Below the pieces are notes generated by a model. The model made no database searches. It saw only the letters and a list, made by a program, of their open reading frames with translations, and was not told the DNA's origin. Positions 1 through 64,000 of a stretch of DNA of 64,000 bases are shown here, one piece after another. Position 1 is the stretch's first letter, and every line of letters begins with the position of its first letter. Location: NCBI GenBank assembly GCA_022760475.1, contig JALEFZ010000088.1, positions 310,001-374,000 of the forward strand, given 5' to 3'. A program made the translations under genes and the position numbers. The stretch comes from Bacteroidia bacterium. GTDB lineage: Bacteria > Bacteroidota > Bacteroidia > J057.

Positions 1-1680
1 AGAACATTGACTTTCAATAACCTTAATCTTGGGATAGCAGGAAATACTGATTTACAGTTTACTGTAAGTACAAGCATTGATCCTGTTCGGGGGAATGATA
101 GCCTGAAATTGAATGTGCTTACTCAAGGCCAAGTGTCTGCCTTTCCTTACTCAGAAAACTTTGACAATGGAAATGGAGGCTTTGCAGCAGGAGGTGAGCG
201 TTCTTCATGGGCATTGGGTATGCCAGATAAAACAGTAATCAGAGGTACCACTTCTGGTAGCGCTGCGTGGACGACGGGCGGATTGGGAACATCAAGCTAT
301 AATATAAATGAAAACTCTGCAGTCTACAGTCCATGTTTTGACTTTAGAAATGCACCAGGAAATCTTCATGTATTATTTTCTTATTGGATCAATGCTGAAA
401 CCAATTTTGATGGGGCAGTCATGCAAACTTCGATCGATTCCGGTCAGACCTGGCAGAATGTCGGAATGAATGGAGATCCCAACAATTGGTATAACAGCAA
501 CAGTATCTCAGCCAACCCCGGTGGACAGTCAGAAGGCTGGACAGGGAATGGAGCTATGGGAAGTGCTTCCTACCTAAAAGCCACTCATCAGTTAACACCA
601 AATCTAATTGGTCAAGCTGATGTTCGTTTTCGATTGGCCTTTGCTGCTGATAGTGCCATTCAGTTTGACGGCTTTGCCTTCGATGATTTTGTCTTGGCAT
701 CTCCACCTGTTGTCGATCTAGGAAATGATTTTGCTACTTTTTGTAATGGAAGTAGCCTGGATGCAGGAAATTCAGGCAGCTCATACCTTTGGTCAACCGG
801 GGATACAACTCAAGTTCTTGAAATAAAAAATGATAGCAGCCTAACTTTTGAAGACAGCCTGATTTTCGTAAAGGTGACCAATGAGTTTGGCCTTAGTACA
901 ACAGATTCCATCATCATTGACATCGCCACAGGCTCTGCGGCTACGGTTTCAGGCTTTCAGCTTACTGATGCGGCTTGTTTCAACGACTCTACGGGGAATA
1001 TAGACATAGAGGTTTCGGGTGCTGCAGGCCCCTTTACTTTCCTTTGGAGCAATGGGGCTACAACTGAAGATTTATCAGATGTACCTGTGGGGACCTATTC
1101 TGTATTCATTACGGATAGCTTGGGCTGTAGCTTTGAATCGGCAGACTTTGAAGTTGCTTTTGTAGACTCATTACCTGAGATTCCACGAATTTCACAGGTG
1201 GGATTAATTGGTTCTAATGTAAGTTTTGAAACGGATATGATAGATGGAGGAGGCTACCTGTGGGACTTCGGAGACAATTCCACGCCTTCAACAGAACAGA
1301 ATCCTACCCATTTGTATGTCAATAATGGCATCTATGTAGTTACCCTCACGGTGATAAATGACTGTGGAAGCACGCTTGCAAAAGATACTGTTTTTATGGG
1401 GACTGTTGGTTTGGAGACTGCTCTTCAACCAGACTTAAAAGTATTTCCTAATCCTAATAGGGGACAGTTTTCCATAAAGTTGGAGAATATCAACTCAAGC
1501 CCCTTGGCTCTTAGGCTTAGAAGCATGAATGGTGCGATTGTTCACCAACAGGAGTTGCCGCGTCCGTCTTTGGATAAGCCTATGGTGGTATCTATGTCCA
1601 AGTTTATTGCCTCTGGTGTTTACATTTTGGAGATACTTCAAGAGGGAAGGGTGTATCGTGAGCGAATTAGAATTCGATGA
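1..1680 (+). CDS. T9SS cargo protein with SprB and PKD repeats (5' truncated)
   Basis: The reading frame is open to the first base of the window and no signal peptide is visible, so this is the C-terminal ~559 residues of a larger protein. Seen in order: a jelly-roll/MAM-like region with paired aromatic and glycine-rich strands (about residues 50-235), a segment with the LGND start and the YLWSTGDTT pattern typical of gliding-bacterium surface proteins, a SprB-type repeat (CFNDSTGNIDIEVSG ... LWSNGATTEDL ... GTYSVFITDSLGC), a PKD domain (YLWDFGDNSTPSTEQNPTHLY) and a C-terminal type A sorting domain (VFPNPNRGQFSIKL to the GVYILEI strand). The family is exported by Sec and then T9SS and attached to or released from the cell surface; a role in adhesion or polymer binding is inference. 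Confidence 0.85.
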   Translation, partial: RTLTFNNLNLGIAGNTDLQFTVSTSIDPVRGNDSLKLNVLTQGQVSAFPYSENFDNGNGGFAAGGERSSWALGMPDKTVIRGTTSGSAAWTTGGLGTSSYNINENSAVYSPCFDFRNAPGNLHVLFSYWINAETNFDGAVMQTSIDSGQTWQNVGMNGDPNNWYNSNSISANPGGQSEGWTGNGAMGSASYLKATHQLTPNLIGQADVRFRLAFAADSAIQFDGFAFDDFVLASPPVVDLGNDFATFCNGSSLDAGNSGSSYLWSTGDTTQVLEIKNDSSLTFEDSLIFVKVTNEFGLSTTDSIIIDIATGSAATVSGFQLTDAACFNDSTGNIDIEVSGAAGPFTFLWSNGATTEDLSDVPVGTYSVFITDSLGCSFESADFEVAFVDSLPEIPRISQVGLIGSNVSFETDMIDGGGYLWDFGDNSTPSTEQNPTHLYVNNGIYVVTLTVINDCGSTLAKDTVFMGTVGLETALQPDLKVFPNPNRGQFSIKLENINSSPLALRLRSMNGAIVHQQELPRPSLDKPMVVSMSKFIASGVYILEILQEGRVYRERIRIR

Positions 1681-1769
1681 GGTTATGATTATTTACATTT
1701 TGGAGATATGTCAAGATGAAATACCCTATCGTTAGGTGAATTCGGATTCAAGTAGGCTTTAAGACAACC

Positions 1770-1799
1770 ACCCTGTCAGGGTTATAACCCTGACAGGGT
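1770..1799. repeat. Perfect 30-bp palindrome (dispersed repeat copy 1)
   Basis: The 30 bases are a perfect inverted repeat built from ACCCTGTCAGGGTTA and its complement. It lies between two convergent gene ends (stops at 1680 and 1816). A second copy of the same design is at 52766-52801. It can fold into a long hairpin and may act as a bidirectional terminator. Its recurrence suggests a REP-like intergenic element. Confidence 0.8.
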
Positions 1800-1815
1800 T
1801 CCATTTATTTAGCCC

Positions 1816-2478
1816 CTACAATTCCACCACAAGTATCTGCTTGGATACCTTTTCCGAGATGTGTAGTTCCTTGCCTCCTTCCAAGCTCAAGGTCATGGAT
1901 TGATCGTAGGAGAGCTTAGACTTGACCTCCAGTTGAGTCCCAATACGTAGTCCACTGGCATCTAGGTATTGCAGAAAATCTGAAGAGTCATCGGTCACCC
2001 GAACAATTCTCAATGGTTCAGACAAAGGGGCTTCCGCAAGCAGTTCCTGAGGCTTTATGTTGAACTTGCCATGCTTATCCGGAATAGGATCCCCATGTGG
2101 ATCAACCGCAGGAAATCCCAAAAACTCATCCAATCTATTGAGTAACTCAGGGGATTGGATATGCTCCAATTGCTCAGCAAGATCGTGTACCTTGTCCCAC
2201 GAAAATGCAAGTTTGTCTACCAAAAAAACCTCCCAAAGCCTATGCCTACGGATCACAGTCAAGGCTGCCAGACGTCCCGTTTCTGTTAGGTTTATACCGT
2301 AATACTTTTTATGGGTGATCAATTCTTTCTTGGCAAGGCGTTTCAACATGTCAGTGACGGAGGAATCCTTCGTTTCCATTTCCTGAGCAATTGCACGAGT
2401 TGCTACTGGATCCGCTCCGTTTGATAGTTTGTAAATAGCCTTTAGGTAATTTTCCTCACCCCTGTGAAGTCCTTCCAT
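1816..2478 (-). CDS. DtxR/MntR-family metal-dependent transcriptional repressor
   Basis: A 220-residue protein with the full DtxR layout: winged helix at residues 1-62 (RGEENYLKAIYKL, then the recognition region around TKDSSVTDMLKRL), a dimerisation/metal-binding domain (RRHRLWEVFL, then AEQLEH at 101-106 giving the conserved ExxEH ligands, and DPHGDPIP), and a C-terminal FeoA/SH3-like domain (about 150-220). In this family Mn2+ or Fe2+ binding drives DNA binding and shuts off metal uptake. The ATG at 2478 is preferred over an in-frame TTG two codons upstream. It is divergent from a metal-binding lipoprotein gene and the shared intergenic region holds a strong palindromic operator, so it probably controls that gene and perhaps itself. 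Which metal it senses cannot be read from sequence. Confidence 0.9.
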   Translation of the reverse strand: MEGLHRGEENYLKAIYKLSNGADPVATRAIAQEMETKDSSVTDMLKRLAKKELITHKKYYGINLTETGRLAALTVIRRHRLWEVFLVDKLAFSWDKVHDLAEQLEHIQSPELLNRLDEFLGFPAVDPHGDPIPDKHGKFNIKPQELLAEAPLSEPLRIVRVTDDSSDFLQYLDASGLRIGTQLEVKSKLSYDQSMTLSLEGGKELHISEKVSKQILVVEL

Positions 2479-2513
2479 ATCCAAATTTAATATCCCAAAT
2501 GGAGCTTTGGAAA

Positions 2514-2539
2514 TTATTTTTAGATTAGGCTAAAAATAA
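2514..2539. promoter_or_regulatory. DtxR-type operator in the divergent metal-uptake region
   Basis: Two perfect 10-bp arms (TTATTTTTAG and CTAAAAATAA) flank the 6-bp spacer ATTAGG. The core TTAGATTAGGCTAA closely resembles the classical DtxR/IdeR box. It sits 35 bp upstream of the regulator start (2478) and 57 bp upstream of the lipoprotein start (2597), so one dimer or dimer pair could control both. A near copy lies upstream of the metal ABC ATPase (24267-24289). Confidence 0.75.
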
Positions 2540-2571
2540 CTGAAAACTTATATTACTCTAAAAAAAAAGAT

Positions 2572-2579
2572 TACCTTTG
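2572..2579 (+). promoter_or_regulatory. Bacteroidota -7 promoter element for metal-binding lipoprotein gene
   Basis: TACCTTTG matches the phylum consensus TAnnTTTG at all fixed positions and ends 17 bp before the start codon. No clear -33 TTTG is seen. The same octamer followed by C occurs at the other metal-uptake locus (24297-24304, minus strand). Confidence 0.5.
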
Positions 2580-2596
2580 CCTAAAAAATTGACAAA

Positions 2597-3508
2597 ATGA
2601 GAACCATCAGCCTGCTTCTTTTGTGTTCAGCTATTTTATTTTCCTGTTCCCAACAACAAGATTCCAAAAGTGAGAAGGTCCTCATTGTAACAACCACCGG
2701 GATGATTCAGGATGCTGTACAGCATATCGTTGGTGAAAACATAGAAGTATTAGGCTTGATGGGCCCCGGAGTAGATCCCCATTTGTATAAAGCTACCCGA
2801 GGAGACCTGGACAAGTTGAACCGAGCCGAAGTCATCATATTTAATGGGCTTCACTTGGAAGGAAAGATGGGGGAGATTCTTGAGAAGATGGGGAGAACCA
2901 AAAAGGTCTTCGCCATAGGTGAAGGAGTTGAGGAATCAAAGCTCATATACCATGGCAGTCAGCAGGATTCCAAAGACCCACATATTTGGTTTGATGTTGC
3001 CCTTTGGGCTTCAGCAGTAAACTACGCTTCCGTTAAATTGATTGAAATCTTCCCCGAAAAAGAAGCAATATTTAAACAGAATACCTCAGCCTATTTGAGT
3101 GAATTACATCTGCTGGATAGCCTTGCCAGAAAAGAACTGTCAAGCATTCCCATGGAGCAAAGGGTCTTAATTACAGCACATGACGCATTTTCATATTTTG
3201 GGAGGGCATACGATGTAGAGGTGAAAGGCTTACAAGGAATTTCTACTGTCGCAGAATTTGGTTTGAAGGATGTAAAGGAATTGGTAGATTTTATAGTTGA
3301 AAAAAAGATAAAAGCAGTTTTTGTAGAGTCTTCTATTCCAACCAAATCCCTGGAAGCAGTGGTCCAGGGCTGCAAAGAAAAAGGCCATGAAATCAAAATT
3401 GGGGGTACGCTTTATTCTGATGCCATGGGTTCTAAGGACAGCAATGCAGGTACATACATTGGCATGGTAGAGGCAAATGTTGCCACCATTGTAAGCTCCC
3501 TGAAATAA
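2597..3508 (+). CDS. Metal ABC transporter substrate-binding lipoprotein (ZnuA/TroA/MntA cluster A-I)
   Basis: A 303-residue periplasmic solute-binding protein. It starts with a lipoprotein signal (MRTISLLLLCSAILFSC, lipobox LFSC). The family motifs are visible: VTTTGMIQDAVQHIVG, GPGVDPHLYKAT with the first metal-ligand His, DPHIWFDVALW with the second, LITAHDAFSYFGRAY with the third, and the late acidic ligand region LYSDAMG. Members of this cluster bind Zn2+ or Mn2+ and hand it to a membrane permease. No permease or ATPase is adjacent; the likely partners are encoded at 22177-24257. It is divergent from a DtxR-type regulator, and a palindromic operator lies just upstream, so repression under metal excess is likely. 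Confidence 0.9.
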   Translation: MRTISLLLLCSAILFSCSQQQDSKSEKVLIVTTTGMIQDAVQHIVGENIEVLGLMGPGVDPHLYKATRGDLDKLNRAEVIIFNGLHLEGKMGEILEKMGRTKKVFAIGEGVEESKLIYHGSQQDSKDPHIWFDVALWASAVNYASVKLIEIFPEKEAIFKQNTSAYLSELHLLDSLARKELSSIPMEQRVLITAHDAFSYFGRAYDVEVKGLQGISTVAEFGLKDVKELVDFIVEKKIKAVFVESSIPTKSLEAVVQGCKEKGHEIKIGGTLYSDAMGSKDSNAGTYIGMVEANVATIVSSLK

Positions 3509-3582
3509 TCACTTTGTAAGAATTGGCATTGAAATAGCTCTCTTTTTAGGCCTCAACATCAAGTTTTACCCTATTTATTCTT

Positions 3583-3590
3583 TATTTTTG
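3583..3590 (+). promoter_or_regulatory. Candidate -7 promoter element for DUF4271-hemC-hemD operon
   Basis: TATTTTTG fits TAnnTTTG exactly and lies 36 bp upstream of the start codon at 3627. The -33 region is only T-rich (GTTTTA) without a clean TTTG, so support is moderate. Confidence 0.35.
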
Positions 3591-3626
3591 CCCCATTCTA
3601 GAACAATCTATTAAGGCCTGAACTGA

Positions 3627-5186
3627 ATGATCAAACCCTGGTGCTTGTATATTTATCTTTTTATAGCGTCTCTGCTATGCAGCACCTCTGTGTTTGGGCA
3701 AAATGCCTCACCATGGTCTGAAATTGATCCTGATTGTTTTTACCTGAATCTTTCCAATTATTGGACGGGCGAAGATGGCAAAACCTATAGTTGCCCAATC
3801 CTTCCAAATACCGCTGACAATTCCTTTTCTCTTGAAAGAAGATTTTTCATCAAAGACAGCCTGACCGATGACCTGTTGCTGTGGGTAGGTAGGTATGCCT
3901 GGGAAATGGAGGTTTTGCTAAATGGCCATTACCTGGAAATTGGACAGAGACCCTTCAATGAACTTTTTCTACCACTACAAAAGGAATGGTTGAATAAGGG
4001 GGAAAACACCCTCGTACTAAAATTGGTATATGTCAAGCCATTTAGGTTTTGCCCCATACCAACCTTAGGAATCTGGGATGGAATTGGTCTGATAAAGAGT
4101 GAGAGAAAAGGAAATTTTAAAGCCCCACAAAGCAGAACTTGGATTCCCCAAAAGGATACGGTTGCCCTCATCGCTCCCTTTTATGGAAAAAAAGGGCACA
4201 AATTTGATGAAGAGCTCGCAGCTCGCCTACTACTCCCCTTACTTAAGCACCGAATCAATAAGGTGTATTTCTGGTTCGAACCAGATCGCAACCTATTGGC
4301 GATGACCAAGCGGATGGGACTATACAGAGTAGAATCCCTCAACAATGAGCAAAAGGTTTGTGCAATTAATTATTATCCTTATCAACCTTCAGCTTTTGGA
4401 AAATCAAATAGATTCTGGTTGGATTCCCTCGGTAACAGAACCCGATACTATGGGGAGATAGAAAGTTGGCAAGTCCATAGAAAACAGGAGATCAACCCTA
4501 AAAACCACTTTTGGCTGGTATTTTTAGCCTTGTTGCCCTTCCTGAACCTGGCCCTAATCAAATTGGCAAGTCCTGCATTCTTTGCCTCTATGGAAAACAT
4601 CTGGCTGGGAGGAATTGGGCGTAATGATGGGGGAGGGGAGAACCTCGCCGGGAGTAACGCATTAAATTTGATGCTGAATTTTATTCGTTTACTCAGCCAT
4701 GCCTCTTTCCTGTCGCTGGCTTTGTTTTTCCTCCAACACCTTAACCTTTGGAACCTGACTTCAAATTTATTCTCAGAGGAAAGCCTATTTACACTGGTGT
4801 TCGGAGGGGGAAATACCCTTGGAAACCTATACATGAAGATGCTGTCGATCCTGGGGATCTGGCAAGGGGCGAAGTGGGTGGCGCTCTGGATACTGGGGAG
4901 TGTCTTTGGCCAAAAGCAAATGCCAGGGAAAGGTTTCTCTTTCGAAGTAATATCTGATTTTCCACTTATCCTGTTTCTACCTATACCTTGGTTAATAGGA
5001 GTTTATACCATAGATGATGGGGGGACAAGGGTGGTTAATTTTATGATAGTTTTGTTCGGCATATATTTTCTTAGAAAATTAATTTTGCTCTATTCTGAGC
5101 TTAGCCGGACATTTAATTTTTCTCCAGGTATGAAAGTTTTGTATATTTGCACCCTCAATGTGCTGCCATACCTAATTTGGCTATAA
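3627..5186 (+). CDS. DUF4271-type membrane protein with N-terminal jelly-roll-like domain
   Basis: A 519-residue protein. A signal peptide is visible at residues 1-25 (hydrophobic run, cleavage near VFGQ). Residues ~30-160 read like the sugar-binding jelly roll of GH2 enzymes (LERRFFIKDSL, LLNGHYLEIGQRPFNELFLPL, GENTLVLKL, GIWDGIGL). A further unassigned soluble stretch follows, then a membrane segment at ~290-315 and about five more helices in the last 190 residues. That last part matches the DUF4271 pattern of many Bacteroidota, often beside heme genes, and ends in a typical P-Y-L-I-W-L tail. The soluble front half has no catalytic signature I can identify. hemC begins 23 bp downstream, so it is probably in the heme operon. 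Function is unknown. Confidence 0.7.
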   Translation: MIKPWCLYIYLFIASLLCSTSVFGQNASPWSEIDPDCFYLNLSNYWTGEDGKTYSCPILPNTADNSFSLERRFFIKDSLTDDLLLWVGRYAWEMEVLLNGHYLEIGQRPFNELFLPLQKEWLNKGENTLVLKLVYVKPFRFCPIPTLGIWDGIGLIKSERKGNFKAPQSRTWIPQKDTVALIAPFYGKKGHKFDEELAARLLLPLLKHRINKVYFWFEPDRNLLAMTKRMGLYRVESLNNEQKVCAINYYPYQPSAFGKSNRFWLDSLGNRTRYYGEIESWQVHRKQEINPKNHFWLVFLALLPFLNLALIKLASPAFFASMENIWLGGIGRNDGGGENLAGSNALNLMLNFIRLLSHASFLSLALFFLQHLNLWNLTSNLFSEESLFTLVFGGGNTLGNLYMKMLSILGIWQGAKWVALWILGSVFGQKQMPGKGFSFEVISDFPLILFLPIPWLIGVYTIDDGGTRVVNFMIVLFGIYFLRKLILLYSELSRTFNFSPGMKVLYICTLNVLPYLIWL

Positions 5187-5209
5187 GCCTTTGATATCAA
5201 ATCTGGTAA

Positions 5210-6094
5210 ATGGTAATTGGAACTCGTGGAAGTAAATTGGCCTTATGGCAAGCTAACTGGGTAAAATCCTCTTTAGCTAAGGCCGGAATTGAAAGCCAAT
5301 TAAAGACGTATACCACTCAAGGAGATAAGGTAACTAACGTTCCTTTACATAGCTTCTCTACAACGGGAATTTTTACAAAAGCCTTGGATGACGCCTTACT
5401 TAAAGGTGAAATTGACATTGCTGTCCATTCAGCCAAGGACATGGCCTCAAGCATTCATGATGAACTTGAGATCCTTGCCTTCCTCGAAAGAGAAGACCCA
5501 AGGGATGCCTTACTTGCCAAATCCGTAGAAGTAAATCTCGAAAATTTTTCCCGCCAGTTTGTCATCGGGACTTCTTCAGTCCGAAGAAGATCTTTCATCC
5601 AGCATTACTTCTCTCATATTACCCTCAAGGAATTAAGAGGGAATGTGGATACCCGCGTTCAAAAAATGCTGGATGGAGAATATGACGGCATTATCCTGGC
5701 ACTCGCCGGTGTCAAAAGGATGGGGCTGGAAAAGCAGGTTGTACAAAAGTTGAGCCACCACTCCTTTATACCAGCAGTGGGGCAAGGTGCAGTTGCAGTA
5801 GTAGGCAGGAAAGGATGGGACAAAGGAGAAACCTGCACTAAGACCCTAAACCATGAAGAGACATCCATTGCCGTTAAGGCTGAGAGGGCATTTTTAAGGA
5901 CATTGGGAGGAGGATGTTCTCAGCCTGTTTTTGGACATGCACTAGTGTGGCAAAACAGTGTCAAACTGACCTGTGGTAAGCTACTCAATGATGGAAAGAC
6001 CCTGATTAGGGAAGTTGCCGAGGATGATGTGCAGCATGCAGAAATCCTTGGCAAGACTCTCGCAGAAAAAGTATTATTAAAAATTAATCAATAA
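5210..6094 (+). CDS. hemC: Hydroxymethylbilane synthase (porphobilinogen deaminase)
   Basis: A 294-residue cytosolic enzyme that polymerises four porphobilinogen molecules into hydroxymethylbilane in tetrapyrrole synthesis. Family motifs: N-terminal IGTRGSKLALWQ, HSAKDM at 73-78 with the catalytic Asp77, IGTSSVRRR at 119-127, LRGNVDTRV at 142-150, PAVGQGA at 188-194, and GGGCSQP with Cys236, which anchors the dipyrromethane cofactor. Length is near the usual ~300. It lies 23 bp after the DUF4271 gene and 12 bp before hemD, so the three genes are likely co-transcribed. Confidence 0.97.
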   Translation: MVIGTRGSKLALWQANWVKSSLAKAGIESQLKTYTTQGDKVTNVPLHSFSTTGIFTKALDDALLKGEIDIAVHSAKDMASSIHDELEILAFLEREDPRDALLAKSVEVNLENFSRQFVIGTSSVRRRSFIQHYFSHITLKELRGNVDTRVQKMLDGEYDGIILALAGVKRMGLEKQVVQKLSHHSFIPAVGQGAVAVVGRKGWDKGETCTKTLNHEETSIAVKAERAFLRTLGGGCSQPVFGHALVWQNSVKLTCGKLLNDGKTLIREVAEDDVQHAEILGKTLAEKVLLKINQ

Positions 6095-6106
6095 CAGGAA
6101 AACTCT

Positions 6107-6886
6107 ATGAGTACGAGTGTGTTGAAACCTGTAAATAGCATCTTGATCTCTCAACCCCCACCGTCTGACAAGAACTCACCTTATTTCAGGTTAGCAGATA
6201 AGTGGGACCTTAAGATTGATTTTAGAAAGTTTATTCAGGTAGAAGGAGTTTCCCTCAATGAGTTTCGCAAACAGGGGATAGAACCCTTGGACTTCACTGG
6301 GATTATTTTTACCTCCAAAGTTGCCGTTGACCACTTCTTCAGACTTTTGAATGAGATGAGGATAGAAATGCCGGCAGAAACCAAATATTTCTGCGTCAGC
6401 GAAGCTACTTCAAAATACCTTGCCAAGTTTATCACCATCAGAAAGAGAAAGCTCTTTGTCGGTGAAAGAACGGCCATGGATTTACTGGCATATATTCAGA
6501 AGCATAAAAAGGAGAAGTTTCTTTTTCCTTGTAGCAATGTCCATCGCCGTGAACTTCCTGGTAAAATGGTAGAAGCAGGAATGGATTTGACGGAAAGTGT
6601 GATCTACAGAACCGTGCATGCAGACCTTTCCGATCTGGAGAACATCTTCTATGACATGATTTGTTTTTATTCTCCTTCCGGTATCCAATCTCTTTTTGCA
6701 AACTTTCCCGACTTCAAACAAAATAATACCAGGATCGCTGTCTTCGGACCGACTACCCGAAAGGAAGCTGAGAAGCATAATTTGAGGGTGGATGTTCAGG
6801 CTCCCATGCCAAATAAACCCTCGATGACCATGGCCATTGAGAGCTATTTGAGAAAAATTGAGGAACAAGAAGGCGAAAATGTGTAA
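6107..6886 (+). CDS. hemD: Uroporphyrinogen-III synthase
   Basis: A 259-residue protein with the two-lobe HemD layout. It shows ILISQPPPSDKNSPY at the N-terminus, FTGIIFTSKVAVDHFFRLL near residue 65, FLFPCSNVHRRELPGKMVEAGMDL and then VIYRTV in the middle, and FYSPSGIQSLFANFP followed by IAVFGPTTRKEAEKHN. These match the weakly conserved family, which closes hydroxymethylbilane with inversion of ring D. Its position directly after hemC is the strongest support. The start ATG at 6107 lies 12 bp after the hemC stop. Confidence 0.92.
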   Translation: MSTSVLKPVNSILISQPPPSDKNSPYFRLADKWDLKIDFRKFIQVEGVSLNEFRKQGIEPLDFTGIIFTSKVAVDHFFRLLNEMRIEMPAETKYFCVSEATSKYLAKFITIRKRKLFVGERTAMDLLAYIQKHKKEKFLFPCSNVHRRELPGKMVEAGMDLTESVIYRTVHADLSDLENIFYDMICFYSPSGIQSLFANFPDFKQNNTRIAVFGPTTRKEAEKHNLRVDVQAPMPNKPSMTMAIESYLRKIEEQEGENV

Positions 6887-7022
6887 CCTTTTTTGGATGG
6901 TGCATTATAGGATAAAATCCTTATAGGAACGGTTTAATGCAACAATTCAACAGTTGGGCTTTTTGGTTTATTGGAGTAAAAGTATCATCTTAGCTAGCAT
7001 ATGAGCTAATTTAATCTTCGCT

Positions 7023-8021
7023 ATGAAAAAAATATTACTTGCCTTGTTGCTAACCGGGCTGTGGGCGCTACCAGCAATGGGCCAGCAGTACTTTCAGAAC
7101 ACAATGTTTACCTATACCCAGTTTGGTTATAATCCTGCTTCTGCAGGTGCCAAAAGACTAGGTGTAGATGATGGTACTCAGCTAACCCTAATGGGTAGAT
7201 TACAATGGTTGGGATTTGAAGGAGCACCAGAAACTTCTTACCTCACCTATGAAAGCAGCTTGCCAGCTGATGCAGGTTATTTTGGTGGAATGATCTTGTT
7301 TGACAGAGCAGGTCCATTCTCCATAGGGAGTATTACTGCATCTTATGCATTCGAGCGTGAGATTGGTACTGACAATTATATAAGAGTAGGGGTTTCGGGA
7401 GGAATAAAGCAGTGGAGACTTGACCCTACCGGATTTAAACCTGAAGACCTCGGGGACAACGTACTGCCAACAAGTGTAACAAGCACAACAGTACCTGCCC
7501 TGGCAACAGGAATATATGTAACGGGTAACCATGCCGGAGGTGAAGATTTGAAATACTTTGCGGGTTTGTCCGTTCAGAATTTGTTGGAACCTTCATTTGG
7601 TGGAGCATTGCCAAGTACAGTTAGTGGTACTGAAGATGTTAGAACATTCGTACTTTCTGGCGGATATAACTTCAAATTGGATGAGGCAACCGCCAACAGG
7701 ATGTCTATCATGCCCTCTGTACTGATTATGCAAGACTTCGCACTTAACACTCCTCAGGTTACAGCAAGTGTTATTTGGAATTACAAGCCCATCGCGTTAG
7801 GGCTTAATTATAGACTTAATGAATCAGTGGGTGCTACGGCAGGCTTTAGTGTAAGCGACAAGCTATTTGTAGGATATTCTTACGACTATCCTCTGGGTTC
7901 ATTGAACCTCTCCGGAGACATCAATACCCATGAGCTAACGTTGATTTACAGGCTCAGTCCAGCCAGAAGTGGGGCTGGTAGAATAAATCAGGACATTCTA
8001 AAAGATGCTAGTGATAACTAA
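7023..8021 (+). CDS. PorP/SprF-family T9SS outer-membrane protein
   Basis: A 332-residue outer-membrane barrel. A signal peptide (MKKILLALLLTGLWALPAMGQQ) is followed by the family hallmark FTYTQFGYNPASAGAK, then MGRLQWLGFEGAPETSYLTYESSL and repeated amphipathic strands with alternating aromatic residues to the end (FSVSDKLFVGYSYDYPLGSL, HELTLIYRLSP). PorP/SprF proteins work with T9SS core components or anchor specific surface cargos such as SprB. It precedes gldK by about 240 bp in the same order as the porP-porK-porL-porM-porN cluster of Porphyromonas, which supports a core role rather than a cargo-specific one. Confidence 0.92.
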   Translation: MKKILLALLLTGLWALPAMGQQYFQNTMFTYTQFGYNPASAGAKRLGVDDGTQLTLMGRLQWLGFEGAPETSYLTYESSLPADAGYFGGMILFDRAGPFSIGSITASYAFEREIGTDNYIRVGVSGGIKQWRLDPTGFKPEDLGDNVLPTSVTSTTVPALATGIYVTGNHAGGEDLKYFAGLSVQNLLEPSFGGALPSTVSGTEDVRTFVLSGGYNFKLDEATANRMSIMPSVLIMQDFALNTPQVTASVIWNYKPIALGLNYRLNESVGATAGFSVSDKLFVGYSYDYPLGSLNLSGDINTHELTLIYRLSPARSGAGRINQDILKDASDN

Positions 8022-8265
8022 ATACATAATATTTCAACGCTTTCGGTTTTTGTAAGAAAAAAACCTAACTGAGCGGTAGGGTATTTGCTTTGATATGTGT
8101 TAAAATTTGTGAGTATTTACTTTTAAAGAGTTCAATAATCCTTTTAAACTTGCGTAATAAATAGTGGCTGGAATAATCTTGTTTTACAAAAATCCTAATA
8201 TTCCACCAATTTATACCAAGTGTTAGCAATTGACGTACACCACACTTATTGAAATTCGCGCAGAT

Positions 8266-9342
8266 ATGAAAAAGGTATTTCTTTGGATCGCCGTATTGGC
8301 AATTATTTCTACCGGCTGCGGCTTGTTTGGAGGCGGAGGAACGGGTAACCACGGTGAACTTACCGGGGTAATGAAGCGTCCCGAATGGGATCAGTACCAG
8401 CCGCTTGGAATGGTTTACATTCCACCCGGATCATTCCACATGGGACAGAACGACCAGGATGTTCCATATTCCCAGATCTCACACAATCGTCAGATCACCA
8501 TCTCAGCATTCTACATGGATGAGCATGAGATTTCTAACAACGAGTACCGTCAGTTCCTATACGGTCCTTCTCCAGAAGAAAATGTTGGTCCTGTAGATAG
8601 AGCTATCGATACAGTTTCAGCTCCATATGACGAAGTAATCGTTCCTGATACCAATGTTTGGATCAGAGACTTCGCATACTCCTACAATGACCCGCTGAAC
8701 GAAAATTATTTCTGGCACCCTGCTTTCGATGACTACCCGGTAGTTGGAGTTAACTGGTATGCCGCACAAAAATTCTGTGAGTGGAGAACTGCTCACCTGA
8801 ACAATTACCGCCAGGAAGAGCGTAATCTGCCAGCTATGCCAAGATTCCGCCTCCCAACTGAGGCAGAGTGGGAATACGCTGCACGTGGTGGTTATGAGCA
8901 CAAGCTCTACCCTTGGGAAGGTCCTTACCTACGTAACTCCAAAGGATGTTTCCTCGCAAACTTCAAGCCTGGACGTGGTGATTACATCGCTGATAATTAC
9001 GAGTACACCGCTCCAGTTGATGCTTACTTCCCGAACGACTACGGTCTTTACAACATGCCTGGTAACGTAGCAGAATGGTGTGAAGATGATTTCGAAGAGT
9101 CTGGCTATTCTTATGCCCACGACTTGAACCCAAGATACATTGACAAGAAGATCCCCGAAGACGATCGCCTACCAGGTGGAGCAACTATCCGCAAGGTAAT
9201 CCGTGGTGGTAGCTGGAAAGATATTGGATACTTCCTGTCTTGTGGTACTCGTTCTTATGAGTACGCTGATACAGCTAAGTCTTTCATCGGTTTCCGTGCA
9301 GTAGTACCTGTAATCGGACGCTCTGGAGCAGCTGGACGTTAA
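8266..9342 (+). CDS. gldK: T9SS ring lipoprotein GldK/PorK (formylglycine-enzyme-like fold)
   Basis: A 358-residue lipoprotein. The signal peptide MKKVFLWIAVLAIISTGC ends in a lipobox, so the ATG at 8266 is chosen over an in-frame TTG 36 bp upstream. The body is an FGE/SUMF1-type domain: GMVYIPPGSFHMGQND, ISAFYMDEHEISNNEYRQFL, VGVNWYAAQKFCEWRT, FRLPTEAEWEYAARGG, NMPGNVAEWCEDDF and a final IRGGSWKD ... FIGFRAV. GldK and GldN form the periplasmic ring under the outer membrane in T9SS; GldK is not thought to act as an enzyme. It is followed by gldL after a 145-bp gap that contains a strong RNA hairpin. Confidence 0.95.
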   Translation: MKKVFLWIAVLAIISTGCGLFGGGGTGNHGELTGVMKRPEWDQYQPLGMVYIPPGSFHMGQNDQDVPYSQISHNRQITISAFYMDEHEISNNEYRQFLYGPSPEENVGPVDRAIDTVSAPYDEVIVPDTNVWIRDFAYSYNDPLNENYFWHPAFDDYPVVGVNWYAAQKFCEWRTAHLNNYRQEERNLPAMPRFRLPTEAEWEYAARGGYEHKLYPWEGPYLRNSKGCFLANFKPGRGDYIADNYEYTAPVDAYFPNDYGLYNMPGNVAEWCEDDFEESGYSYAHDLNPRYIDKKIPEDDRLPGGATIRKVIRGGSWKDIGYFLSCGTRSYEYADTAKSFIGFRAVVPVIGRSGAAGR

Positions 9343-9395
9343 GCAATAGCACACACACTTGGTATTAATCCACATTAGCAATAAGAATTTTTAAA

Positions 9396-9419
9396 GTGTT
9401 GTCCCGAAAGGGGCAACAC
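9396..9419 (+). other. Strong 10-bp RNA hairpin with GAAA loop between gldK and gldL
   Basis: GTGTTGTCCC (9396-9405) pairs over its whole length with GGGGCAACAC (9410-9419), counting one G-U pair, across the GNRA-type tetraloop GAAA. No U-tract follows directly; a T6 run comes about 18 bases later. It could be an mRNA stability or processing element, or a weak attenuator. Confidence 0.5.
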
Positions 9420-9487
9420 CACACTCACTACACATTTTTTAATGGCCATTAACTGGCACAAAACATTCAATTTAAGGAAAGTTTAAG

Positions 9488-10273
9488 ATGGCAAAGAAAA
9501 AAGGTTTCCTAAAGTCCCGCGCAGGTAAAGTTACTTTGAACTTTATCTATGGTGCCGCAGCAGCGGTAGTAATCGTAGGGGCTCTTTTCAAGATCCTTCA
9601 CTGGGAAGGAGCTAACGAGATGTTGATCATCGGTATGTTCACCGAAGCTTTTGTATTCTTGATTTCTGCATTCGATCCACCAGCTGATGAGTATGAGTGG
9701 GAGAGAGTTTATCCAGCCTTGGCTGACGAATCTCTGGCAGTTGCTGCCCCTACCCCTATCGATACTTCTTGGACCAATGAATTGGCCAACCTAGATGGAA
9801 GAGTATTCGGACAACTGTCTACGACTCTTGACGGATTGAACAGCGAAGTTGGAAAACTATCTAGTGTTACTGACGCTGCAGGTGCAACCAACGAATACAC
9901 CTCTAAAATCAAGGACGCAACAGCCAAAATTGATAACCTGAATCAGAGCTACGGTGTAGCTGTAGAGTCTATGGGTTCTTTCGCAAATGCTGCTGGAGAT
10001 GCCCAGGCTTACCACGAGCAGGTACTATCTATGACCAACAACCTAAAGTCGTTGAATTCTATCTACGAATTGGAACTTCAGGATGCCAAGACGCACCTTA
10101 AGTCTCTAAACCAGTTCTACGGAGCAATGACTGAAGCTATGTCAAGCATGGCTGAGGCTTCTAAAGACGCTCAGCAGTACAAAGAAGGCATGGCAACACT
10201 GAACGCGAACCTGACAAAACTTAACCAGGTTTACGGTAACATCCTTTCTGCAATGTCTGGCGGAACTCGCTAG
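9488..10273 (+). CDS. gldL: T9SS/gliding motor inner-membrane protein GldL/PorL
   Basis: A 261-residue protein. Two transmembrane helices lie at about 17-37 and 44-62 (NFIYGAAAAVVIVGALFKI, MLIIGMFTEAFVFLISAF). Glu53 in the MFTEAFVF segment corresponds to the buried glutamate that is essential for proton-driven rotation in the GldLM motor. After EYEWERVYPALA comes a long cytoplasmic coiled coil with repeated LNxxYG units (LNQSYG, LNSIYE, LNQFYG, LNQVYG) to the end. GldL pentamers surround a GldM dimer. It lies 50 bp upstream of gldM. Confidence 0.96.
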   Translation: MAKKKGFLKSRAGKVTLNFIYGAAAAVVIVGALFKILHWEGANEMLIIGMFTEAFVFLISAFDPPADEYEWERVYPALADESLAVAAPTPIDTSWTNELANLDGRVFGQLSTTLDGLNSEVGKLSSVTDAAGATNEYTSKIKDATAKIDNLNQSYGVAVESMGSFANAAGDAQAYHEQVLSMTNNLKSLNSIYELELQDAKTHLKSLNQFYGAMTEAMSSMAEASKDAQQYKEGMATLNANLTKLNQVYGNILSAMSGGTR

Positions 10274-10323
10274 AACACGGACTTGTGTTGATGTAATTTT
10301 TTTAACTAGAAAGGAAAGTAAAC

Positions 10324-12015
10324 ATGGCAAGTGGAAAACTATCACCCAGGCAGAAGATGATCAACATGATGTATCTCGTGTTGCTCGCTCTACTGGCAAT
10401 GAACGTAAGTGCTGAAATCCTGGAAGCCTTTGAGCAAATCAAGGAAAAGCTGCACACCTCTGCTCAGCAAAATAAGAATACCAATACTGGTCAGGCTGAC
10501 AGAATGTTAAAAGCTATTCAGGAAGAAATCGGCAAAGGAAAAACCGACAATGTTGGTTTGACCGATACAGTTAATTATGTAAGACAGGCCACCAATGACA
10601 TTCTTGGAATCATCGCATTCCATGAAGATACCCTCGAACAAATCGCCGGTAAGGATGAAGTAACCGGAAAAATCGAGAACAAAGGTGAGTCTGAGAAAAA
10701 CTACCAATACTGGATGGGTAGAGGTAGCGAAGAAAACCAAAACGATGGTCGCGGTGCCAAAGCTGCTTATCAGCTACACCAGGATCTCGACTCTTATATC
10801 GACAAATTGGTTGGCGTTTATAACGCTATCATTCCCGACAGTACCCCGGAACTGAGGTTGGATGCTACAAATGAGTATTTGGCTAAAGATCCAGAAGAAA
10901 CCCTGGACGGTGAAGCAAAAACCTGGGAAAGATACACCTTCCACAATCCGGTGGTAGCCAACCTGGCTCTGCTGGAAGCGCTGAAGCTGGATATCTTGAA
11001 GAAGGAAAAGCAAACCCTCGATATCATCAATACCCGTCTGGGTGTGAATACCTTCGAGGTAGACTCCGTAATTGGAGACTTCGCAGCTGTATCTGAGATT
11101 GTACCTGCTGGCCTTCAGTATGAAGCAAAGCTGTACGTTACCATGGCATCTAGCGCGGTAACTCCAAGGTTCAACTCCGGATCTGGTGCCATCAAGCAAG
11201 AAGGGCCTATCGGACGCTTGACTATCAATGCAAATGGTGGCTTGATTCCTAAAGGAAAAAGCGAAGCCAAGCAAAGCTGGTCGGCTACGATTACTGTACC
11301 TAAAGCTAGTGGTGGTAGCGAGGTAATCCCGGTAAAAGGTGAGTTTACAGTACGTAGGCCTGAGATTGTAGTAACCTCTGCCTCTGTATCTCTACTTTAC
11401 CGTAAATGTGCAAACGAGGTAAACATTGACGTTCCTGCTTTGGGAGATAACTATAACCCAAGGTTTTCTGGGAACAACGTTGAAGTTACTACTTCGAAGA
11501 GCAGCAAAAAACTGGTAAGGTTGATCCCAGGCGGTGGCAAAAAAGCTTCCGTTGTGGTACGAAGCCTTACAAATGGGCAGACAGTTGAGATTGGTCGTGT
11601 AGACTATCGTGTTGTTGAGCCTCCTAAGCCAGCTGTAAACATGGCTGTAAACGGAAGGATCTACAACGGTGCATCTATGGTACCAAAAACCAGCCGTGTG
11701 CAAGTAAGACTTGAGCCTGACGCAGACTTTAAAGCAGCCCTTCCAAATGATGCCAAGTATGGTATCGGAGGAATCGAAGTACTTGCTCAGCTTTCTCTCG
11801 GACCTCCAACAAGGGTTAACTCTATCCCTGGTCAGAAGAATGCTGTTACCAAGCCAGTTTCGGTTTCATTGGGTAACAAAGTGCGTCAATCAAGCCCTGG
11901 AACCAAGGTATACGTTCGTCTTAATGACATATATCGAGTAAATTTCAAAGGACAAAAGATTGTCGACAAACGATTTAACGAAGTAGAAAGAACACTTTCT
12001 CTCGTAGTAAAGTAA
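10324..12015 (+). CDS. gldM: T9SS/gliding motor shaft protein GldM/PorM
   Basis: A 563-residue protein. The N-terminus MASGKLSPRQKMINMMYLVLL carries Arg9, which pairs with the GldL glutamate in the motor, and a single transmembrane helix at ~14-33. The rest is periplasmic: helical D1 (to ~215), then three beta domains (from about TPRFNSGSG, PVKGEFTVRRPEIVV, EPPKPAVNMAVNG) ending in LNDIYRVNFKGQ and VERTLSLVVK. GldM spans the periplasm as a dimer and transmits inner-membrane rotation to GldK/N. A paralogue of the same length is encoded at 13289-14962. Confidence 0.97.
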   Translation: MASGKLSPRQKMINMMYLVLLALLAMNVSAEILEAFEQIKEKLHTSAQQNKNTNTGQADRMLKAIQEEIGKGKTDNVGLTDTVNYVRQATNDILGIIAFHEDTLEQIAGKDEVTGKIENKGESEKNYQYWMGRGSEENQNDGRGAKAAYQLHQDLDSYIDKLVGVYNAIIPDSTPELRLDATNEYLAKDPEETLDGEAKTWERYTFHNPVVANLALLEALKLDILKKEKQTLDIINTRLGVNTFEVDSVIGDFAAVSEIVPAGLQYEAKLYVTMASSAVTPRFNSGSGAIKQEGPIGRLTINANGGLIPKGKSEAKQSWSATITVPKASGGSEVIPVKGEFTVRRPEIVVTSASVSLLYRKCANEVNIDVPALGDNYNPRFSGNNVEVTTSKSSKKLVRLIPGGGKKASVVVRSLTNGQTVEIGRVDYRVVEPPKPAVNMAVNGRIYNGASMVPKTSRVQVRLEPDADFKAALPNDAKYGIGGIEVLAQLSLGPPTRVNSIPGQKNAVTKPVSVSLGNKVRQSSPGTKVYVRLNDIYRVNFKGQKIVDKRFNEVERTLSLVVK

Positions 12016-12031
12016 ACACTGACAAAGTATT

Positions 12032-12919
12032 ATGAAGAATCTAGTGCTCTCCACTATCGGGTGTATTTTATTCATCCTCCCAGCTTTTGGCCAAAATGCT
12101 CCTCGTATTGAGGATCACTTCTGGCGCAGAAAAGTAGTCAATAGAATTGACCTGAATGAGAAGATCAATTTCCCACTTATCTATAGGGAAAGTAAGCTCT
12201 ACGTAGACAATGGACAGTATGCTGAGAAGAATGGTGTCGTAGTGGCCCTGTTCAACGGATTGAGAGATGGTGTTTATCAGGCTTACGATCCAGATTCTCT
12301 CAATAAGCCATTGACTTGGGAAGATGTTTATCAGAAAATCCGTGAGTTCGAAGGTAAACTGACTGGAGAGGCTACTGACCTGGATGAAGATACAGGTGAT
12401 GGTAGTGAATTTGAAGAGTTTCCTGCTGATGGAGGAGATGACTTCGAAGAAGATGATTTTGATGGAGGTTTCGACGAGGATGGCTTCGAAGATGACTTCG
12501 AGGACACCAAAGAAGAAGACGATGACCTTGGTACAGAAGGTGCTAGCGGTAAAATCGACTGGGGACCGTATGAACAAGTAATTCAATTCGTAGAAAACCG
12601 TGTATTCGATAAAGTAAGCTCTGATATGGTTTATGACATCGAATTCATTCAGATCATCTGGACAGCTCCTGGTGATGTAGTACCTGAAGAGTACCTGTGT
12701 ACTTTCCGCTACAAAGACGTAGTTCCTATGTTGGAAGCTACTCAGTGGAAGAACCGCTTCAACGATGCCGAATATAGAAATCTGCGCGAGGCATTTGAGT
12801 TGAGATTGTTCCACTCTTACATCACTGAAGTCTCAGGAGATGGTATGCAAACGCTTCAGGAAGCTGAGTACCGTCGCCAGAAACTTGTTGAGTTCGAGCA
12901 CCACCTCTGGAGTTACTAA
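12032..12919 (+). CDS. gldN: T9SS ring protein GldN/PorN with acidic insertion
   Basis: A 295-residue periplasmic protein with a signal peptide (cleavage near AFGQN). The N-terminal half shows HFWRRKVVNRIDLNEKINFPL and LFNGLRDGVYQAYDPDSL. The C-terminal half shows IQFVENRVFDKVSSDMVYDIEFIQIIW, the FRYKDVVPML strand and LFHSYITEVSG. Both halves are typical of GldN. Between them, residues 116-169 form a low-complexity tract with about 30 Asp/Glu in 54 positions and periodic Phe, which the core family fold does not need. The frame is intact and codon use looks normal, so it is a real insertion and not a frameshift. GldN partners GldK in the ring. The gene is 16 bp after gldM and is followed by a terminator. 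Confidence 0.95.
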   Translation: MKNLVLSTIGCILFILPAFGQNAPRIEDHFWRRKVVNRIDLNEKINFPLIYRESKLYVDNGQYAEKNGVVVALFNGLRDGVYQAYDPDSLNKPLTWEDVYQKIREFEGKLTGEATDLDEDTGDGSEFEEFPADGGDDFEEDDFDGGFDEDGFEDDFEDTKEEDDDLGTEGASGKIDWGPYEQVIQFVENRVFDKVSSDMVYDIEFIQIIWTAPGDVVPEEYLCTFRYKDVVPMLEATQWKNRFNDAEYRNLREAFELRLFHSYITEVSGDGMQTLQEAEYRRQKLVEFEHHLWSY

Positions 12920-12941
12920 GATTCTTTTAAAGATATGTTTT

Positions 12942-12972
12942 AAGGGAAGCCGACTGGCTTCCCTTTTTTTTT
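12942..12972 (+). terminator. Rho-independent terminator of the gldKLMN unit
   Basis: A perfect 10-bp stem (AAGGGAAGCC with GGCTTCCCTT) around the loop GACT is followed by an uninterrupted T run, 22 bp after the gldN stop. It separates gldKLMN from the second gldM gene. Confidence 0.9.
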
Positions 12973-13288
12973 GAAATACCTGTAACCTTTCCCCCGCCTT
13001 GTATTATGTAGGTGAATGTAAAGAGAGGTATAAACATCCAATGCCTTTCAAAGATAATTTAGAGTTAAGAATAAAATTCCATGTAAGGCGATAAGCCGCA
13101 CTCCATTAAGTAACATTTCTTCCTCTTTTGACGAGTTCATGATCCAAAAATGGACAGGGTATTTTATTGCCTCGTTTTCAGGGAGATAAGGAGTTGAAAA
13201 TATCGGAAAAACAACTTCAAAATAATCTGAGGCTTCCCATTCCTGTAGAATGGAGAGGCAGGAAAACCATTTACCAATTTTAAGTTAT
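12973..13288. other. Intergenic region upstream of the second gldM gene
   Basis: About 316 bp without a convincing gene on either strand. No exact TAnnTTTG promoter was found; the nearest is the TATTTTATTG stretch around 13160. A short inverted repeat (CCATTC ... GAATGG, 13237-13253) lies just upstream of the gldM-like start. The length of the gap and the terminator before it imply that the second gldM has its own promoter here. Confidence 0.4.
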
Positions 13289-14962
13289 ATGGCAACAGGA
13301 AAGCTTAGTAATCGACAAAAAATGATCAATGTGATGTACCTGGCTCTTTTGGCTATGCTCGCATTACAGGTTGACATTGATGTGCTCAATTCCTTTATCA
13401 GGCTAAAAGGGCAGATCCGTAAGGCAGGGATAGAGAATAGGGAAAAGAACCTTTCTTTCGCCAGTTTTATGAAGCAGAAAATTGACGATCAGGTCACAAA
13501 TGAAGGGAAAACAGAAAATGTAGGATTGAAGGATACCCTGGACTTATTGGAAAAAAGAACGATCCACCTCATTTCTGCCATTGACAAGCACATCAGTGAA
13601 CTTGAAGTCATCGCAGCCTTTGACCCAGAAACAGGAGAGTATGAGGCCAAAGAAGAGACCGAGAAAAACTATCAGTACTGGTTGGGGAATGATGATGAAG
13701 CTAATGGAAATAGAGGAAATGGGAAGGCGATCGGGCTTAGAGACAGCATGAATGAGTATTTTGGTTTTCTGGCAAATGTCTACAACAGCCAGGTATCGGA
13801 TTCTCAGAGGATTTTGCCTTCCTTGTTGGAAGATCCCAGTTCAGGACTTGGGTTGAGTCAAAAGAGCTGGGAAAAGGCCACTTTCGAAGGGCCAGTCATT
13901 GCCAATGTTACCAGCTTGGAAGCGTTTAAACTGGATGTTTACCAACGCCAAAAGGAAGTCCTGGATTTGTTGAACATAAGGTTGGGTAGTCCTACCAATT
14001 TTCAGCCTGATAGCATTATTCCCTTTTCAGCTCCAGTAGCTCGAATTGTCCCGGCAGGGGTTCCCTTTGAAACCAAGATCATGGTTGGGATGATCAACAA
14101 AAATATAACACCTCAGTTTTCAAGCCCTAATGGAAGCATCAAGCTGGAGGAGAATGGAAATGTTGGGACGCTGACCATAGCGGCAGATGGGAGGCATATA
14201 GCTAGTGGTGAGACGGAGGGGTTGCAAAGCTATACTGCTACAGTTAAAGTACCTAAGGCAACGGGAGGCTTTGAAACCCTCACTTTGAAGGATAATTTTG
14301 TGGTGAGGAAGCCCGAGGTCCTGGTCTATTCTGCTTCCGTACAGCAACTTTATCGCAATTGTGGGAATAAATTGAACATCAGTGCACCTGCTCTTGGGGA
14401 ATATTATTTCCCGAAAGTTACTGCACAGGGAGCTGAAGTTAGGAAGAAACAAGGAACGAGGTCTGTATATACGGTGGTTCCAAGCGGTAGAACTTGTGTA
14501 TTGGACATCAAGTCAAGTTATCAAGGCAGAACTGTAGAGCTTGATAAAATTAAATACCGTGTGATAGAGCCTCCCAAGCCTGAGGTAAGGTTCAAAATTA
14601 ATGGGGTGGCTTATAACGGTTATAAAACCATTCCGAAAAACAGTCGATTGACATTTTGGTTGAAACCGGACAGTGATTTCAAGACCCAACTACCCAAAGA
14701 TGCCAGATATGAGGTTTCGAGCATTGATATCCTCTTTGGAACCGGGATCAGTGTCCCTTCCAAAATTGCGAGCATAGATATGAGAGGGAAGGATGCTACC
14801 AAGCCAACCCGGATCAGTCTACCGGCGAGGGTAAGGCAGGCGCCTTCAGGATCAAGGGTCTACGTTGTGATCAATAAAGTCTACAGGAAGAATTTTATGG
14901 GAAGAAAGGTGGAAGTACCTATGTCTGAGCTGGTAAAAACCGTTGGTTTCAGTATCAGGTAA
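13289..14962 (+). CDS. GldM/PorM paralogue (second full-length copy)
   Basis: A 557-residue protein that aligns end to end with GldM at 10324-12015. It shares MATGKLSNRQKMINVMYLALLAML at the start, EKNYQYWLG, FEGPVIANVTSLEAFKLD, ARIVPAGVPFETK, VPKATGGFE, YRVIEPPKPEVRF, and a matching Y-R-K-N-F-M-G-R tail. Arg9 and the single transmembrane helix are kept, so it could engage a GldL-type ring. The clearest differences are in the helical D1 region and the final strand, which lacks the VERTLSLVVK ending. The ATG at 13289 is chosen by match to GldM over an in-frame ATG at 13250. No second gldL, gldK or gldN is nearby. It may be an alternative shaft for a variant motor or for selected cargos; this is inference. 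Confidence 0.9.
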   Translation: MATGKLSNRQKMINVMYLALLAMLALQVDIDVLNSFIRLKGQIRKAGIENREKNLSFASFMKQKIDDQVTNEGKTENVGLKDTLDLLEKRTIHLISAIDKHISELEVIAAFDPETGEYEAKEETEKNYQYWLGNDDEANGNRGNGKAIGLRDSMNEYFGFLANVYNSQVSDSQRILPSLLEDPSSGLGLSQKSWEKATFEGPVIANVTSLEAFKLDVYQRQKEVLDLLNIRLGSPTNFQPDSIIPFSAPVARIVPAGVPFETKIMVGMINKNITPQFSSPNGSIKLEENGNVGTLTIAADGRHIASGETEGLQSYTATVKVPKATGGFETLTLKDNFVVRKPEVLVYSASVQQLYRNCGNKLNISAPALGEYYFPKVTAQGAEVRKKQGTRSVYTVVPSGRTCVLDIKSSYQGRTVELDKIKYRVIEPPKPEVRFKINGVAYNGYKTIPKNSRLTFWLKPDSDFKTQLPKDARYEVSSIDILFGTGISVPSKIASIDMRGKDATKPTRISLPARVRQAPSGSRVYVVINKVYRKNFMGRKVEVPMSELVKTVGFSIR

Positions 14963-14981
14963 TGATTGGGGAGAGGGAAGT

Positions 14982-15014
14982 AAGGGACGTAATGAAGATT
15001 ACGTCCCTTTTTTT
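14982..15014. terminator. Terminator between convergent genes (gldM paralogue and cargo gene)
   Basis: A perfect 12-bp stem (AAGGGACGTAAT with ATTACGTCCCTT) around GAAG is followed by T7 on the plus strand, 19 bp after the gldM-like stop. On the minus strand it lies just past the stop at 15016, so it may serve both genes. Confidence 0.88.
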
Positions 15015-15015
15015 A

Positions 15016-16356
15016 TTATTGCTTTACAATCTTGTGAGTCAGGCTTTTTTCACCTTGTGAAACTTTCAGCAGGTAAGTACCTGAAGGAAGGTTTCCTAAA
15101 TCAATCGAATTAGACAATTGGCTGATGGAGGCCTGGGAAAATACTTTTTGCCCATGCAAAGCATAGATATCGAATGACCAGGCTCCTTGAGTTTGCATTT
15201 CGATGTTCAGGTACTGGCGTACTGGATTTGGAAAAATTCGGGGCGCGTTGAAACTGGCGAATGTAGCTTCATTGTTTACTGCACCAGGGATATTACCCGT
15301 CCACTCATAGATTCCTCCCTGACTTGCATTCGAAATGGTGCCTCCTCCAAAACCTATAGTCAGGTCAAAGAAGACCATGCTTTCCATAGAAAGCAATCCA
15401 TTAAATGTCGCCCATGTCTGGCCTCCATCATTGGAGTAGGCAATATCTGCATTGTTAAAGGGAGCATTGAAGGCGATGTAGGTATCCTCGGTTTTTGGGA
15501 TATACAATACATTGGTTGGGGCTAGGGCTCCAATCGAAGCAGAAAAGTTTGGAATAGCTGTCCAGGTAGTTCCCCCGTCATTGGTGTATGCGCCTATTCG
15601 AGATTCAACTACACAAACGCCATTATTGGCATCCTTGAATGCAACACTGCTTATGCTTTGTCCAAGTCCAGTGGAACTGGAACTCCAACTTTGGCCACGG
15701 TCAGTGGATTTCCATACGTTTCCATCGGTTGTACCAAACCACAGGATGTCCCCAACTACTGCATATCCTTGTGTACCCGAAGGGGTCCAAGAGCCCTCAT
15801 TGGCTGGTGTACTGGCAACCTGTGTCCAGTTGGCTCCCCCATCATCTGTGGTATAAATGAGGGTATTATTTTGGCTGTTGATATCATTCCCGGCACTACC
15901 GAAGGCAAAGCCCTGGTTGGCATTCCAGAAATGCAAGGCTTTGAGACCGGTAGAGTCAGTAGAAAAACCTCCAGTGGTATTGGACCAGGTGGTTCCACCA
16001 TCTGTAGTCTTGAAGATAACTGCGCTGTCTCTTGTGTCGATTCTTTCCGTAACGATCCATGCAACATCAGCATTCAGGGCGAATACCTGCACTGGTGTCA
16101 ACTCAGTATTGAGTACCGCGTCGATGGTATCAGGAGTCCAACTGCTGCCTCCATTGATAGATTTTGTAAAAGTTGGAAGGGGAGTCCCGAGGAAGTTGCG
16201 AGGCACCGCCCATAAAGTCTGTTCGTCAGGTGCTGACATGCTGTAAATCTTCAGGTTGTTGCCCACGATTCCAGATCCCAGAGAGTTCCAACTTGGTTGT
16301 GCTTGCAAAAGTGTACTGATGGAAAGGATGATGAGAAATAGTAATTTGTGTTTCAT
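15016..16356 (-). CDS. T9SS cargo protein with YCF48/BNR-type beta-propeller repeats
   Basis: A 446-residue secreted protein. A signal peptide (MKHKLLFLIILSISTLLQAQ) is followed by repeated units with the Asp-box or YCF48-like signature S-x-D-x-G-x-T-W: KSINGGSSWTPDTI, KTTDGGTTWSNT, YTTDDGGANWTQV, KSTDRGQSWSSS, YTNDGGTTWTAI, YSNDGGQTWATF. The C-terminus is a type A sorting domain (IFPNPVRQYLNIEMQ ... SGTYLLKVSQG). Such propellers are common in exported Bacteroidota proteins; the ligand or substrate is unknown. A sialidase-like reading is not supported because the catalytic residues are not evident. Confidence 0.88.
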   Translation of the reverse strand: MKHKLLFLIILSISTLLQAQPSWNSLGSGIVGNNLKIYSMSAPDEQTLWAVPRNFLGTPLPTFTKSINGGSSWTPDTIDAVLNTELTPVQVFALNADVAWIVTERIDTRDSAVIFKTTDGGTTWSNTTGGFSTDSTGLKALHFWNANQGFAFGSAGNDINSQNNTLIYTTDDGGANWTQVASTPANEGSWTPSGTQGYAVVGDILWFGTTDGNVWKSTDRGQSWSSSSTGLGQSISSVAFKDANNGVCVVESRIGAYTNDGGTTWTAIPNFSASIGALAPTNVLYIPKTEDTYIAFNAPFNNADIAYSNDGGQTWATFNGLLSMESMVFFDLTIGFGGGTISNASQGGIYEWTGNIPGAVNNEATFASFNAPRIFPNPVRQYLNIEMQTQGAWSFDIYALHGQKVFSQASISQLSNSIDLGNLPSGTYLLKVSQGEKSLTHKIVKQ

Positions 16357-16460
16357 AGAATTTTGTTTGTACTAAATAGAAATGTATCCGGTAAATATGC
16401 CAATACTTGGCAAAATACCCTATTTAGACGCAAAAGTTCTATGATTAGCTGCCTGGAAGT

Positions 16461-17315
16461 TTATTGGCAGGTATCGATTCGTTCCAATGACAGTTCTTGA
16501 GAGAAGAAATAGCAATCAGCTCCTGCATTGAGTTTGATCCCGGTACTTGAGCGTTCCAACTTAAAATCCATCCAGTCTTTGGTGGCATTGGCGTCAAACT
16601 CATACTGGTAAAGGTCTTGAGAATTTTTGTAGGACTTAACCTTCAGGATTCCAGTTCGCTTGTCAAACTCATAAATCAGCTTTTGGCTTAGGTCTGCCAA
16701 GGAAGCTTTGTTGTAATCGTACTTTTTGATTTGCTGGGTGAAATCAGGATTTCTAAAGTATTTGGGTTTACCTACCATTTCGGGGATGATGCCCCCACTA
16801 CGAAAGTCGATGCTGTAACTTGCAGCACCAATGACTCCTTTTTTAGGTGAAATGATCCATACCGACCTTTCCCGCCAACTTTTAAAGCCCTTCAGAGACC
16901 TTCGCAGGATATAAAATATTTCACCATCTGTCTCAGGGTCGAACTTCCTGTCCAGTACCAATTGATAGCGGTTGCTGCTAATCTGACTTAGTGTATCCCC
17001 AGGTTTGGCCGAGAAGTCAACCAAAATATTCTTTTGAGAAATGGCTTCATCCTGATCAAGCATATAGATTTTTGTTCCAGTAGAGAGAAGGTATCCATCG
17101 AAGTTTTCTCCTAGCAGGAAATAAGAAAAGGGATAGGCAGTGGCATTCTGAACATTTACTGCTTCCTGAGAAGTAAAAACCCAATTTTCCTGATCAATAA
17201 ATAACGTATCATTGGCCTGGGTAAAAGGTGGATTAGGTGAGTATTCTTCATTACAACTCCAGAGCAATGAAGTCAACAACACAAGCCATAAATAAGGGAC
17301 AGCTTGGCGGAACAT
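16461..17315 (-). CDS. Hypothetical lipoprotein
   Basis: A 284-residue protein from the ATG at 17315. That start gives a clean lipoprotein signal (MFRQAVPYLWLVLLTSLLWSC, lipobox LWSC); an upstream in-frame ATG at 17402 would place the signal internally. The mature part is beta-rich with charged and aromatic alternation (WVFTSQEAVNVQNATAYP, FEFD-like strands, GILKVKSYKNSQDLYQYEFD). I recognise no domain. It is separated from the cargo gene downstream by about 105 bp and reads in the same direction. It is probably attached to a membrane facing the periplasm or surface; function unknown. Confidence 0.75.
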   Translation of the reverse strand: MFRQAVPYLWLVLLTSLLWSCNEEYSPNPPFTQANDTLFIDQENWVFTSQEAVNVQNATAYPFSYFLLGENFDGYLLSTGTKIYMLDQDEAISQKNILVDFSAKPGDTLSQISSNRYQLVLDRKFDPETDGEIFYILRRSLKGFKSWRERSVWIISPKKGVIGAASYSIDFRSGGIIPEMVGKPKYFRNPDFTQQIKKYDYNKASLADLSQKLIYEFDKRTGILKVKSYKNSQDLYQYEFDANATKDWMDFKLERSSTGIKLNAGADCYFFSQELSLERIDTCQ

Positions 17316-17545
17316 AACAAGGATTGATCTATATGTAGAAAATGGACTTGGGTCCATAAAAACAAATATAACTAAATAAAGGCGTTTCCTAAAGTTGGCC
17401 AAAAGCTACTTGAGGAAGGCGACAAAAACAGGCTGGTTGTAGAAATAACGAAATTGATGCTACATATTTGATTAATTTGTCAAAACATAGCTTAAAAGTC
17501 CCAAATCACGAAATGGGGTTTTTATAATTGATTAAATTGGCCTTC

Positions 17546-18253
17546 ATGAGTTCAGAAGAGGTAGTCATCAAACTAGAAAATATTGCCAAAGTGTATCAGA
17601 TGGGCAAAATCAAAATTCATGCCCTAAGAGATATCAGCATTGAAATCAAGAGCAATGAATATGTAGCCATCATGGGGCCATCGGGTTCTGGGAAGTCTAC
17701 ATTGATGAATGTGTTGGGATGTTTGGACTCTCCCACTGGGGGGAGTTATTGGTTGAATGGCACCGATGTTAGCAAGATGAGTGACAGGGAACTTGCCAAT
17801 ATCAGGAACCAGGAAATCGGCTTTGTATTTCAGACGTTTAACCTTCTTCCTAGGTATTCTTCTCTCGAAAATGTAGCCTTACCACTTGTTTATGCAGGTT
17901 TGAGCAAAAAAGACAGGTTGGCACAGGCCAGGGAGATCCTGGGAAGTGTAGGATTAGGAGACCGTGTCTCTCACAAACCCAACGAACTATCGGGTGGACA
18001 GCGTCAGCGTGTGGCCATTGCCCGTGCCCTTGCCAATCGTCCTGCGATCATCCTGGCGGATGAGCCAACTGGAAACCTGGACACCCAGACCTCATACGAA
18101 ATCATGGCCTTGTTTGATGAGTTGCATAAGGCTGGCAATACCATCCTACTGGTGACCCATGAAGAGGACATCGCTCAGTATGCCCAAAGCATTATTAGGC
18201 TAAGGGATGGTTTGGTTGAAAAAATCGAGATTAATCCCGAAAAATCTTACTGA
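17546..18253 (+). CDS. ABC transporter ATP-binding protein (LolD/MacB/FtsE-like)
   Basis: A 235-residue ATPase with Walker [11 protein letters not shown]-loop [12 protein letters not shown], signature [15 protein letters not shown], Walker [13 protein letters not shown] and H-loop VTHE. The combination [10 protein letters not shown] plus [16 protein letters not shown] is typical of the LolD/MacB group, which powers lipoprotein release or substrate extrusion with FtsX-like permeases. No permease gene is adjacent. The ATG at 17546 is preferred to an in-frame TTG at 17528. The 3' end overlaps the convergent aquaporin gene by 7 bp. Confidence 0.92.
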
Positions 18254-18936
18254 TCTTTATTCTCCTTCTGCTTTTTGCTTTTCTTTTTAGATCCTTTGAC
18301 GGGGGTTCCAGCAGCCTTTTCTGTGTAAATAAACAAAAAGGTAGCTAGTAAACTTCCTACCATCGGTCCTACTGTGTAGTACCACATAGGCAAGAAATTC
18401 ATGTTGATCAGGTTGGGACCAAACCCCACTGCTGGATTAAAAACGGCTCCTGATATTTCACTCACGGCATAAATTCCTGCGGTTATAATAAGTCCGACAG
18501 CGATTCCGTAGAAAGAGTTGCCCTTTGTCCTTTCACTTACCGCTACATTCAGGACTACCATCATCAAAAGAAATGTGAATAATATCTCAGCCAGTAGGAT
18601 TTGAAATATATCGGCACTTCCTGCTGCTTCAAGGATAAATGTATAATCCTGGTCCTGGATCATGATTCCTGCTGCCAGGGCTCCCAAAGCTGAGCCTAGT
18701 AGTTGGGCGAGGAGATAAATCAATGAATCCTGCCATGTGATTTTCCCTAGAATCAGGATAGAAAGGGTAACAGCGGGATTGTAGTGGGCACCGGAAATAT
18801 GGTATCCCATGTACACCAGGGCAGTAAGGCCAAAACCTATGGCCAGGGGAAATAGGGAGGAACCAGAGCCTACAGATAGACCAATCAATGCCACAAGAAA
18901 AAATGTCCCAAGAAATTCAGTCAGGTACTTAGACAT
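18247..18936 (-). CDS. MIP-family channel (aquaporin)
   Basis: A 229-residue membrane protein with six helices and both half-helix motifs of the family, HYNPAVTLS (first NPA) and [10 protein letters not shown] (second NPA). The segment before the first [15 protein letters not shown], is the usual aquaporin form. It ends in a lysine-rich cytoplasmic tail. The family conducts water or small neutral solutes such as glycerol; which one cannot be decided here. It is convergent with the ABC ATPase gene, and their coding ends overlap by 7 bp. Confidence 0.92.
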
Positions 18937-19020
18937 AAGAAAAAAATTGTTCGAGTAGCCAAAGATAGCTTTAATGTTTTAGTGATGCGAAAATTGTAGG
19001 CAGGTAACAGATAATTTGGT

Positions 19021-19028
19021 TAACTTTG
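19021..19028 (+). promoter_or_regulatory. Candidate -7 promoter element for ABC-F gene
   Basis: TAACTTTG matches TAnnTTTG and lies 42 bp upstream of the preferred start at 19071. A TTG at 18994-18996 is a possible, slightly distant -33 element. Confidence 0.4.
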
Positions 19029-19070
19029 TTCCAAAATCAGTATAGAATAGCACAAATACGTGGGCAATTT

Positions 19071-20693
19071 ATGATAGGTGTTTCTAATGTTTCTCTTCGA
19101 TTTGGCAAGCGAATTTTGTTTGATGAGGTAAATATCAAATTTACCCCAGGCAATTGTTATGGAGTGATTGGGGCTAACGGAGCAGGAAAATCTACCTTCC
19201 TGAAAATCCTTTCCGGCGAAGTTGAGCCTAATACCGGTGGTATCAACATGACTCCTGGTGAGCGCATGTCTGTCTTAAAGCAGAACCACTACGAGTTTGA
19301 TGAAAGTGAAGTCCTTGAAACTGTATTAATGGGGAATCAGACCCTGTACAAGCTCAAAAAGGACATTGACGAGATTTATGCCAAGCCTGATTTTTCTGAA
19401 GAGGATGGGGTAAAAGCGGCTGAGATGAGTGCTGAATTCGAAGATTTGGGAGGATGGAATGCAGAAGCTGAAGCGGCAACCCTGCTTTCTAACCTTGGAA
19501 TTTCTGAGGATTACCACTTCCGCCTCATGAGTTCTCTTACAGGTAATCAAAAGGTACGTGTTCTTTTGGCTCAGGCACTATTTGGTAATCCTGACATCCT
19601 CTTGCTGGATGAGCCTACCAACGACCTAGACATCGAGACCATCACATGGCTGGAAGATTTTCTAGCCGACTTTAAGAATACAGTGATTGTTGTATCACAC
19701 GACAGGCACTTCCTTGATACGGTATGTACGCACGTAGCTGACATTGACTATGGCAAAATAAACCTGCATACCGGGAACTATTCGTTCTGGTACCAGGCAA
19801 GCCAATTGGCATTGCGCCAGCGTACTGACCGTAACAAGAAGTTGGAGGAGAGAAAGAAGGAACTTCAGGACTTCATTGCTCGATTTAGTGCCAACGCAGC
19901 GAAATCCAAGCAGGCAACCGCACGTAAAAAGATGCTTGCCAAGCTGAATATTGAAGATATTCGTCCTTCAAACAGGAAGTATCCTCATATCTTCTTCGAA
20001 CAGTCCAGAGAAGCTGGTAATCAGGTTCTAGAGGTGAAAGATCTTTCCGCTACCCTGGAAGGACAGCACCTGTTCAAAAACGTTTCCTTTGAAATCATGA
20101 AAGGAGACAAAATTGCCGTCTTCTCCCGAAACAGCCTGGCAGTATCTAGGCTATTTGACCAGATCATGGGTGAAGAAGCCCTTGAAAGCGGCGAAGTCAG
20201 GTTCGGTGTAACCATTACGCCAGCCTATTTGCCATTGGAGAACTCAGAGTTTTTCCAAAAGGAGTTGAATCTGGTAGAGTGGCTATGGCAATATTCTGAC
20301 AATACAGAAGAAGACTTTATCCGTGGATTCCTGGGTAAAATGCTTTTTTCAGGTGAAGAGGTAATGAAAAGTACCAAGGTGCTTTCTGGGGGAGAGAAAA
20401 TGCGATGCATGATTTCACGTATGATGCTTCAGCAGCCCAACTTCGTGATCCTGGATGAGCCTACCAACCACCTTGACCTCGAGTCTATTCAGGCTTTCAA
20501 CAACAGCCTTGTGGATTATTCGGGCATGGTGATGCTGCATTCTTCCGACCAGGAATTCATGAACTCTGTTGCCAATCGTGTGATCGAGGTTACACCTAAT
20601 GGCATCATAGACAGGTATTTGCATTTCGAAGAGTATCTTCAGAATGAAGACATCAAGGAAATGAGAGAAAGGATGTACAGCGTTACTGCTTAA
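19071..20693 (+). CDS. ABC-F family ATPase (YbiT-like)
   Basis: A 540-residue soluble protein with two nucleotide-binding domains and the ABC-F linker (about 240-300, rich in K/R/E, RKKELQDFIARFSANAAKSKQATARKK). Domain 1 has Walker A GANGAGKST (34-42) and Walker B ILLLDEPTNDLD, but its signature reads LTGNQ (156-160). Domain 2 has signature LSGGE (438-442) and Walker B FVILDEPTNHLD, but its P-loop position reads FSRNSLAVSR (351-360) with no GxxGxGK. ABC-F proteins act on ribosomes in translation regulation or rescue. The ATG at 19071 fits homologues better than one at 19026. One of the two ATP sites therefore looks inactive. Confidence 0.92.
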   Translation: MIGVSNVSLRFGKRILFDEVNIKFTPGNCYGVIGANGAGKSTFLKILSGEVEPNTGGINMTPGERMSVLKQNHYEFDESEVLETVLMGNQTLYKLKKDIDEIYAKPDFSEEDGVKAAEMSAEFEDLGGWNAEAEAATLLSNLGISEDYHFRLMSSLTGNQKVRVLLAQALFGNPDILLLDEPTNDLDIETITWLEDFLADFKNTVIVVSHDRHFLDTVCTHVADIDYGKINLHTGNYSFWYQASQLALRQRTDRNKKLEERKKELQDFIARFSANAAKSKQATARKKMLAKLNIEDIRPSNRKYPHIFFEQSREAGNQVLEVKDLSATLEGQHLFKNVSFEIMKGDKIAVFSRNSLAVSRLFDQIMGEEALESGEVRFGVTITPAYLPLENSEFFQKELNLVEWLWQYSDNTEEDFIRGFLGKMLFSGEEVMKSTKVLSGGEKMRCMISRMMLQQPNFVILDEPTNHLDLESIQAFNNSLVDYSGMVMLHSSDQEFMNSVANRVIEVTPNGIIDRYLHFEEYLQNEDIKEMRERMYSVTA

Positions 20694-20713
20694 GTTTCAT
20701 CTAATAGAATATA

Positions 20714-20754
20714 TAACTCCGATAGGTCGTGTGGCTTATCGGAGTTAATTTTTT
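20714..20754. terminator. Terminator between convergent ABC-F and DUF6090 genes
   Basis: TAACTCCGATA pairs with TATCGGAGTTA around a 12-base loop, followed by TTTTTT on the plus strand, 20 bp after the ABC-F stop. It overlaps the end of the minus-strand gene. Confidence 0.8.
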
Positions 20755-21485
20755 CGAAGAATATTTAACTCTAGCTGGATGCTATCAGCCAGATCCAGGG
20801 CTTGTTGCCGGATAGGGTAGTAGTTTCTCCTTAGCAATCCCATTTTCCAATCCCATCCCTGCCTGATCTTGAATAGCAATTGGCTATCATTGAGGAGCAT
20901 TTGGTAATCCTGGGGCTTGATTTCCATGCCATTGCTTCCATATGACAGGTATTTTGATATATCTTCCTGAAGCAGTTTGAAATGGTCAAAGTATTGGCGA
21001 GAATTTTCTCCTTCTGACAAATGACGGTAATCGAATTCGTACAACCTGCTGATTTGATCACGCAAACTCTCATTTGTAATGATAGACAGGCCGTTGGATT
21101 TTGCCTCTTCAAAGTGGGATTGATGTAGAACCAAACTCCAATCGGCATTACCACTTAGGTAAAGGCTATTCACAATTTCCATTGTTACGGGCTGCTTGTC
21201 AATCAAAGAGTTGATGAGGATGCTATCCCTTAGAATGAATCTTTCATAGGCCCTGATGTTGAAATTCATGTCAATGGTATCCTGATGAATGTCAGTATAG
21301 ATTCCTTCCAGGATTTCTATTTCTACCAGTCTCTTTTTTCTGTCTTCATTCCAATTGTTGATTTGCAGGGCAATCAGGATTCCAATTACAACTAGCAAAA
21401 TTTCTCCAACTGCATAGAGTAGGTAATTGAGGAGTTTGCTGCTTGATATGTGCTTTTGCCGGATTTGCCTGAAAAATCTTCTCAT
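20745..21485 (-). CDS. DUF6090-type membrane protein
   Basis: A 246-residue protein with the start pattern of this Bacteroidota family: MRRFFRQIRQKHISSSKLLNY, then LYAVGEILLVVIGILIALQINNWNEDRKKR. This gives one transmembrane helix at about 25-45 followed by a soluble, mostly helical domain of about 200 residues. Function is unknown. It lies 46 bp downstream of the M23 peptidase gene on the same strand and may be at the end of that operon, but such genes are often scattered singly. Confidence 0.85.
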   Translation of the reverse strand: MRRFFRQIRQKHISSSKLLNYLLYAVGEILLVVIGILIALQINNWNEDRKKRLVEIEILEGIYTDIHQDTIDMNFNIRAYERFILRDSILINSLIDKQPVTMEIVNSLYLSGNADWSLVLHQSHFEEAKSNGLSIITNESLRDQISRLYEFDYRHLSEGENSRQYFDHFKLLQEDISKYLSYGSNGMEIKPQDYQMLLNDSQLLFKIRQGWDWKMGLLRRNYYPIRQQALDLADSIQLELNILRKN

Positions 21486-21531
21486 GGTGAATAGGGTTTT
21501 CCTTAAAAAATGCAGCTGGCTTTTATCAGGT

Positions 21532-22167
21532 TTAATTCTCCTTTATGAAGGTGGTTGGATTCAGGTAGCCCTTGCTTTGGGCGCTATAACCGCCTCCCAA
21601 AGGCAGTTCGATGCTGTCCCTGATTTCCAGGTGCAAGTGGGCTAAGTACTGCCCGCCAGCAGTGCCAATGGTGCCGATTTGCCTTCCTTTCTTTATCCAT
21701 TGACCTTTCTTTACAAGCATGGAATCTGCATGGGCGTAAAGTGAAATGATGAATTTGGGAGAAGACCGAGTCGTATCCATGCAGTGTAATAGCCAGATCA
21801 CATGGCCCCAGCCTCCCTGATAGTCCCTTGCTTCTTTGACATAGCCATTTCCAATGGCATATATTGGGTCTCCAAGGTCGGTATTGCCTCCTGTTACGGC
21901 ATTCCAGTCATCTCCAAGATGGAAATTTTGGCCAAATGGCTGGGCGTTGTAATAGTTTTTGGCATTGGGCTTACCTACTGGGTAATCAAATCCATCAGCC
22001 AGATATGCTGGATGATTAAGGAATAACTTTAATAAAGAATCCTTTAATCCCAGCGCAGATTTTTGGTAGCCGGTTTGTGAAACTACTTGAGCTTTTGAAC
22101 CTTCCTTGTTTTGGCAGGAACAGAGCAAGAGGACAAAAACAATTCCCAGGATAAAATGCTGTCTCAT
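21532..22167 (-). CDS. M23-family metallopeptidase lipoprotein
   Basis: A 211-residue protein with a lipoprotein signal (MRQHFILGIVFVLLLCSC). The LytM/M23 core is present: HLGDDW (HxGxD, first zinc ligands), a GDPIYAIGNGYVKEA strand, YAHADSM, and HLHLEIRD (HxH). Family members cut peptide cross-links in peptidoglycan or act as activators of such enzymes. All catalytic positions appear intact. It starts 9 bp after the stop of the metal-permease gene, so it is probably co-transcribed with the metal transporter, and its own zinc requirement makes that coupling notable. Confidence 0.9.
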   Translation of the reverse strand: MRQHFILGIVFVLLLCSCQNKEGSKAQVVSQTGYQKSALGLKDSLLKLFLNHPAYLADGFDYPVGKPNAKNYYNAQPFGQNFHLGDDWNAVTGGNTDLGDPIYAIGNGYVKEARDYQGGWGHVIWLLHCMDTTRSSPKFIISLYAHADSMLVKKGQWIKKGRQIGTIGTAGGQYLAHLHLEIRDSIELPLGGGYSAQSKGYLNPTTFIKEN

Positions 22168-22176
22168 GTGCTATGT

Positions 22177-23469
22177 TTATTCCTTATACGGAATGGGAGA
22201 GGCATGGGGGTCTTTTTCTGCCCCTTCCAATACTTTTGCCAATTCTGCCTCAATCTCAGGTGTGATGACATGTTCTATGGCCTCCGCGTCCTCATGCACA
22301 TGGTCTGCGGGTAAGTTCATATGGGTGGTCAGGTAAAGCTCCCACATTCTATGAATCCTGATAATCCTTTCACCTTCCTCCTTTCCCTCAGGGCTAAGGG
22401 CAAATTTTTGTTCTTTTCTTATGAGTGATCCTTCAAGCACCAGCTTCTTTGATCCCCTTCTTAGTTGGGGAAGGGGAATGAATCTTCTTTCCTGCATCTG
22501 ATCTACGCTACGAAATGCTTCAAAATTCTGATCAGCTTCACCCAGGTGCCACAATACCTTGAGGATGTTCTCTTTTAGCATCTTTTCTTTGTGGAATCGC
22601 TGGTTCAAATACCTCGCAAGCAAGCCTTTTTTGCGACCTAAAAAAATAGAACCAAGTGCAAATACCGAAAGGATGCTGACAATCCATGGCCCTGTTGGCA
22701 TACGGGGAACGGTGTAGGATATATAGGTTCCAATTAATCCTGCCAGGATGGCAAATACAGTTGACAGTACGAGCATCCATGATAGTGAATTGGTCCAATA
22801 GCGAGCTGCTGCGGCTGGTGCAATCAACAAGGCAGCCATAAGCACTACGCCTACAGCCTGGATTCCAAGTGCAATGGCACTTACGGTCAGTATAGAAAGC
22901 AAAACTTCAAGTCGCCTTACTGGTAATCCCTTTGCGAGGGCATAATCTTTATCGAAAACTACCAGTTTGAAGGGCTGATAGAAGAGAAATACAATGGTGA
23001 TTAGAACAAAACTGAAGATGGCAAAGGTGATCGCATCGTCTCTGACCAAGGCGGCGGCCTTTCCGAAGAGAAACTTATCCAAGCCTGCTTGTGCGGCATT
23101 TCCACTTTGCTGAATGGCTGTTAGCAAAACAATTCCAAGTCCATAAAAAACGGACAATACAAGGCCCAGAGCTGCATCTCCCTTCAACTTGGTCTTGTCA
23201 GAGAGGTAATTGATGGCCAGGAGTCCTAACCAACCGCTGATGGTAGCACCTATGAGAAGTATCATCGGATTTTTGGTCTGGGCTATGATGAAAGCCAGGC
23301 AGACCCCTGGCAAGATGGCGTGAGATACTGCATCTCCGATAAGGGCTTGCTTTCGCAACAAGGTAAAGGTGCCAACAATAGCTGCTGCTGCCGTTATACA
23401 AATGATCCCCCCTACTACCCAGGCTACATTGGGATCCCGCAACATGAAAAAGTCGATGAAATTTTCCAT
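22177..23469 (-). CDS. Metal ABC permease fused to a DtxR-like regulatory domain
   Basis: A 430-residue fusion. Residues 1-285 form a ZnuB/TroC/MntB-type permease with about eight or nine helices (LLRKQALIGDAVSHAILPGV, LFGKAAALVRDDA, GIQAVGVVLMAALLIAPAAAARYW). Residues ~295-430 resemble the DtxR family: a winged-helix-like part (LKENILKVLWHLGEAD ... LEGSLIRKEQKFALSPEGKEEG) and a metal-binding/dimerisation part (RIHRMWELYL with His373, EAIEH at 396-400 giving ExxEH, DPHASPIP). There is no C-terminal SH3 domain. The permease moves Zn2+/Mn2+ with the ATPase encoded just upstream, whose stop codon overlaps this start by one base. The attached domain may sense cytoplasmic metal and gate transport; this is inference. 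Confidence 0.9.
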   Translation of the reverse strand: MENFIDFFMLRDPNVAWVVGGIICITAAAAIVGTFTLLRKQALIGDAVSHAILPGVCLAFIIAQTKNPMILLIGATISGWLGLLAINYLSDKTKLKGDAALGLVLSVFYGLGIVLLTAIQQSGNAAQAGLDKFLFGKAAALVRDDAITFAIFSFVLITIVFLFYQPFKLVVFDKDYALAKGLPVRRLEVLLSILTVSAIALGIQAVGVVLMAALLIAPAAAARYWTNSLSWMLVLSTVFAILAGLIGTYISYTVPRMPTGPWIVSILSVFALGSIFLGRKKGLLARYLNQRFHKEKMLKENILKVLWHLGEADQNFEAFRSVDQMQERRFIPLPQLRRGSKKLVLEGSLIRKEQKFALSPEGKEEGERIIRIHRMWELYLTTHMNLPADHVHEDAEAIEHVITPEIEAELAKVLEGAEKDPHASPIPYKE

Positions 23470-24257
23470 TACTTTTCTCGGATTGGATGTCCCTGTTTTT
23501 CAATGATTTCCACTACCCTGGATAGGATATTCAGTTTGCCACCATAAGTTTTTTGAAGCATGTCTTCTGTGAATACTTCTTCTGTGGGTCCTGAGGCAAT
23601 CAAACGGGTATTCATGAGTAGGAGCCAGTCAAAATAGTCTTTCACAGATTGCAGGTCATGATGAACAACCAAAATGGTTTTGCCATTGGCATTCATTTCT
23701 TTGAGCAAGCTCATGATGGAATTTTCCGTAGCGGCATCTACTCCTGCAAAGGGCTCATCCAGGAGATACATATCTGCTTCCTGGGCAAGTGCCCTGGCTA
23801 TAAAGACACGCTGCTGCTGTCCTCCGGATAACTGAGAAATCTGTCTTTTGACAAAGGGTTCCAATTGAACTTTTTTGATGGCCTCCATGGCAATTTCCTT
23901 GTCAGCCTTGCTTACCCTTCGGAAAAGATTATTTGCCTTGTATCTCCCCATCAATACCGCATCAAAAACATTCACTGGGAAGTCCCAGTCTACAGAATTT
24001 CGTTGTGGAACGTATGCGATTCGCTGGCGGACTTCATCTATTTCCTTTCCATAGACATGGGCATAGCCCGAACTCGGCTTTACAAGGCCCATAAGGGCTT
24101 TGAGCATGGTAGATTTTCCTGATCCATTAGGCCCTACAACACCTATAAGGTGATTTTCCGGAATTGTATAGTCTACATTCCAAAGTGCGGGTTTGCTTTC
24201 GTACACAACTGTCAGGTTGTGTAGTTCGAGTACGGGGTCCGGGACCTGCTTGATCAT
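23469..24257 (-). CDS. Metal ABC transporter ATP-binding protein (ZnuC/TroB/MntA-like)
   Basis: A 262-residue ATPase with Walker A GPNGSGKST, Q-loop VPQRNSVDWDFPV, signature LSGGQQQRVFIARAL, Walker B MYLLDEPFAGVD and H-loop VHHDL. The run RNSVDWDFPVNVFDAVLMGRY is characteristic of Zn/Mn-import ATPases. It is the first gene of a minus-strand operon with the permease fusion and the M23 peptidase. A DtxR-like operator and a TAnnTTTG promoter lie directly upstream. The cognate binding lipoprotein is probably the one at 2597-3508. Confidence 0.93.
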   Translation of the reverse strand: MIKQVPDPVLELHNLTVVYESKPALWNVDYTIPENHLIGVVGPNGSGKSTMLKALMGLVKPSSGYAHVYGKEIDEVRQRIAYVPQRNSVDWDFPVNVFDAVLMGRYKANNLFRRVSKADKEIAMEAIKKVQLEPFVKRQISQLSGGQQQRVFIARALAQEADMYLLDEPFAGVDAATENSIMSLLKEMNANGKTILVVHHDLQSVKDYFDWLLLMNTRLIASGPTEEVFTEDMLQKTYGGKLNILSRVVEIIEKQGHPIREK

Positions 24258-24266
24258 GTTGAACTA

Positions 24267-24289
24267 ATTTTTACCCTTGTCTAAAAAAT
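24267..24289. promoter_or_regulatory. DtxR-type operator upstream of metal ABC ATPase operon
   Basis: Read on the minus strand, the element is ATTTTTTAGACAAGG followed by GTAAAAAT. Over 21 positions it matches the operator at 2514-2539 except for three (TTTTTAGA, two variable bases, AGG, one variable base, TAAAAAT). It sits between the promoter (24297-24304) and the start codon (24257), where a bound repressor would block initiation or early elongation. Confidence 0.7.
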
Positions 24290-24296
24290 AATTACG

Positions 24297-24304
24297 CAAA
24301 GGTA
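24297..24304 (-). promoter_or_regulatory. -7 promoter element for metal ABC operon
   Basis: On the minus strand the bases read TACCTTTG, a full match to TAnnTTTG and identical to the element before the metal-binding lipoprotein gene (2572-2579). It lies 39 bp upstream of the start codon, with the operator in between. Confidence 0.5.
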
Positions 24305-24339
24305 TAAAAAAAGTTGATCGCTTGGTAATGAGGATGGTA

Positions 24340-25422
24340 TTAACGCTTAGAGATTTTTAATGATTTGACTTCTTGACCGGATTGAATCTGAAGATAATAG
24401 ATCCCTCTTGGCATATTGGGAGGGATGATAAAAGGAATTTTATGCCTCCCAGTGGAAAAGACAGTTTTACCTATTACTTTTTTCACCAAGCGCCCATTCA
24501 TATCAAAAACTGCGGCTTCAATATTTTCTTTTTTATTCAATTCCAAGAGAAGAACAGCCCCTTCAATTACAGGGTTGGGGAAAAGACTTGCTTCTTTTAC
24601 AAAGGGGAACTCATCCTCAATCCCTACAGCAAGGGCGTCAAAATCCTCATTATTCCTTGGGAGTAATTTCATTTCCCCTGATCCATAGTACATGATCCCT
24701 CTAATAGCCTCAAACTTATCTCCTTGCTTTACTGCGATGGCGGGAACCTTCATTCTACCTGCATTGTCAGCCCAAAGGCTGTCATTGACGTAGGAAACAT
24801 GGAGTGATGAGAAAGCGCTGGATGTCTGGACGCCCGTCAGGATTCTACAGCCTTCAGCCTGTATGTTTGAATCTGAACCAACGACCCACTCGCCAAAATT
24901 ATTTGGAGAATCCGGATTCACATTTACCACACTGATTGGACCTGTATTGCTTTTCAATTCAATCAACATGGACTCATATTTTTCAGTAGTGGCAAGACTA
25001 TAATTGGTGAATGTGTTGGGGCCCAGGGCAAGAGCTGTGATGTTTCCCGTTCCATTAAGCATAAGTGTGTCTGCATTGTCAAGAAGGGTAACTCCATTTT
25101 CTTCCTTTACGGTACCGGAAACCGTGACAAGATCTCCCACTTTGAGGCTGATAATCCCTGAACCTCCCCTCAACTGAATTCCTGCCCATTCGGTTTGCCC
25201 TTGTTGCTGGATAAAAATGGCATCAAGATTTCCTGCTTCTGCGGATGCTGTAACGACCCCTGTAACCGATACAAATTGATTCAGGAATGGAGAGGCGTCT
25301 GTGGTACCATTGGGATCTACAGATTGGATCTCAACAATGGTAGTGGAAGTTTGGGCTTTAATGTGGATCATCAAGCCGAAAAGTAGTATCCATCCGAGAC
25401 AAAGGGCTTTAACTGAATTCAT
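24340..25422 (-). CDS. Secreted OB-fold (DUF5689-like) T9SS cargo protein
   Basis: A 360-residue protein from the ATG at 25422, which gives a clean signal peptide (MNSVKALCLGWILLFGLMIHIKAQ). The central region reads as an OB-fold: FVSVTGVVTAS, DAIFIQQQGQTEWAGIQLRGG, LKVGDLVTVSGTVKEENG, then YESMLIELKS and MKLLPRNNEDF. The end is a type A sorting domain (LFPNPVIEGAVLLLEL ... GIYYLQIQSG). It is clearly related to the second half of the protein at 56414-58687. Extracellular OB-fold modules like these often accompany nucleases or phosphatases, but no catalytic domain is attached here. Ligand unknown. Confidence 0.85.
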   Translation of the reverse strand: MNSVKALCLGWILLFGLMIHIKAQTSTTIVEIQSVDPNGTTDASPFLNQFVSVTGVVTASAEAGNLDAIFIQQQGQTEWAGIQLRGGSGIISLKVGDLVTVSGTVKEENGVTLLDNADTLMLNGTGNITALALGPNTFTNYSLATTEKYESMLIELKSNTGPISVVNVNPDSPNNFGEWVVGSDSNIQAEGCRILTGVQTSSAFSSLHVSYVNDSLWADNAGRMKVPAIAVKQGDKFEAIRGIMYYGSGEMKLLPRNNEDFDALAVGIEDEFPFVKEASLFPNPVIEGAVLLLELNKKENIEAAVFDMNGRLVKKVIGKTVFSTGRHKIPFIIPPNMPRGIYYLQIQSGQEVKSLKISKR

Positions 25423-25626
25423 CGTTCTCTTATTTAATGATAGGTTCTTCAAGTTGATATGAGAAAGCATAAATCATTTCTGCTTTTGTTGCTTCTTACT
25501 CCTATCACATATCGTATTTTTTTGAAAAAGTCATCAAAGAAGGGCTAAAGTCCTTGAAAACGAAGGAAGGTAAAATGATTCTTCAAACTTGCAGATGCTT
25601 GAGCCGGAGGCAGTATTAACATCTTG

Positions 25627-25644
25627 CTGTTACAAATGTAACAG
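25627..25644. promoter_or_regulatory. Candidate operator palindrome upstream of OB-fold cargo gene
   Basis: The site is CTGTTACA, the two bases AA, then TGTAACAG, a perfect dyad about 205 bp upstream of the start at 25422. The shape fits a CRP/FNR-superfamily or similar dimeric regulator, but no family can be assigned from one site. Confidence 0.35.
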
Positions 25645-25730
25645 TATTTTTGGGGAGTAGATTTTAGGTTTGAGCATTGAAGCAGAATAGAGAAAACACC
25701 CAAGGAAAAAATAAGATTTGCTTTGCATTA

Positions 25731-25777
25731 GAGAAAGGCCTTTTTGCTTGCCGGGAACAAGCGAAAAAGGCCTTCTC
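25731..25777 (-). terminator. Long hairpin terminator at the end of the PUL
   Basis: GAGAAAGGCCTTTTTGCTTG pairs with CAAGCGAAAAAGGCCTTCTC apart from single-base bulges, around a 7-base loop. It starts 25 bp beyond the xylanase stop. Both sides carry T- or A-rich arms, so it may work in either direction. Confidence 0.75.
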
Positions 25778-25801
25778 ATATCTTAGGAAGATCTGCTTTT
25801 A

Positions 25802-27934
25802 TCAATGAAGGATGAGCTTTTCCCTTATATCTAACTCTTTTCCTTTCAATTCAATAAAATAAAATCCAGGGGTATAGTCTTGTAGGTCAAAGCTATAGTT
25901 GTCAAAAGTCCCTGAATACTGGTGCAACAGGGAACCGTCCAGGGCAAAGACCTTTAGGTCTACTTCCTGCTTTCTAGGCAATTCGATATTGACCCTTCCA
26001 CTATTTGGGTTGGGATAAATCTTGATTCTATTTTGCTGATCTCTTTCCAGTTTGGTCGCCAACTGATTACAATTGATGGTATAGGTAAAATCTTCAGTTA
26101 GTTCCAGGGTATCTCTTACGATGCTGCCTCCGCAGTAGTAGGAAATTTCATAAAGCCCCTTGAAGCCTCTTATTGTGCCATTGCCTTGGGCATCACTTGT
26201 AAGGCCTTCACTTGTCCACCATTCATTGAAAACAAGGTCAACAAAGGTCGAGCCGGGTTGGGTCATGCTCCAATCTCTATTGAAAAGATTGGTACCTTCA
26301 TTCAGCCAGGTAGAACCATCCCAAAAGTTCCAGAATAAGAAGCCGTCTACACTTGGGTGGCTAAAGGTAGCCGTCAGGAAATCTTTGAGGTAGCTTGCTC
26401 CGGTAGATTCGGAGACGAAAGTAGGCATGTCAAACTCCGTTATCTTTGTTGTGAGTCCATATCTATTGTAAAAGTCATCCAGGGTCCCTAATACTGAGGG
26501 AATCCCATTTGGAAAGCCTCCTATGTGACACTGAAAGCCAAGCCCTGTGATCCCCGAGTTGGCATCCAACAATTCCTGTGTATTTGACTTAAGGTTTTCG
26601 TATTGGACTGAACCTGCCTCCTGTTGTTGAGAAATGGTGATGTAATCATTCAGGTATAGCCCAATAGTAGAATCGATTTCGTGGGCTTTTTGGAATATCT
26701 CGGTGAAAATTTCCCTTCCTGTAGGGTATCCTGCCTTACCTCTAAAGAGGTTTTCAAGGCTACGATTGGTAACTGTTTCATTCAGAACGTCCCATTCTTC
26801 GATCTGTCCAGCAAGCCCAGGATAGGTCAGGATTTCTGTAATGTGGTCATTGATCCTGGTTTTGATGTAGTTGATGTCATTCTGGTTGTTTTCGATATCT
26901 GGGGGCATGTTATCGAAACCTGGCCAGATTAAGGTATGGCCTCGAATTTTAATACCATTATCCTTTAGCCATGACACTGCATTGACCAACTCTGCATTGC
27001 TTACAAACCAATTTTGTTCCCAGGCAGGCCATTTCATGTCATTCTCGAATACGACCCAGTTGAATCCATGTCCTTTTCCATCAAGGTCTATGATTTTATT
27101 TTGGTAAATGTTGTTCTGGTTGTTATTACCGGCGATTTTATCTGCGGTGACAGCTGAGCCGAAGGCAAACTCATGGCGGAGCATGTTCACTTCCACCCAG
27201 GCATTAGCTACTGGATTGCCACTGTCGTCGCGGGTTTGGATAGTCAGATTTGCCTTTCTAAGGCTGTCGATGTTTTTGTTTGCGACGGATCTCCAGGGCG
27301 CATTGGTTTCCCATCCATCATAAAATTGATTATTGATCTGCTCTGGTAAGGCGGATTTACTAATTGATTTTCCATAATTGATGGCGGTAAATCCTCCTAT
27401 TTCTATGGTTTGGGCTTCGAATCCCAGATGGAAACCAACGACAAGGCTCTCAATATTGTAGCCAGCTCTCATTTCTACAGGGATATAATACAGCTTCCAT
27501 GAAGTATCAATGGGCATGGTCAGAATTACCTCCTTATTGAAATTGGAAGCATTCTCAGCAAAGAAATTAACCTTTCCTTTTGAGCCTACTGCTCTGATGT
27601 AAAAGGTCAGAAGTACCACATCACCCTGTTGGATCGCAATTTTGTTACGGATGTTCCACCCTGCATCCCATGGATTGGTTTTGGCGGAGGAGATGATCAT
27701 CCTCGATTTGCTGGCAAAATCCTGGTTAGAAGCATTGTTAATGGAATGGGCACCTCCATATCGGATGGTATTATCAAGGATTTCTGTTTCGTTGTTGTAA
27801 AAGAGCCAATCCCCACCAGTTACACTGTATTGGGACTGTAAATTGGATTTTAAGTTGCTATGGTAAGCATCCTGAGCTGATACAGAAAGTACGCACAGGC
27901 ACCAAATAGAAAGCAATGTAATTAGCTGTTTCAT
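25802..27934 (-). CDS. GH10 endo-1,4-beta-xylanase with CBM-like domain and T9SS sorting signal
   Basis: A 710-residue secreted enzyme. Signal peptide at 1-20. Residues ~22-190 form a beta-sandwich resembling CBM4/9-type modules (GGAHSINNASNQDFASKSRMI, DTSWKLYYIPVEM, IEIGGFTAINYG). A short linker strand region follows (NLTIQTRDDSGNPVANAWVEVNM). The GH10 barrel spans ~255-590: FNWVVFENDMKW, RGHTLIWPG, WDVLNE with acid/base Glu386, GLGFQCHIGG, ITEFDMP with nucleophile Glu500, and a final FLFWNFWDGSTW. The C-terminus is a type A sorting domain (IYPNPNSGRVNIELP ... GFYFIELKG). GH10 enzymes cut the xylan backbone. It is the last gene of the PUL and the only glycoside hydrolase seen in it. Confidence 0.94.
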   Translation of the reverse strand: MKQLITLLSIWCLCVLSVSAQDAYHSNLKSNLQSQYSVTGGDWLFYNNETEILDNTIRYGGAHSINNASNQDFASKSRMIISSAKTNPWDAGWNIRNKIAIQQGDVVLLTFYIRAVGSKGKVNFFAENASNFNKEVILTMPIDTSWKLYYIPVEMRAGYNIESLVVGFHLGFEAQTIEIGGFTAINYGKSISKSALPEQINNQFYDGWETNAPWRSVANKNIDSLRKANLTIQTRDDSGNPVANAWVEVNMLRHEFAFGSAVTADKIAGNNNQNNIYQNKIIDLDGKGHGFNWVVFENDMKWPAWEQNWFVSNAELVNAVSWLKDNGIKIRGHTLIWPGFDNMPPDIENNQNDINYIKTRINDHITEILTYPGLAGQIEEWDVLNETVTNRSLENLFRGKAGYPTGREIFTEIFQKAHEIDSTIGLYLNDYITISQQQEAGSVQYENLKSNTQELLDANSGITGLGFQCHIGGFPNGIPSVLGTLDDFYNRYGLTTKITEFDMPTFVSESTGASYLKDFLTATFSHPSVDGFLFWNFWDGSTWLNEGTNLFNRDWSMTQPGSTFVDLVFNEWWTSEGLTSDAQGNGTIRGFKGLYEISYYCGGSIVRDTLELTEDFTYTINCNQLATKLERDQQNRIKIYPNPNSGRVNIELPRKQEVDLKVFALDGSLLHQYSGTFDNYSFDLQDYTPGFYFIELKGKELDIREKLILH

Positions 27935-27971
27935 GTAAAAATGAAGGTTGGTTAGCTTGACTAAAGAATTG

Positions 27972-28016
27972 GGTGATTCGGGTTAACAGTAGATGAATAC
28001 TTTCACCCGAATCACC
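27972..28016 (-). terminator. Hairpin between repeat-protein gene and xylanase gene
   Basis: Perfect 12-bp arms (GGTGATTCGGGT and ACCCGAATCACC) enclose a 21-base loop, 15 bp after the stop of the upstream gene. The T-richness that follows on the minus strand is weak, so this is either a leaky terminator or an mRNA-stabilising structure inside the PUL. Confidence 0.5.
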
Positions 28017-28030
28017 ATCATTAAGAACTA

Positions 28031-30457
28031 TTATTTTTTCATCATTCTGGAGCTAGCTGCCATTTGGCCATTTACTTTCAGTTGTACAAAGTAAATTCCA
28101 TTTGGTAGTTCTTGGATATCAATTTTTTTACTGTGAGATCCTGGGTACATATTTTCAAATGTTCCCCTTAACAGGTTTTGTCCCATGATATTTGAAACTC
28201 TCCATTCTACTTCGGCTACTTCATTCAATTCAAAATCAAGGCTAAGGATTTTATTGGCTGGGTTGGGGTACATGTTGAACTGCTGGACAGGAGAAACTTT
28301 GTCAATGCCTACTGTCGCAGAGCCAAATGAAATCCAATCTATATCCACAGTCCCATTGTATCCACCCAAATCAGGGTTGACATAAAATAGAAGGTTAGAA
28401 ACCCTCTCAGGGTCGACGGCACATGGAGAACTGGTACAAGGACTGCCTCCAAAGGCTCCATCCTGATAGGAATTGGCATAATCCAACTCATAGACCTTGT
28501 AAGCTGTGTCCAGGGTAGCTGTAACAGCTGACAAGTTGGACACAAAACCTTGATTGTCCTGGACATCCACTCGAAGAATGGTGTTCAATTCACTTGCTTT
28601 AGCCCTGACATAGAGCTTATCGTTGCTTCCCATGGCATCTATGAGGACATTTTCTCCAAGTTCATTGTGTGCAGTATAGTTATATGCTGCATATGCACCA
28701 GCAGTTCCATCACCTGTCAACGTCCATACATCATTGACTGTTGCCGAAGTAAAACCTCCTGGTTCAGTAATGAACAGGTTGGTGTTGTCATCCATTTGGT
28801 CTACATAACCCGCTATGCCCTTAGGTCCTGCATCTTCTCCCAATGCCTGACCAATTGAGATGAAGTCAATAGAGATTTCTCCTTTAAAGAATCCCTGGAC
28901 TGGATCAGGGAAAATAAGTAACTGGTTTATAGCTGTAAAATCTACGGGACAAGGTCCACTCGTACAGGCTGTTCCTCCATATCCTCCATCATTGTACTGT
29001 CCAGAAAAATTATATTCATAGACCAGGTATTCATCTGTAATTACCTTGGTCAGACCAGCAAGAGAGGTGTGGAAATTGGCAGTGTCCACAAGGTCAATCC
29101 TCAGGGGCACAGTTCCCGCATCTACCTTTGCTTTGATGAATACCTTGTTATCACCGGGTGTCATATTCAAGAAAACCTGAGAACCTGAATCCTTATCGTG
29201 TAGTAGATAGGAGATGGCTGCAAACTGGCCTGAAGTACTGTCTCCGGTAATCAACAATTCTGATCCTACTTCATCGGTGGTTATCCCAGCGGGTGGTGTG
29301 GTAAACTCAAGGGTTTCATTGTTGAAATGATCCTCATAAATGAGATCGGCTTCAGGCCCGGGAGGTTCAAGTGAAACACCGAATGAAATGTAATCTATAG
29401 ATAACTGCCCAGGGAAGGCACCTGTGCCAGGCTCTATGAAAATGAGTATGTTTCCGGCACGTTCACCATTTACCGGACATGGAGCAGTACTCTGGGTACA
29501 AGGTGTCCCTCCATATCCAAGGTCAGAGAGTACTCCTGTAAAGTCGTACTCAAAGATAGAATAAGCAGTGTCTACAAGTTTTGTGATCGATCCGGCAGTA
29601 CTTGCGAAGCCATCAATATCTTGGATGTCAATCCTTAATGCAGTATTAGCAATGGTAGATTTGGCTTTTACATATAGCTTGTTGTTACCTGTAATGTCAA
29701 TGTCAAAGGTATCTTTGGTTACTCTGTTCATAAACTGATAATTCAGTGGGTCAAATTGACCTGTGGTTCCGTCTCCGCTGATGATAATGGCTGAACCTTG
29801 TTGCAGCAAGGAATATCCAGGCCCTACAAAAGTGAAGGCATTGGCTACGGAATCATCGTCGAAGTGGTCCTGGAAAACATTGGAACTGATGACAGTGTCA
29901 GGTGGAGATCCAAAGGAAATAAAGTCAATTACAATACTTCCTGTAAATCCCGAACCAGGGTTTGCAAAGAACATCAGTGTCTGGATGGCTGTAGGGTCGA
30001 CATTACAAGGTCCAGTGGTACATCCAGTACCTCCGAATCCTCCATCAACATAACCCCCGGTAAAGTCAAATTCCAATACCTGGAAATCGGTGGTTAATGT
30101 CTTGGTAATACCTGCCTGGGTAGTTGCCAGGTTCATGGTATCCTGCAAGTCAAGCCTTAGTTGAGTTCCGATAGAACTGGCCTTGGCTCGTACAAAGACT
30201 TTGTTGTTGCCGGAAGCATCAACCAACACACCCATGCCACTTGTGCGATCGTGTGGTTGATAGGTAAATGGGTCAAATGGGCCTGATTGAGTGGCGGCTG
30301 TAATGGTCCATTCTGATGAGGCCTCTCCATGTGTAAATCCGTTTCCGCCGGTGTAAGCGGGGTCGTTGTTGTCGAAATGATCTGTATATGCTGCCTGCCC
30401 AAAAAGCGAGGGTAGGGCAAGGAGAAAGCATATAAACATCGTAAATAGGTTTCTCAT
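28031..30457 (-). CDS. T9SS cargo protein with four tandem CBM-like repeats
   Basis: An 808-residue protein from the ATG at 30457 (an in-frame ATG at 30469 is also possible), with signal peptide MRNLFTMFICFLLALPSLFGQ. It has four repeats of about 175-190 residues, each with: a D-H-F-D-type start, SGDGTxGxFxxxxY, GxNKLYVKAKS-like strand, LRIDLQD, YxxYEYDFTG, a GG(Y/F)GG turn leading to a conserved Cys pair (CTSGPC in repeat 3, CTQSTAPC in repeat 2), a PxxVDxxxIxxLLIF strand, and DFISFG at the end. A type A sorting domain follows (MYPNPANKILSLDFE ... NGIYFVQLKVNG). No catalytic residues were found. The repeat looks like a glycan-binding beta-sandwich; surface display beside the xylanase fits a xylan-capture role. 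The family was not recognised. Confidence 0.82.
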   Translation of the reverse strand: MRNLFTMFICFLLALPSLFGQAAYTDHFDNNDPAYTGGNGFTHGEASSEWTITAATQSGPFDPFTYQPHDRTSGMGVLVDASGNNKVFVRAKASSIGTQLRLDLQDTMNLATTQAGITKTLTTDFQVLEFDFTGGYVDGGFGGTGCTTGPCNVDPTAIQTLMFFANPGSGFTGSIVIDFISFGSPPDTVISSNVFQDHFDDDSVANAFTFVGPGYSLLQQGSAIIISGDGTTGQFDPLNYQFMNRVTKDTFDIDITGNNKLYVKAKSTIANTALRIDIQDIDGFASTAGSITKLVDTAYSIFEYDFTGVLSDLGYGGTPCTQSTAPCPVNGERAGNILIFIEPGTGAFPGQLSIDYISFGVSLEPPGPEADLIYEDHFNNETLEFTTPPAGITTDEVGSELLITGDSTSGQFAAISYLLHDKDSGSQVFLNMTPGDNKVFIKAKVDAGTVPLRIDLVDTANFHTSLAGLTKVITDEYLVYEYNFSGQYNDGGYGGTACTSGPCPVDFTAINQLLIFPDPVQGFFKGEISIDFISIGQALGEDAGPKGIAGYVDQMDDNTNLFITEPGGFTSATVNDVWTLTGDGTAGAYAAYNYTAHNELGENVLIDAMGSNDKLYVRAKASELNTILRVDVQDNQGFVSNLSAVTATLDTAYKVYELDYANSYQDGAFGGSPCTSSPCAVDPERVSNLLFYVNPDLGGYNGTVDIDWISFGSATVGIDKVSPVQQFNMYPNPANKILSLDFELNEVAEVEWRVSNIMGQNLLRGTFENMYPGSHSKKIDIQELPNGIYFVQLKVNGQMAASSRMMKK

Positions 30458-30498
30458 AGCGAGTAGCATTTAGTTAATTAAAGGTTTTGGATAAGAAT

Positions 30499-30535
30499 GT
30501 TTTCCCTCAGCCCTTCTTGGCTGGAAGGGGAAAAC
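30499..30535 (-). terminator. Hairpin between IPT lipoprotein gene and repeat-protein gene
   Basis: On the minus strand, GTTTTCCC and CCAGCC pair with GGGCTG and GGGAAAAC around an AAGAA loop, with a small internal bulge. It lies 30 bp after the stop at 30566. There is no strong U-tract, so read-through attenuation or RNA processing is as likely as termination. Confidence 0.4.
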
Positions 30536-30565
30536 TTCTGATTATTAAGTTTTTACCGTTTGTTG

Positions 30566-31681
30566 TTAAAGCAATTCCAGGAACTTCAGGTTGTCGACAT
30601 TGACTTCCAGCGCAGATCCAGACTTATCCGCATCGATCAGGTGAATTTTTAATAAATTTACCTTTTGAGGATCGACAATTGCGCCATTAAGGTCCTTGAA
30701 ACGAGTCAGGGGAATAGACAAATGGTTCCAGCCATCACCATTAATTTGTAATTGGAAGGTGAAGTCATTGATAGAGCCATCTTTTTCCCTCAGGATTAAA
30801 ATGATATGGGTATTGTCCCTGCCATTGTTATGGACATCCAATTCCAATAGGGTATTGCTGGCAGTGGTTCTTATGCCATAGGTTTCGAATTCATCCCCGG
30901 GAAAACCAAAGTGGTTTTGGGCTCCACCGATCCAGAGGATATCAAGGTCGTCAGATCCACTGAGTTTGAGGTAATTTCCTTCGAATGGGGCTGGATTCTG
31001 ATTTTGGACTGCATTGGTAGCATTTTCATTGATAGATCCAACGAAAACCCACTTATTGGTTTCTGCCCTAAGTCCGTTTCCATCAAAATCATTGATCAAG
31101 ACTGTTCCCACTGTAAAAAACCTTTGGGGAGAAAGTGCTGAACCTCCATTCGCATTTACCCTTACAAATCCTTTTTCAATGCCTTCTGGAACTTCAACTA
31201 CAAGCGAATCCTCTCCAAACCTGACGATATTGGCCGGAACGCTGTCGAAGAAATATACCTCAAGCGGTTCAAAGAAATTTTTGCCTCTGATTGTAATTTC
31301 ATCTCCTGGGCCTCCAGACTCAGGAAAAAGTCCAAACAGCTCAGGAGCCTCTCTTGTCACCCGAAAGTCTGTTTTTACCTCTCCCAACTCCGTTGTCAAG
31401 ACGACTTCGTGATCTCCGAGTGGGACAGTAGATGGAATCCGGAATAATAAGGCATGATCTGCGTTGTAGGCAGTATTGAAATTAATGGGAACTCCACTAA
31501 AAGTGATGCTCTGAATTTCAGCAAGGTGTTCTCCCTGGATGGTTACAAGAGTTTCTTCTGGGCCGAATTCGGGTTCTATTGAGCTAATTGTAGGTTGGAA
31601 CGAATCTGATCTGCAAGACCACAGGCCCATTCCCAGCCATAGGATCAATACCCAAAGAGTTGTGTTTTGTATCTTTTTCAT
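30566..31681 (-). CDS. IPT/TIG-domain surface glycan-binding lipoprotein of the PUL
   Basis: A 371-residue lipoprotein (signal ending GLWSC). Two IPT/TIG immunoglobulin-like domains are visible: PTISSIEPEFGPEETLVTIQG ... and PELFGLFPESGGPGDEITIRGKNFF. The C-terminal ~180 residues form a beta-sandwich (NDFDGNGLR, LKLSGSDDLDILWIGG, LLELDVHNNGRDNTHIILIL, GDGWNHLSIPLTRFKD, VNVDNLKFLELL) like carbohydrate-binding ends of SusE/SusF-position proteins. It follows susD by 17 bp. In such loci this position encodes a surface glycan-binding protein that helps capture polysaccharide. Confidence 0.85.
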   Translation of the reverse strand: MKKIQNTTLWVLILWLGMGLWSCRSDSFQPTISSIEPEFGPEETLVTIQGEHLAEIQSITFSGVPINFNTAYNADHALLFRIPSTVPLGDHEVVLTTELGEVKTDFRVTREAPELFGLFPESGGPGDEITIRGKNFFEPLEVYFFDSVPANIVRFGEDSLVVEVPEGIEKGFVRVNANGGSALSPQRFFTVGTVLINDFDGNGLRAETNKWVFVGSINENATNAVQNQNPAPFEGNYLKLSGSDDLDILWIGGAQNHFGFPGDEFETYGIRTTASNTLLELDVHNNGRDNTHIILILREKDGSINDFTFQLQINGDGWNHLSIPLTRFKDLNGAIVDPQKVNLLKIHLIDADKSGSALEVNVDNLKFLELL

Positions 31682-31698
31682 CGATTTAACAGTTGGGA

Positions 31699-33180
31699 TT
31701 AATAGCCTGGATTTTGTTCCAGGTTTGGATTGATTTTTAATTCAGATGAAGGGATCGGGAACAGCAACTTCTCATTGCTGGGATTCTTGCCGTGCAAACT
31801 CATGATTTCAACTGCCCTGCCGGATCTCAGCAAGTCAAACCACCTTTGTCCTTCAAAAGCAAATTCCACCCTTCTTTCGTGCAGGATATCTTCTCTATTG
31901 AATTCGGTAACAGCCTCCAGTCCAGCCCTTTGGCGAACCTCGTTGTAGGCTGTAAGTGCTTCAGGATTTTTAGTTACTCCTCCTTCGATTTCCATGATGC
32001 TCTCTGCGAAGGTTAACAGCACATCAGCATACCTGATTTCGTGGCTGTTTTGAGGGGTACTCATGAAACAGATATTTGACCCACTGCCCACAACATATTT
32101 TTTAATGTTGCAAAGAGTTGCAGAGGCTCCTTGTGCTGGATAGGTATAACCCCCATCCTGAGGATTGATGGTTGGATAATAAACCCCCGAAGTCATCATG
32201 CTTACATCCCTTCGCAAGTCTCCCTCTTCAAAGGCTTCAAAAATGGTGGTTCCTGGATTTGAAAGAATAGGTCCTGTCGGTATCTGAGAGCCCCAACCAT
32301 CCCGATCCTTGGTAATGCCTTCACCCCAGGGGGCAAAGAAGGCTTGTTTGGCGTTTCCGGTGCCAAAGTTTTTGCAGCCTGTCAATTGTATTTGGAATAT
32401 ACCCTCAGCATTGTTGTCTGAGGTTGCTAGTTCGAAGTTATCCGAGTAGTTAGGCATTAGTTGGTAAATGCCCATGTCCATAACGGCTTTTGACCATGTT
32501 TTTGATCCCAGGTAATCTCTTCTTGTCAAGTATACCTTTGCCAACAAGGCCATGGCAGCTCCTTTGCTAGCTCTGCCAATATCAATCCCTGACCAACGGG
32601 CAGGAAGGTGTTCCTGTGCAAAGAGAAGATCTTCCTCTATTACTTCGTACACCTCAGCCACCGTAGCTCTTGGAAGTAAGAAGTCGTCTCCAAATTCAGG
32701 GGCTGAAAGTACCAAAGGTACTCCCCCATAGATCCTTACCAGATCGAAGTATGAGAATGCACGTAGGAAGCGAGCTTCAGCGATCAGTCTATTGATAGTC
32801 GCCTGTTCAATGCTCATGTTACCAACTTTTTCAATTACTACATTGGCCAAAACCACACAACGATAGTGGAAAGCCCAATAATTGGCTACGGGCAAGTTGT
32901 CTGCTGATACCGAAAAGTTATCAATGGGAGTAAAGTCAGGGTCTGTACCTCCTGCCTGGGTATTATCCGATGGTATCTCGGTAATCATCCACCCCTTCCC
33001 TTGCCATTCAACATCCAGCATGGGGGAATAAATAGCCAATGCAGCCAAATTTGCTTCTTCCTCAGTTTGGTAAAAGGATTCTGTACTGATTTGATCCAGG
33101 GGTTGCCTATCAAGGAAGCCTTCGCAACTGATGGCGGTCAAAGCCAGGATCGATATATAAATAAACATCAGACGATTCAT
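31699..33180 (-). CDS. SusD/RagB-family nutrient-binding lipoprotein
   Basis: A 493-residue outer-membrane lipoprotein (signal ending TAISCEGFLDRQPLDQIS, the typical SusD start). Further family features: FYQTEEEANLAALAIYSPM, ARFLRAFSYFDLVRIYGGVPLV, RATVAEVYEVIEEDLLFAQ, SKGAAMALLAKVYLTRRDY (TPR-like core), YADVLLTFAE, YNEVRQRAG, ILHERRVEFAFEGQRWFDLLRSG and a final LEQNPGY. SusD lids bind glycan and close over the SusC pore. It pairs with the SusC gene 28 bp upstream. Confidence 0.96.
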   Translation of the reverse strand: MNRLMFIYISILALTAISCEGFLDRQPLDQISTESFYQTEEEANLAALAIYSPMLDVEWQGKGWMITEIPSDNTQAGGTDPDFTPIDNFSVSADNLPVANYWAFHYRCVVLANVVIEKVGNMSIEQATINRLIAEARFLRAFSYFDLVRIYGGVPLVLSAPEFGDDFLLPRATVAEVYEVIEEDLLFAQEHLPARWSGIDIGRASKGAAMALLAKVYLTRRDYLGSKTWSKAVMDMGIYQLMPNYSDNFELATSDNNAEGIFQIQLTGCKNFGTGNAKQAFFAPWGEGITKDRDGWGSQIPTGPILSNPGTTIFEAFEEGDLRRDVSMMTSGVYYPTINPQDGGYTYPAQGASATLCNIKKYVVGSGSNICFMSTPQNSHEIRYADVLLTFAESIMEIEGGVTKNPEALTAYNEVRQRAGLEAVTEFNREDILHERRVEFAFEGQRWFDLLRSGRAVEIMSLHGKNPSNEKLLFPIPSSELKINPNLEQNPGY

Positions 33181-33208
33181 GCGATTGATATTTTAAGTCT
33201 TGTTAGTG

Positions 33209-36200
33209 CTAGAATTTGAGGCTTATTCCTCCTGTAATAGATTTTGAAATAGGGTATCGGCCGTTGTCGACTCCATTAATCAAGGGACTTTGGTTGAAGG
33301 AACCAATGTCTGGATCATAGCCAGAATACCTGGTCCACGTAAAGTAATTTTGAGCTCCTGCATAGATTCTAAGGTATTGTACATGGAGCTTTTGCAAGGC
33401 TGTATTGGGCAGGGTGTAGCCTAAGGTCAGGTTTTTGAGACGTAGGAACGAACCATCTTCAATGAAACGATCAGAAATTCTTCTGTTGTCATTAGGATCT
33501 GGTCCAGTTGCCCTTGGTACAGTTGTCGAAGGATTGGTGTTTGTATATCGATCGATCACATTTACAGACTGATTGACAAGCCCTGCCATGCCTTCAATGT
33601 CTCTACGGATAAGGTTCAATATTTCATTTCCATACACAGATTGAAGAAAAATGCTGAGATCGAATCCTTTATAACTAAAATTGTTGATCAGGTTGGCTGT
33701 GAAATCTGGATGGGGACTTCCCAAAAAGCTTTGGTCTTTTTCGTCAATGACTCCGTCGCTGTTGATGTCTCTGAATCTGATGTCGCCAGGTCTGGTTCCA
33801 TCAGTCTGGAATGGGCTCTCCCCAATTTCAGACTGAGATTGAAAAATCCCATCTACAATGTGGCCATAAAACATCCCAATGGGCTGCCCTTCTTCGGTGC
33901 GGGTAACGGGAATTCGTTGTAAAAGTCCAGTTAGGTTTCCATTAGAACCCAGGCTGATCACATTGTTGCGGTTCATAGAGAAATTGGCACTTGTTCTCCA
34001 CAAGAATTTCCCCTTGGTATTCACCGTATTTAGTGAAAACTCCCATCCCTTATTGACTACCTCACCAATGTTTACGAATGGGGGAGCCAGGCTACCTGCT
34101 GTTGCTGGAAGTAGGGCAGGGAGCAGCATTCCGTCAGCTACTTTGTTATAATAGTCCACAACTACCTCTATGCGGTTGTTGAACATACTGAGGTTCATTC
34201 CAAAATTTGCTTGTCTGGAGGATTCCCAACGCACATCCGGATTGGCAATATTTGAGGGGGCAAATGAGGTCAACAATTGATCTCCAAGAACAACATTGAT
34301 TGATCTCAGGTTGGAGCTGAAGGAATATAGCCCAATTTCCTGGTTCCCAACTTCCCCCAAACCGACCCTGAATTTTAGGTCATAGTTCAGGTCGCCCATG
34401 AGTTTTTTCATGAATTTCTCATTCGAAGCCTTCCAGGCGAAGGCTGCTGAAGGAAAATATCCATATCGGTTGTTGGGGCCGAACCTTGATGATCCATCTA
34501 CACGGAAAGTTGCCGTTAGTAGGTAGCGGTCATCAAAATTATAATTCAATCGTCCAAAGTATGAAAGCAATGCCCAATGACCTGAACCCCCATCGTTGTT
34601 TTGCTGGCCTGCATCACCAAGGGTGAGTTCCTGGAGGTCGTTGGAAGGCAAGTTTTGTCTGGTTGCGAAGATCCAGTCATATTTTCCTTCCTGAATCTCG
34701 AATCCACCAAGGAAGGTGAGTCTATGTTTGGGGGTAATTTCCTTGTCAAAGGTCAGGAGATGCTTATTTATCCAAAAGTAACTCTGATTCCAGCTTTTAT
34801 TTAAGGAAGATTTACCAAACAGGTTACCCCTCTGAAAAGTGGGATAAAAGGTGTGGTGATGTGAGAAGTTGAGGTCTGTTCCAAATTCAGTTCTGTACTT
34901 TAGAAAGGGGAAAATATCTGCTTCGAGGTAAATGTTGGATAGAATCCTTGTTTTTAGGTTGTAGTCATTGGTTTCCAATGCCCTCGCTACGGGATTGTCA
35001 AAGGATAAAGAAATCTCTTCCTGTGGCCCCGCAAAACTTCCGTCTGCATTTTTTACCGCAGCATTAGGCACCATAAGCAGTGCTGTGTAGATGACTCCGT
35101 TACTGTTGTCATTGAAGGTGATGTTTTCACGGGTTCTGCTGACCAGAAAGCTGTTTCCTATTCGAATTCGATCGTTAAAAGAATGATCAAGGTTCATCTT
35201 ACCCGAAATCCTGGTGAAATCTGAACCTACAACCGTACCTTCTCTGAAGTGGTAACTGGTAGAGAAGGCATATTTGGTTCTTTTACTCCCTCCAGCCAAT
35301 GTCAACTGGTAGTTTTGCATTCCTGCCGTCCTGAATACCTCATCCTGCCAGTCGGTTCCTTCTCCCAGCAGGTCAGGATTTTCGAATTCTTCAATGTCGT
35401 CAAAAGCAATGTCTTTATAGTATTCGGCATACTCTTTCAGATTCATCAATGGAATCTTTCTTGCCAATTGGTGAGAGGTGTAATAAGAGTCAAAGGTCAG
35501 TGTAGATTTACCTTCAGTTCCCCTTTTTGTTTTGATCAGTACTACTCCATTAGCTGCTCTTGCTCCATAAATAGCTGTAGCTGAGGCATCTTTAAGGATC
35601 TCAATGGATTCAATATCGTTGGGGTTAATGGTAGTTAAAGCACTCGTATTCTGTCCACCGCCATCCAGTTCAGAAAAGTTTGAGGAGGAACCCTGGTTGT
35701 CATTCACCACTGGGATTCCATCAATCACATAGAGCGGTTCAGCTGAAAGGGTCGAACCAATACCACGTATCCTGATGGAGACTCCCCCGCCGGGTGCACC
35801 TGAGTTTTGAGTTACAAAAACCCCCGCAGCCCGGCCCTGTATGGCTTGATCAAGGCCTGTTACAGGCAATTCTTTCAATTCCTTTTCGCTGATCGAAGAA
35901 ACGGCCCCAGTCAGGTCGCTTCTCTTTTGAGTGCCATAACCTACCAGTACTACCTCCTGGAGGTTTTGTGTACTTGGTTGAAGGTAAATGCTTCCCATGT
36001 TTTCAGCAATGGCAACGATTCGAGTGTCCAGGTAGCCATAATACCTGATCAAAAGCGTGTTGCCCCTGGGAATCTGAATGCTGAAACTTCCATCTTCTTT
36101 GGAAAGGACACCTTTGTTGCTGCCTTCGACTATGATGGTAGCACCGACCAGAGGATCTCGAGAGTCCGCATCAAAAACGAATCCTTTTGCAGTAATTACT

Positions 36201-36586
36201 TCTCCAAGATGCTCAGGGACAATCAGTGCGGAAGATCCTTTTAACTTGCTTTTGAGTCCCCTCTTTTTGATTACATAGGTTTGGGGATTGAGTTTTTTGT
36301 AGGTAAAACCCACTTTTCTCAACAGTCTATTTAAGTCCTGGTCAACCGACTTACCCAAAGAGATGGGCTGGACAAAAACATTTTTGGTTTGATCTACATC
36401 GAAGATGATGCTGACCTTGTGGGTGATTGCTACCCGCTCAATCTGTTTGCTCAACGGCACCAGTTGTTGAACCGGGTCGGTGAGGAAGGTCCTGGCCTGA
36501 ATCTCAGGCATGCTACCCCAAATTAGAGGTATGAAGGAAAATAGCAGCAAAATTCTGCCTGTGAAACTCGTAGTCGTCGGTTTCAT
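33209..36586 (-). CDS. SusC/RagA TonB-dependent transporter with STN signalling domain
   Basis: A 1125-residue outer-membrane transporter. Signal peptide, then an STN (secretin/TonB short N-terminal) domain at about 45-110 (IFDVDQTKNVFVQPISLGKSVDQDLNRLLRKVGFTYKKL), a carboxypeptidase-D-like domain (KGFVFDADSRDPLVGATIIVEG), the TonB/plug region (VVLVGYGTQKRSDLTGAVSSIS, QGRAAGVFVTQNSGAPGG, PLYVIDGIPVVND) and a 22-strand barrel ending in an aromatic terminal strand. The STN domain marks transducers that report substrate binding to a FecR-type anti-sigma factor, and such a gene is directly upstream. Substrate is inferred as xylo-oligosaccharide from the GH10 gene. Confidence 0.96.
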   Translation of the reverse strand: MKPTTTSFTGRILLLFSFIPLIWGSMPEIQARTFLTDPVQQLVPLSKQIERVAITHKVSIIFDVDQTKNVFVQPISLGKSVDQDLNRLLRKVGFTYKKLNPQTYVIKKRGLKSKLKGSSALIVPEHLGEVITAKGFVFDADSRDPLVGATIIVEGSNKGVLSKEDGSFSIQIPRGNTLLIRYYGYLDTRIVAIAENMGSIYLQPSTQNLQEVVLVGYGTQKRSDLTGAVSSISEKELKELPVTGLDQAIQGRAAGVFVTQNSGAPGGGVSIRIRGIGSTLSAEPLYVIDGIPVVNDNQGSSSNFSELDGGGQNTSALTTINPNDIESIEILKDASATAIYGARAANGVVLIKTKRGTEGKSTLTFDSYYTSHQLARKIPLMNLKEYAEYYKDIAFDDIEEFENPDLLGEGTDWQDEVFRTAGMQNYQLTLAGGSKRTKYAFSTSYHFREGTVVGSDFTRISGKMNLDHSFNDRIRIGNSFLVSRTRENITFNDNSNGVIYTALLMVPNAAVKNADGSFAGPQEEISLSFDNPVARALETNDYNLKTRILSNIYLEADIFPFLKYRTEFGTDLNFSHHHTFYPTFQRGNLFGKSSLNKSWNQSYFWINKHLLTFDKEITPKHRLTFLGGFEIQEGKYDWIFATRQNLPSNDLQELTLGDAGQQNNDGGSGHWALLSYFGRLNYNFDDRYLLTATFRVDGSSRFGPNNRYGYFPSAAFAWKASNEKFMKKLMGDLNYDLKFRVGLGEVGNQEIGLYSFSSNLRSINVVLGDQLLTSFAPSNIANPDVRWESSRQANFGMNLSMFNNRIEVVVDYYNKVADGMLLPALLPATAGSLAPPFVNIGEVVNKGWEFSLNTVNTKGKFLWRTSANFSMNRNNVISLGSNGNLTGLLQRIPVTRTEEGQPIGMFYGHIVDGIFQSQSEIGESPFQTDGTRPGDIRFRDINSDGVIDEKDQSFLGSPHPDFTANLINNFSYKGFDLSIFLQSVYGNEILNLIRRDIEGMAGLVNQSVNVIDRYTNTNPSTTVPRATGPDPNDNRRISDRFIEDGSFLRLKNLTLGYTLPNTALQKLHVQYLRIYAGAQNYFTWTRYSGYDPDIGSFNQSPLINGVDNGRYPISKSITGGISLKF

Positions 36587-36638
36587 AGTAGCGTCCGGTT
36601 AGTCTGTCTTTTAAAAAAATATCTTACTCAAAGGAATT

Positions 36639-37607
36639 CTACTTGATCAGGTACTTGCCTTCATCAAGTTTTTCAAATTCCATATCATAAATTTCTGCCA
36701 ATGCTTGTAAAAGGAGTTCAGGGTTATTTTCTCTGATAAATGCATTTACCCTTCTATCCATGATTGAATCTTCCATTACCTGGATGTCCCAATTGAAGTC
36801 CCATTTGAGTTTATTGATGATGCTTTCAATAGTCGCATCCCGATAAATCATCATGTTGTCCTTCCAGGCTGTTACGGGTTCAGGATCAATCTTATTGGAT
36901 TTCCACTTTTGATCAGCGAAAACCATCTGATCGCCGGGTTCAAGCTCAATTTCTTCCTGATTGGGACCTTTTATTTCTAAAAATCCTTCGATCAAGGTTA
37001 CTCGCTGTACATCTTCTCTATGAAGTGCATTGAATTTTGTTCCCATCACCTTGATATCACCATATTTCATGTGTACCACCAGTGGCTTTTGTGGAATGTG
37101 TCGAACATCAAAATATCCTTCTCCCTCCAGCCAGATTTCTCTTGTTGCCTCTGTATCCCAGCTTTCATTGTACTTCACCCGGCTATGGCCATTTAGCGTG
37201 AGTTGACTTCCATCAGGCAAATCGAGTAACATGATTTCTCCATAAGCTGTGCTGATTTCTTTGTAGCTCTGTTCCTGTGGAAACTGCCAAACAAATATTC
37301 CGATTAGCAGAGCGATAGAAGCTGCAATCGCTATTGGTGCCCATTTAGGGATTAGCCTTCTGACAGTTTTTTGAGAAGGAAGTTTGGCAGATAGCTTGCT
37401 CCATTCCTCTATGGCCTCATTGGGCTCAGCGACAGATGACATAGCCAATACCCATTTATGGGCTTCTGCTACATCAGCCTCCTTTTCAGGATGGTCTTTA
37501 AGCCAAGTGGTCCATTTTTGAACCTCCTTGTCAGAAGTCTTGAGGCAATACGCCTTGAAACTTTCGGACGCGATCAGGGATTCAAGCGAGTAATCTTGCT
37601 CATTCAT
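36639..37607 (-). CDS. FecR-family anti-sigma regulator
   Basis: A 322-residue inner-membrane protein. The N-terminal ~85 residues are a cytoplasmic sigma-binding part (CLKTSDKEVQKWTTWLKDHPEKEADVAEAHKW). A transmembrane helix follows at about 90-108 (WAPIAIAASIALLIGIFVW), then a periplasmic FecR domain (YGEIMLLDLPDGSQLTLNGHSRVKYNESW, GEGYFDVRHIPQKPLVVHMKYGDIKVMGTKFNA) and a C-terminal DUF4974-type short domain (ESIINKLKWDFNWDIQ ... NNPELLLQALAEIYDMEFEKL). It lies between the sigma factor and SusC genes and would relay the SusC STN signal to the sigma factor. Confidence 0.93.
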   Translation of the reverse strand: MNEQDYSLESLIASESFKAYCLKTSDKEVQKWTTWLKDHPEKEADVAEAHKWVLAMSSVAEPNEAIEEWSKLSAKLPSQKTVRRLIPKWAPIAIAASIALLIGIFVWQFPQEQSYKEISTAYGEIMLLDLPDGSQLTLNGHSRVKYNESWDTEATREIWLEGEGYFDVRHIPQKPLVVHMKYGDIKVMGTKFNALHREDVQRVTLIEGFLEIKGPNQEEIELEPGDQMVFADQKWKSNKIDPEPVTAWKDNMMIYRDATIESIINKLKWDFNWDIQVMEDSIMDRRVNAFIRENNPELLLQALAEIYDMEFEKLDEGKYLIK

Positions 37608-37703
37608 AAGTTGAAGGTTGGGAAGGTACAGTGTGTTTTACCCCTTCCTCAGTGGTAAAGAGGAAGGCCATTTGTCGATTTACTATTCTGATTGAAAAAA
37701 AAG

Positions 37704-38246
37704 TTAATTTTTTTTCAATGGTTGGTTATCCTGAGTTAAAAAAGCCCTTAGTTTTTTGATAGAGGCATGGATTTGGTTGTAAATAGTTTGCTTACTTTTC
37801 CCGGTAAATGCTGCAATTTCCTCGTATTCAAAACCACTTTGGAATTTGAGCTTGACCATTTCTTTTTGCTGCTCAGGAAGGCTTTTGATAGCTTGTTTTA
37901 ATTTTTCCTGCAATTCAGTTTGTTCATCCAGGGATTGAAAATCCTGCTCTGAAAACTCCATCCCACTTTCTGCCAACTGTTCAATAGAGCTTCCTATGAA
38001 TTTTCGACTTTTTTTAATTTCGTAGAAAAGCTTTCTATAAAATGCTTTGAATAAATAGGCCTTGGGGTCGACAATGTTTTGCTCCCAAATTTGTTTTTCC
38101 CAAAGCTCAAGGAAAAAGAGTTGTATACAATCTTTTACGAAATCCTTTTGCCCACAAATACCCATCCCCAGATTCAGTAGGCTCTGGTAGTTTTTGAGGA
38201 AAAGGTCCTCAAATTCCTTTCGTTTTGTTGCTTCGTTATTGGGCAT
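37704..38246 (-). CDS. ECF-type RNA polymerase sigma factor of the PUL
   Basis: A 180-residue sigma-70 family protein of the Bacteroidota group. Region 2 is at about 8-75 (FEDLFLKNYQSLLNLGMGI ... CIQLFFLELWEKQ, AYLFKAFYRKLFYE). Region 4 is at 115-170 (IKSLPEQQKEMVKLKFQSGFEYEEIAAFTGKSKQTIYNQIHASIKKLR) with a helix-turn-helix. Region 3 is absent, as expected. It is the first gene of the PUL, upstream of FecR and the STN-SusC gene, a complete cell-surface signalling triad. Confidence 0.94.
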   Translation of the reverse strand: MPNNEATKRKEFEDLFLKNYQSLLNLGMGICGQKDFVKDCIQLFFLELWEKQIWEQNIVDPKAYLFKAFYRKLFYEIKKSRKFIGSSIEQLAESGMEFSEQDFQSLDEQTELQEKLKQAIKSLPEQQKEMVKLKFQSGFEYEEIAAFTGKSKQTIYNQIHASIKKLRAFLTQDNQPLKKN

Positions 38247-38394
38247 TTTTAAGCATCGAGGGCAAACTTCCCTGCATAGCTAAATTATTTTATTGAAAGA
38301 TTTGTATAATCCCTACAATTAAATGAAGATAAACATTATATAAATGACATACGATATCAAATTGACTGATTGGGAAAGCTTTGCCCTGCTGTGC

Positions 38395-38402
38395 TAAATT
38401 TG
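38395..38402 (+). promoter_or_regulatory. Candidate -7 promoter element for DUF3667 gene
   Basis: TAAATTTG matches TAnnTTTG and lies 23 bp before the start at 38426, with a TTG (38370-38372) 22 bp upstream as a possible -33 element. It is in the divergent region shared with the sigma-factor gene. Confidence 0.4.
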
Positions 38403-38425
38403 AATTCATAATTTTTGTTCAGGAG

Positions 38426-39223
38426 ATGAATTGTAAGAACTGCCAAAAAGAAATTTCTGAAGACGCCAACTATTGCAAATTTTGTGGTGCTGAGGTCGTG
38501 AGATCCAGGATCAGTGGGAAAGAGATCCTGGGACAAGTTTTTGCCGTATTTTCGGGTTGGGACAATAGCTTTTTTCGGACAATCAGAACCATGTTTCGAA
38601 GGCCTGAGGTTTTGATCAAAGAATTTCTTGATGGAACAAGGAAAAAGTACTTCAAGCCCTTTGCCTTTTTAGCCTTCTGTACCTCGATCAGCCTTATTGT
38701 GATGAACTCCTTGGCTACCAAGTATTTGGAGCAGTATACCTTCAGTAGTCAGAATCAAGTTAAGGCGGGCATTTCAAGTCTTAATAATTCCTCCGAAGAA
38801 AAACTTGATCCAACGAAGGAAGTTTCTCCTGAGGAAGAGGCAAAAGCCAAGTATTTACAAGAACTCATTGTGAAATACTTCATGATGATTTCTTTTCTCC
38901 TATTGCCCATTTATGGCTTGATTTCATGGGGGGTATTTGGGAAGCCATTTAATTTTGGAGAACATTTGACCATAAATGCATTCATACAGGGCTTCATTGC
39001 CTTGGTGAGTACTTCGTTTTTTCTGATAAGCCTCATTTCTTCAGATGTATTTTACATATTGACCTTTGGATTTACCATCGTTTATTACCTCTTCGCTTAT
39101 GGAAGGCTTTATCAATACAACTTCCTAAGGGTGGTTTTGAGTTTTTTTAAATTCATAGGAATTGTTAGCCTGGGGGCATTTTTAATTTGGGGAATCGGAT
39201 ATTTGCTTGGATTCTTATTCTAG
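38426..39223 (+). CDS. Zinc-ribbon DUF3667-type membrane protein
   Basis: A 265-residue protein. The ATG at 38426 follows AGGAG and gives an N-terminal zinc ribbon, CKNCQKEISEDANYCKFCG (two CxxC pairs). After it come SGKEILGQVFAVF and TMFRRPEVLIKEFLDGTRKKYFKPFAFLAF, the hallmark of DUF3667, and about five transmembrane helices to the C-terminus. Function is unknown. The next gene starts 13 bp downstream, so the two are probably co-transcribed. Confidence 0.82.
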   Translation: MNCKNCQKEISEDANYCKFCGAEVVRSRISGKEILGQVFAVFSGWDNSFFRTIRTMFRRPEVLIKEFLDGTRKKYFKPFAFLAFCTSISLIVMNSLATKYLEQYTFSSQNQVKAGISSLNNSSEEKLDPTKEVSPEEEAKAKYLQELIVKYFMMISFLLLPIYGLISWGVFGKPFNFGEHLTINAFIQGFIALVSTSFFLISLISSDVFYILTFGFTIVYYLFAYGRLYQYNFLRVVLSFFKFIGIVSLGAFLIWGIGYLLGFLF

Positions 39224-39236
39224 TTAAAGCTATTTC

Positions 39237-40676
39237 ATGAAGAGAAGGTTCTTGCTAGCTCTGCTTTGGATTGTTTTGGGAGGGGGACTTAGCTTCCTGG
39301 TATACCTGCTTTCCAATTTTTACATCCTTTTTTCTCAGTCCGATCAGTTGTTTGCATGGAAGCATAAGCACATTCCTGCTCTTGTTTTTCATACAGATCA
39401 ATGGGGGTATGAATCAGGTGAAGAAGTCAATATTTACGCTTCCTGGCGTGGGGGTGATTCTGTAGATCTTTACCTTTTTGATATCCTTCAAAAGGATACC
39501 CTTCTTCATGAAAAGGTCTGGGTTGAGCATCAAGAAGTAAAGCGAGGTGTAGCCATAGGAGGAACGAACTGGACCGCAAATTACTCATTGAAATTGCCCT
39601 CAGGGTCGCCTACTGGCTGGTTTGTCTTGGGTTTGAAAAAGGATAAGTCTCAATTCTACCAAAGTATTTTTATCCAACCTCGGGTAGTCAAGAAAAAAAT
39701 TGCATTCCTATTTTCAACCAACACCTGGAATGCCTATAACTTTTGGGGGGGACATTCCATTTATTCCAAAAATAAAACCGATGCTGTCTCCTTCCGACGT
39801 CCACAATTGTTGGCCGATCCCTTCCTGAAAAACTCATTTCCCAATCACCAATTGTATTTTCAGGCTGCGAATAAGGATCGATATGTGGCCGAAATGCTAG
39901 ATACAGCGGAATATCAATTTGATGCCTTCTCCATGGAGGATTTAGAAGCATCACAGAGCATCCTATACGAATATGACGTCTGGATCATTTCTACTCATTC
40001 TGAGTACTGGACTAAGAATATGCTTAATAATCTGAATACTTACCTGGATTCAGGAGGCAGCTTTGTTAATCTGGCTGGAAATGTAGCGGCTTATGAAAGT
40101 TTCCTTAACCTAAACTCCAGGCAGTTGAAAGTACAACGAGCTATAGAAAACCTCTGGGAGGAGAGGGATAGCCTTGGCCTAAGGCCATTTGGAATGAAGC
40201 CTGGTTTTCTGGGTTTTCATACCTATGCGCCCTACCAAATAGAAAAAGATAGCAGTTGGTTGCTTCAGGGGACAGAACTTGAAAATGGAGACCTGATAGG
40301 TCAAGTCAGCGATTCCTACGATTATACCTATATGTATGGCAGTTGGTTGGAGCGGATTTGGGGCTTAAGAAAAAAAGGGAAAAGAGGGGCAGCGTCTGGT
40401 CTGGAGATAGATCAGTTGTATGAGGGTACTCCTGACAATTGGGTAACAGTAGCTGCAGGCCTTAATCCAAGATTGGATGGAAAAGGTGAAGTTTATCCCC
40501 AGGAAATTGCTGTTCCTTGGCAAAGAGGGGAGGGGGGATATATTGGATATTACGAACATCCAGCTGGTGGAATTGTATTCGGCACAGGGTCAATGGCGTT
40601 TACTGGTGCATTGCCCTATGACGAAAACTGTAGGACAATCGTTTTGAATGCAATTCGAAGAGCTGTAAAAGAATAA
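39237..40676 (+). CDS. N,N-dimethylformamidase beta-subunit-like protein, membrane-anchored
   Basis: A 479-residue protein with an N-terminal membrane anchor (FLLALLWIVLGGGLSFLVYLLSNFYILF, about 5-32). After a beta-sandwich part (LVFHTDQWGYESGEEVNIYASW, WTANYSLKLPSG, GWFVLGLKKD) comes a domain like the C-terminal part of DMF amidase beta subunits: IAFLFSTNTWNAYNFWGGHSIY, YDVWIISTHSEYWTKNMLNNLNTYLDSGGSFVNLAGN, and a late GIVFGTGSMAFTGALPY. That domain has a glutamine-amidotransferase-like fold. Whether it hydrolyses amides is unknown; the Bacteroidota members are uncharacterised. It faces the periplasm. Confidence 0.7.
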   Translation: MKRRFLLALLWIVLGGGLSFLVYLLSNFYILFSQSDQLFAWKHKHIPALVFHTDQWGYESGEEVNIYASWRGGDSVDLYLFDILQKDTLLHEKVWVEHQEVKRGVAIGGTNWTANYSLKLPSGSPTGWFVLGLKKDKSQFYQSIFIQPRVVKKKIAFLFSTNTWNAYNFWGGHSIYSKNKTDAVSFRRPQLLADPFLKNSFPNHQLYFQAANKDRYVAEMLDTAEYQFDAFSMEDLEASQSILYEYDVWIISTHSEYWTKNMLNNLNTYLDSGGSFVNLAGNVAAYESFLNLNSRQLKVQRAIENLWEERDSLGLRPFGMKPGFLGFHTYAPYQIEKDSSWLLQGTELENGDLIGQVSDSYDYTYMYGSWLERIWGLRKKGKRGAASGLEIDQLYEGTPDNWVTVAAGLNPRLDGKGEVYPQEIAVPWQRGEGGYIGYYEHPAGGIVFGTGSMAFTGALPYDENCRTIVLNAIRRAVKE

Positions 40677-40699
40677 AGCCCGGCGGTTAAACCGGGCTT
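40676..40699. terminator. Hairpin between convergent genes
   Basis: AAGCCCGG pairs with CCGGGCTT across an 8-base loop, starting at the last base of the plus-strand stop. On the minus strand the stem is followed by TTTATTCTTTT, so it mainly fits the minus-strand gene ending at 40711. Confidence 0.7.
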
Positions 40700-40710
40700 G
40701 CTGATATAGA

Positions 40711-43152
40711 TCAAAAGCAAGGAGTATTTTCATTAAACTGGATAAAACCCTGATCCACATAGAGATTTCCGGTCCCCCTATTGAAAAGGCATCCATAAAT
40801 GCTAGCGGCACTGGCTCCCTGTTTTCTGATTTCTCCATAATTGATGAACGAAACCCAATTGCCAGAATAGGCTGTACTTCTGGGATTCCCCCATCTTTGG
40901 GCTTCGGTGCTAATGATATTGAACCTGCCCAAAGGCATGATGGTCACCACAGGACGGATGGTGGTATCCTGGGTAACGATGTTGCCATGGGACCAATTGA
41001 GGCTAGCATAATTTTCTATTATCACATTGAATTTGAAGGCGGGTCTGGTAGTGGAATTGATGAGGTAAAGGTTGGAAGGAGTTCCAAGGGCATTGGCTTC
41101 AAAAATAATGGTGCCCATGTCTCCAATGCCCGGCCTGTAACTGGGCGATGCCCGATACCAATCCAGGTGTTTTACACGGAGGCGATCCCCCTTTTGCAGG
41201 CCAAATGGGCAACTATTCAAAATAAGGGTATCAACTGCTATGCTATCTTCACGATTGCTGAAGGATTGAAATTCAAACGATCCTGCCTGACCAACTTCAA
41301 TTTTTTTGATGCGCATAAAGCGCCCATTTTCAGAAAAGTCAGCAATACTGAAATCCCCCCTCCTTACGAATACCTGTTCTAATCCGCTTGAGTTTCCGGC
41401 CAGCCTTACCTGAGGAGCTGCACCAAAAATATGGGACTGAGAGCCAACGTATAGATTTTTGATATTTGTTGGATTGATGTTAAATGCCTGCCAGATTCCA
41501 TAGAAGATAAATACATCTCCATCTGTATCGAAGGAACCAAGGGTATTGCTACTTGTCCTGCTATAAAGCAAAGTCCTGGCAGGTCGGTTGCCCCATCTAT
41601 TTTTAACCTGGGTAATTCCCCCCTCACTGATGAAATTTAACGGACCACTTATCACCAACTCCGCATCATTATCACCACTTTTGCTGCCGTGGATGTATAG
41701 GTAACTCAGGTTTCTGAAGACGGATTGGGCTTCTATAAGGCTGTCTTGTCTTAGGTTAATGCCTCCATAGGTTCTCCAGGTCGCTTCATTTCTTACCTCG
41801 GCTCTGCCCTTGAATTCAAAGGTGAAGGAGCTTTCCATGGTTACATTGCTATGAGGATTGTATTTCACGGGGCCTTCGAGTATGGCGAGGGGGCTTTCGT
41901 CATGTTGCAAATGATTGACCACACCCACGGTAGACCAGAGCTTACCTCCTCTTCCTGCAGCCTCCAGTCTCATACCTGCGAGGTATAAGGTGTTTACCTG
42001 CATAATTACCGTGTCATCACTTTGGCCATTGAAGCGGATGGCTGCCCACTCATCGGTATCCTGTCCTTGCCAGAATGTCAGGGACCTGCCTATTTCGCTT
42101 AGGTCGGAACTATTTTCCAATTGGAGGATGGCGCCTCTTTCTATCCTGACATTGGTAACCAAATCTACTGCTCCTACCCGATATACTTCCTGCAGGACAC
42201 CGGGTGAAGTGATTACAACGGTGTCCAAGGCATCTGCAAGCCGAATGATTGCCTTATGGCGCTCATCAGGTACGATGTCTCCCTCCCAGTTGGCAGGGTC
42301 ATGCCAGTGCCTGCCGTCTCCACCGCCATCCCAAAAGATATGGGTCAGGGGAGCAGGTCCCGTATTGCGATCTCTCTGAATGACAAAATCGAGGGAGTCT
42401 CGGATTTCCTCACCATTGGCATTTCTCGCTAATATAAGCAAGCGGAAATGACTCAAGCTATCAGCCAGTAATGTCCTGTCCAGGCGCACCTCAGAAGGGT
42501 TTTGATGTGTCTGGTAATTCCAGCTTCCCTGATTAAGGAAGAGTTCTGTCCCCCTGTCAAGTCGGAAAGCTACTGTGTTGATCCCAAAAGAGGCATCTGT
42601 GACAACTGCTTCTATCCGAACAGAATCAGTCCCTTCTGGGAAAATTTGTCCTGGTTGGGGAGAAAGGATGAACATATTGAGGCCTTCATCCAGAACCTCA
42701 ACCTGAACAAATACCTCATCCTGCTCTTCCGGCTCATCAAAGGTAGCCCTTAGCCTGATGTTGTAACTGCCTGAAGCGGGAACCATCGGCACACCATTGA
42801 CTGTGTCCGCTGCAAAATAAATTGGAACCCTCGCCAGACCAGAAGAGGGAGTAATACCATTGTTGGTCCAGCCGCGGCTTTTAACTCCATTTTCAAGGAA
42901 GTACAACTGTCCACCTGGAACTGCATCTGGCTGGAGTATTTCAAGGTTCAAAGTACCTCGGTATGGGGCCATGTCGCAGTCCGTAGGAAACTGAAGCTCT
43001 AAATCTGCTTGAACCTGGGCTTGTCCCAGATACAAAAGGGGAGCCTGGGGAGTAACATCCAGGGTCTCCCTGCTTTCTGGACATCTCTGGTTGCAGGAAA
43101 AGAAAACTGCTGAACAGATTAGGAAATAGCTGAAGTACTTTAGGAAATTCAT
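40711..43152 (-). CDS. Large beta-helix-like surface lipoprotein
   Basis: An 813-residue lipoprotein (MNFLKYFSYFLICSAVFFSC). Residues ~40-250 look like immunoglobulin-type domains (GQAQVQADLELQFPTDC, VEVLDEGLNMFILSPQPGQIFPEGTDSVRIEAVVTD). From about 265 (WDGGGDGRHWHDPANWEGDIVP, a pattern seen in G8/autotransporter-like passenger regions) to the end there is repetitive beta structure with L-x-I-x-x-G-spaced strands, suggesting a right-handed beta-helix. No sorting domain or catalytic motif is visible. Function unknown; adhesion or binding is possible. Confidence 0.7.
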   Translation of the reverse strand: MNFLKYFSYFLICSAVFFSCNQRCPESRETLDVTPQAPLLYLGQAQVQADLELQFPTDCDMAPYRGTLNLEILQPDAVPGGQLYFLENGVKSRGWTNNGITPSSGLARVPIYFAADTVNGVPMVPASGSYNIRLRATFDEPEEQDEVFVQVEVLDEGLNMFILSPQPGQIFPEGTDSVRIEAVVTDASFGINTVAFRLDRGTELFLNQGSWNYQTHQNPSEVRLDRTLLADSLSHFRLLILARNANGEEIRDSLDFVIQRDRNTGPAPLTHIFWDGGGDGRHWHDPANWEGDIVPDERHKAIIRLADALDTVVITSPGVLQEVYRVGAVDLVTNVRIERGAILQLENSSDLSEIGRSLTFWQGQDTDEWAAIRFNGQSDDTVIMQVNTLYLAGMRLEAAGRGGKLWSTVGVVNHLQHDESPLAILEGPVKYNPHSNVTMESSFTFEFKGRAEVRNEATWRTYGGINLRQDSLIEAQSVFRNLSYLYIHGSKSGDNDAELVISGPLNFISEGGITQVKNRWGNRPARTLLYSRTSSNTLGSFDTDGDVFIFYGIWQAFNINPTNIKNLYVGSQSHIFGAAPQVRLAGNSSGLEQVFVRRGDFSIADFSENGRFMRIKKIEVGQAGSFEFQSFSNREDSIAVDTLILNSCPFGLQKGDRLRVKHLDWYRASPSYRPGIGDMGTIIFEANALGTPSNLYLINSTTRPAFKFNVIIENYASLNWSHGNIVTQDTTIRPVVTIMPLGRFNIISTEAQRWGNPRSTAYSGNWVSFINYGEIRKQGASAASIYGCLFNRGTGNLYVDQGFIQFNENTPCF

Positions 43153-43250
43153 AGTCAGTGGTTGTTTGTATTTACCCTAACTACATGGTCGAAACTTTCT
43201 TCAGCGCATCACCCTTTCTATTCCTGGAAAAACCCCTACAGATAGAGATA

Positions 43251-44429
43251 CTAATCCTTAAAAAACTCCTGATATTTGTTATGGATATCCTTACGATCTG
43301 TTTTACTCATGATGAACTCAGCAAAAGAGCTTATCCTTTTGGTAGGTAATTGATGCTCCTTGTTGTAGGTATAGGCTTGAGCAAAAGACTTCAGGTAATT
43401 CAAATCCATTTGCTCCAATCTCTTTTGCCTGATGTCGTAGGTCAATGGGCCTCGCAAATAATCCAGCATGAACTCATCTTTGATCAATCTTGCGCTTTCT
43501 GCAGAAAGGTCTTTTTGCTTTTGGCCCATTTTCCATGCAAGTCCTACGGGAGATAGCCTGTTTTCGAAGCCTTCAAACCATTCTTGATCAACTGTCATGG
43601 CCAGATAAAGCGGCTTGTCTCCTTTGTATTTACTCAGTACGTGCTTCACTACACTCTTCCAGTTCTGCTCATATTCGTTGATATCAATATTTTCTAATAT
43701 GAAGGCAGGTACCCCCATTTTCTCAAAAACAGGCTTGCGAAATTCCTCGAAAAGCAGAAAGTCAATGTTGATGACCCATACATCTGTGCGGAGACCTAAA
43801 GCATCCTGCAACATCCAAATGGGATAGGTATCGTTGTCTCCCTGAGTAAAGAGGATAGCATCAGGAGCTGTAGAAGCTAATACATTATAGCCATAGGACA
43901 TCAAACCCTGCGACCATTCATTGGTTTTGAACCATTTTTGGTTGACCTCTTTCCTTAGTCCGGGATTGTGAGAGCTTGTGGCATAAGTAACCATAAATGA
44001 ATGGATAGGAGGAAAATCAGGCTTCATTTTGTAGGCTTTCTTGAGGTACTTACTGCCCTCAGTGCTTACCCCTAAATCAGCCCCTTTTAAAAAATAATGG
44101 GTAAAAGTATTGGGGATGTTTTCTTCAACCATGGCAACAATGTTTTGACCCAATCTCAAGTCAGGCGAAACTTCTACAAAGTTTTTCTTCCAATTATTAG
44201 AGCCGTGAGCATTCCTACAGGCCTTGTAATAGTTGTACCATGCTTCCTCTGAACTTTTGTCTTTTTCCACCTCTGCCCACCAAAGTTCAGCTTGTGCTAC
44301 ATAGTAAGCGAATGGCCGTATCTCCTTGGCAAAGGAAATTTGCGGTTCCGCTACAGTCAAAGATTGGGCAGAAGTAGAAAGTTGAAAGCCCATTAAAATA
44401 AGCAAGAATGAAATCCTCTTTTTATGCAT
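43251..44429 (-). CDS. Secreted protein resembling the soluble tail of DUF2723 membrane proteins
   Basis: A 392-residue protein with a signal peptide (MHKKRISFLLILMGFQLSTSAQ). The middle carries SYGYNVLASTAPDAILFTQGDNDTYPIWMLQDALGLRTDVWVINIDFL, which closely follows the soluble C-terminal part of the large DUF2723 membrane proteins of Bacteroidota (ILFTxGDNDTxPLWxLQ). The helix-rich first part (AYYVAQAELWWAEVEKDKSSEEAWYNYYKACRNA, YLKKAYKMKPDFPPIH) is TPR-like. The membrane glycosyltransferase-like half is absent here. It is thus a stand-alone periplasmic or secreted version. Function unknown. Confidence 0.65.
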   Translation of the reverse strand: MHKKRISFLLILMGFQLSTSAQSLTVAEPQISFAKEIRPFAYYVAQAELWWAEVEKDKSSEEAWYNYYKACRNAHGSNNWKKNFVEVSPDLRLGQNIVAMVEENIPNTFTHYFLKGADLGVSTEGSKYLKKAYKMKPDFPPIHSFMVTYATSSHNPGLRKEVNQKWFKTNEWSQGLMSYGYNVLASTAPDAILFTQGDNDTYPIWMLQDALGLRTDVWVINIDFLLFEEFRKPVFEKMGVPAFILENIDINEYEQNWKSVVKHVLSKYKGDKPLYLAMTVDQEWFEGFENRLSPVGLAWKMGQKQKDLSAESARLIKDEFMLDYLRGPLTYDIRQKRLEQMDLNYLKSFAQAYTYNKEHQLPTKRISSFAEFIMSKTDRKDIHNKYQEFFKD

Positions 44430-44511
44430 TTGAAAGTAATTGGTGATAGGTAGAATTTTATCAAGATCTAATACAAATAAGAAGGTGTTGGGTTCATTAT
44501 TTAAAATAAAA

Positions 44512-44535
44512 GGCCACCCTCAATCAAGGGTGGCC
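44512..44535 (-). terminator. Terminator of the lectin-like cargo gene
   Basis: A perfect 9-bp stem (GGCCACCCT with AGGGTGGCC) around CAATCA is followed on the minus strand by TTTTATTTTA, 25 bp after the stop at 44560. Confidence 0.88.
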
Positions 44536-44559
44536 AACGCAGATATATGAATAATGGGG

Positions 44560-45837
44560 TTATTCTACCACAAATTTGGAGGAGTTTATGATAGCTCCAC
44601 GAACTTTGATGTTGAGGAAATATATTCCTTTGTTAAAACCAGATACATCGATTTTTTCAGTTGGGGTACTTCTTGGGTTGACTAGATTGTGAGAGATACT
44701 TCTACCTTGTAGATCCATGATACTCATTTCTATGGTAGAAAATTCTCCTGCGAATGATCCCAGATCAATCCTTAGAAAGTCGCTGGTGGGGTTAGGGCTT
44801 AATTGGACTGGATAGTTATCAACCTTTACAGAAAGCACCTTGGAATAATCATATTTTCCATCAATGTCGACATGCTTAAGTCTATAATAATAAATCCCAT
44901 TCTGCTTGACATCGTCTACAAATTTATAGCTAGCTGGGCCTGACTGGTTTCCTGATCCGTCTACCCTGCCAGTTGCCTGCCACAACGACTGGTCAATAGA
45001 TCTTTCGATAGAAAAGTGAGAGAAATTTTCTTCAGAAGCCGTCTCCCAGTTTAACTGAACCTTTTTTGCATCGATGACAGCACAAGAAAAATCAAGGAGT
45101 TCAATTGGAAATACTATCCTAGAACAAGTTCCCGGGCTTCCTGGAGGGCCTATACTGGCAAAAATAGGATTATCCTGGGTGCCAACAGGAGCAGAAGTTC
45201 CTCCGACATAAAGGGGTTGGGTGATGTCAAAAATGGTGGACAGCTCCACTGGGTAGGTGATAGAATAAATCCCATCCAGGCTGAAGCTTACATATTGATT
45301 TGCAGCGTTGCTTGGGTCCCAATTGATGGTAAGAATTCCGTGGTGGAAGTTGCCGTCAAAAAGGTCGGGTAGGGTTACGGGGCCGCCAGCCAATGAAGGC
45401 AGTTCGTATTGCCCGTTTTGATGGAGACCGAGGTGGTTATTCCCCGCGGCAAGGCTGTCATGAACACCAATATTGGTATCAATTTCAAAGGTCAGTGAGG
45501 GGCCAAAGGTTCCTCCATATCCCATAGCTTGTCCTCCTCCTCCAATTGCATTTGTACCGACTTGCTGTATCGATACTGCTACTCCTTGTGATGACTCAGT
45601 GCTATTACCAAAGTAAAGTTCGAAATCGTTCACTATGGCTGTGGGGGAGGCGAGGTCGTTAAGTATCAGGTTTTGGTCAATCCAGATGGCTGTGGGCTGA
45701 TTTCCGCCGAGGTTGTTCTGTAAGTTGGTACATGAACCTCCATAGACCAAGGGGTCATTTACAGAAAAGAATGTCTGACCGTGAAGGGTACAGGTTCCCC
45801 AGGCCAGCGAGAGTGTGAGTAAAATTATCAATCTCAT
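44560..45837 (-). CDS. L-type-lectin-like T9SS cargo protein
   Basis: A 425-residue secreted protein from the ATG at 45837 (signal MRLIILLTLSLAWGTCTLHGQ); an in-frame ATG at 45864 would add nine residues. Residues ~22-240 fit a legume/L-type lectin fold: NDFELYFGN, MGYGGTFGPSLTFEIDTNIGVHDSLAAGNNHLGLHQNG, FHHGILTINWDPSNAANQYVSFSLDG. Next is a fibronectin-III-like segment (KKVQLNWETASEENFSHFSIERS ... YYYRLKHVDIDGKYDYSKVLSV) and a type A sorting domain (LSPNPTSDFLRIDLG ... KGIYFLNIKVRG). A glycan-binding role is likely; the ligand is unknown. Confidence 0.82.
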   Translation of the reverse strand: MRLIILLTLSLAWGTCTLHGQTFFSVNDPLVYGGSCTNLQNNLGGNQPTAIWIDQNLILNDLASPTAIVNDFELYFGNSTESSQGVAVSIQQVGTNAIGGGGQAMGYGGTFGPSLTFEIDTNIGVHDSLAAGNNHLGLHQNGQYELPSLAGGPVTLPDLFDGNFHHGILTINWDPSNAANQYVSFSLDGIYSITYPVELSTIFDITQPLYVGGTSAPVGTQDNPIFASIGPPGSPGTCSRIVFPIELLDFSCAVIDAKKVQLNWETASEENFSHFSIERSIDQSLWQATGRVDGSGNQSGPASYKFVDDVKQNGIYYYRLKHVDIDGKYDYSKVLSVKVDNYPVQLSPNPTSDFLRIDLGSFAGEFSTIEMSIMDLQGRSISHNLVNPRSTPTEKIDVSGFNKGIYFLNIKVRGAIINSSKFVVE

Positions 45838-45957
45838 GGCAAAAATAGTTTGTCCTTTTAACAATCATTTAGTGGCTTAAATCCACATAAAATACAGGTT
45901 GCGGGTAGTAAGTTTCGAGTGCTTGTGTTATTGATTTGGGGGGTAAATCAATTGTGT

Positions 45958-45992
45958 TAAGTATAAATTATACAAATTTTAAATTATACTTA
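45958..45992. repeat. AT-rich inverted repeat upstream of lectin-like gene
   Basis: Perfect 9-bp arms TAAGTATAA and TTATACTTA flank a 17-base AT-rich spacer, about 120 bp upstream of the lectin-like gene start. It may be a regulator site or simply AT-rich intergenic sequence. Confidence 0.35.
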
Positions 45993-46061
45993 CATCCAAA
46001 TTGCTTTAAGTGTTAAATATTGGGTTTGAATGGCTTGATTTTGAATTATTTGAAATAAAAA

Positions 46062-46087
46062 ATGGCCATACCCTGTGGTATGACCAT
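46062..46087 (-). terminator. Terminator of secA
   Basis: ATGG-CATACC pairs with GGTATG-CCAT (one mismatch) around CTGT, followed on the minus strand by TTTTTTATTTC. It starts 25 bp beyond the secA stop. Confidence 0.8.
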
Positions 46088-46111
46088 GTTGGAATCTTTT
46101 AATGTGAAATA

Positions 46112-49408
<3,297 letters not shown>

Positions 49409-49534
49409 TGTATATGCGTTAAATCTTTATGCAATGGTTCTTATAGGTCGTTCAAATTTACAGAAATATTGAAGCTTATAGAATTTAGATCAGGAATAAG
49501 AAAGTTTTTTAGGAATTGACCATTCATTCTTTCC

Positions 49535-50320
49535 CTATTTCCCTCCCAATGCTTCCATTAATTCCTGGTGTATAATTCCATTTGAAGAGACTACCTGCCC
49601 TCCAAAAATATAGTCATCCCCCCCATGGAAATCCGTAACTTTTCCTCCTGCTTCTTCTACAATTAATGCTCCTGCGGCAACATCCCACGGGTTGAGTTGG
49701 TATTCAAAGAAGGCATCTAGCTTACCTGAAGCTACATAGGCCAGGTCTAAGGCTGCTGAACCCATTCTCCTAAATCCCTGAATCTTTTTGATAACTCCAT
49801 AAACCCGGCCGAGGAAATCGTCTATCCATTCAGGAGTACCGTAGGGAAAACCGGTAGCGACGATGCTTGTATCCAGGGTCTCACGTTTGCTTGTGCGAAT
49901 TTTTTCGCCATTCAGGCTTGCGCCTTTTCCCTTCATAGCGACATACATGTCGTCATATACAGGCTGATAAACGTAGCCCATCACCGTTTCCTTATGGTGT
50001 TGCAAGGCGATACAGGTGCAAAAGTGAGGGATGCCATGCATGAAGTTTACAGTTCCATCAATCGGATCAATGATCCAGCGGTATTCGCTGTCTATGTCCT
50101 GGCTGCCGAGTTCTTCATTGATGAATCCACTTCCAGGAATCATCTGACTGCAAACTTGTTTCAACATTTTGTCGGCTGCTACATCCACATCAGTAAATGG
50201 ATTATGAGCGGCTTTGTATTCCACACGTTTGAAATCAAAATGTCTGAATTCATCCTGTACATACTTACCTACCTTACGGAGTAATTCCTGAATGTCTTTG
50301 TCCAGTTGAAAATGATCCAT
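49535..50320 (-). CDS. Inositol-monophosphatase family phosphatase
   Basis: A 261-residue enzyme with the family metal sites: FINEELG near residue 70, WIIDPIDGTVNFMHGIPHF (DPIDGTxNF) and NPWDVAAGALIVEEAGGKV (WDxAAG). The family dephosphorylates inositol-1-phosphate and related sugar phosphates with Mg2+; some members act on 3'-phosphoadenosine phosphates. The SuhB/IMPase branch seems more likely than CysQ because of the HGIPHF segment, but substrate is unproven. It stands between secA and a divergent epimerase gene. Confidence 0.93.
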   Translation of the reverse strand: MDHFQLDKDIQELLRKVGKYVQDEFRHFDFKRVEYKAAHNPFTDVDVAADKMLKQVCSQMIPGSGFINEELGSQDIDSEYRWIIDPIDGTVNFMHGIPHFCTCIALQHHKETVMGYVYQPVYDDMYVAMKGKGASLNGEKIRTSKRETLDTSIVATGFPYGTPEWIDDFLGRVYGVIKKIQGFRRMGSAALDLAYVASGKLDAFFEYQLNPWDVAAGALIVEEAGGKVTDFHGGDDYIFGGQVVSSNGIIHQELMEALGGK

Positions 50321-50493
50321 GGAGATGATTTTTAGGCAGGAGTAAAGCAGGCCTATGGTTTCGATTCAATAGTGCCTGAATTGTTCCAAATCTTATTTTT
50401 ACGCCGAATTAACCGAAAAATTGGGAAAATAGCGGACAAATTGACAGGAGATTTTTTACATTCCAGCATATTGTCATTCAAAAGCTCAAATTC

Positions 50494-51579
50494 GTGAAAA
50501 TTAAATCCGCCAGCTTCTGGAAAACTGATCTCGACCTCGTACGTCCCTATACCATCGCTTACAAAACAGTGAGTTCTGTTGCGAATGTATTTATCGAATT
50601 GGAATTAGAAAATGGGATGAAAGGAATCGGTGCCTGTAATCCCAGCAAACAGGTAATCGGGAAGGATGCCAACGAGACCTTCGAAGAATTGCAAAAGGGC
50701 AACTGGCAGGATCAGTTGGTAGGGAAGGATATCAGGACCTTTGAAGCGATGATGCGTGAGTTACATTTGGGTGATAAGCCGAGGAAAGGCTACATCGCGG
50801 CCCTGGATATTGCACTATTTGATCTCTGGGGAAAATTTCTTGATCAACCGATTGTGGGGTATCTGGGGCAACAGCACAGCAAAATGCCAACTTCAATTAC
50901 CATTGGCATAAAAGATGTTGAAGAAAGCCTGGAAGAGGCAGATGAGTATGTTGGGCGTGGATTCAGGTATTTGAAGGTGAAGATTGGGGAGGAAGTGGAA
51001 AAAGACCTCGAACGACTACAAAAACTTCGTGAAAGGTTTCGTGACCTGATTCATATCAGGGTAGACGCCAACCAGGCATATACCCTTGCTGAATTGATTT
51101 CATTTTGGGAAGTGGCTCAAAACCTTGACATTGAGTTGATCGAACAACCCATGCCTGCAAATGAACCCTGGGAGCAATTGCCGCTGATGCAGCAAGTTCC
51201 AGCCCACCTTATGCCTTATATTGCTTTGGATGAGTCCCTGCGTTTTTGGGAGGATGCTCATTTGATTGCAGGCTTGAAGCCTGTTCCCTGTGGTATTTTC
51301 AACATAAAACTGATGAAATGCGGTGGTATTTATCCCGCAATGGGTATTGCACGATCTGCTCAATTGGAAAGGATCAAACTCATGTGGGGCTGCAATGATG
51401 AGAGCATTGTAAGTATTACAGCCGCACTTCACGCAGCTTTTGCCAATAAGCATACGGCTTTTCTTGACCTTGATGGGTCATTGGACTTGGCGAGAGACCT
51501 TGTCTCAGGAGGTTTTACCATCGAGGATGGCATGATGAGCCTCCATGGAGGGGCAGGGCTTGGAGTCGAAAAGCTGTAA
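50494..51579 (+). CDS. Dipeptide epimerase (enolase superfamily, L-Ala-D/L-Glu epimerase type)
   Basis: A 361-residue enzyme with a GTG start. Capping domain at 1-125, then a TIM barrel with KVKIG (Lys161 and Lys163), VDANQAY (Asp191), IEQPMP (Glu217), ALDESL (Asp246/Glu247), IKLMKCGG (Lys272) and FLDLDGSL (Asp326, Asp328). The two catalytic lysines, the three metal ligands and the final D-x-D match the muconate-lactonising-enzyme subgroup that epimerises dipeptides, typically L-Ala-D-Glu from peptidoglycan recycling. Some Bacteroidota members use other dipeptides, so exact substrate is open. It is divergent from the phosphatase gene. Confidence 0.9.
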   Translation: MKIKSASFWKTDLDLVRPYTIAYKTVSSVANVFIELELENGMKGIGACNPSKQVIGKDANETFEELQKGNWQDQLVGKDIRTFEAMMRELHLGDKPRKGYIAALDIALFDLWGKFLDQPIVGYLGQQHSKMPTSITIGIKDVEESLEEADEYVGRGFRYLKVKIGEEVEKDLERLQKLRERFRDLIHIRVDANQAYTLAELISFWEVAQNLDIELIEQPMPANEPWEQLPLMQQVPAHLMPYIALDESLRFWEDAHLIAGLKPVPCGIFNIKLMKCGGIYPAMGIARSAQLERIKLMWGCNDESIVSITAALHAAFANKHTAFLDLDGSLDLARDLVSGGFTIEDGMMSLHGGAGLGVEKL

Positions 51580-51587
51580 ATCCTGAT

Positions 51588-52490
51588 TTATTTTAGCTTA
51601 AATGTAATGGTTACGATTACTTCCTGGCGCTGTCCGGCAGAGAATTTCCATTTTTCAAGGGCTATTCGTCCTGAGTTTACCAGGCTTTGCATATTAGGTG
51701 CGACAGGACCAGCAGGAGCTGCATATAGCACTGAGCCATTCGGAGCAATGATGATCTTGAATTTAATTCTTCCTTCTTGCTGGGTATTGTAGACAGGCTT
51801 GGGAAGAGACTTTGGTGTTCTGCCCTTTAATGAACCTGGCCCACTTTCTGCGAATGAAAACAGACCATCAGGATCCAGGATTTGGGTGTTGGGTGTACCC
51901 TGGTTTCCCGTTCCTTCGTTGGCATCTCCCTCATTTGAGCCACCCCCCATGTTGAAATCAAGGCCATCATCAACCTCCTCTTCCGAGTTGGTCTTGCTTG
52001 AGTTATCGTTGTTGGTTTCAGAGGTCTCTGTTGTAGTGCTTTGGGGTGAGCTTGTATTTTCTTTAGGCTTATCGTTTACTGGTGGGGTTGTTGTAGGAGT
52101 AGGTTTTTTGGTCGTAACCACCTCCGATGGAGTAGGAGTGGTCTCAGTAGTTTGAGCTTCAGTTGTGGTTGTTGGGGTGCTGCTTTTGGAAGGAGCAGGC
52201 TGATCTGCGGTAGGTTTAGGGTCTTTTACTGGAACCGGATTGTTTACAGGTGGGCTGTAGTTGTTGACTTTTTTGCTCCCATTGGTATAGTCTCCGAAGT
52301 CAATGGATCCAACTACTTCGTATTCATCACCTTCACCGATTTTTGCTTCTCTGTACAGGTTGAGTAACATCAAGAGGCTAAAAAATAACATGAGTATCAT
52401 CAGAATCGACGTTACCGCTGCACTGATTCTGGAATTGCGCTTTTCGAGGGCAATTGCTTTATCTATAAATAGACGTTCTGTTGTCGCCAT
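51588..52490 (-). CDS. TonB-like energy-transducing protein with Thr/Pro-rich linker
   Basis: A 300-residue protein. A single transmembrane helix lies at about 23-45 (AAVTSILMILMLFFSLLMLLNL). A low-complexity periplasmic linker rich in Pro, Thr, Lys and Ser runs from ~75 to ~165, followed by acidic and Gly/Asn-rich stretches to ~205. The end (NTQQEGRIKFKIIIAPNGSVLYA ... ALEKWKFSAGQRQEVIVTITFKL) has the TonB C-terminal strand-helix-strand pattern. No exbB or exbD is adjacent. It may energise TonB-dependent transporters or serve as a gliding-associated TonB-like protein. It is convergent with the epimerase gene, with only 8 bp between the stops. Confidence 0.78.
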   Translation of the reverse strand: MATTERLFIDKAIALEKRNSRISAAVTSILMILMLFFSLLMLLNLYREAKIGEGDEYEVVGSIDFGDYTNGSKKVNNYSPPVNNPVPVKDPKPTADQPAPSKSSTPTTTTEAQTTETTPTPSEVVTTKKPTPTTTPPVNDKPKENTSSPQSTTTETSETNNDNSSKTNSEEEVDDGLDFNMGGGSNEGDANEGTGNQGTPNTQILDPDGLFSFAESGPGSLKGRTPKSLPKPVYNTQQEGRIKFKIIIAPNGSVLYAAPAGPVAPNMQSLVNSGRIALEKWKFSAGQRQEVIVTITFKLK

Positions 52491-52836
52491 TATTCTTACT
52501 TATTGATCTTAGGACTTTACCTTAGGATATGAATTTACCTAAAAATCCACAATGAGGATACGTAAAAAAAGAAAATATGGAGACCAATTGCCAGAAAAAC
52601 GGGAGTGAACCTGGGGATTTTTGGAATAAAAGCTAGTTAGGGTATCCTATGCAGAAAAGAAACTGTAGGACATGGATTTCTGGACGGAGGGTAGTCTGAT
52701 AGGTAAAATAAGTATTTTTATGTGGGGAAAATGTTTATGATTTGGCCTTACGGCTTGAAAAATATGGAACCCTGTCAGGCTTATAAGCCTGACAGGGTTC
52801 CTATACACAGAATCCAGATCTCAGGTATTTTCAATC
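52491..52836. other. Intergenic region holding a dispersed palindrome
   Basis: About 346 bp with no credible gene. It includes the promoter region of the TonB-like gene, in which I found no exact TAnnTTTG on the minus strand. A perfect 36-bp palindrome lies at 52766-52801, near the stop of the next minus-strand gene. Confidence 0.5.
52766..52801. repeat. Perfect 36-bp palindrome (dispersed repeat copy 2)
   Basis: A perfect inverted repeat of GGAACCCTGTCAGGCTTA with its complement. It shares the design of the element at 1770-1799, but one symmetric base pair is swapped (GGGTTATAACCC there, GGCTTATAAGCC here), keeping the dyad. It lies 35 bp past the stop of the thioredoxin-like gene and may terminate that transcript. 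Confidence 0.8.
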
Positions 52837-53448
52837 CTAAGCCTCAAATTTTTTAAAAAGCTCAACAAACTCCATCTGGAGGTCTTTTGCTTTATTCTTG
52901 GCGTACCAGGAGTGTACCTTCACCGAAAAATCGTCATAAGGTTCCTTGGGCTCAGGGGTATGCTTGTAATCCATGACCATTTGCTGGATATCCACTGGTC
53001 TTGGTCCCCAATCTCCCAATTCTTCCCCAGTCTCAGCGTCCAAAATGATTACCTTCGGAATGGATCTTCCTCCATCCGTGAGGTACTCATCCATCAGCTC
53101 AAGGTTTTCGTCCCTCAGAAGCAGTTTATGCTCAATACGATCCGTATACTGGGCCATTTTCTCAATAAGAGGTAGGTTTTGGGCGGCATCCCCGCACCAA
53201 CCCTCAGTAATTGTGAGGAAAATATACTTTCTCTTGAGGTTATCAAGAATTGAAGTCAACTCTTCGATCAACTTTCCTGTTTTATCCAGGCGCTGAATCC
53301 GCTTTAGGTTAAGACCAGCATGTCTGAGGTACATTTCGGTTTGGTTGGGGCCTGTAGTTTTCCCCTCTGCATGGAGGTCGTCCAGTAGTTTGCGGTACTC
53401 GCTGTATGTCATCGCCTTGGGAAGGCTGCTTTTGATGATCTCTTTCAT
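52837..53448 (-). CDS. Thioredoxin-family protein with WCGDA motif
   Basis: A 203-residue cytosolic protein from the ATG at 53448. A thioredoxin fold lies at ~70-175: IFLTITEGWCGDAAQNLPLIEKMA, HKLLLRDENLELMDEYL, SIPKVIILDAETGEELGDWGPRP (with the cis-Pro region SIPK). The usual CxxC is replaced by CGDA with one Cys, so it cannot act as a classical two-cysteine thioredoxin and more likely works as a one-cysteine reductase or adaptor. This WCGDA subgroup is common in the Firmicutes and Bacteroidota. It is downstream of a bacilliredoxin gene on the same strand. Confidence 0.85.
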   Translation of the reverse strand: MKEIIKSSLPKAMTYSEYRKLLDDLHAEGKTTGPNQTEMYLRHAGLNLKRIQRLDKTGKLIEELTSILDNLKRKYIFLTITEGWCGDAAQNLPLIEKMAQYTDRIEHKLLLRDENLELMDEYLTDGGRSIPKVIILDAETGEELGDWGPRPVDIQQMVMDYKHTPEPKEPYDDFSVKVHSWYAKNKAKDLQMEFVELFKKFEA

Positions 53449-53480
53449 AAGGCAAAGGTGACATTTGTTGTCAATCAAAT

Positions 53481-53500
53481 TTTGTCAGTTCATTGACAAA
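53481..53500. promoter_or_regulatory. Candidate operator upstream of thioredoxin-like gene
   Basis: Perfect 7-bp arms TTTGTCA and TGACAAA around GTTCAT lie 32-52 bp upstream of the start at 53448. A partial -7 element (CACCTTTG on the minus strand, one mismatch) lies between it and the gene. The regulator is unknown. Confidence 0.35.
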
Positions 53501-53559
53501 TTGAATGCTGAAATAAAGTCTCTCCAAGGGTGAAGTTTTCAGCGGGAACTGGTATAAAC

Positions 53560-53590
53560 AAAAAAAGGATTGAAGTCATTGCTCCAATCC
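53560..53590 (-). terminator. Terminator of the bacilliredoxin gene
   Basis: On the minus strand GGATTG pairs with CAATCC around a 12-base loop, followed by a seven-base T run. It starts 22 bp after the stop at 53613. Confidence 0.75.
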
Positions 53591-53612
53591 CTTCTAATTT
53601 TTTTATGTGTGA

Positions 53613-54047
53613 TCACACCTTTTCGGCGCAAAACTCCTGGTATGCACCCTGAAGATTTGCTGAAATCATCATTGCAGGACGTCCTTCAATGTGATGTCTC
53701 TCGATCATGTGTACCAATTGACCATCCTTGAACAAGGCAATAGCCGGAGAAGAAGGAGGATAAGGGAGCAAGTACTCTCTGGCTTTTTGAGTTGCTTCCA
53801 GGTCTACACCTGCAAAGGTGGTAACAAGTCTGTCAGGCTTGGAACCTTCAACTTCCAAAGAATTCAGGATTCCTGGGCGTGCTGCACCTGCTGCACAACC
53901 ACATACGGAGTTTACTACCAATAAGGTAGTTCCTTCCTGCGCATTTAGAACCTGATTAACATCATCCGCACTCTTTAGGGGGGTGAATCCCTTTTCAGTC
54001 AACTCAGCTTCCATTGGAGCTGTGTGCCATTCTGGATATCTGCTCAT
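53613..54047 (-). CDS. BrxA/BrxB-family bacilliredoxin
   Basis: A 144-residue protein of the former UPF0403/YphP-YqiW family. The diagnostic CGC motif is at 49-51 in VVNSVCGCAAGAARPG, with the family context YPPSSPAIALFKDG and MIERHHIEGR. Bacilliredoxins remove bacillithiol from protein thiols after oxidative stress, so its presence suggests this organism makes bacillithiol, as several Bacteroidota do. Start at 54047, where MSRYPEW fits the family. Confidence 0.93.
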   Translation of the reverse strand: MSRYPEWHTAPMEAELTEKGFTPLKSADDVNQVLNAQEGTTLLVVNSVCGCAAGAARPGILNSLEVEGSKPDRLVTTFAGVDLEATQKAREYLLPYPPSSPAIALFKDGQLVHMIERHHIEGRPAMMISANLQGAYQEFCAEKV

Positions 54048-54274
54048 TGTTTTTTATTTCTGGGTAATTATTAGGAATTGCAGAATATAATTTCTGCCTT
54101 TGTCGTTTAGCTTCTGGAAAGAACGTTTCACCTAGGAAACTCCTGGTTTGAATATATGGTTTAAATTTAAGAAAATTAATTATTCCCTATACGAAGACCT
54201 TAGGCCAATGTTCAAACATTGTATATATCTGTCAAAATTAACGAAGGCTTTACACAAGCCAAGCCGCCTTTCTG

Positions 54275-54282
54275 TAATTTTG
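54275..54282 (+). promoter_or_regulatory. -7 promoter element, possibly giving a leaderless transcript
   Basis: TAATTTTG matches TAnnTTTG and ends only six bases before the ATG at 54289. With the usual initiation 5-8 bases past this element, transcription would begin at or very near the start codon. Confidence 0.4.
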
Positions 54283-54288
54283 AACATT

Positions 54289-56367
54289 ATGAAGAAAACC
54301 TCACTCTGCTTTTTCTTAATTGTCGGATGTTTGTCTGCTTGGGCACAGCCCGCAGATATTTATGATGAAAAGGTTACCTCAGCTGGGAACGTAGCAGCTA
54401 CCATTAGTAACCTCGGTATTATTGGAAACAGTTTCAGTGGAAGTTACAATTTACAGGGCTTTCCTTCCTGTGAATTTCCAGTAGGATCAGGAATCGAACA
54501 CCTTTTTGAAGGTGGCCTTTGGGTTGGTGGTCTTGTAAATGGTGAAATCGCCGTAACCACCGGGGCCATAGACGATCCTTCGGGTTACAGCACAGGAAAA
54601 GCCGGATTTGAATATTCTTCCAAAGAAAGACTTGGAGAGATGTCTTCCCTTAGAACTGAGCCGACGTTTAATCCTACTGCCATTTCTCATCAGGATTTCT
54701 TCTCAACATTTACAGATACATCCACATTCATAAAGACAGCAACTTCGCAGATTCCCATTTCAGGCCACCTGCGTCCACTTGGACTTGAAGTTGAGTTTCG
54801 TTCCCTTAACTGGAACTTCCCCTTCGCCAATTTCTTTGTGATCCTCAATTTCAAGATCAAGAACATCGGGAATGATGTGATTGACTCCATGTACTTCGCC
54901 TACTGGATAGATGGGGTAATCAGGAATACAAACATCACTCCTCCTGGCGGTACTGCATTCTACAACAAAGGAGGAAATGGATTCATCGACAGCATGGACA
55001 TGGCCTACGAGTTTGATGCCATTGGAGACGTTGGATTTACGGATTCTTATGTGGGAACCAAGTTTCTGGGAGCTGAGTACAATGGGGTTTCCCACAAACT
55101 CATTCCTAATTTTGGGATCAATTTCAATACATGGCAGTTTAGAAACTCAGGAGATCCTCTTTTCTTTGCTCCAAACACTGACCTCCAGCGCTACAATAAA
55201 ATGACCTTCGGCCTCCAAAAGCTCGCCAATTGGCCGGACATTGAAGCTACCATTAATGGAGCCAACAACCGATCTAACCTTATTTCTGCAGGGCCAATCA
55301 GGCAGTTTATGCCCGGCGACGAAATTGAAGTTGCTTTTGCAGTGGTCTGCGCCAAGCGTGTACTGGATGGCAAGCCTGCCGCAGTCAATAATGACGATCA
55401 GAGAGCAAACCTTATCACGAATGCTTTGTGGGCACAAACGGCCTATGATGGAGAGGATGCCAATGCCAACGGGGTTTTGGATTTTGGGGAAGATGCCAAC
55501 AAAGATGGACAGATTACCCGATTCATTCTACCTGCTCCTCCGGAAATCCCTTCTACCCGTGTAGAAGTTGGAGACAATAAAATTGATGTGTATTGGGGCA
55601 AAAACTCGGAAAATTCCATTGACCCCATTTCTAAGAAAAAAGACTTTGAAGGCTTCAGGTTGTATAAGACTCCGGTAGGTTTTGACATTCAAAGCGTTCA
55701 ATCTATTGATACAGCTTTGATCTTGGTAGGTCAATGGGATAGCGCAGGGAATTCGCTTTTCTTTGATACTGGACTAGGTGCTATACGCTTGGAGGAGCCC
55801 GTAAACTTTGATGGAGATACGACCACCTATTACTACAGGTATACCTTTGAGAATGTCAGTAATGGCTGGCAGCACGGCATTGCCTTGACTGCCTTCGATA
55901 CAGGTGATGAGGTCAACAACCTTCAGTCCCTGGAATCTTCTATTACAGGGAATCTCTTCAGAACTTTCCCTGGAAAAAGAGCCAACGAAGGCTTTGAAAA
56001 TGGAGATCCATTTGTCTATCCCAATCCCTATTATGGCGAAGCTGCCTGGGAAGGAATCAGCAGTTTTGAAGAAGATCGAAAGTTGTATTTCGCCAACCTT
56101 CCCTCACAGTGTGAGATCAGAATCTATACAGTTGCCGGAGACCTCGTTGATGTCCTTGAGCATGATGCCGCAACCTATGATGGCTCTGATAGCCGATGGT
56201 TTTCAACCTATGCCAACCCTGAAGACAATGCCTTTGCTGGTGGAGAACATGCCTGGGACTTGCTTTCCAGGGACAATCAGATCATTGCAAGAGGCCTTTA
56301 TCTCTTTGTCGTAATTGATGAGGCTACAGGAGAGAAAAGGAAAGGTAAATTCGTGGTTATCAAGTAA
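54289..56367 (+). CDS. Large secreted protein with calcium-loop-like segment and FlgD-like C-terminus
   Basis: A 692-residue protein from the ATG at 54289, which gives a clear signal peptide (MKKTSLCFFLIVGCLSAWAQ). The upstream in-frame ATG at 54148 would bury the signal. The first ~380 residues are a beta-rich domain I do not recognise (NLGIIGNSFSGSYNLQGFPSCEFPVGSGIEHLFEGGLWVGG). A segment D-A-N-A-N-G-V-L-D ... EDANKDGQI resembles paired dockerin/EF-hand calcium loops (about 55446-55511). Then a fibronectin-III-like domain (KIDVYWGKNSEN ... FEGFRLYKTPVG) and a C-terminal beta domain with PNPYYGEAAWEG, IYTVAGDLVDVLEHD and GLYLFVVIDEATGEKRKGKFVVIK, similar to FlgD-like or T9SS-type end domains. 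Probably exported; function unknown. Confidence 0.78.
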   Translation: MKKTSLCFFLIVGCLSAWAQPADIYDEKVTSAGNVAATISNLGIIGNSFSGSYNLQGFPSCEFPVGSGIEHLFEGGLWVGGLVNGEIAVTTGAIDDPSGYSTGKAGFEYSSKERLGEMSSLRTEPTFNPTAISHQDFFSTFTDTSTFIKTATSQIPISGHLRPLGLEVEFRSLNWNFPFANFFVILNFKIKNIGNDVIDSMYFAYWIDGVIRNTNITPPGGTAFYNKGGNGFIDSMDMAYEFDAIGDVGFTDSYVGTKFLGAEYNGVSHKLIPNFGINFNTWQFRNSGDPLFFAPNTDLQRYNKMTFGLQKLANWPDIEATINGANNRSNLISAGPIRQFMPGDEIEVAFAVVCAKRVLDGKPAAVNNDDQRANLITNALWAQTAYDGEDANANGVLDFGEDANKDGQITRFILPAPPEIPSTRVEVGDNKIDVYWGKNSENSIDPISKKKDFEGFRLYKTPVGFDIQSVQSIDTALILVGQWDSAGNSLFFDTGLGAIRLEEPVNFDGDTTTYYYRYTFENVSNGWQHGIALTAFDTGDEVNNLQSLESSITGNLFRTFPGKRANEGFENGDPFVYPNPYYGEAAWEGISSFEEDRKLYFANLPSQCEIRIYTVAGDLVDVLEHDAATYDGSDSRWFSTYANPEDNAFAGGEHAWDLLSRDNQIIARGLYLFVVIDEATGEKRKGKFVVIK

Positions 56368-56413
56368 ATGAACTAGTTGTTTTTTTATATTCTTACAATT
56401 ACCCAACACGTTT

Positions 56414-58687
56414 ATGAAGAAGTTATTTCTACTCATTTTTATGGGGGGATTAATGGGCATCGCTTTTGCTCAGTTCCCTACTGTTACCATCCAACAGATC
56501 CAGGAGGTACCCATGGCTCAGCTTATGACTGACGTGGATACATCTTTACTCCTTGGAGATACTGTAATTGTTTACGGTACGGTTACCATGGATGGCCGTG
56601 TGGAAGACCCTCAGAATCCTGGCCAGTTTATCCGTAACGCTGCTCCAGGACCACACCACAACATTTGGATCCAATCAGGAACCGGGCCATGGTCAGGTCT
56701 AGATGTATTCCACCTGAATGGAGAAACTACACCTACTTCTCCGCTAGACATGCTTGATCTTGTCGCAGGCGACTCTGTAAAAATCACCGGTTTCATTGAG
56801 GAATTCGCTGATCACGAAACTGAGATCATGCCGCTATCTGTAGAGTTATTGGGAACTGCAAACCAGCCTATCACTCCTATTGTACTTACAGTAGGAACCT
56901 TCAATGATGCCAACAAGGATGACAACCGCCTTACAGGTGAGCAATGGGAAGGTATGTATGTTGAGTTCCAGAACCTTACAGTAGTAAATATCGTTGCTGG
57001 ACGTTTTATTGACTTTCAGGATGCCAATGGGGATGTAATTCAGCTTTCTGACCGCTTCGTAGCATTCCAGAACCCAGGTCAGGGAGGAGCATTCCAGACT
57101 CCTGCAATTGGAGCCGTGTTCGATACTGTCCGTGGGGTTATCGCTCACGGTCGTGCCGATCAGGATGGTTACCAGCTTTACCCATTCAAGTCTTCTGACC
57201 TTGTGTTGGGACAGATCGTACCTCCAACCATTACCAACATTCGCCCTAATCCACTTACTCCTTCAGAGACCCAGGATATCAATGTATCTGCTACCATCAC
57301 TGACAATGGAAGCATCATTTCTGCTAAATTGTTCTACGGAATCGGAGCATCTACTGCACCCGGTAGCTACTTCGAAGTTCCTATGACCAATACTGGAGGA
57401 ACTACCTATACAGGAACTATTCCCAATACGGCCTTTAGCAATGGAGATATTGTTGTATTCTATGTAGAAGCACTAGACAATGATAGCCTTGAAATCGTAT
57501 CTCCTGATGTGCCAGATGGTTCTGATCCAAGATTCGTAATCGTCGATAACAATGGTGCCAGCATAAGAAACGTTCAGTTCACTCCATTCGAAAATGGAGC
57601 GTCGTCTTATGACGGATCTGATGTAACCGTAACTGGTATCGTAACTTCCAGCTCCAAGCCTGGAGACATGGGTTATGTATATATCCAACAGCCAGGTGAA
57701 AATCAGTGGGCTGGACTACCCCTAAGAGGTTCTACCGCACTTCTTGACCTCAATAGAGGGGATGAAGTTACCGTAACAGGTAGCATCACTGAAAGATTCA
57801 ACGATGAATTCCAACTTAGAAATTGGACTGTGATGGAAGTAAATACCGTAACAGTAAACTCTAGCAACAATACGCTTCCTGAGCCTGTTGTAGTGAATCC
57901 AAATAACTTCTACAGAAACGTTTCAACGCAGACTTTCCCTGACTTTACCCTTACAGAGCCTTATGAAGCTATGTTGGTGAAGTTTGAAGGGCCACTTTAT
58001 GTGGCAGATGCAAAACCTGATGGTGATCCTGGGTTTGCTGAGTGGTACATAGGTACAGATCCATTCGACGTAATCGGTTGCCGTGTGCAGACAGGCAGAC
58101 AGGAAGACAGAAACTTCTCTTCTCTATCTTTTTCTTTGATCAATGATTCTTTGTACTTGACAGAGGATGGTATTGTAGATACTACCCTTTCACTACGTCC
58201 TACTTTGGTAAGCACAGGGGATACCCTTTGTTCATTGATTGGAATTATGTCCTTCGGGTTTTCCGAGTGGAAGTTGATCCCAAGAAACAATGATGACCTT
58301 CCTTCTGTAACTGACAATACCGGAGAACTTCGTCTGGCCATTTCAGGAGCTAACTATCCATTCCCTAATGGATTGAAAAATGCTGATTGTGCCAATGCTT
58401 ACTTCATCGGACTGGACGTTCTTCCCGCATTCGAAGGAAGCGAGGTGAAGGTATATCCAAATCCTAGCCAATACTACATGAATGTAGACTTTGACTTGAC
58501 TTCCGCACAAAATGGTGTTGTGGAATTGAGAGATATGATGGGCCGCGCCGTACTTTCTGAGAGATTCAACGGAATCAGCGGAAGCGTTCGCCTCAACACT
58601 GAAAACCTGACTCCAGGTTCTTATGTAGTTGTTGTAAGAAATGCCAGTGAAATCATCGCTCAGAACAAGGTTCTGATTGCAAGATAA
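56414..58687 (+). CDS. T9SS cargo protein with two OB-fold-like regions
   Basis: A 757-residue secreted protein (signal MKKLFLLIFMGGLMGIAFAQ). A first OB-like region (GDTVIVYGTVTMDGRV, HHNIWIQSGTGPWSGLDVFHLNG, VAGDSVKITGFIEEF) is followed by an immunoglobulin-like segment (TITDNGSIISAKLFYG, GGTTYTGTIPNTAFSNGDIVVFYVEALDND). A second OB-like region (DVTVTGIVTSSSKPGDMGYVYIQQPGENQWAGLPLRGS, NRGDEVTVTGSITERFN, WKLIPRNNDDLPSV) matches the protein at 24340-25422. The end is a type A sorting domain (VYPNPSQYYMNVDFDL ... GSYVVVVRNASEIIAQNKVLIAR). It is 46 bp after the previous gene. No catalytic domain was found. Confidence 0.88.
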   Translation: MKKLFLLIFMGGLMGIAFAQFPTVTIQQIQEVPMAQLMTDVDTSLLLGDTVIVYGTVTMDGRVEDPQNPGQFIRNAAPGPHHNIWIQSGTGPWSGLDVFHLNGETTPTSPLDMLDLVAGDSVKITGFIEEFADHETEIMPLSVELLGTANQPITPIVLTVGTFNDANKDDNRLTGEQWEGMYVEFQNLTVVNIVAGRFIDFQDANGDVIQLSDRFVAFQNPGQGGAFQTPAIGAVFDTVRGVIAHGRADQDGYQLYPFKSSDLVLGQIVPPTITNIRPNPLTPSETQDINVSATITDNGSIISAKLFYGIGASTAPGSYFEVPMTNTGGTTYTGTIPNTAFSNGDIVVFYVEALDNDSLEIVSPDVPDGSDPRFVIVDNNGASIRNVQFTPFENGASSYDGSDVTVTGIVTSSSKPGDMGYVYIQQPGENQWAGLPLRGSTALLDLNRGDEVTVTGSITERFNDEFQLRNWTVMEVNTVTVNSSNNTLPEPVVVNPNNFYRNVSTQTFPDFTLTEPYEAMLVKFEGPLYVADAKPDGDPGFAEWYIGTDPFDVIGCRVQTGRQEDRNFSSLSFSLINDSLYLTEDGIVDTTLSLRPTLVSTGDTLCSLIGIMSFGFSEWKLIPRNNDDLPSVTDNTGELRLAISGANYPFPNGLKNADCANAYFIGLDVLPAFEGSEVKVYPNPSQYYMNVDFDLTSAQNGVVELRDMMGRAVLSERFNGISGSVRLNTENLTPGSYVVVVRNASEIIAQNKVLIAR

Positions 58688-58700
58688 ATTTTCAGGTTTG

Positions 58701-58737
58701 GGAGTCTTTCAAGTTGGAAGGCTCTCAGGCTTTTTTT
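58701..58737 (+). terminator. Probable terminator after the OB-fold cargo gene
   Basis: GAGTCTTT pairs with GAAGGCTC (two G-U pairs) and a T7 run follows, 13 bp after the stop at 58687. The stem is modest, so some read-through into the lipoprotein gene is likely. Confidence 0.55.
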
Positions 58738-58750
58738 AATAAAATCATCC

Positions 58751-60199
58751 ATGTCAAAATCATTTTCGTTATTCTTTCTCATCTGTGGGATGTTGCTGGT
58801 TTTTTATTCCTGTGATACAGGCCAAAAACTGGAAAACCAGGCACCTGAAACAAGAATATTCGTTGATCAAATTAATCTTGAAGGAGACGATCGCCTTAGA
58901 AGTACGGTAAGCCTAAACTGGATTGGAGAGGATGTAGATGGTTTTGTAGTGGGTTATGAAATCTCTTTGGATGAGGTGGACTGGATTTATACTGAGAGAA
59001 CTGACACGGTGATCAAGTTTATCCTACCTGCCGGGAATGATAGCCTTGACCAGAGCTTCTTCGTCAGAGCCATTGACAATGAAGGAGCTGTCGACCCAAC
59101 TCCGGATCAATTGGTTATTCCCCTAAAAAATACCCCTCCAGTTGCACTTTTTGATACACTTTCTCCCTTTCAGGATACTTTCTTTACAGTCTTTGCCCTT
59201 CCGATTCTGGTTGACGATGCAGACGGAAGCAATTCTATTGACTCAATTCTAATCAAAGCAAATGACGGCCCCTGGTTGTCGGTAAACCCAGGTACAAAAA
59301 TTGTGTCTGTATTGCCACAAAATCCCGAAATGTCAGGTATCATGGCTGGAGAGGTCTACGAAGATCTGAGTATCACCAACAACCGACTTGAAGGTATTAA
59401 GCTGGATGGAGACAATACCTTTTTTATAAAAGCAGTGGACATCGCAGGCAGTGCATCTAAGGTGGATACTTCAAAAAGTATTTTTATCAAAAGAAAAACA
59501 GGGGATCTATTATTGATTGATGACCATCAAGGGGCGAATGTTGACAGTGTGTACACCAATCGCTTAAATCGCGTATACCCCAATTATGATTTGGTGGATA
59601 TGACATTGAATACCCCTACACTCTGGAATCCGACTTTCAGGATTTGGGTGAACCTATATGACAAGGTTCTTTGGTATGGTGATGGGCGTTTCGCTTCCGG
59701 TACAGAGTCTTTGCTGGTCGAATTGGCAGCAAACGAAATCCAGGTCTTCCTAAGTAATGGAGGTAAAATGCTGTTCACATCTGCTTTTACAGATCAATTC
59801 AACCAAAGACTCAGTTCTGAACTTTCTCCGATCTTCGAGTTTACACCTATGGATAGCCTTGGAACTGGATTTGGGCGCCAACCCAGGTTATCTCCTGATA
59901 GCTTATTGGTTCCTACCCAGGCATTTGCATCAGAGTTGGACCCTTTGCAAAGTTCGATTTTTGCAGCAGCTGTTTACCCATATTTTCCCAAGGATGCTGA
60001 TAACACCCTCTTTAAAGCTAATGTAACCGGGATTGGTGGGGCATGGGTAGGGCCCACGGATATGATTGGAAGGACCCAGTTTATCAATGGGGAAACGAAT
60101 GTGGTATTCTCCTCTTTTGAGTTACATTTACTTACTGGTAACTCAGGATCCATGGAAAAATTACTGGATGTCGTTCTAAACCAGTATTTTAGCTGGTAA
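58751..60199 (+). CDS. Hypothetical lipoprotein with fibronectin-like N-terminal domain
   Basis: A 482-residue lipoprotein (MSKSFSLFFLICGMLLVFYSC). Residues ~30-125 look like a fibronectin-III or Ig domain (APETRIFVDQINLEG, STVSLNWIGEDVDGFVVGYEISLD, FFVRAIDNEGAVDPTPDQ). A second beta-rich domain reaches to ~245. The last ~230 residues (DLLLIDDHQGANVDSVYTNRL, FRIWVNLYDKVLWYGDGRF, AANEIQVFLSNGGKMLFTSAFTDQF) have the alternating pattern of a Rossmann or amidotransferase-like fold. I recognise no enzyme family. birA starts 11 bp downstream. Confidence 0.75.
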   Translation: MSKSFSLFFLICGMLLVFYSCDTGQKLENQAPETRIFVDQINLEGDDRLRSTVSLNWIGEDVDGFVVGYEISLDEVDWIYTERTDTVIKFILPAGNDSLDQSFFVRAIDNEGAVDPTPDQLVIPLKNTPPVALFDTLSPFQDTFFTVFALPILVDDADGSNSIDSILIKANDGPWLSVNPGTKIVSVLPQNPEMSGIMAGEVYEDLSITNNRLEGIKLDGDNTFFIKAVDIAGSASKVDTSKSIFIKRKTGDLLLIDDHQGANVDSVYTNRLNRVYPNYDLVDMTLNTPTLWNPTFRIWVNLYDKVLWYGDGRFASGTESLLVELAANEIQVFLSNGGKMLFTSAFTDQFNQRLSSELSPIFEFTPMDSLGTGFGRQPRLSPDSLLVPTQAFASELDPLQSSIFAAAVYPYFPKDADNTLFKANVTGIGGAWVGPTDMIGRTQFINGETNVVFSSFELHLLTGNSGSMEKLLDVVLNQYFSW

Positions 60200-60210
60200 A
60201 TCAGATAATT

Positions 60211-60960
60211 GTGGTTAAATATATAGGTGAGAACTACTTTTTTTTCGAAGAATTAGCTTCTACCAATACATTTCTAAACCAACTGGATGCTGCTGATACC
60301 GAAGAGGGTACAGTGGTACAGGCGGCCTTTCAGACCCATGGAAAGGGACAAAAAGGTAGTGTGTGGTTGGTAGAACCAGGCCAAAATCTGACCTTAAGCA
60401 TTCTCTTAAAACCTACCTTCCTTGAGCTAAAAAGGATATTCCAATTGAGTAAAGTGGCCGCCCTGGCTTTACACCATACCATCCTGCATTTTTTACCTGA
60501 TGCAGATGTGAAAATCAAATGGCCCAATGATATGCTACTAAATGGAAAAAAGGTAGCAGGAATCCTTCTCGAAAATCAGTTAGAAAGCAAACGAATAAAT
60601 GCCTCAATTATCGGTCTCGGACTGAATGTTAATCAAGCAGGCTTTCCCACAGAATTAACAGAAAAAGCGACTTCATTAAGACTGGAAAGTGGTTGGCAAT
60701 TCTCTTTAGATGAAATAAGAGCTGTTTTATTTGAAAAAATGGAATACTGGTATGAACATCTGAAGAAAGGAGAACATAGCATGGTAGATCGGCCTTATCT
60801 CAAATATTTATTTGGGTACCAGGAAGAAGTTGATGTAGAGATAGAAGGGAAAAAAATTAAGGCAATGATGGTAGGCATTGGGACTGATGGGAGAGTGGCT
60901 CTGGTAGTTGACGATGTACTGAAATATTTTGGTATCAAAGAAGTCAGGTGGATTTTATAA
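60211..60960 (+). CDS. birA: Biotin-[acetyl-CoA-carboxylase] ligase
   Basis: A 249-residue enzyme with a GTG start. Catalytic-domain motifs: EELASTNTFLNQL, THGKGQKGSVWLVEPGQNLTLSILLKP (a GRGQRGRxW variant with Lys and Ser in place of Arg), KIKWPNDMLLNGKKVAGILLEN and IIGLGLNVNQ. The short C-terminal domain is present (YQEEVDVEIEGKKIKAMMVGIGTDGRVALVVDD). There is no N-terminal helix-turn-helix, so it is a monofunctional ligase without repressor activity. It attaches biotin to the carboxyl-carrier protein of acetyl-CoA carboxylase. Confidence 0.95.
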   Translation: MVKYIGENYFFFEELASTNTFLNQLDAADTEEGTVVQAAFQTHGKGQKGSVWLVEPGQNLTLSILLKPTFLELKRIFQLSKVAALALHHTILHFLPDADVKIKWPNDMLLNGKKVAGILLENQLESKRINASIIGLGLNVNQAGFPTELTEKATSLRLESGWQFSLDEIRAVLFEKMEYWYEHLKKGEHSMVDRPYLKYLFGYQEEVDVEIEGKKIKAMMVGIGTDGRVALVVDDVLKYFGIKEVRWIL

Positions 60961-61018
60961 ACTCGTGCAACCAATTCCCCTTGTATTTCCTCTCTGCAAG
61001 GGAACCCCAATATTCTGA

Positions 61019-61756
61019 ATGTTCAATATGGTCCTAAGCATTGACATAGGAAATACCCTTACAAAGTTTGCCTTAATTGAAAAAGGCAGAATTGAGGCTT
61101 ATGGAAGCGCGGACAAGGATCATCTTCAGCAAGTACTTGCCCATGTAAGGCAAAAATATGAAGACAAGGTCCAAAAAATTGGTTGGATCAATGTGAATCA
61201 GGTGCTTGAGCTTCAAGATTACCTGGGAGATTGGGAGGTTTTCTGCCAGTTGATTGATTCAACTACTGATTTTCCAATAAAAAATGCCTACAAGACCCCA
61301 GATACCCTTGGAACTGACAGAATTGTCGCGGTTATAGGTGCTCAAACCCGAATATCTGATGGGGCAGTATTGGTCATAGACGCAGGTACTGCCATTACCT
61401 ACGACTATGCAGACGAATATGGGACTTATCATGGAGGTGGAATCGGACCTGGGATGAACATGAGGTTCAAAGCCCTTCATGAATTCACCGCGAGACTTCC
61501 ATTGTTGGAAGCAGAGGAGATTGCCCCTCTTGTAGGCCAGAGTACCCAAGAAAGTATCCTTTCAGGTGTGGTAAATGGCATGGCCGCGGAGATAGATGGG
61601 ATTATCAACAACTACAAAAGCATCCAAAAAGGGAAGTTAACCGTTTTTTTGACAGGTGGTGATGCATCCTTTTTTGAAAAACGACTTAAAAACATCAATT
61701 TTGCATCCTCGAATCTCATACACTTGGGGATCTATCATATACTTACTCATCAATAA
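61019..61756 (+). CDS. coaX: Type III pantothenate kinase
   Basis: A 245-residue ASKHA-fold kinase that phosphorylates pantothenate, the first step of coenzyme A synthesis. Motifs: SIDIGNTLTKFALIE (phosphate 1), KTPDTLGTDRIVAVIGA, VIDAGTAITYD (phosphate 2), GGGIGPGMNMRFKALHEFTARLP, and FLTGGDASFF. A second in-frame ATG at 61028 would fit the family equally well. It lies about 58 bp after birA and 4 bp before the next gene. Confidence 0.95.
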   Translation: MFNMVLSIDIGNTLTKFALIEKGRIEAYGSADKDHLQQVLAHVRQKYEDKVQKIGWINVNQVLELQDYLGDWEVFCQLIDSTTDFPIKNAYKTPDTLGTDRIVAVIGAQTRISDGAVLVIDAGTAITYDYADEYGTYHGGGIGPGMNMRFKALHEFTARLPLLEAEEIAPLVGQSTQESILSGVVNGMAAEIDGIINNYKSIQKGKLTVFLTGGDASFFEKRLKNINFASSNLIHLGIYHILTHQ

Positions 61757-61760
61757 CTAC

Positions 61761-63050
61761 ATGAGTTCTAAGAGAATAATGCTGGCCATGATGGCCATTC
61801 TTTTTGTCGGGACACTTTCCGCTCAAAAACTGACCGTGAGTGCGTATTCACGTTACGCCATCGGAGAAATCCTGGATTTCACGACCACCAGAAATGCGGG
61901 AATGGGCGGGATCGGAATCGCTACAGACAATTACTTTTCAGTAAATAATGTCAACCCTGCAAGTTTGACGGATGTGGTCTTTACCACCATGGACATCTCT
62001 GCTTTTGGTCAATTCAACCAATTCAATACAGAACAAGGCAGCAGGTATCCCTTCACTGCGGGTTTTCAGAACCTGTCTTTTGCCTTTCCTGGTAACAAGG
62101 GGCCAGTAGTTTCCTTTGGCTTTGCCCCATACAGCGCCGTGGGTTATGAGATTCAAGAAAACAAGGAAGTCATTTTAGATGGTGAGCCTTATATCCAAAG
62201 CCTGAACATTGCAGGTGAAGGTGGGCTGAACCAGGTATATGGAAGCCTCGCATTCAAGGCTCTCAATAAGAAACTCAGGTTAGGAGTTTCGGCCAGGTAC
62301 CTTTTTGGGAATACCCTGTACACATGGCAGCATGCCTTGTTAAATGGCGATTCTTCCCTTATTGTAGGTCTTCAGCCTGTAGAACTTACCAGAGATGTAT
62401 ACATCTCTGGCCTGGCTACTCAGGCAGGCTTGATGTGGGTAGATACCCTTAACAAGGAGAAAAATCGCCTCTTGAGGTTAGGACTCACAGCTGATTATAC
62501 TTTCGGACTTAGTGGGGACAGATACCTGGCAAGAGGCGAAGATTCCATCCGTACCCTGGAAGTAGGAACCATCCAGGTTCCCCTGAAACTGGGAGCTGGT
62601 TTCATGATGCATCAGTTAGGAAAATGGTCTGTAGGAGCTGATTTTACCTATCAAGATTGGAATCAGTTGCAATACTTTAGCGATACCACCGATCTTGGTG
62701 CTGAGTTCAGGTTCAGTGCTGGAGGTGAGTGGATTCCTAAATTCAACAGCCAAAAATATTTTGACCGAATTGCATACCGCTTCGGTGCTTACTACAAGCA
62801 GACCTATATCCAGTTCGATGGTGTTCCGCTGAACGATTATGGAATAACCTTTGGCTTTGGCTTCCCAGCTGGACAGAAAGGAAACAACCGTTTCAACAGG
62901 GGAAGGGCTTCGTCTCGTGTGAGTTTGAGCTTCGCTCTGGGAAGAAGGGGAAGCCTCAATGCTGGACTTCCTGCAGAAGAATATTACGGCAGAATTCGCC
63001 TTGGATTCAACTTGAATGAGCGTTGGTTTGTCCGTCGCGTAGTAGATTAA
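61761..63050 (+). CDS. Outer-membrane beta-barrel protein (OmpP1/FadL-like)
   Basis: A 429-residue barrel with signal peptide MSSKRIMLAMMAILFVGTLSAQ. The ATG at 61761 is chosen because it gives this signal and lies 4 bp after coaX. The mature start YSRYAIGEILDFTTTRNAGMGGIGIATDNYFSVNNVNPASLTDV is typical of FadL-like proteins of Bacteroidota. Regular amphipathic strands follow (LRLGVSARYLFGNTLYTW, LRLGLTADYTFGL, WSVGADFTYQDWNQLQYF) and a final aromatic strand. Genes of this kind often follow coaX in the phylum. The transported molecule is unknown. Confidence 0.85.
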   Translation: MSSKRIMLAMMAILFVGTLSAQKLTVSAYSRYAIGEILDFTTTRNAGMGGIGIATDNYFSVNNVNPASLTDVVFTTMDISAFGQFNQFNTEQGSRYPFTAGFQNLSFAFPGNKGPVVSFGFAPYSAVGYEIQENKEVILDGEPYIQSLNIAGEGGLNQVYGSLAFKALNKKLRLGVSARYLFGNTLYTWQHALLNGDSSLIVGLQPVELTRDVYISGLATQAGLMWVDTLNKEKNRLLRLGLTADYTFGLSGDRYLARGEDSIRTLEVGTIQVPLKLGAGFMMHQLGKWSVGADFTYQDWNQLQYFSDTTDLGAEFRFSAGGEWIPKFNSQKYFDRIAYRFGAYYKQTYIQFDGVPLNDYGITFGFGFPAGQKGNNRFNRGRASSRVSLSFALGRRGSLNAGLPAEEYYGRIRLGFNLNERWFVRRVVD

Positions 63051-63068
63051 GCATCAAATTTGGATTCA

Positions 63069-63947
63069 ATGAAATTACTCACTCCTCATCAGGACTGGAA
63101 GGATTATGAACTGATTGATTCAGGAGATGGCGAAAAATTGGAACGCTTTGGAACAGTTGTAACCAGGCGTCCTGAGCCTCAAGCTGTCTGGTCTAAATTT
63201 TTGAGTGAGGAGGAGTGGAAACGTAGGGCACATGCCCATTTTGTGCAGGAAGGAAGCCATTCCGGAAAATGGGATCGCAAAGCCCATGTACAAGATCAGT
63301 GGTACATAAATTACCATTATAAAGGGATGAAACTTCGCTTCAGACTTGGACTCACCGGTTTCAAGCATGTCGGAATATTCCCCGAACAAGCCATCAACTG
63401 GAATTACATATATCATGCCTCCAAAGGGATGAGTAAGCCAAGGGTACTCAACCTTTTTGCCTATACAGGAGGCGCTTCGCTAGCCGCAAGGGCAGGCGGA
63501 GCCGATGTGATCCATTGTGATTCCATCAAAAACGTCCTGAATTGGGCAAATGTCAATATGCAAGCCTCCGGGCTTAGCGACATACGTTGGCTGCTCGAAG
63601 ACGCCTTTAAGTTTGTAAAGCGAGAAGCCAAACGAGGCAATAGCTACCAAGGCATTATCCTTGATCCTCCTGCATACGGGCATGGTCCTAAAGGGGAGAA
63701 GTGGAAACTCGAAGATATGGTCAACGAATTGAGCAGTGAGGTAGGCCGAATCCTCGATCCCGAACAGAATTTTCTGGTATTCAATAGCTACTCTTTAGGC
63801 TTTTCCCCTTTGGTCATACAGAATCTGGTGAGAACACACTTCAAGAAGCATGACCTGAAAAATATAGAATCAGGGGAGTTATTCATGCCTGAAAAATCCG
63901 GCAGGAAGTTGCCCATGGGAATTTTTACCCGCTTCAAAAACGTTTAG
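63069..63947 (+). CDS. Class I SAM-dependent methyltransferase (RlmI/RlmK-like rRNA type)
   Basis: A 292-residue methyltransferase from the ATG at 63069 (an in-frame TTG is three codons upstream). A beta-rich front part (YELIDSGDGEKLERFGTVVTRRPEP, WYINYHYKGMKLRFRLGLTGFKHVGIFPEQAINWNYI) leads to the Rossmann core: motif I VLNLFAYTGGASLAARAGGADVIHCDSI, IRWLLEDAFKFVKRE, and motif IV IILDPPAYGHGPKGEKW. These match the RlmI/RlmK group that makes 5-methylcytosine or 7-methylguanine in 23S rRNA. The N-terminal PUA domain of RlmI is absent, so the target is uncertain. Confidence 0.9.
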   Translation: MKLLTPHQDWKDYELIDSGDGEKLERFGTVVTRRPEPQAVWSKFLSEEEWKRRAHAHFVQEGSHSGKWDRKAHVQDQWYINYHYKGMKLRFRLGLTGFKHVGIFPEQAINWNYIYHASKGMSKPRVLNLFAYTGGASLAARAGGADVIHCDSIKNVLNWANVNMQASGLSDIRWLLEDAFKFVKREAKRGNSYQGIILDPPAYGHGPKGEKWKLEDMVNELSSEVGRILDPEQNFLVFNSYSLGFSPLVIQNLVRTHFKKHDLKNIESGELFMPEKSGRKLPMGIFTRFKNV

Positions 63948-64000
63948 GAAAACTCATTCCTCAAAAAGTCCCTCATTTTCAAAATAGGCTAGAATATGCT

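Follow-up and report, generated by a model that had tools for sequence, protein, structure and literature searches.

This work indicated that two palindromic elements, found 20 kb apart in a 64,000-nucleotide stretch of a Bacteroidia bacterium genome (contig JALEFZ010000088.1, hereafter the window), are very probably operators of one DtxR-type repressor, encoded at 1816-2478, which would control a single Tro-type metal-uptake pathway dispersed over four places in the genome. Relatives carry the same genes as one operon with the operator before its first gene, which argues for a pathway dispersed here under one regulator.

Two probable operators in the window

Operator 1 consists of two perfect 10-bp arms around a 6-bp spacer (TTATTTTTAG-ATTAGG-CTAAAAATAA), while operator 2, read on the minus strand, is TATTTTTTAGACAAGGGTAAAAATTA (Table 1). 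The first-pass annotation had reported that both elements agree at 18 of 21 positions, and reading the sequence confirmed this (TTTTTAGATTAGGCTAAAAAT and TTTTTAGACAAGGGTAAAAAT). When at most one mismatch was allowed, the pattern TTTTTAG-N6-CTAAAAA occurred at two places only in the 64 kb, namely both operators, with 0.08 places expected from shuffles and none of 100 shuffles reaching two. A matrix built from 35 sites of relatives, and none from the window's genome, ranked the same two elements first, the best score in 40 shuffled windows being 16.7 bits. The matrix sites were picked for their resemblance to the palindrome, so that the matrix is independent of the window's genome and not of the motif, a weakness which is not present in the same way in the comparison of first and internal genes or in the whole-genome count (see below). 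The third match in the window, a possible weak partial operator over the -7 element of the lipoprotein promoter, scored 10.7 bits, a value reached by about 1% of the shuffles of its intergenic region, and no independent conservation of this site was found. This partial site, the DtxR module of the permease and two further operators elsewhere in the genome had not been seen in the first-pass annotation.

Table 1. Features of the two metal-uptake loci (window positions).
Feature	Position	Strand	Basis or remark
DtxR/MntR-type regulator, stand-alone, C-terminal FeoA domain	1816..2478	-	Pfam matches; proposed operator-binding repressor
TAAATTTG, candidate -7 of regulator gene	2482..2489	-	Sequence and spacing survey; inference
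Operator 1	2514..2539	.	Between divergent regulator and lipoprotein genes; 28.7 bits
Possible weak partial operator	2565..2590	.	Over -7 of lipoprotein promoter; uncertain
TACCTTTG, -7 of lipoprotein promoter	2572..2579	+	Matches Bacteroidota consensus TAnnTTTG
TroA-like metal-binding lipoprotein	2597..3508	+	Pfam ZnuA family, 8e-74
ABC-3 permease with C-terminal DtxR module	22177..23469	-	ABC-3, 2.5e-65; Fe_dep_repr_C, 1.1e-21
Fused DtxR module, about residues 297-430	22177..22581	-	Metal/dimerisation part kept, recognition helix drifted
ABC ATPase of metal importer	23469..24257	-	Domain matches
Operator 2	24265..24290	-	Just downstream of -7 of ATPase-permease transcript; 20.7 bits; one mismatch
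TACCTTTG, -7 of ATPase-permease promoter	24297..24304	-	Window sequence

Genes of the importer and its regulator

The regulator matched Fe_dep_repr_C (PF02742, 1.9e-31), Fe_dep_repress (PF01325, 9e-16) and FeoA (7e-12), the DtxR pair above cut-offs, and both the winged helix for DNA binding and the metal-binding and dimerisation domain are thus covered. Its metal ligands (equivalents of H, E, H, E, E, H) are invariant or nearly so across 42 relatives. It has the E-x2-E-H motif in common with Bacillus subtilis MntR, with Asn here at the position of Asp8, and its best NCBIfam MntR model gave 157 bits for a cut-off of 350; judged by its domains, it is a member of the DtxR/MntR family whose subtype falls below the equivalog cut-off. 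The closest solved structure to the lipoprotein is TroA of Treponema pallidum (E 2.3e-83), with which its His, His, His and Asp ligand motifs align.

The Tro/Ytg-type importer set is complete, with a cluster A-I binding protein, an ATPase and two ABC-3 permeases, the second permease being encoded on another contig; its genes form one operon with the regulator in most relatives and not in the window's genome. Regulator, lipoprotein, ATPase and permease had been rightly assigned from the letters of the window, except that the permease had been taken as plain. Near its C-terminus it matches two DtxR-type models, the metal-binding and dimerisation domain at residues 360-427 (E 1.1e-21) and an MntR model at residues 300-429, which makes it a permease fusion of the YtgCR type. 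The AlphaFold model of the permease alone had a mean pLDDT of 49 and was not used. A gene for an M23-peptidase lipoprotein (21532-22167, minus strand) begins 9 bp past the stop codon of the permease gene, with which it is probably co-transcribed.

A dispersed pathway probably under one operator

The genome-wide work consisted of pattern and model searches. Perfect copies of TTTTAG-N6-CTAAAA number exactly three in the 6.86-Mb genome: operator 1, a site at a gene for a TonB receptor (contig C10) and a site beside the second metal permease (contig C95; ABC-3, E 1.7e-54). Operator 2 is a fourth site, with one mismatch, and one-mismatch sites are also present elsewhere in the genome. A model made from other genomes only ranked the same three places first, with best E-values, which are rough, of 0.011-0.017. 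The check for random matches at unrelated genes thus found no crowd of them, all three perfect sites lying at genes of the pathway. Only two DtxR modules are encoded in the genome, the free regulator and the one fused to the permease, and only one DtxR protein stands alone. The first-pass proposal, in which one regulator controls a Zn/Mn uptake system split between loci, is therefore supported by the genome scan, by the single operon of relatives and by the single free DtxR protein; the split between two loci was borne out and proved wider than proposed, the TonB receptor and the second permease on other contigs carrying the operator as well. On C95, a 163-aa membrane-type protein without a Pfam match (L007:1535-2026, plus strand) begins 15 nt from the operator, divergently from the second permease, and the operator may act on this neighbour, either alone or together with the permease.

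In class-level relatives, a single Tro-like operon usually comprises all five genes: regulator, lipoprotein, ATPase, permease-DtxR and second permease. An operator score of at least 15 bits was reached upstream of 28 of 42 first genes of these operons and of none of 148 internal genes, where the highest score was 9.7 bits. Some of the remaining first genes have variant sites, start at the edge of a contig or are preceded by a TonB gene; four genomes (G013, G019, G207, G258) have a free regulator and lack a clear operator at their transporter operon, which counts against the explanation. As part of the explanation as a whole, in which our confidence is high, the comparison suggests that this lineage broke up the importer operon, with the same operator retained or acquired by every piece. 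In same-family relatives (L071:5911-7662; also L070, L072 and L143), one polypeptide of 583-614 aa combines binding protein, a single transmembrane helix and ABC ATPase. It adjoins a permease-DtxR fusion as long as about 500 aa, the pair amounting to a metal importer of two proteins with its sensor domain built in; a literature search for a two-protein importer with such a fused binding protein-ATPase found nothing.

An orthologue of the TonB receptor (about 36-58% identity) was found in 16 of the 46 genomes searched, with an operator-type palindrome upstream of it in 15 of the 16, and it stands divergent from or beside a DtxR-type gene in seven. Because orthologues elsewhere carry the operator or a DtxR neighbour, the receptor's link to metal control does not depend on the genome of the window. 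Six of these orthologues, divergent from a second DtxR-type gene, have GTTAG-N6-CTAAC; that of G068, adjoining a regulator, has TTTAG-N6-CTAAT; and eight without an adjoining regulator have TTTAG-N6-CTAAA or very nearly so. In L210, L212, L213, L214 and L217, it is a second, PT-helix DtxR paralogue that is divergent from the receptor, with its own GTTAG-N6-CTAAC operator between the two.

Position of the operators in the promoters

The position of the operators relative to the -7 element had been claimed to differ, operator 1 being upstream and operator 2 downstream, and the coordinates agree with this claim: the -7 element of the lipoprotein promoter begins about 33 nt past operator 1, whereas that of the ATPase-permease promoter precedes operator 2. 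A candidate -7 element of the regulator gene lies about 41 nt from the centre of operator 1, a spacing which is common in relatives; it ends a few bases before the ATG and would make a leaderless or nearly leaderless mRNA. In the spacing survey, operators were upstream of the -7 element in most relatives, the downstream position being that of the ATPase and TonB promoters of the window's genome and otherwise rare. At the TonB receptor, the operator stands directly before the gene and runs into its start codon, with the -7 element TATATTTG ahead of it.

Both window loci had also been noted to have the octamer TACCTTTG, and it is indeed present at each. TAnnTTTG is the general -7 element of Bacteroidota, the phylum to which promoter type and protein families also point for the window's genome. 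Since TACCTTTG has this general form and turns up nine times across the 64 kb, its presence at both loci adds little, and it was rejected as evidence of co-regulation. The ATPase promoter (24265-24304) and the TonB promoter (L001:1485-1530) have a common order of -7 element, TTTGCG, A/T stretch and TTTTTTAGACAAGG, and their likeness extends to the non-palindromic spacer of TTTTTTAGACAAGG. One of them might, by this likeness, have been copied from the other, and it is conceivable that a single promoter was copied to give rise to those of the ATPase, TonB receptor and second permease alike.

The protein likely to read the operator

The presence of two DtxR modules raises the alternative that the permease-fused module, freed by proteolysis or acting at the membrane like YtgCR of Chlamydia, is the repressor that binds these operators. 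The fusion is real by its domain matches and has a published precedent in Chlamydia, with orthologous fusions reported in 11 phyla (PMC5599777). However, among the fusions aligned from 42 relatives, the fused modules have a recognition helix with 26% pairwise identity, against 61% in stand-alone regulators, while their metal domain keeps 62% and its six aligned ligand positions are essentially invariant. Pfam gave no match to the DNA-binding domain in the fused module of the permease, and the DNA-binding half of this module may no longer work. The operator at the transporter operon is missing from all four genomes that have only the fusion (G016, G082, G323, G362) and present in all five with an unfused permease (G322, G325, G364, G138, G015), counts which are small and in which three of the four fusion-only genomes are one family; the operator of G325 is about 400 nt from the regulator gene, and those of G364 and G015 are of a weaker form.

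Moreover, operator variants track the recognition helix of the free regulator. A PT[VA]xxM helix pairs with GTTAG-N6-CTAAC and SV[TS]DM with TTTAG-N6-CTAAA, a pairing that also holds for paralogues within one genome (G206, G279, G113, G144). The PT regulators are one clade (support 0.999) and the second regulator of G015 is a separate GTTAG case, so that about two independent switches back this rule. Three comparisons point the same way: the operator persists in unfused genomes, it is missing from fusion-only ones, and helix variants track operator variants. The DNA binder is thus likely the stand-alone regulator, and we regard binding by the fused module as improbable. As its metal-ligand positions were kept while its recognition helix drifted, the fused module is likelier a metal-sensing brake on transport than a second repressor. 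There is perhaps an even chance that, without DNA binding, it acts as a metal sensor that shuts the transporter at high cytoplasmic metal (trans-inhibition), its free cousin controlling transcription.

The sites could also belong to another regulator family (e.g., Fur, Zur or MerR-type) controlling the same genes, and Fur-family proteins do control similar genes in many bacteria. We consider this very unlikely, since the spacing of the TTAG-N6-CTAA core is that of the DtxR consensus TTAGGTTAGCCTAACCTAA (PMC7762939), and most relatives have the site next to DtxR genes, with whose recognition helix it co-varies. Finally, a chance origin, in which A+T runs flanking a spacer mimic a palindrome, might be suggested by the T/A runs that make up most of the arms and by the one-mismatch sites elsewhere, but it was rejected by the shuffles and the comparison across relatives and is scarcely credible, as the scores exceed all shuffles, the three perfect sites are all at one pathway and the operator is conserved upstream of the same genes across the class.

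Proposed mechanism

From what is read directly, i.e., the sequences, their rarity, the conserved operon and operator of relatives and the co-variation of operator and helix, we infer binding, repression, metal identity and transport as follows. Plentiful intracellular metal, most likely Mn2+ and possibly Zn2+ or Fe2+, would load the dimer of the stand-alone regulator, the clues to the metal being a lipoprotein closest to TroA and an E-x2-E-H site of the MntR kind in the regulator. The loaded dimer would bind TTTAG-N6-CTAAA and block transcription in one of two ways, by sitting just upstream of the promoter core or by lying over the start site. The latter would apply to the ATPase and TonB promoters, where the operator follows the -7 element; in the regulator/lipoprotein region it is upstream, as in most relatives, and at about 49 nt ahead of the -7 element of the lipoprotein gene it stands in an unusual place for simple repression of that gene, a point against the explanation. 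The predicted regulon comprises the regulator's own gene, the TroA-like lipoprotein, the ATPase and permease, the second permease and the outer-membrane TonB receptor.

Relation to known systems and significance

The system resembles troABCDR of Treponema (PMC2628430), with its binding protein, ATPase, two permeases, DtxR-type regulator and dyad operator, and differs from it by genes at four unlinked places, a TonB receptor in the regulon and a DtxR module on one permease. The position of the tro operator relative to the promoter differs between T. pallidum and T. denticola, a precedent for the varying position observed here (PMC2628430). In Chlamydia, YtgABCD is an importer of the same kind, likewise with a C-terminal DtxR module on a permease, which is released as a repressor, YtgCR (PMC5599777); here, by contrast, there is a separate free regulator, the operator is independent of the fusion, and the recognition helix of the fused module lacks conservation. 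PgMntR of Porphyromonas gingivalis, in the same phylum, is also a DtxR-family protein with FeoA domain that controls a metal transporter, but it has two FeoA domains and controls FeoB2 (PMC4805248); a term search of that paper located no operator sequence. The DtxR/IdeR operator TTAGGTTAGCCTAACCTAA is alike in its core spacing (PMC7762939), whereas here T/A runs extend outward and there is no additional outer CCTAA repeat. Literature searches found no published copies of the operator cores; the parts are known and their arrangement is new.

A conserved operator, of which those searches found no published sequence, can thus now be given for a Tro/MntR-type system of Bacteroidota, together with a simple helix-to-operator rule (SV[TS]DM with TTTAG, PT[VA]xxM with GTTAG). 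The importer operon is scattered in this bacterium and yet apparently held together by one switch, which ties an outer-membrane TonB receptor to the metal-uptake regulon. Permease-DtxR fusions are known mainly from Chlamydia, and their purpose becomes testable in bacteria that have both fused and free modules; if the proposed sensing role is true, a repressor domain would have been put to a new use, as a brake on the transporter.

Follow-up and report, generated by a model that had tools for sequence, protein, structure and literature searches.

A second full-length GldM gene behind porP-gldKLMN as a predicted second axle for a single GldL wheel

Why a cell with one GldL wheel should carry two genes for the GldM axle is the question raised by this locus. 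The stretch of DNA analyzed here (64 kb, called the window) has the gene order porP, gldK, gldL, gldM1, gldN, gldM2, all on the plus strand, and 369 bases separate gldN from gldM2. Unlike the usual operon position of gldM, that of gldM2 is not directly behind a gldL of its own. An in-frame ATG at 13250 is also possible as its start, but it is MATGKLSNRQKMIN at 13289 that lines up with the first residue of GldM1. The features of the locus are as follows.

6882 to 6909, plus strand: promoter-like motif TGTAACCTTT-N12-ATTATA, 113 bases upstream of porP (porP-gldKLMN)
7023 to 8021, plus strand: porP/sprF-family gene, first of the cluster (profile searches)
8269 to 9342, plus strand: gldK (458 bits against a cut-off of 350)
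9488 to 10273, plus strand: gldL, the only full-length GldL gene of the genome (profile search)
10324 to 12015, plus strand: gldM1, the GldL-paired copy (profile searches)
12032 to 12919, plus strand: gldN (Pfam GldN 107 bits; TIGR03523 66.5 bits, below the cut-off of 85.9)
12942 to 12965, plus strand: intrinsic terminator in the gldN-gldM2 spacer (hairpin and T run)
12981 to 13008, plus strand: promoter-like motif TGTAACCTTT-N12-ATTATG, 280 bases upstream of the gldM2 ATG
13289 to 14962, plus strand: gldM2, second full-length GldM, 557 aa, D1-D4 (profile, alignment and model)
13319 to 13390, plus strand: gldM2 codons 11 to 34, membrane helix (TMH, about residues 11-34; alignment, limits transferred from GldM1)
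14573 to 14926, plus strand: D4 of gldM2, the tip domain, residues 429-546 (Pfam GldM_4th)
14982 to 15009, plus strand: terminator-like hairpin downstream of gldM2

The hairpin between gldN and gldM2 folded at -17.6 kcal/mol (z -4.4), in agreement with the strong terminator that the earlier note had placed there. A 248-codon open frame antisense to gldN (12068-12814) is probably spurious.

Judged from its sequence, GldM2 is an ordinary GldM by family, and it is the composition of the motor that is unusual, with one wheel and two axle genes. The protein is 41% identical to GldM1 over the whole length (E 1e-145) and reached 196.7 bits on NCBIfam TIGR03517, above the cut-off of 180. The four Pfam GldM domains occur in order, three of them above cut-off and GldM_2nd at 24.3 against 24.4. 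Arg9 just before the TMH, Tyr17 within it and the single membrane helix are all retained, and Asn27 in the TMH is replaced by Gln. The domain order, Arg9 and single helix claimed for a second GldM-like protein of this length were thus confirmed. Both residues matter to known motors: an ion pair between Arg9 of GldM and Glu49 of GldL has been described (mBio 2025, PMC12239597); only one of the GldM chains takes part at any moment. The Y17A change in GldM lowers secretion according to a review (PMC9127263). Among 26 GldM copies that are not paired with a GldL, Tyr17 is present in all and Arg9 in 25, the 26th being a G001 frame taken from a later start. The AlphaFold2 monomer model of GldM2 (26 sequences, pLDDT 77, pTM 0.42) has a long helix that starts at residue 8; its D1 is helical and three domains are of beta type. 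Its closest solved chains were PorM 7cmg (E 5e-21) and GldM 6ey4, and its first ~230 residues matched the GldM chain 7sax_B of the GldLM motor with a TM score of 0.81 over 230 columns.

A protein search of the whole window genome gave exactly two GldM, and the GldL model gave one full-length GldL and one 31-residue match below cut-off, also genome-wide. GldK and GldN were counted within the 64-kb window, which held no second GldL, GldK or GldN, as the earlier note had observed. Of 13 genomes in the GTDB family, 12 have one GldL above cut-off; the incomplete G009 has none, and no second GldM either. Eight carry a second GldM (the window genome, G001, G002, G003, G004, G005, G007 and G010). These make up eight of the nine members of the family's crown group, and the ninth, G006, is uninformative because its contig ends 46 bases past gldN. 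Genus g9 (G008, G011, G012) branches outside the holders of the second copy and lacks it. The family second copies form one clade, with support of 95/95 for 8 rows including the partial G004 row, and of 99/99 for 7 rows in a larger 64-row tree from which that row was left out. In six of the eight, gldM2 follows gldN directly (the window genome, G002, G003, G005, G007, and G004 across a contig end), and all six have a hairpin in the spacer (that of G007 seen by eye and folding); in G001 and G010 gldM2 lies elsewhere.

This conservation bears on the idea that gldM2 is a decaying duplicate or an assembly artefact, for which no support was found. The family second copies form a conserved clade of open frames without inner stops (the G004 copy is split over contig ends), and gldM1 and gldM2 stand in tandem on one contig in five genomes (the window genome, G002, G003, G005 and G007). 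Their synonymous sites are saturated while protein identity remains at about 40-47%, which points to purifying selection. The pN/pS ratio was 0.46-0.50 with pS saturated; no proper dN/dS was obtained, since dS was saturated and the comparison was limited to distant family copies. The check on decay proposed by the earlier note therefore came out in favor of retention, and we regard decay or artefact as extremely improbable.

Beyond the family, GldM and GldL were counted above cut-off in 43 genomes, each representing one family of the class. They remained from 46 first-drawn families after G045 and G052, without a GldM match, and G056, with one weak match, were left out. Two GldM were found in 12 of the 43 (G023, G025, G029, G031, G032, G044, G051, G057, G058, G064, G066, G067), and 11 of these 12 have one GldL; G067 is the exception, with a second, unlinked GldL. 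Three genomes already known from the analysis to have two GldM (G102, G224, G259) were added on that account and stand outside the 43, and G097, G129, G170 and G189 were picked for the tree on the same ground. In the neighbor maps the extra gldM has no gldK, gldL or gldN beside it; the exceptions are G058, G097 and G170, whose extra copy follows the operon. The GldM tree held 64 sequences, 38 GldL-paired and 26 unpaired, with the partial G004 row and four lipoprotein-type rows of the smaller tree omitted. The paired or unpaired label changes eight times on it, and seven of the changes are forced by well-supported branches. With at least seven forced changes, unpaired GldM arose repeatedly; as the tree reads, GldM is duplicated without GldL several times independently. 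Another clade of unpaired GldM, with 12 rows and support of 100/99, includes members of many families. The word orphan used in the earlier note thus holds in that no second GldL, GldK or GldN adjoins gldM2, but such copies recur across the class, and co-regulation of this one with the operon is probable. GldM and GldL are out of balance in a good quarter of the family representatives examined, in contrast to a UniProt survey of 5:2 motors in which annotations of GldM did not exceed those of GldL, in the portion of that paper available (PMC9389320).

Several other arrangements were noted in these genomes. In G067 the unpaired GldM and the unpaired second GldL (L107 and L108) are about 130 kb apart, and D3-D4 is the better-conserved part between its two GldM. 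G050 and G054 contain second, very divergent GldL-GldM pairs (L120:6725-8996 and L121:6973-9097), unlike the unpaired GldM. A G025 protein (L122:6587-7639, minus strand) has a GldL_N-like membrane segment fused to GldM D1 and adjoins a PorP gene. Leaving aside Gld/Por genes and large secreted proteins that form a loose group (7 loci), a single gene family recurred as the immediate upstream neighbor of unpaired gldM, at four loci in four genomes and at a distance of about 60-120 bases:

L110:5972-7264, L128:687-1976, L114:9266-10588, L143:9039-10292: gene family upstream of unpaired gldM

The L110 member, the one scanned, is an Amidase_3 peptidoglycan amidase, which possibly opens the wall for the shaft. 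No named relative was close, and in those showing the upstream gene the GldM is GldL-paired.

The two transcription units of the window appear to be linked by a promoter-like motif. The motif TGTAAC-N16-ATTATR has three exact sites in the 6.86 Mb genome, against one for the reversed control: upstream of porP-gldKLMN, upstream of gldM2, and on one other contig upstream of an uncharacterized gene. The window thus has two exact sites where 0.07 were expected. With a relaxed motif, seven genomes yielded 20 sites, and the reversed control yielded 2. Downstream lie porP (G000, G001), gldM2 (G000, G002, G005, G010), ECF sigma genes (G002, G003), a GldN paralogue (G001), a GldK-like gene (G005) and also unrelated genes. 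Scored on 16 positions, the motif upstream of gldM2 reached at least 15 in seven of eight genomes, and in G003 it scored 11 with the core TGTAAC-N16-ATTAT intact. Upstream of porP it reached at least 15 in only four of eight. Upstream of the ECF gene, 7 of 11 family genomes scored at least 14 and the window genome scored 13, as for autoregulation. Three of 1000 random window stretches scored above 13; all three scored 16 and were probably the real sites. The Bacteroidete TTG/TAnnTTTG promoter was not found upstream of gldM2 in the window. Since porP-gldKLMN and gldM2, and in relatives the ECF gene as well, have the motif in common, gldM2 is probably co-regulated with porP-gldKLMN and so with the motor. 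Because it precedes an ECF sigma gene, we infer that the motif is an ECF promoter; among the families compared, only the sigma70-ECF superfamily matched the associated sigma factor above cut-off. Beneath motifs of this type we also noted the G001 GldN paralogue (L156:1686-2558, plus strand), so that ring parts may be exchanged too, and large membrane proteins of G002 and G010 that resemble each other (L152, L164).

The two copies of the window differ unevenly along their length. Identity is 80% in residues 1-10, 58% in the TMH, 38% in D1, 48% in D2, 37% in D3, 42% in D4 and 12% in the last 17 residues. The between-copy means over 25 genomes are 75% for residues 1-10, 83% for the TMH, 39% for D1, 42% for D2, 46% for D3 and 33% for D4, the least alike of the four domains. 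Among these 25 pairs the window has the least conserved TMH. With GldM pairs matched for overall identity as the reference, D1 lay above expectation in seven of eight independent origins (G067 being the exception) and was slightly better kept than expected in the window pair. The earlier claim that D1 and the final strand diverge most therefore stood for the final strand; for D1 it was dropped, and D3 of the window pair is equally low. Normalized D4 fell below expectation in five of eight origins, the window family (z +0.2) not being among them. In the window family it is the N-terminus and TMH that are less alike than expected (z -1.5), which together with the changed TMH of the window speaks against the simple view that the motor end has stayed as it was here.

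Losses at conserved sites gave a trend only. Of the D4 sites conserved in GldM1, 20 of 52 are kept in GldM2 and 32 lost, against 37 of 67 kept in D1 (matched genomes; Fisher p 0.096 at a threshold of 0.83 and 0.46 at 1.0). In the independent clade, 5 of 18 are kept in D4 and 23 of 40 in D1 (p 0.049 at 0.8 and 0.18 at 0.9). A first, stronger-looking count had used unequal rows, and a loosened constraint on D4 of GldM2 was not kept as a finding. The GldM1-specific D4 loop AQLSLGPP is replaced in GldM2. In one alternative, GldM2 does the job of GldM1 and is kept as a spare or for dosage, as GldO partly is for GldN. The common promoter-like motif, the same domain set and the GldN/GldO precedent (PMC9127263) would fit such a copy. 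The roughly 40% identity, the separate clade, the 32 lost D4 sites and the repeated origin without GldL duplication (one exception among the counted cases) speak against it, and we consider it rather unlikely.

The D4 tips were also compared by a permutation test in which a genome's own GldM1-GldM2 pair was set against re-pairings across genomes, domain by domain. Under independent divergence after one duplication, a genome's own GldM2 should be no closer to its GldM1 than that of another genome. For D4, own pairs were more alike both in the window family (6 genomes, p 0.0016) and in the independent clade of 12 rows (11 genomes, p 0.0066). The matching was located in residues 426-500 and 451-525, and persisted when any genome was left out (p at most 0.024). 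The excess was about 2.5 percentage points, an exploratory result among 10 domain tests and 44 windows. In the second clade the same kind of test gave p 0.019 for D3 and p 0.015 for residues 1-50. D1 and D2 showed no matching as domains in either clade, nor did residues 1-34 (p 0.98 and 0.11). Concerted evolution of the TMH was considered because the N-termini of G031, G032 and G051 match by eye, and it was rejected on these p values; the three genomes belong to neither clade tested. The likeness of D4 within genomes suggests that both tips serve the same ring and are adapting to its genome-specific form. Partial gene conversion may be an alternative source of the signal.

Such matching weighs on a further explanation, in which GldM2 homodimers use GldL to push another outer-membrane partner, a gliding track or a special cargo. 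D4 suffices for PorN binding by PorM of P. gingivalis in two-hybrid assays (PMC5790014); that it is on average the least alike domain, falls below expectation in most origins and has lost the GldM1 loop would be expected of a changed output. The D4 likeness within genomes, however, points to a shared partner, and D4 of the window family is not unusually divergent. A link to gliding through GldJ was also tried and rejected: GldJ-like matches occurred in 50 of 51 genomes whether or not these had a second GldM, which left no co-occurrence to be read. A different output thus seems improbable.

GldM bodies without a motor end do exist. G002 and G010 (genus g3) encode GldM-like proteins that lack the cytoplasmic start and the TMH, three of the four with a lipoprotein-type signal start (..SSCDFG, ..TSCDLGG, ..ASCGLGG, by eye). 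Short proteins (165-289 aa) matching only GldM D3-D4 were also seen; Pfam GldM_4th was found in L085 alone of the four scanned.

L076:7445-9055, minus strand: TMH-less GldM-like protein
L089:8972-10603, minus strand: TMH-less GldM-like protein
L090:7805-9103, plus strand: TMH-less GldM-like protein
L088:8308-10101, plus strand: TMH-less GldM-like protein
L077:561-1319, L101:6375-7145, L102:4237-4962, L103:66-563, L105:488-1860, L085:3116-3985: D3-D4-only proteins

The lipoprotein-type relatives in these two related genomes imply that GldM bodies are usable without the motor part, which would suit a GldM2 acting as a brake that caps or jams motors, or as a static arch spanning the periplasm without GldL. 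The second copies keep Arg9, Tyr17 and the TMH, and this role is very unlikely.

We therefore favor, with a probability of about 0.58, the reading that the product of gldM2 works as a second axle on the one GldL wheel of the cell. It is based on a complete and long-conserved GldM with the GldL-interface residues kept, on the single GldL, on the separate terminator and on the shared motif. An ECF sigma factor common to both units would make porP-gldKLMN and gldM2 at once. GldM2 would enter GldL pentamers as a homodimer or together with GldM1, be turned through the Arg9-Glu contact, and push the same GldK-GldN ring through a D4 tip whose surface differs. A mixed set of motors differing in their grip on the ring would be the likely outcome. 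Against a second axle stand the 58% identity of the window TMH, the low z of its N-terminus, the absence of matching in residues 1-34 and the small D4 signal, as well as the 280 bases between motif and gldM2 start and a motif that is strong before porP in half of the genomes only. The alternative or mixed shaft proposed by the earlier note fits best, given the one GldL, Arg9, Tyr17 and the TMH, the retention and the motif; the changes of torque, direction or cargo choice that it added found no support. A bolder version is that GldM1 and GldM2 normally pair as a heterodimer in these bacteria, the asymmetric axle of two helices inside the GldL pentamer having been split several times independently into two specialized subunits balanced by the shared ECF promoter. 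We offer this only tentatively, as possible though doubtful.

Two axle versions with one wheel, arisen several times in related bacteria, may allow axles to be exchanged or mixed. If this holds in cells, there would be natural two-axle motors, in which straightforward gene deletions could address heterodimers, stator exchange and torque, and the regulon would offer access to the motor in a group that has received little study. The rare promoter-like motif common to gldM2 and porP-gldKLMN is new here. GldLM motors have been described with one axle type per wheel (PMC9389320, PMC12239597). Searches of the open-licence PMC literature listed no paper with a second GldM as its title or abstract topic (a phylum-wide GldLM comparison in mBio 2022 is outside this scope), and the available parts of PMC8986121, PMC12635249, PMC12239597, PMC9127263, PMC5445135 and PMC10202324 do not mention one.

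Extra GldM copies like gldM2 had already been noticed in F. johnsoniae. The introduction of a 2018 structure paper, citing its reference 11, speaks of "other extra orthologues of porM" (PMC5790014), a phrase that comes without GldL count, tree, promoter or mechanism in the text available. For P. gingivalis, binding of the porP promoter region by the ECF factor SigP has been described (PMC4800418); here an ECF gene and porP carry one motif, but the published SigP consensus looks different by eye from TGTAAC-N16-ATTATR, and the likeness of the sigma factor to SigP is at class level. GldN and GldO of F. johnsoniae (PMC9127263) are, like the two GldM, adjacent paralogues of a core part, and are partly redundant; GldO is a ring part, and GldM2 would be an axle. 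AglR-AglQ-AglS of Myxococcus, a gliding motor of a different protein family, also has two axle proteins with one wheel protein, a likeness by description; whether AglQ and AglS form hetero- or homodimers is stated to be unknown (PMC9389320). The nearest known system remains GldM/PorM (TIGR03517), the axle of the T9SS and gliding motor, with which GldM2 shares length, domain order, Arg9, Tyr17, TMH, score and fold, and from which it differs in being transcribed separately, in lacking a GldL partner gene, and in its D4 surface and C-terminus.
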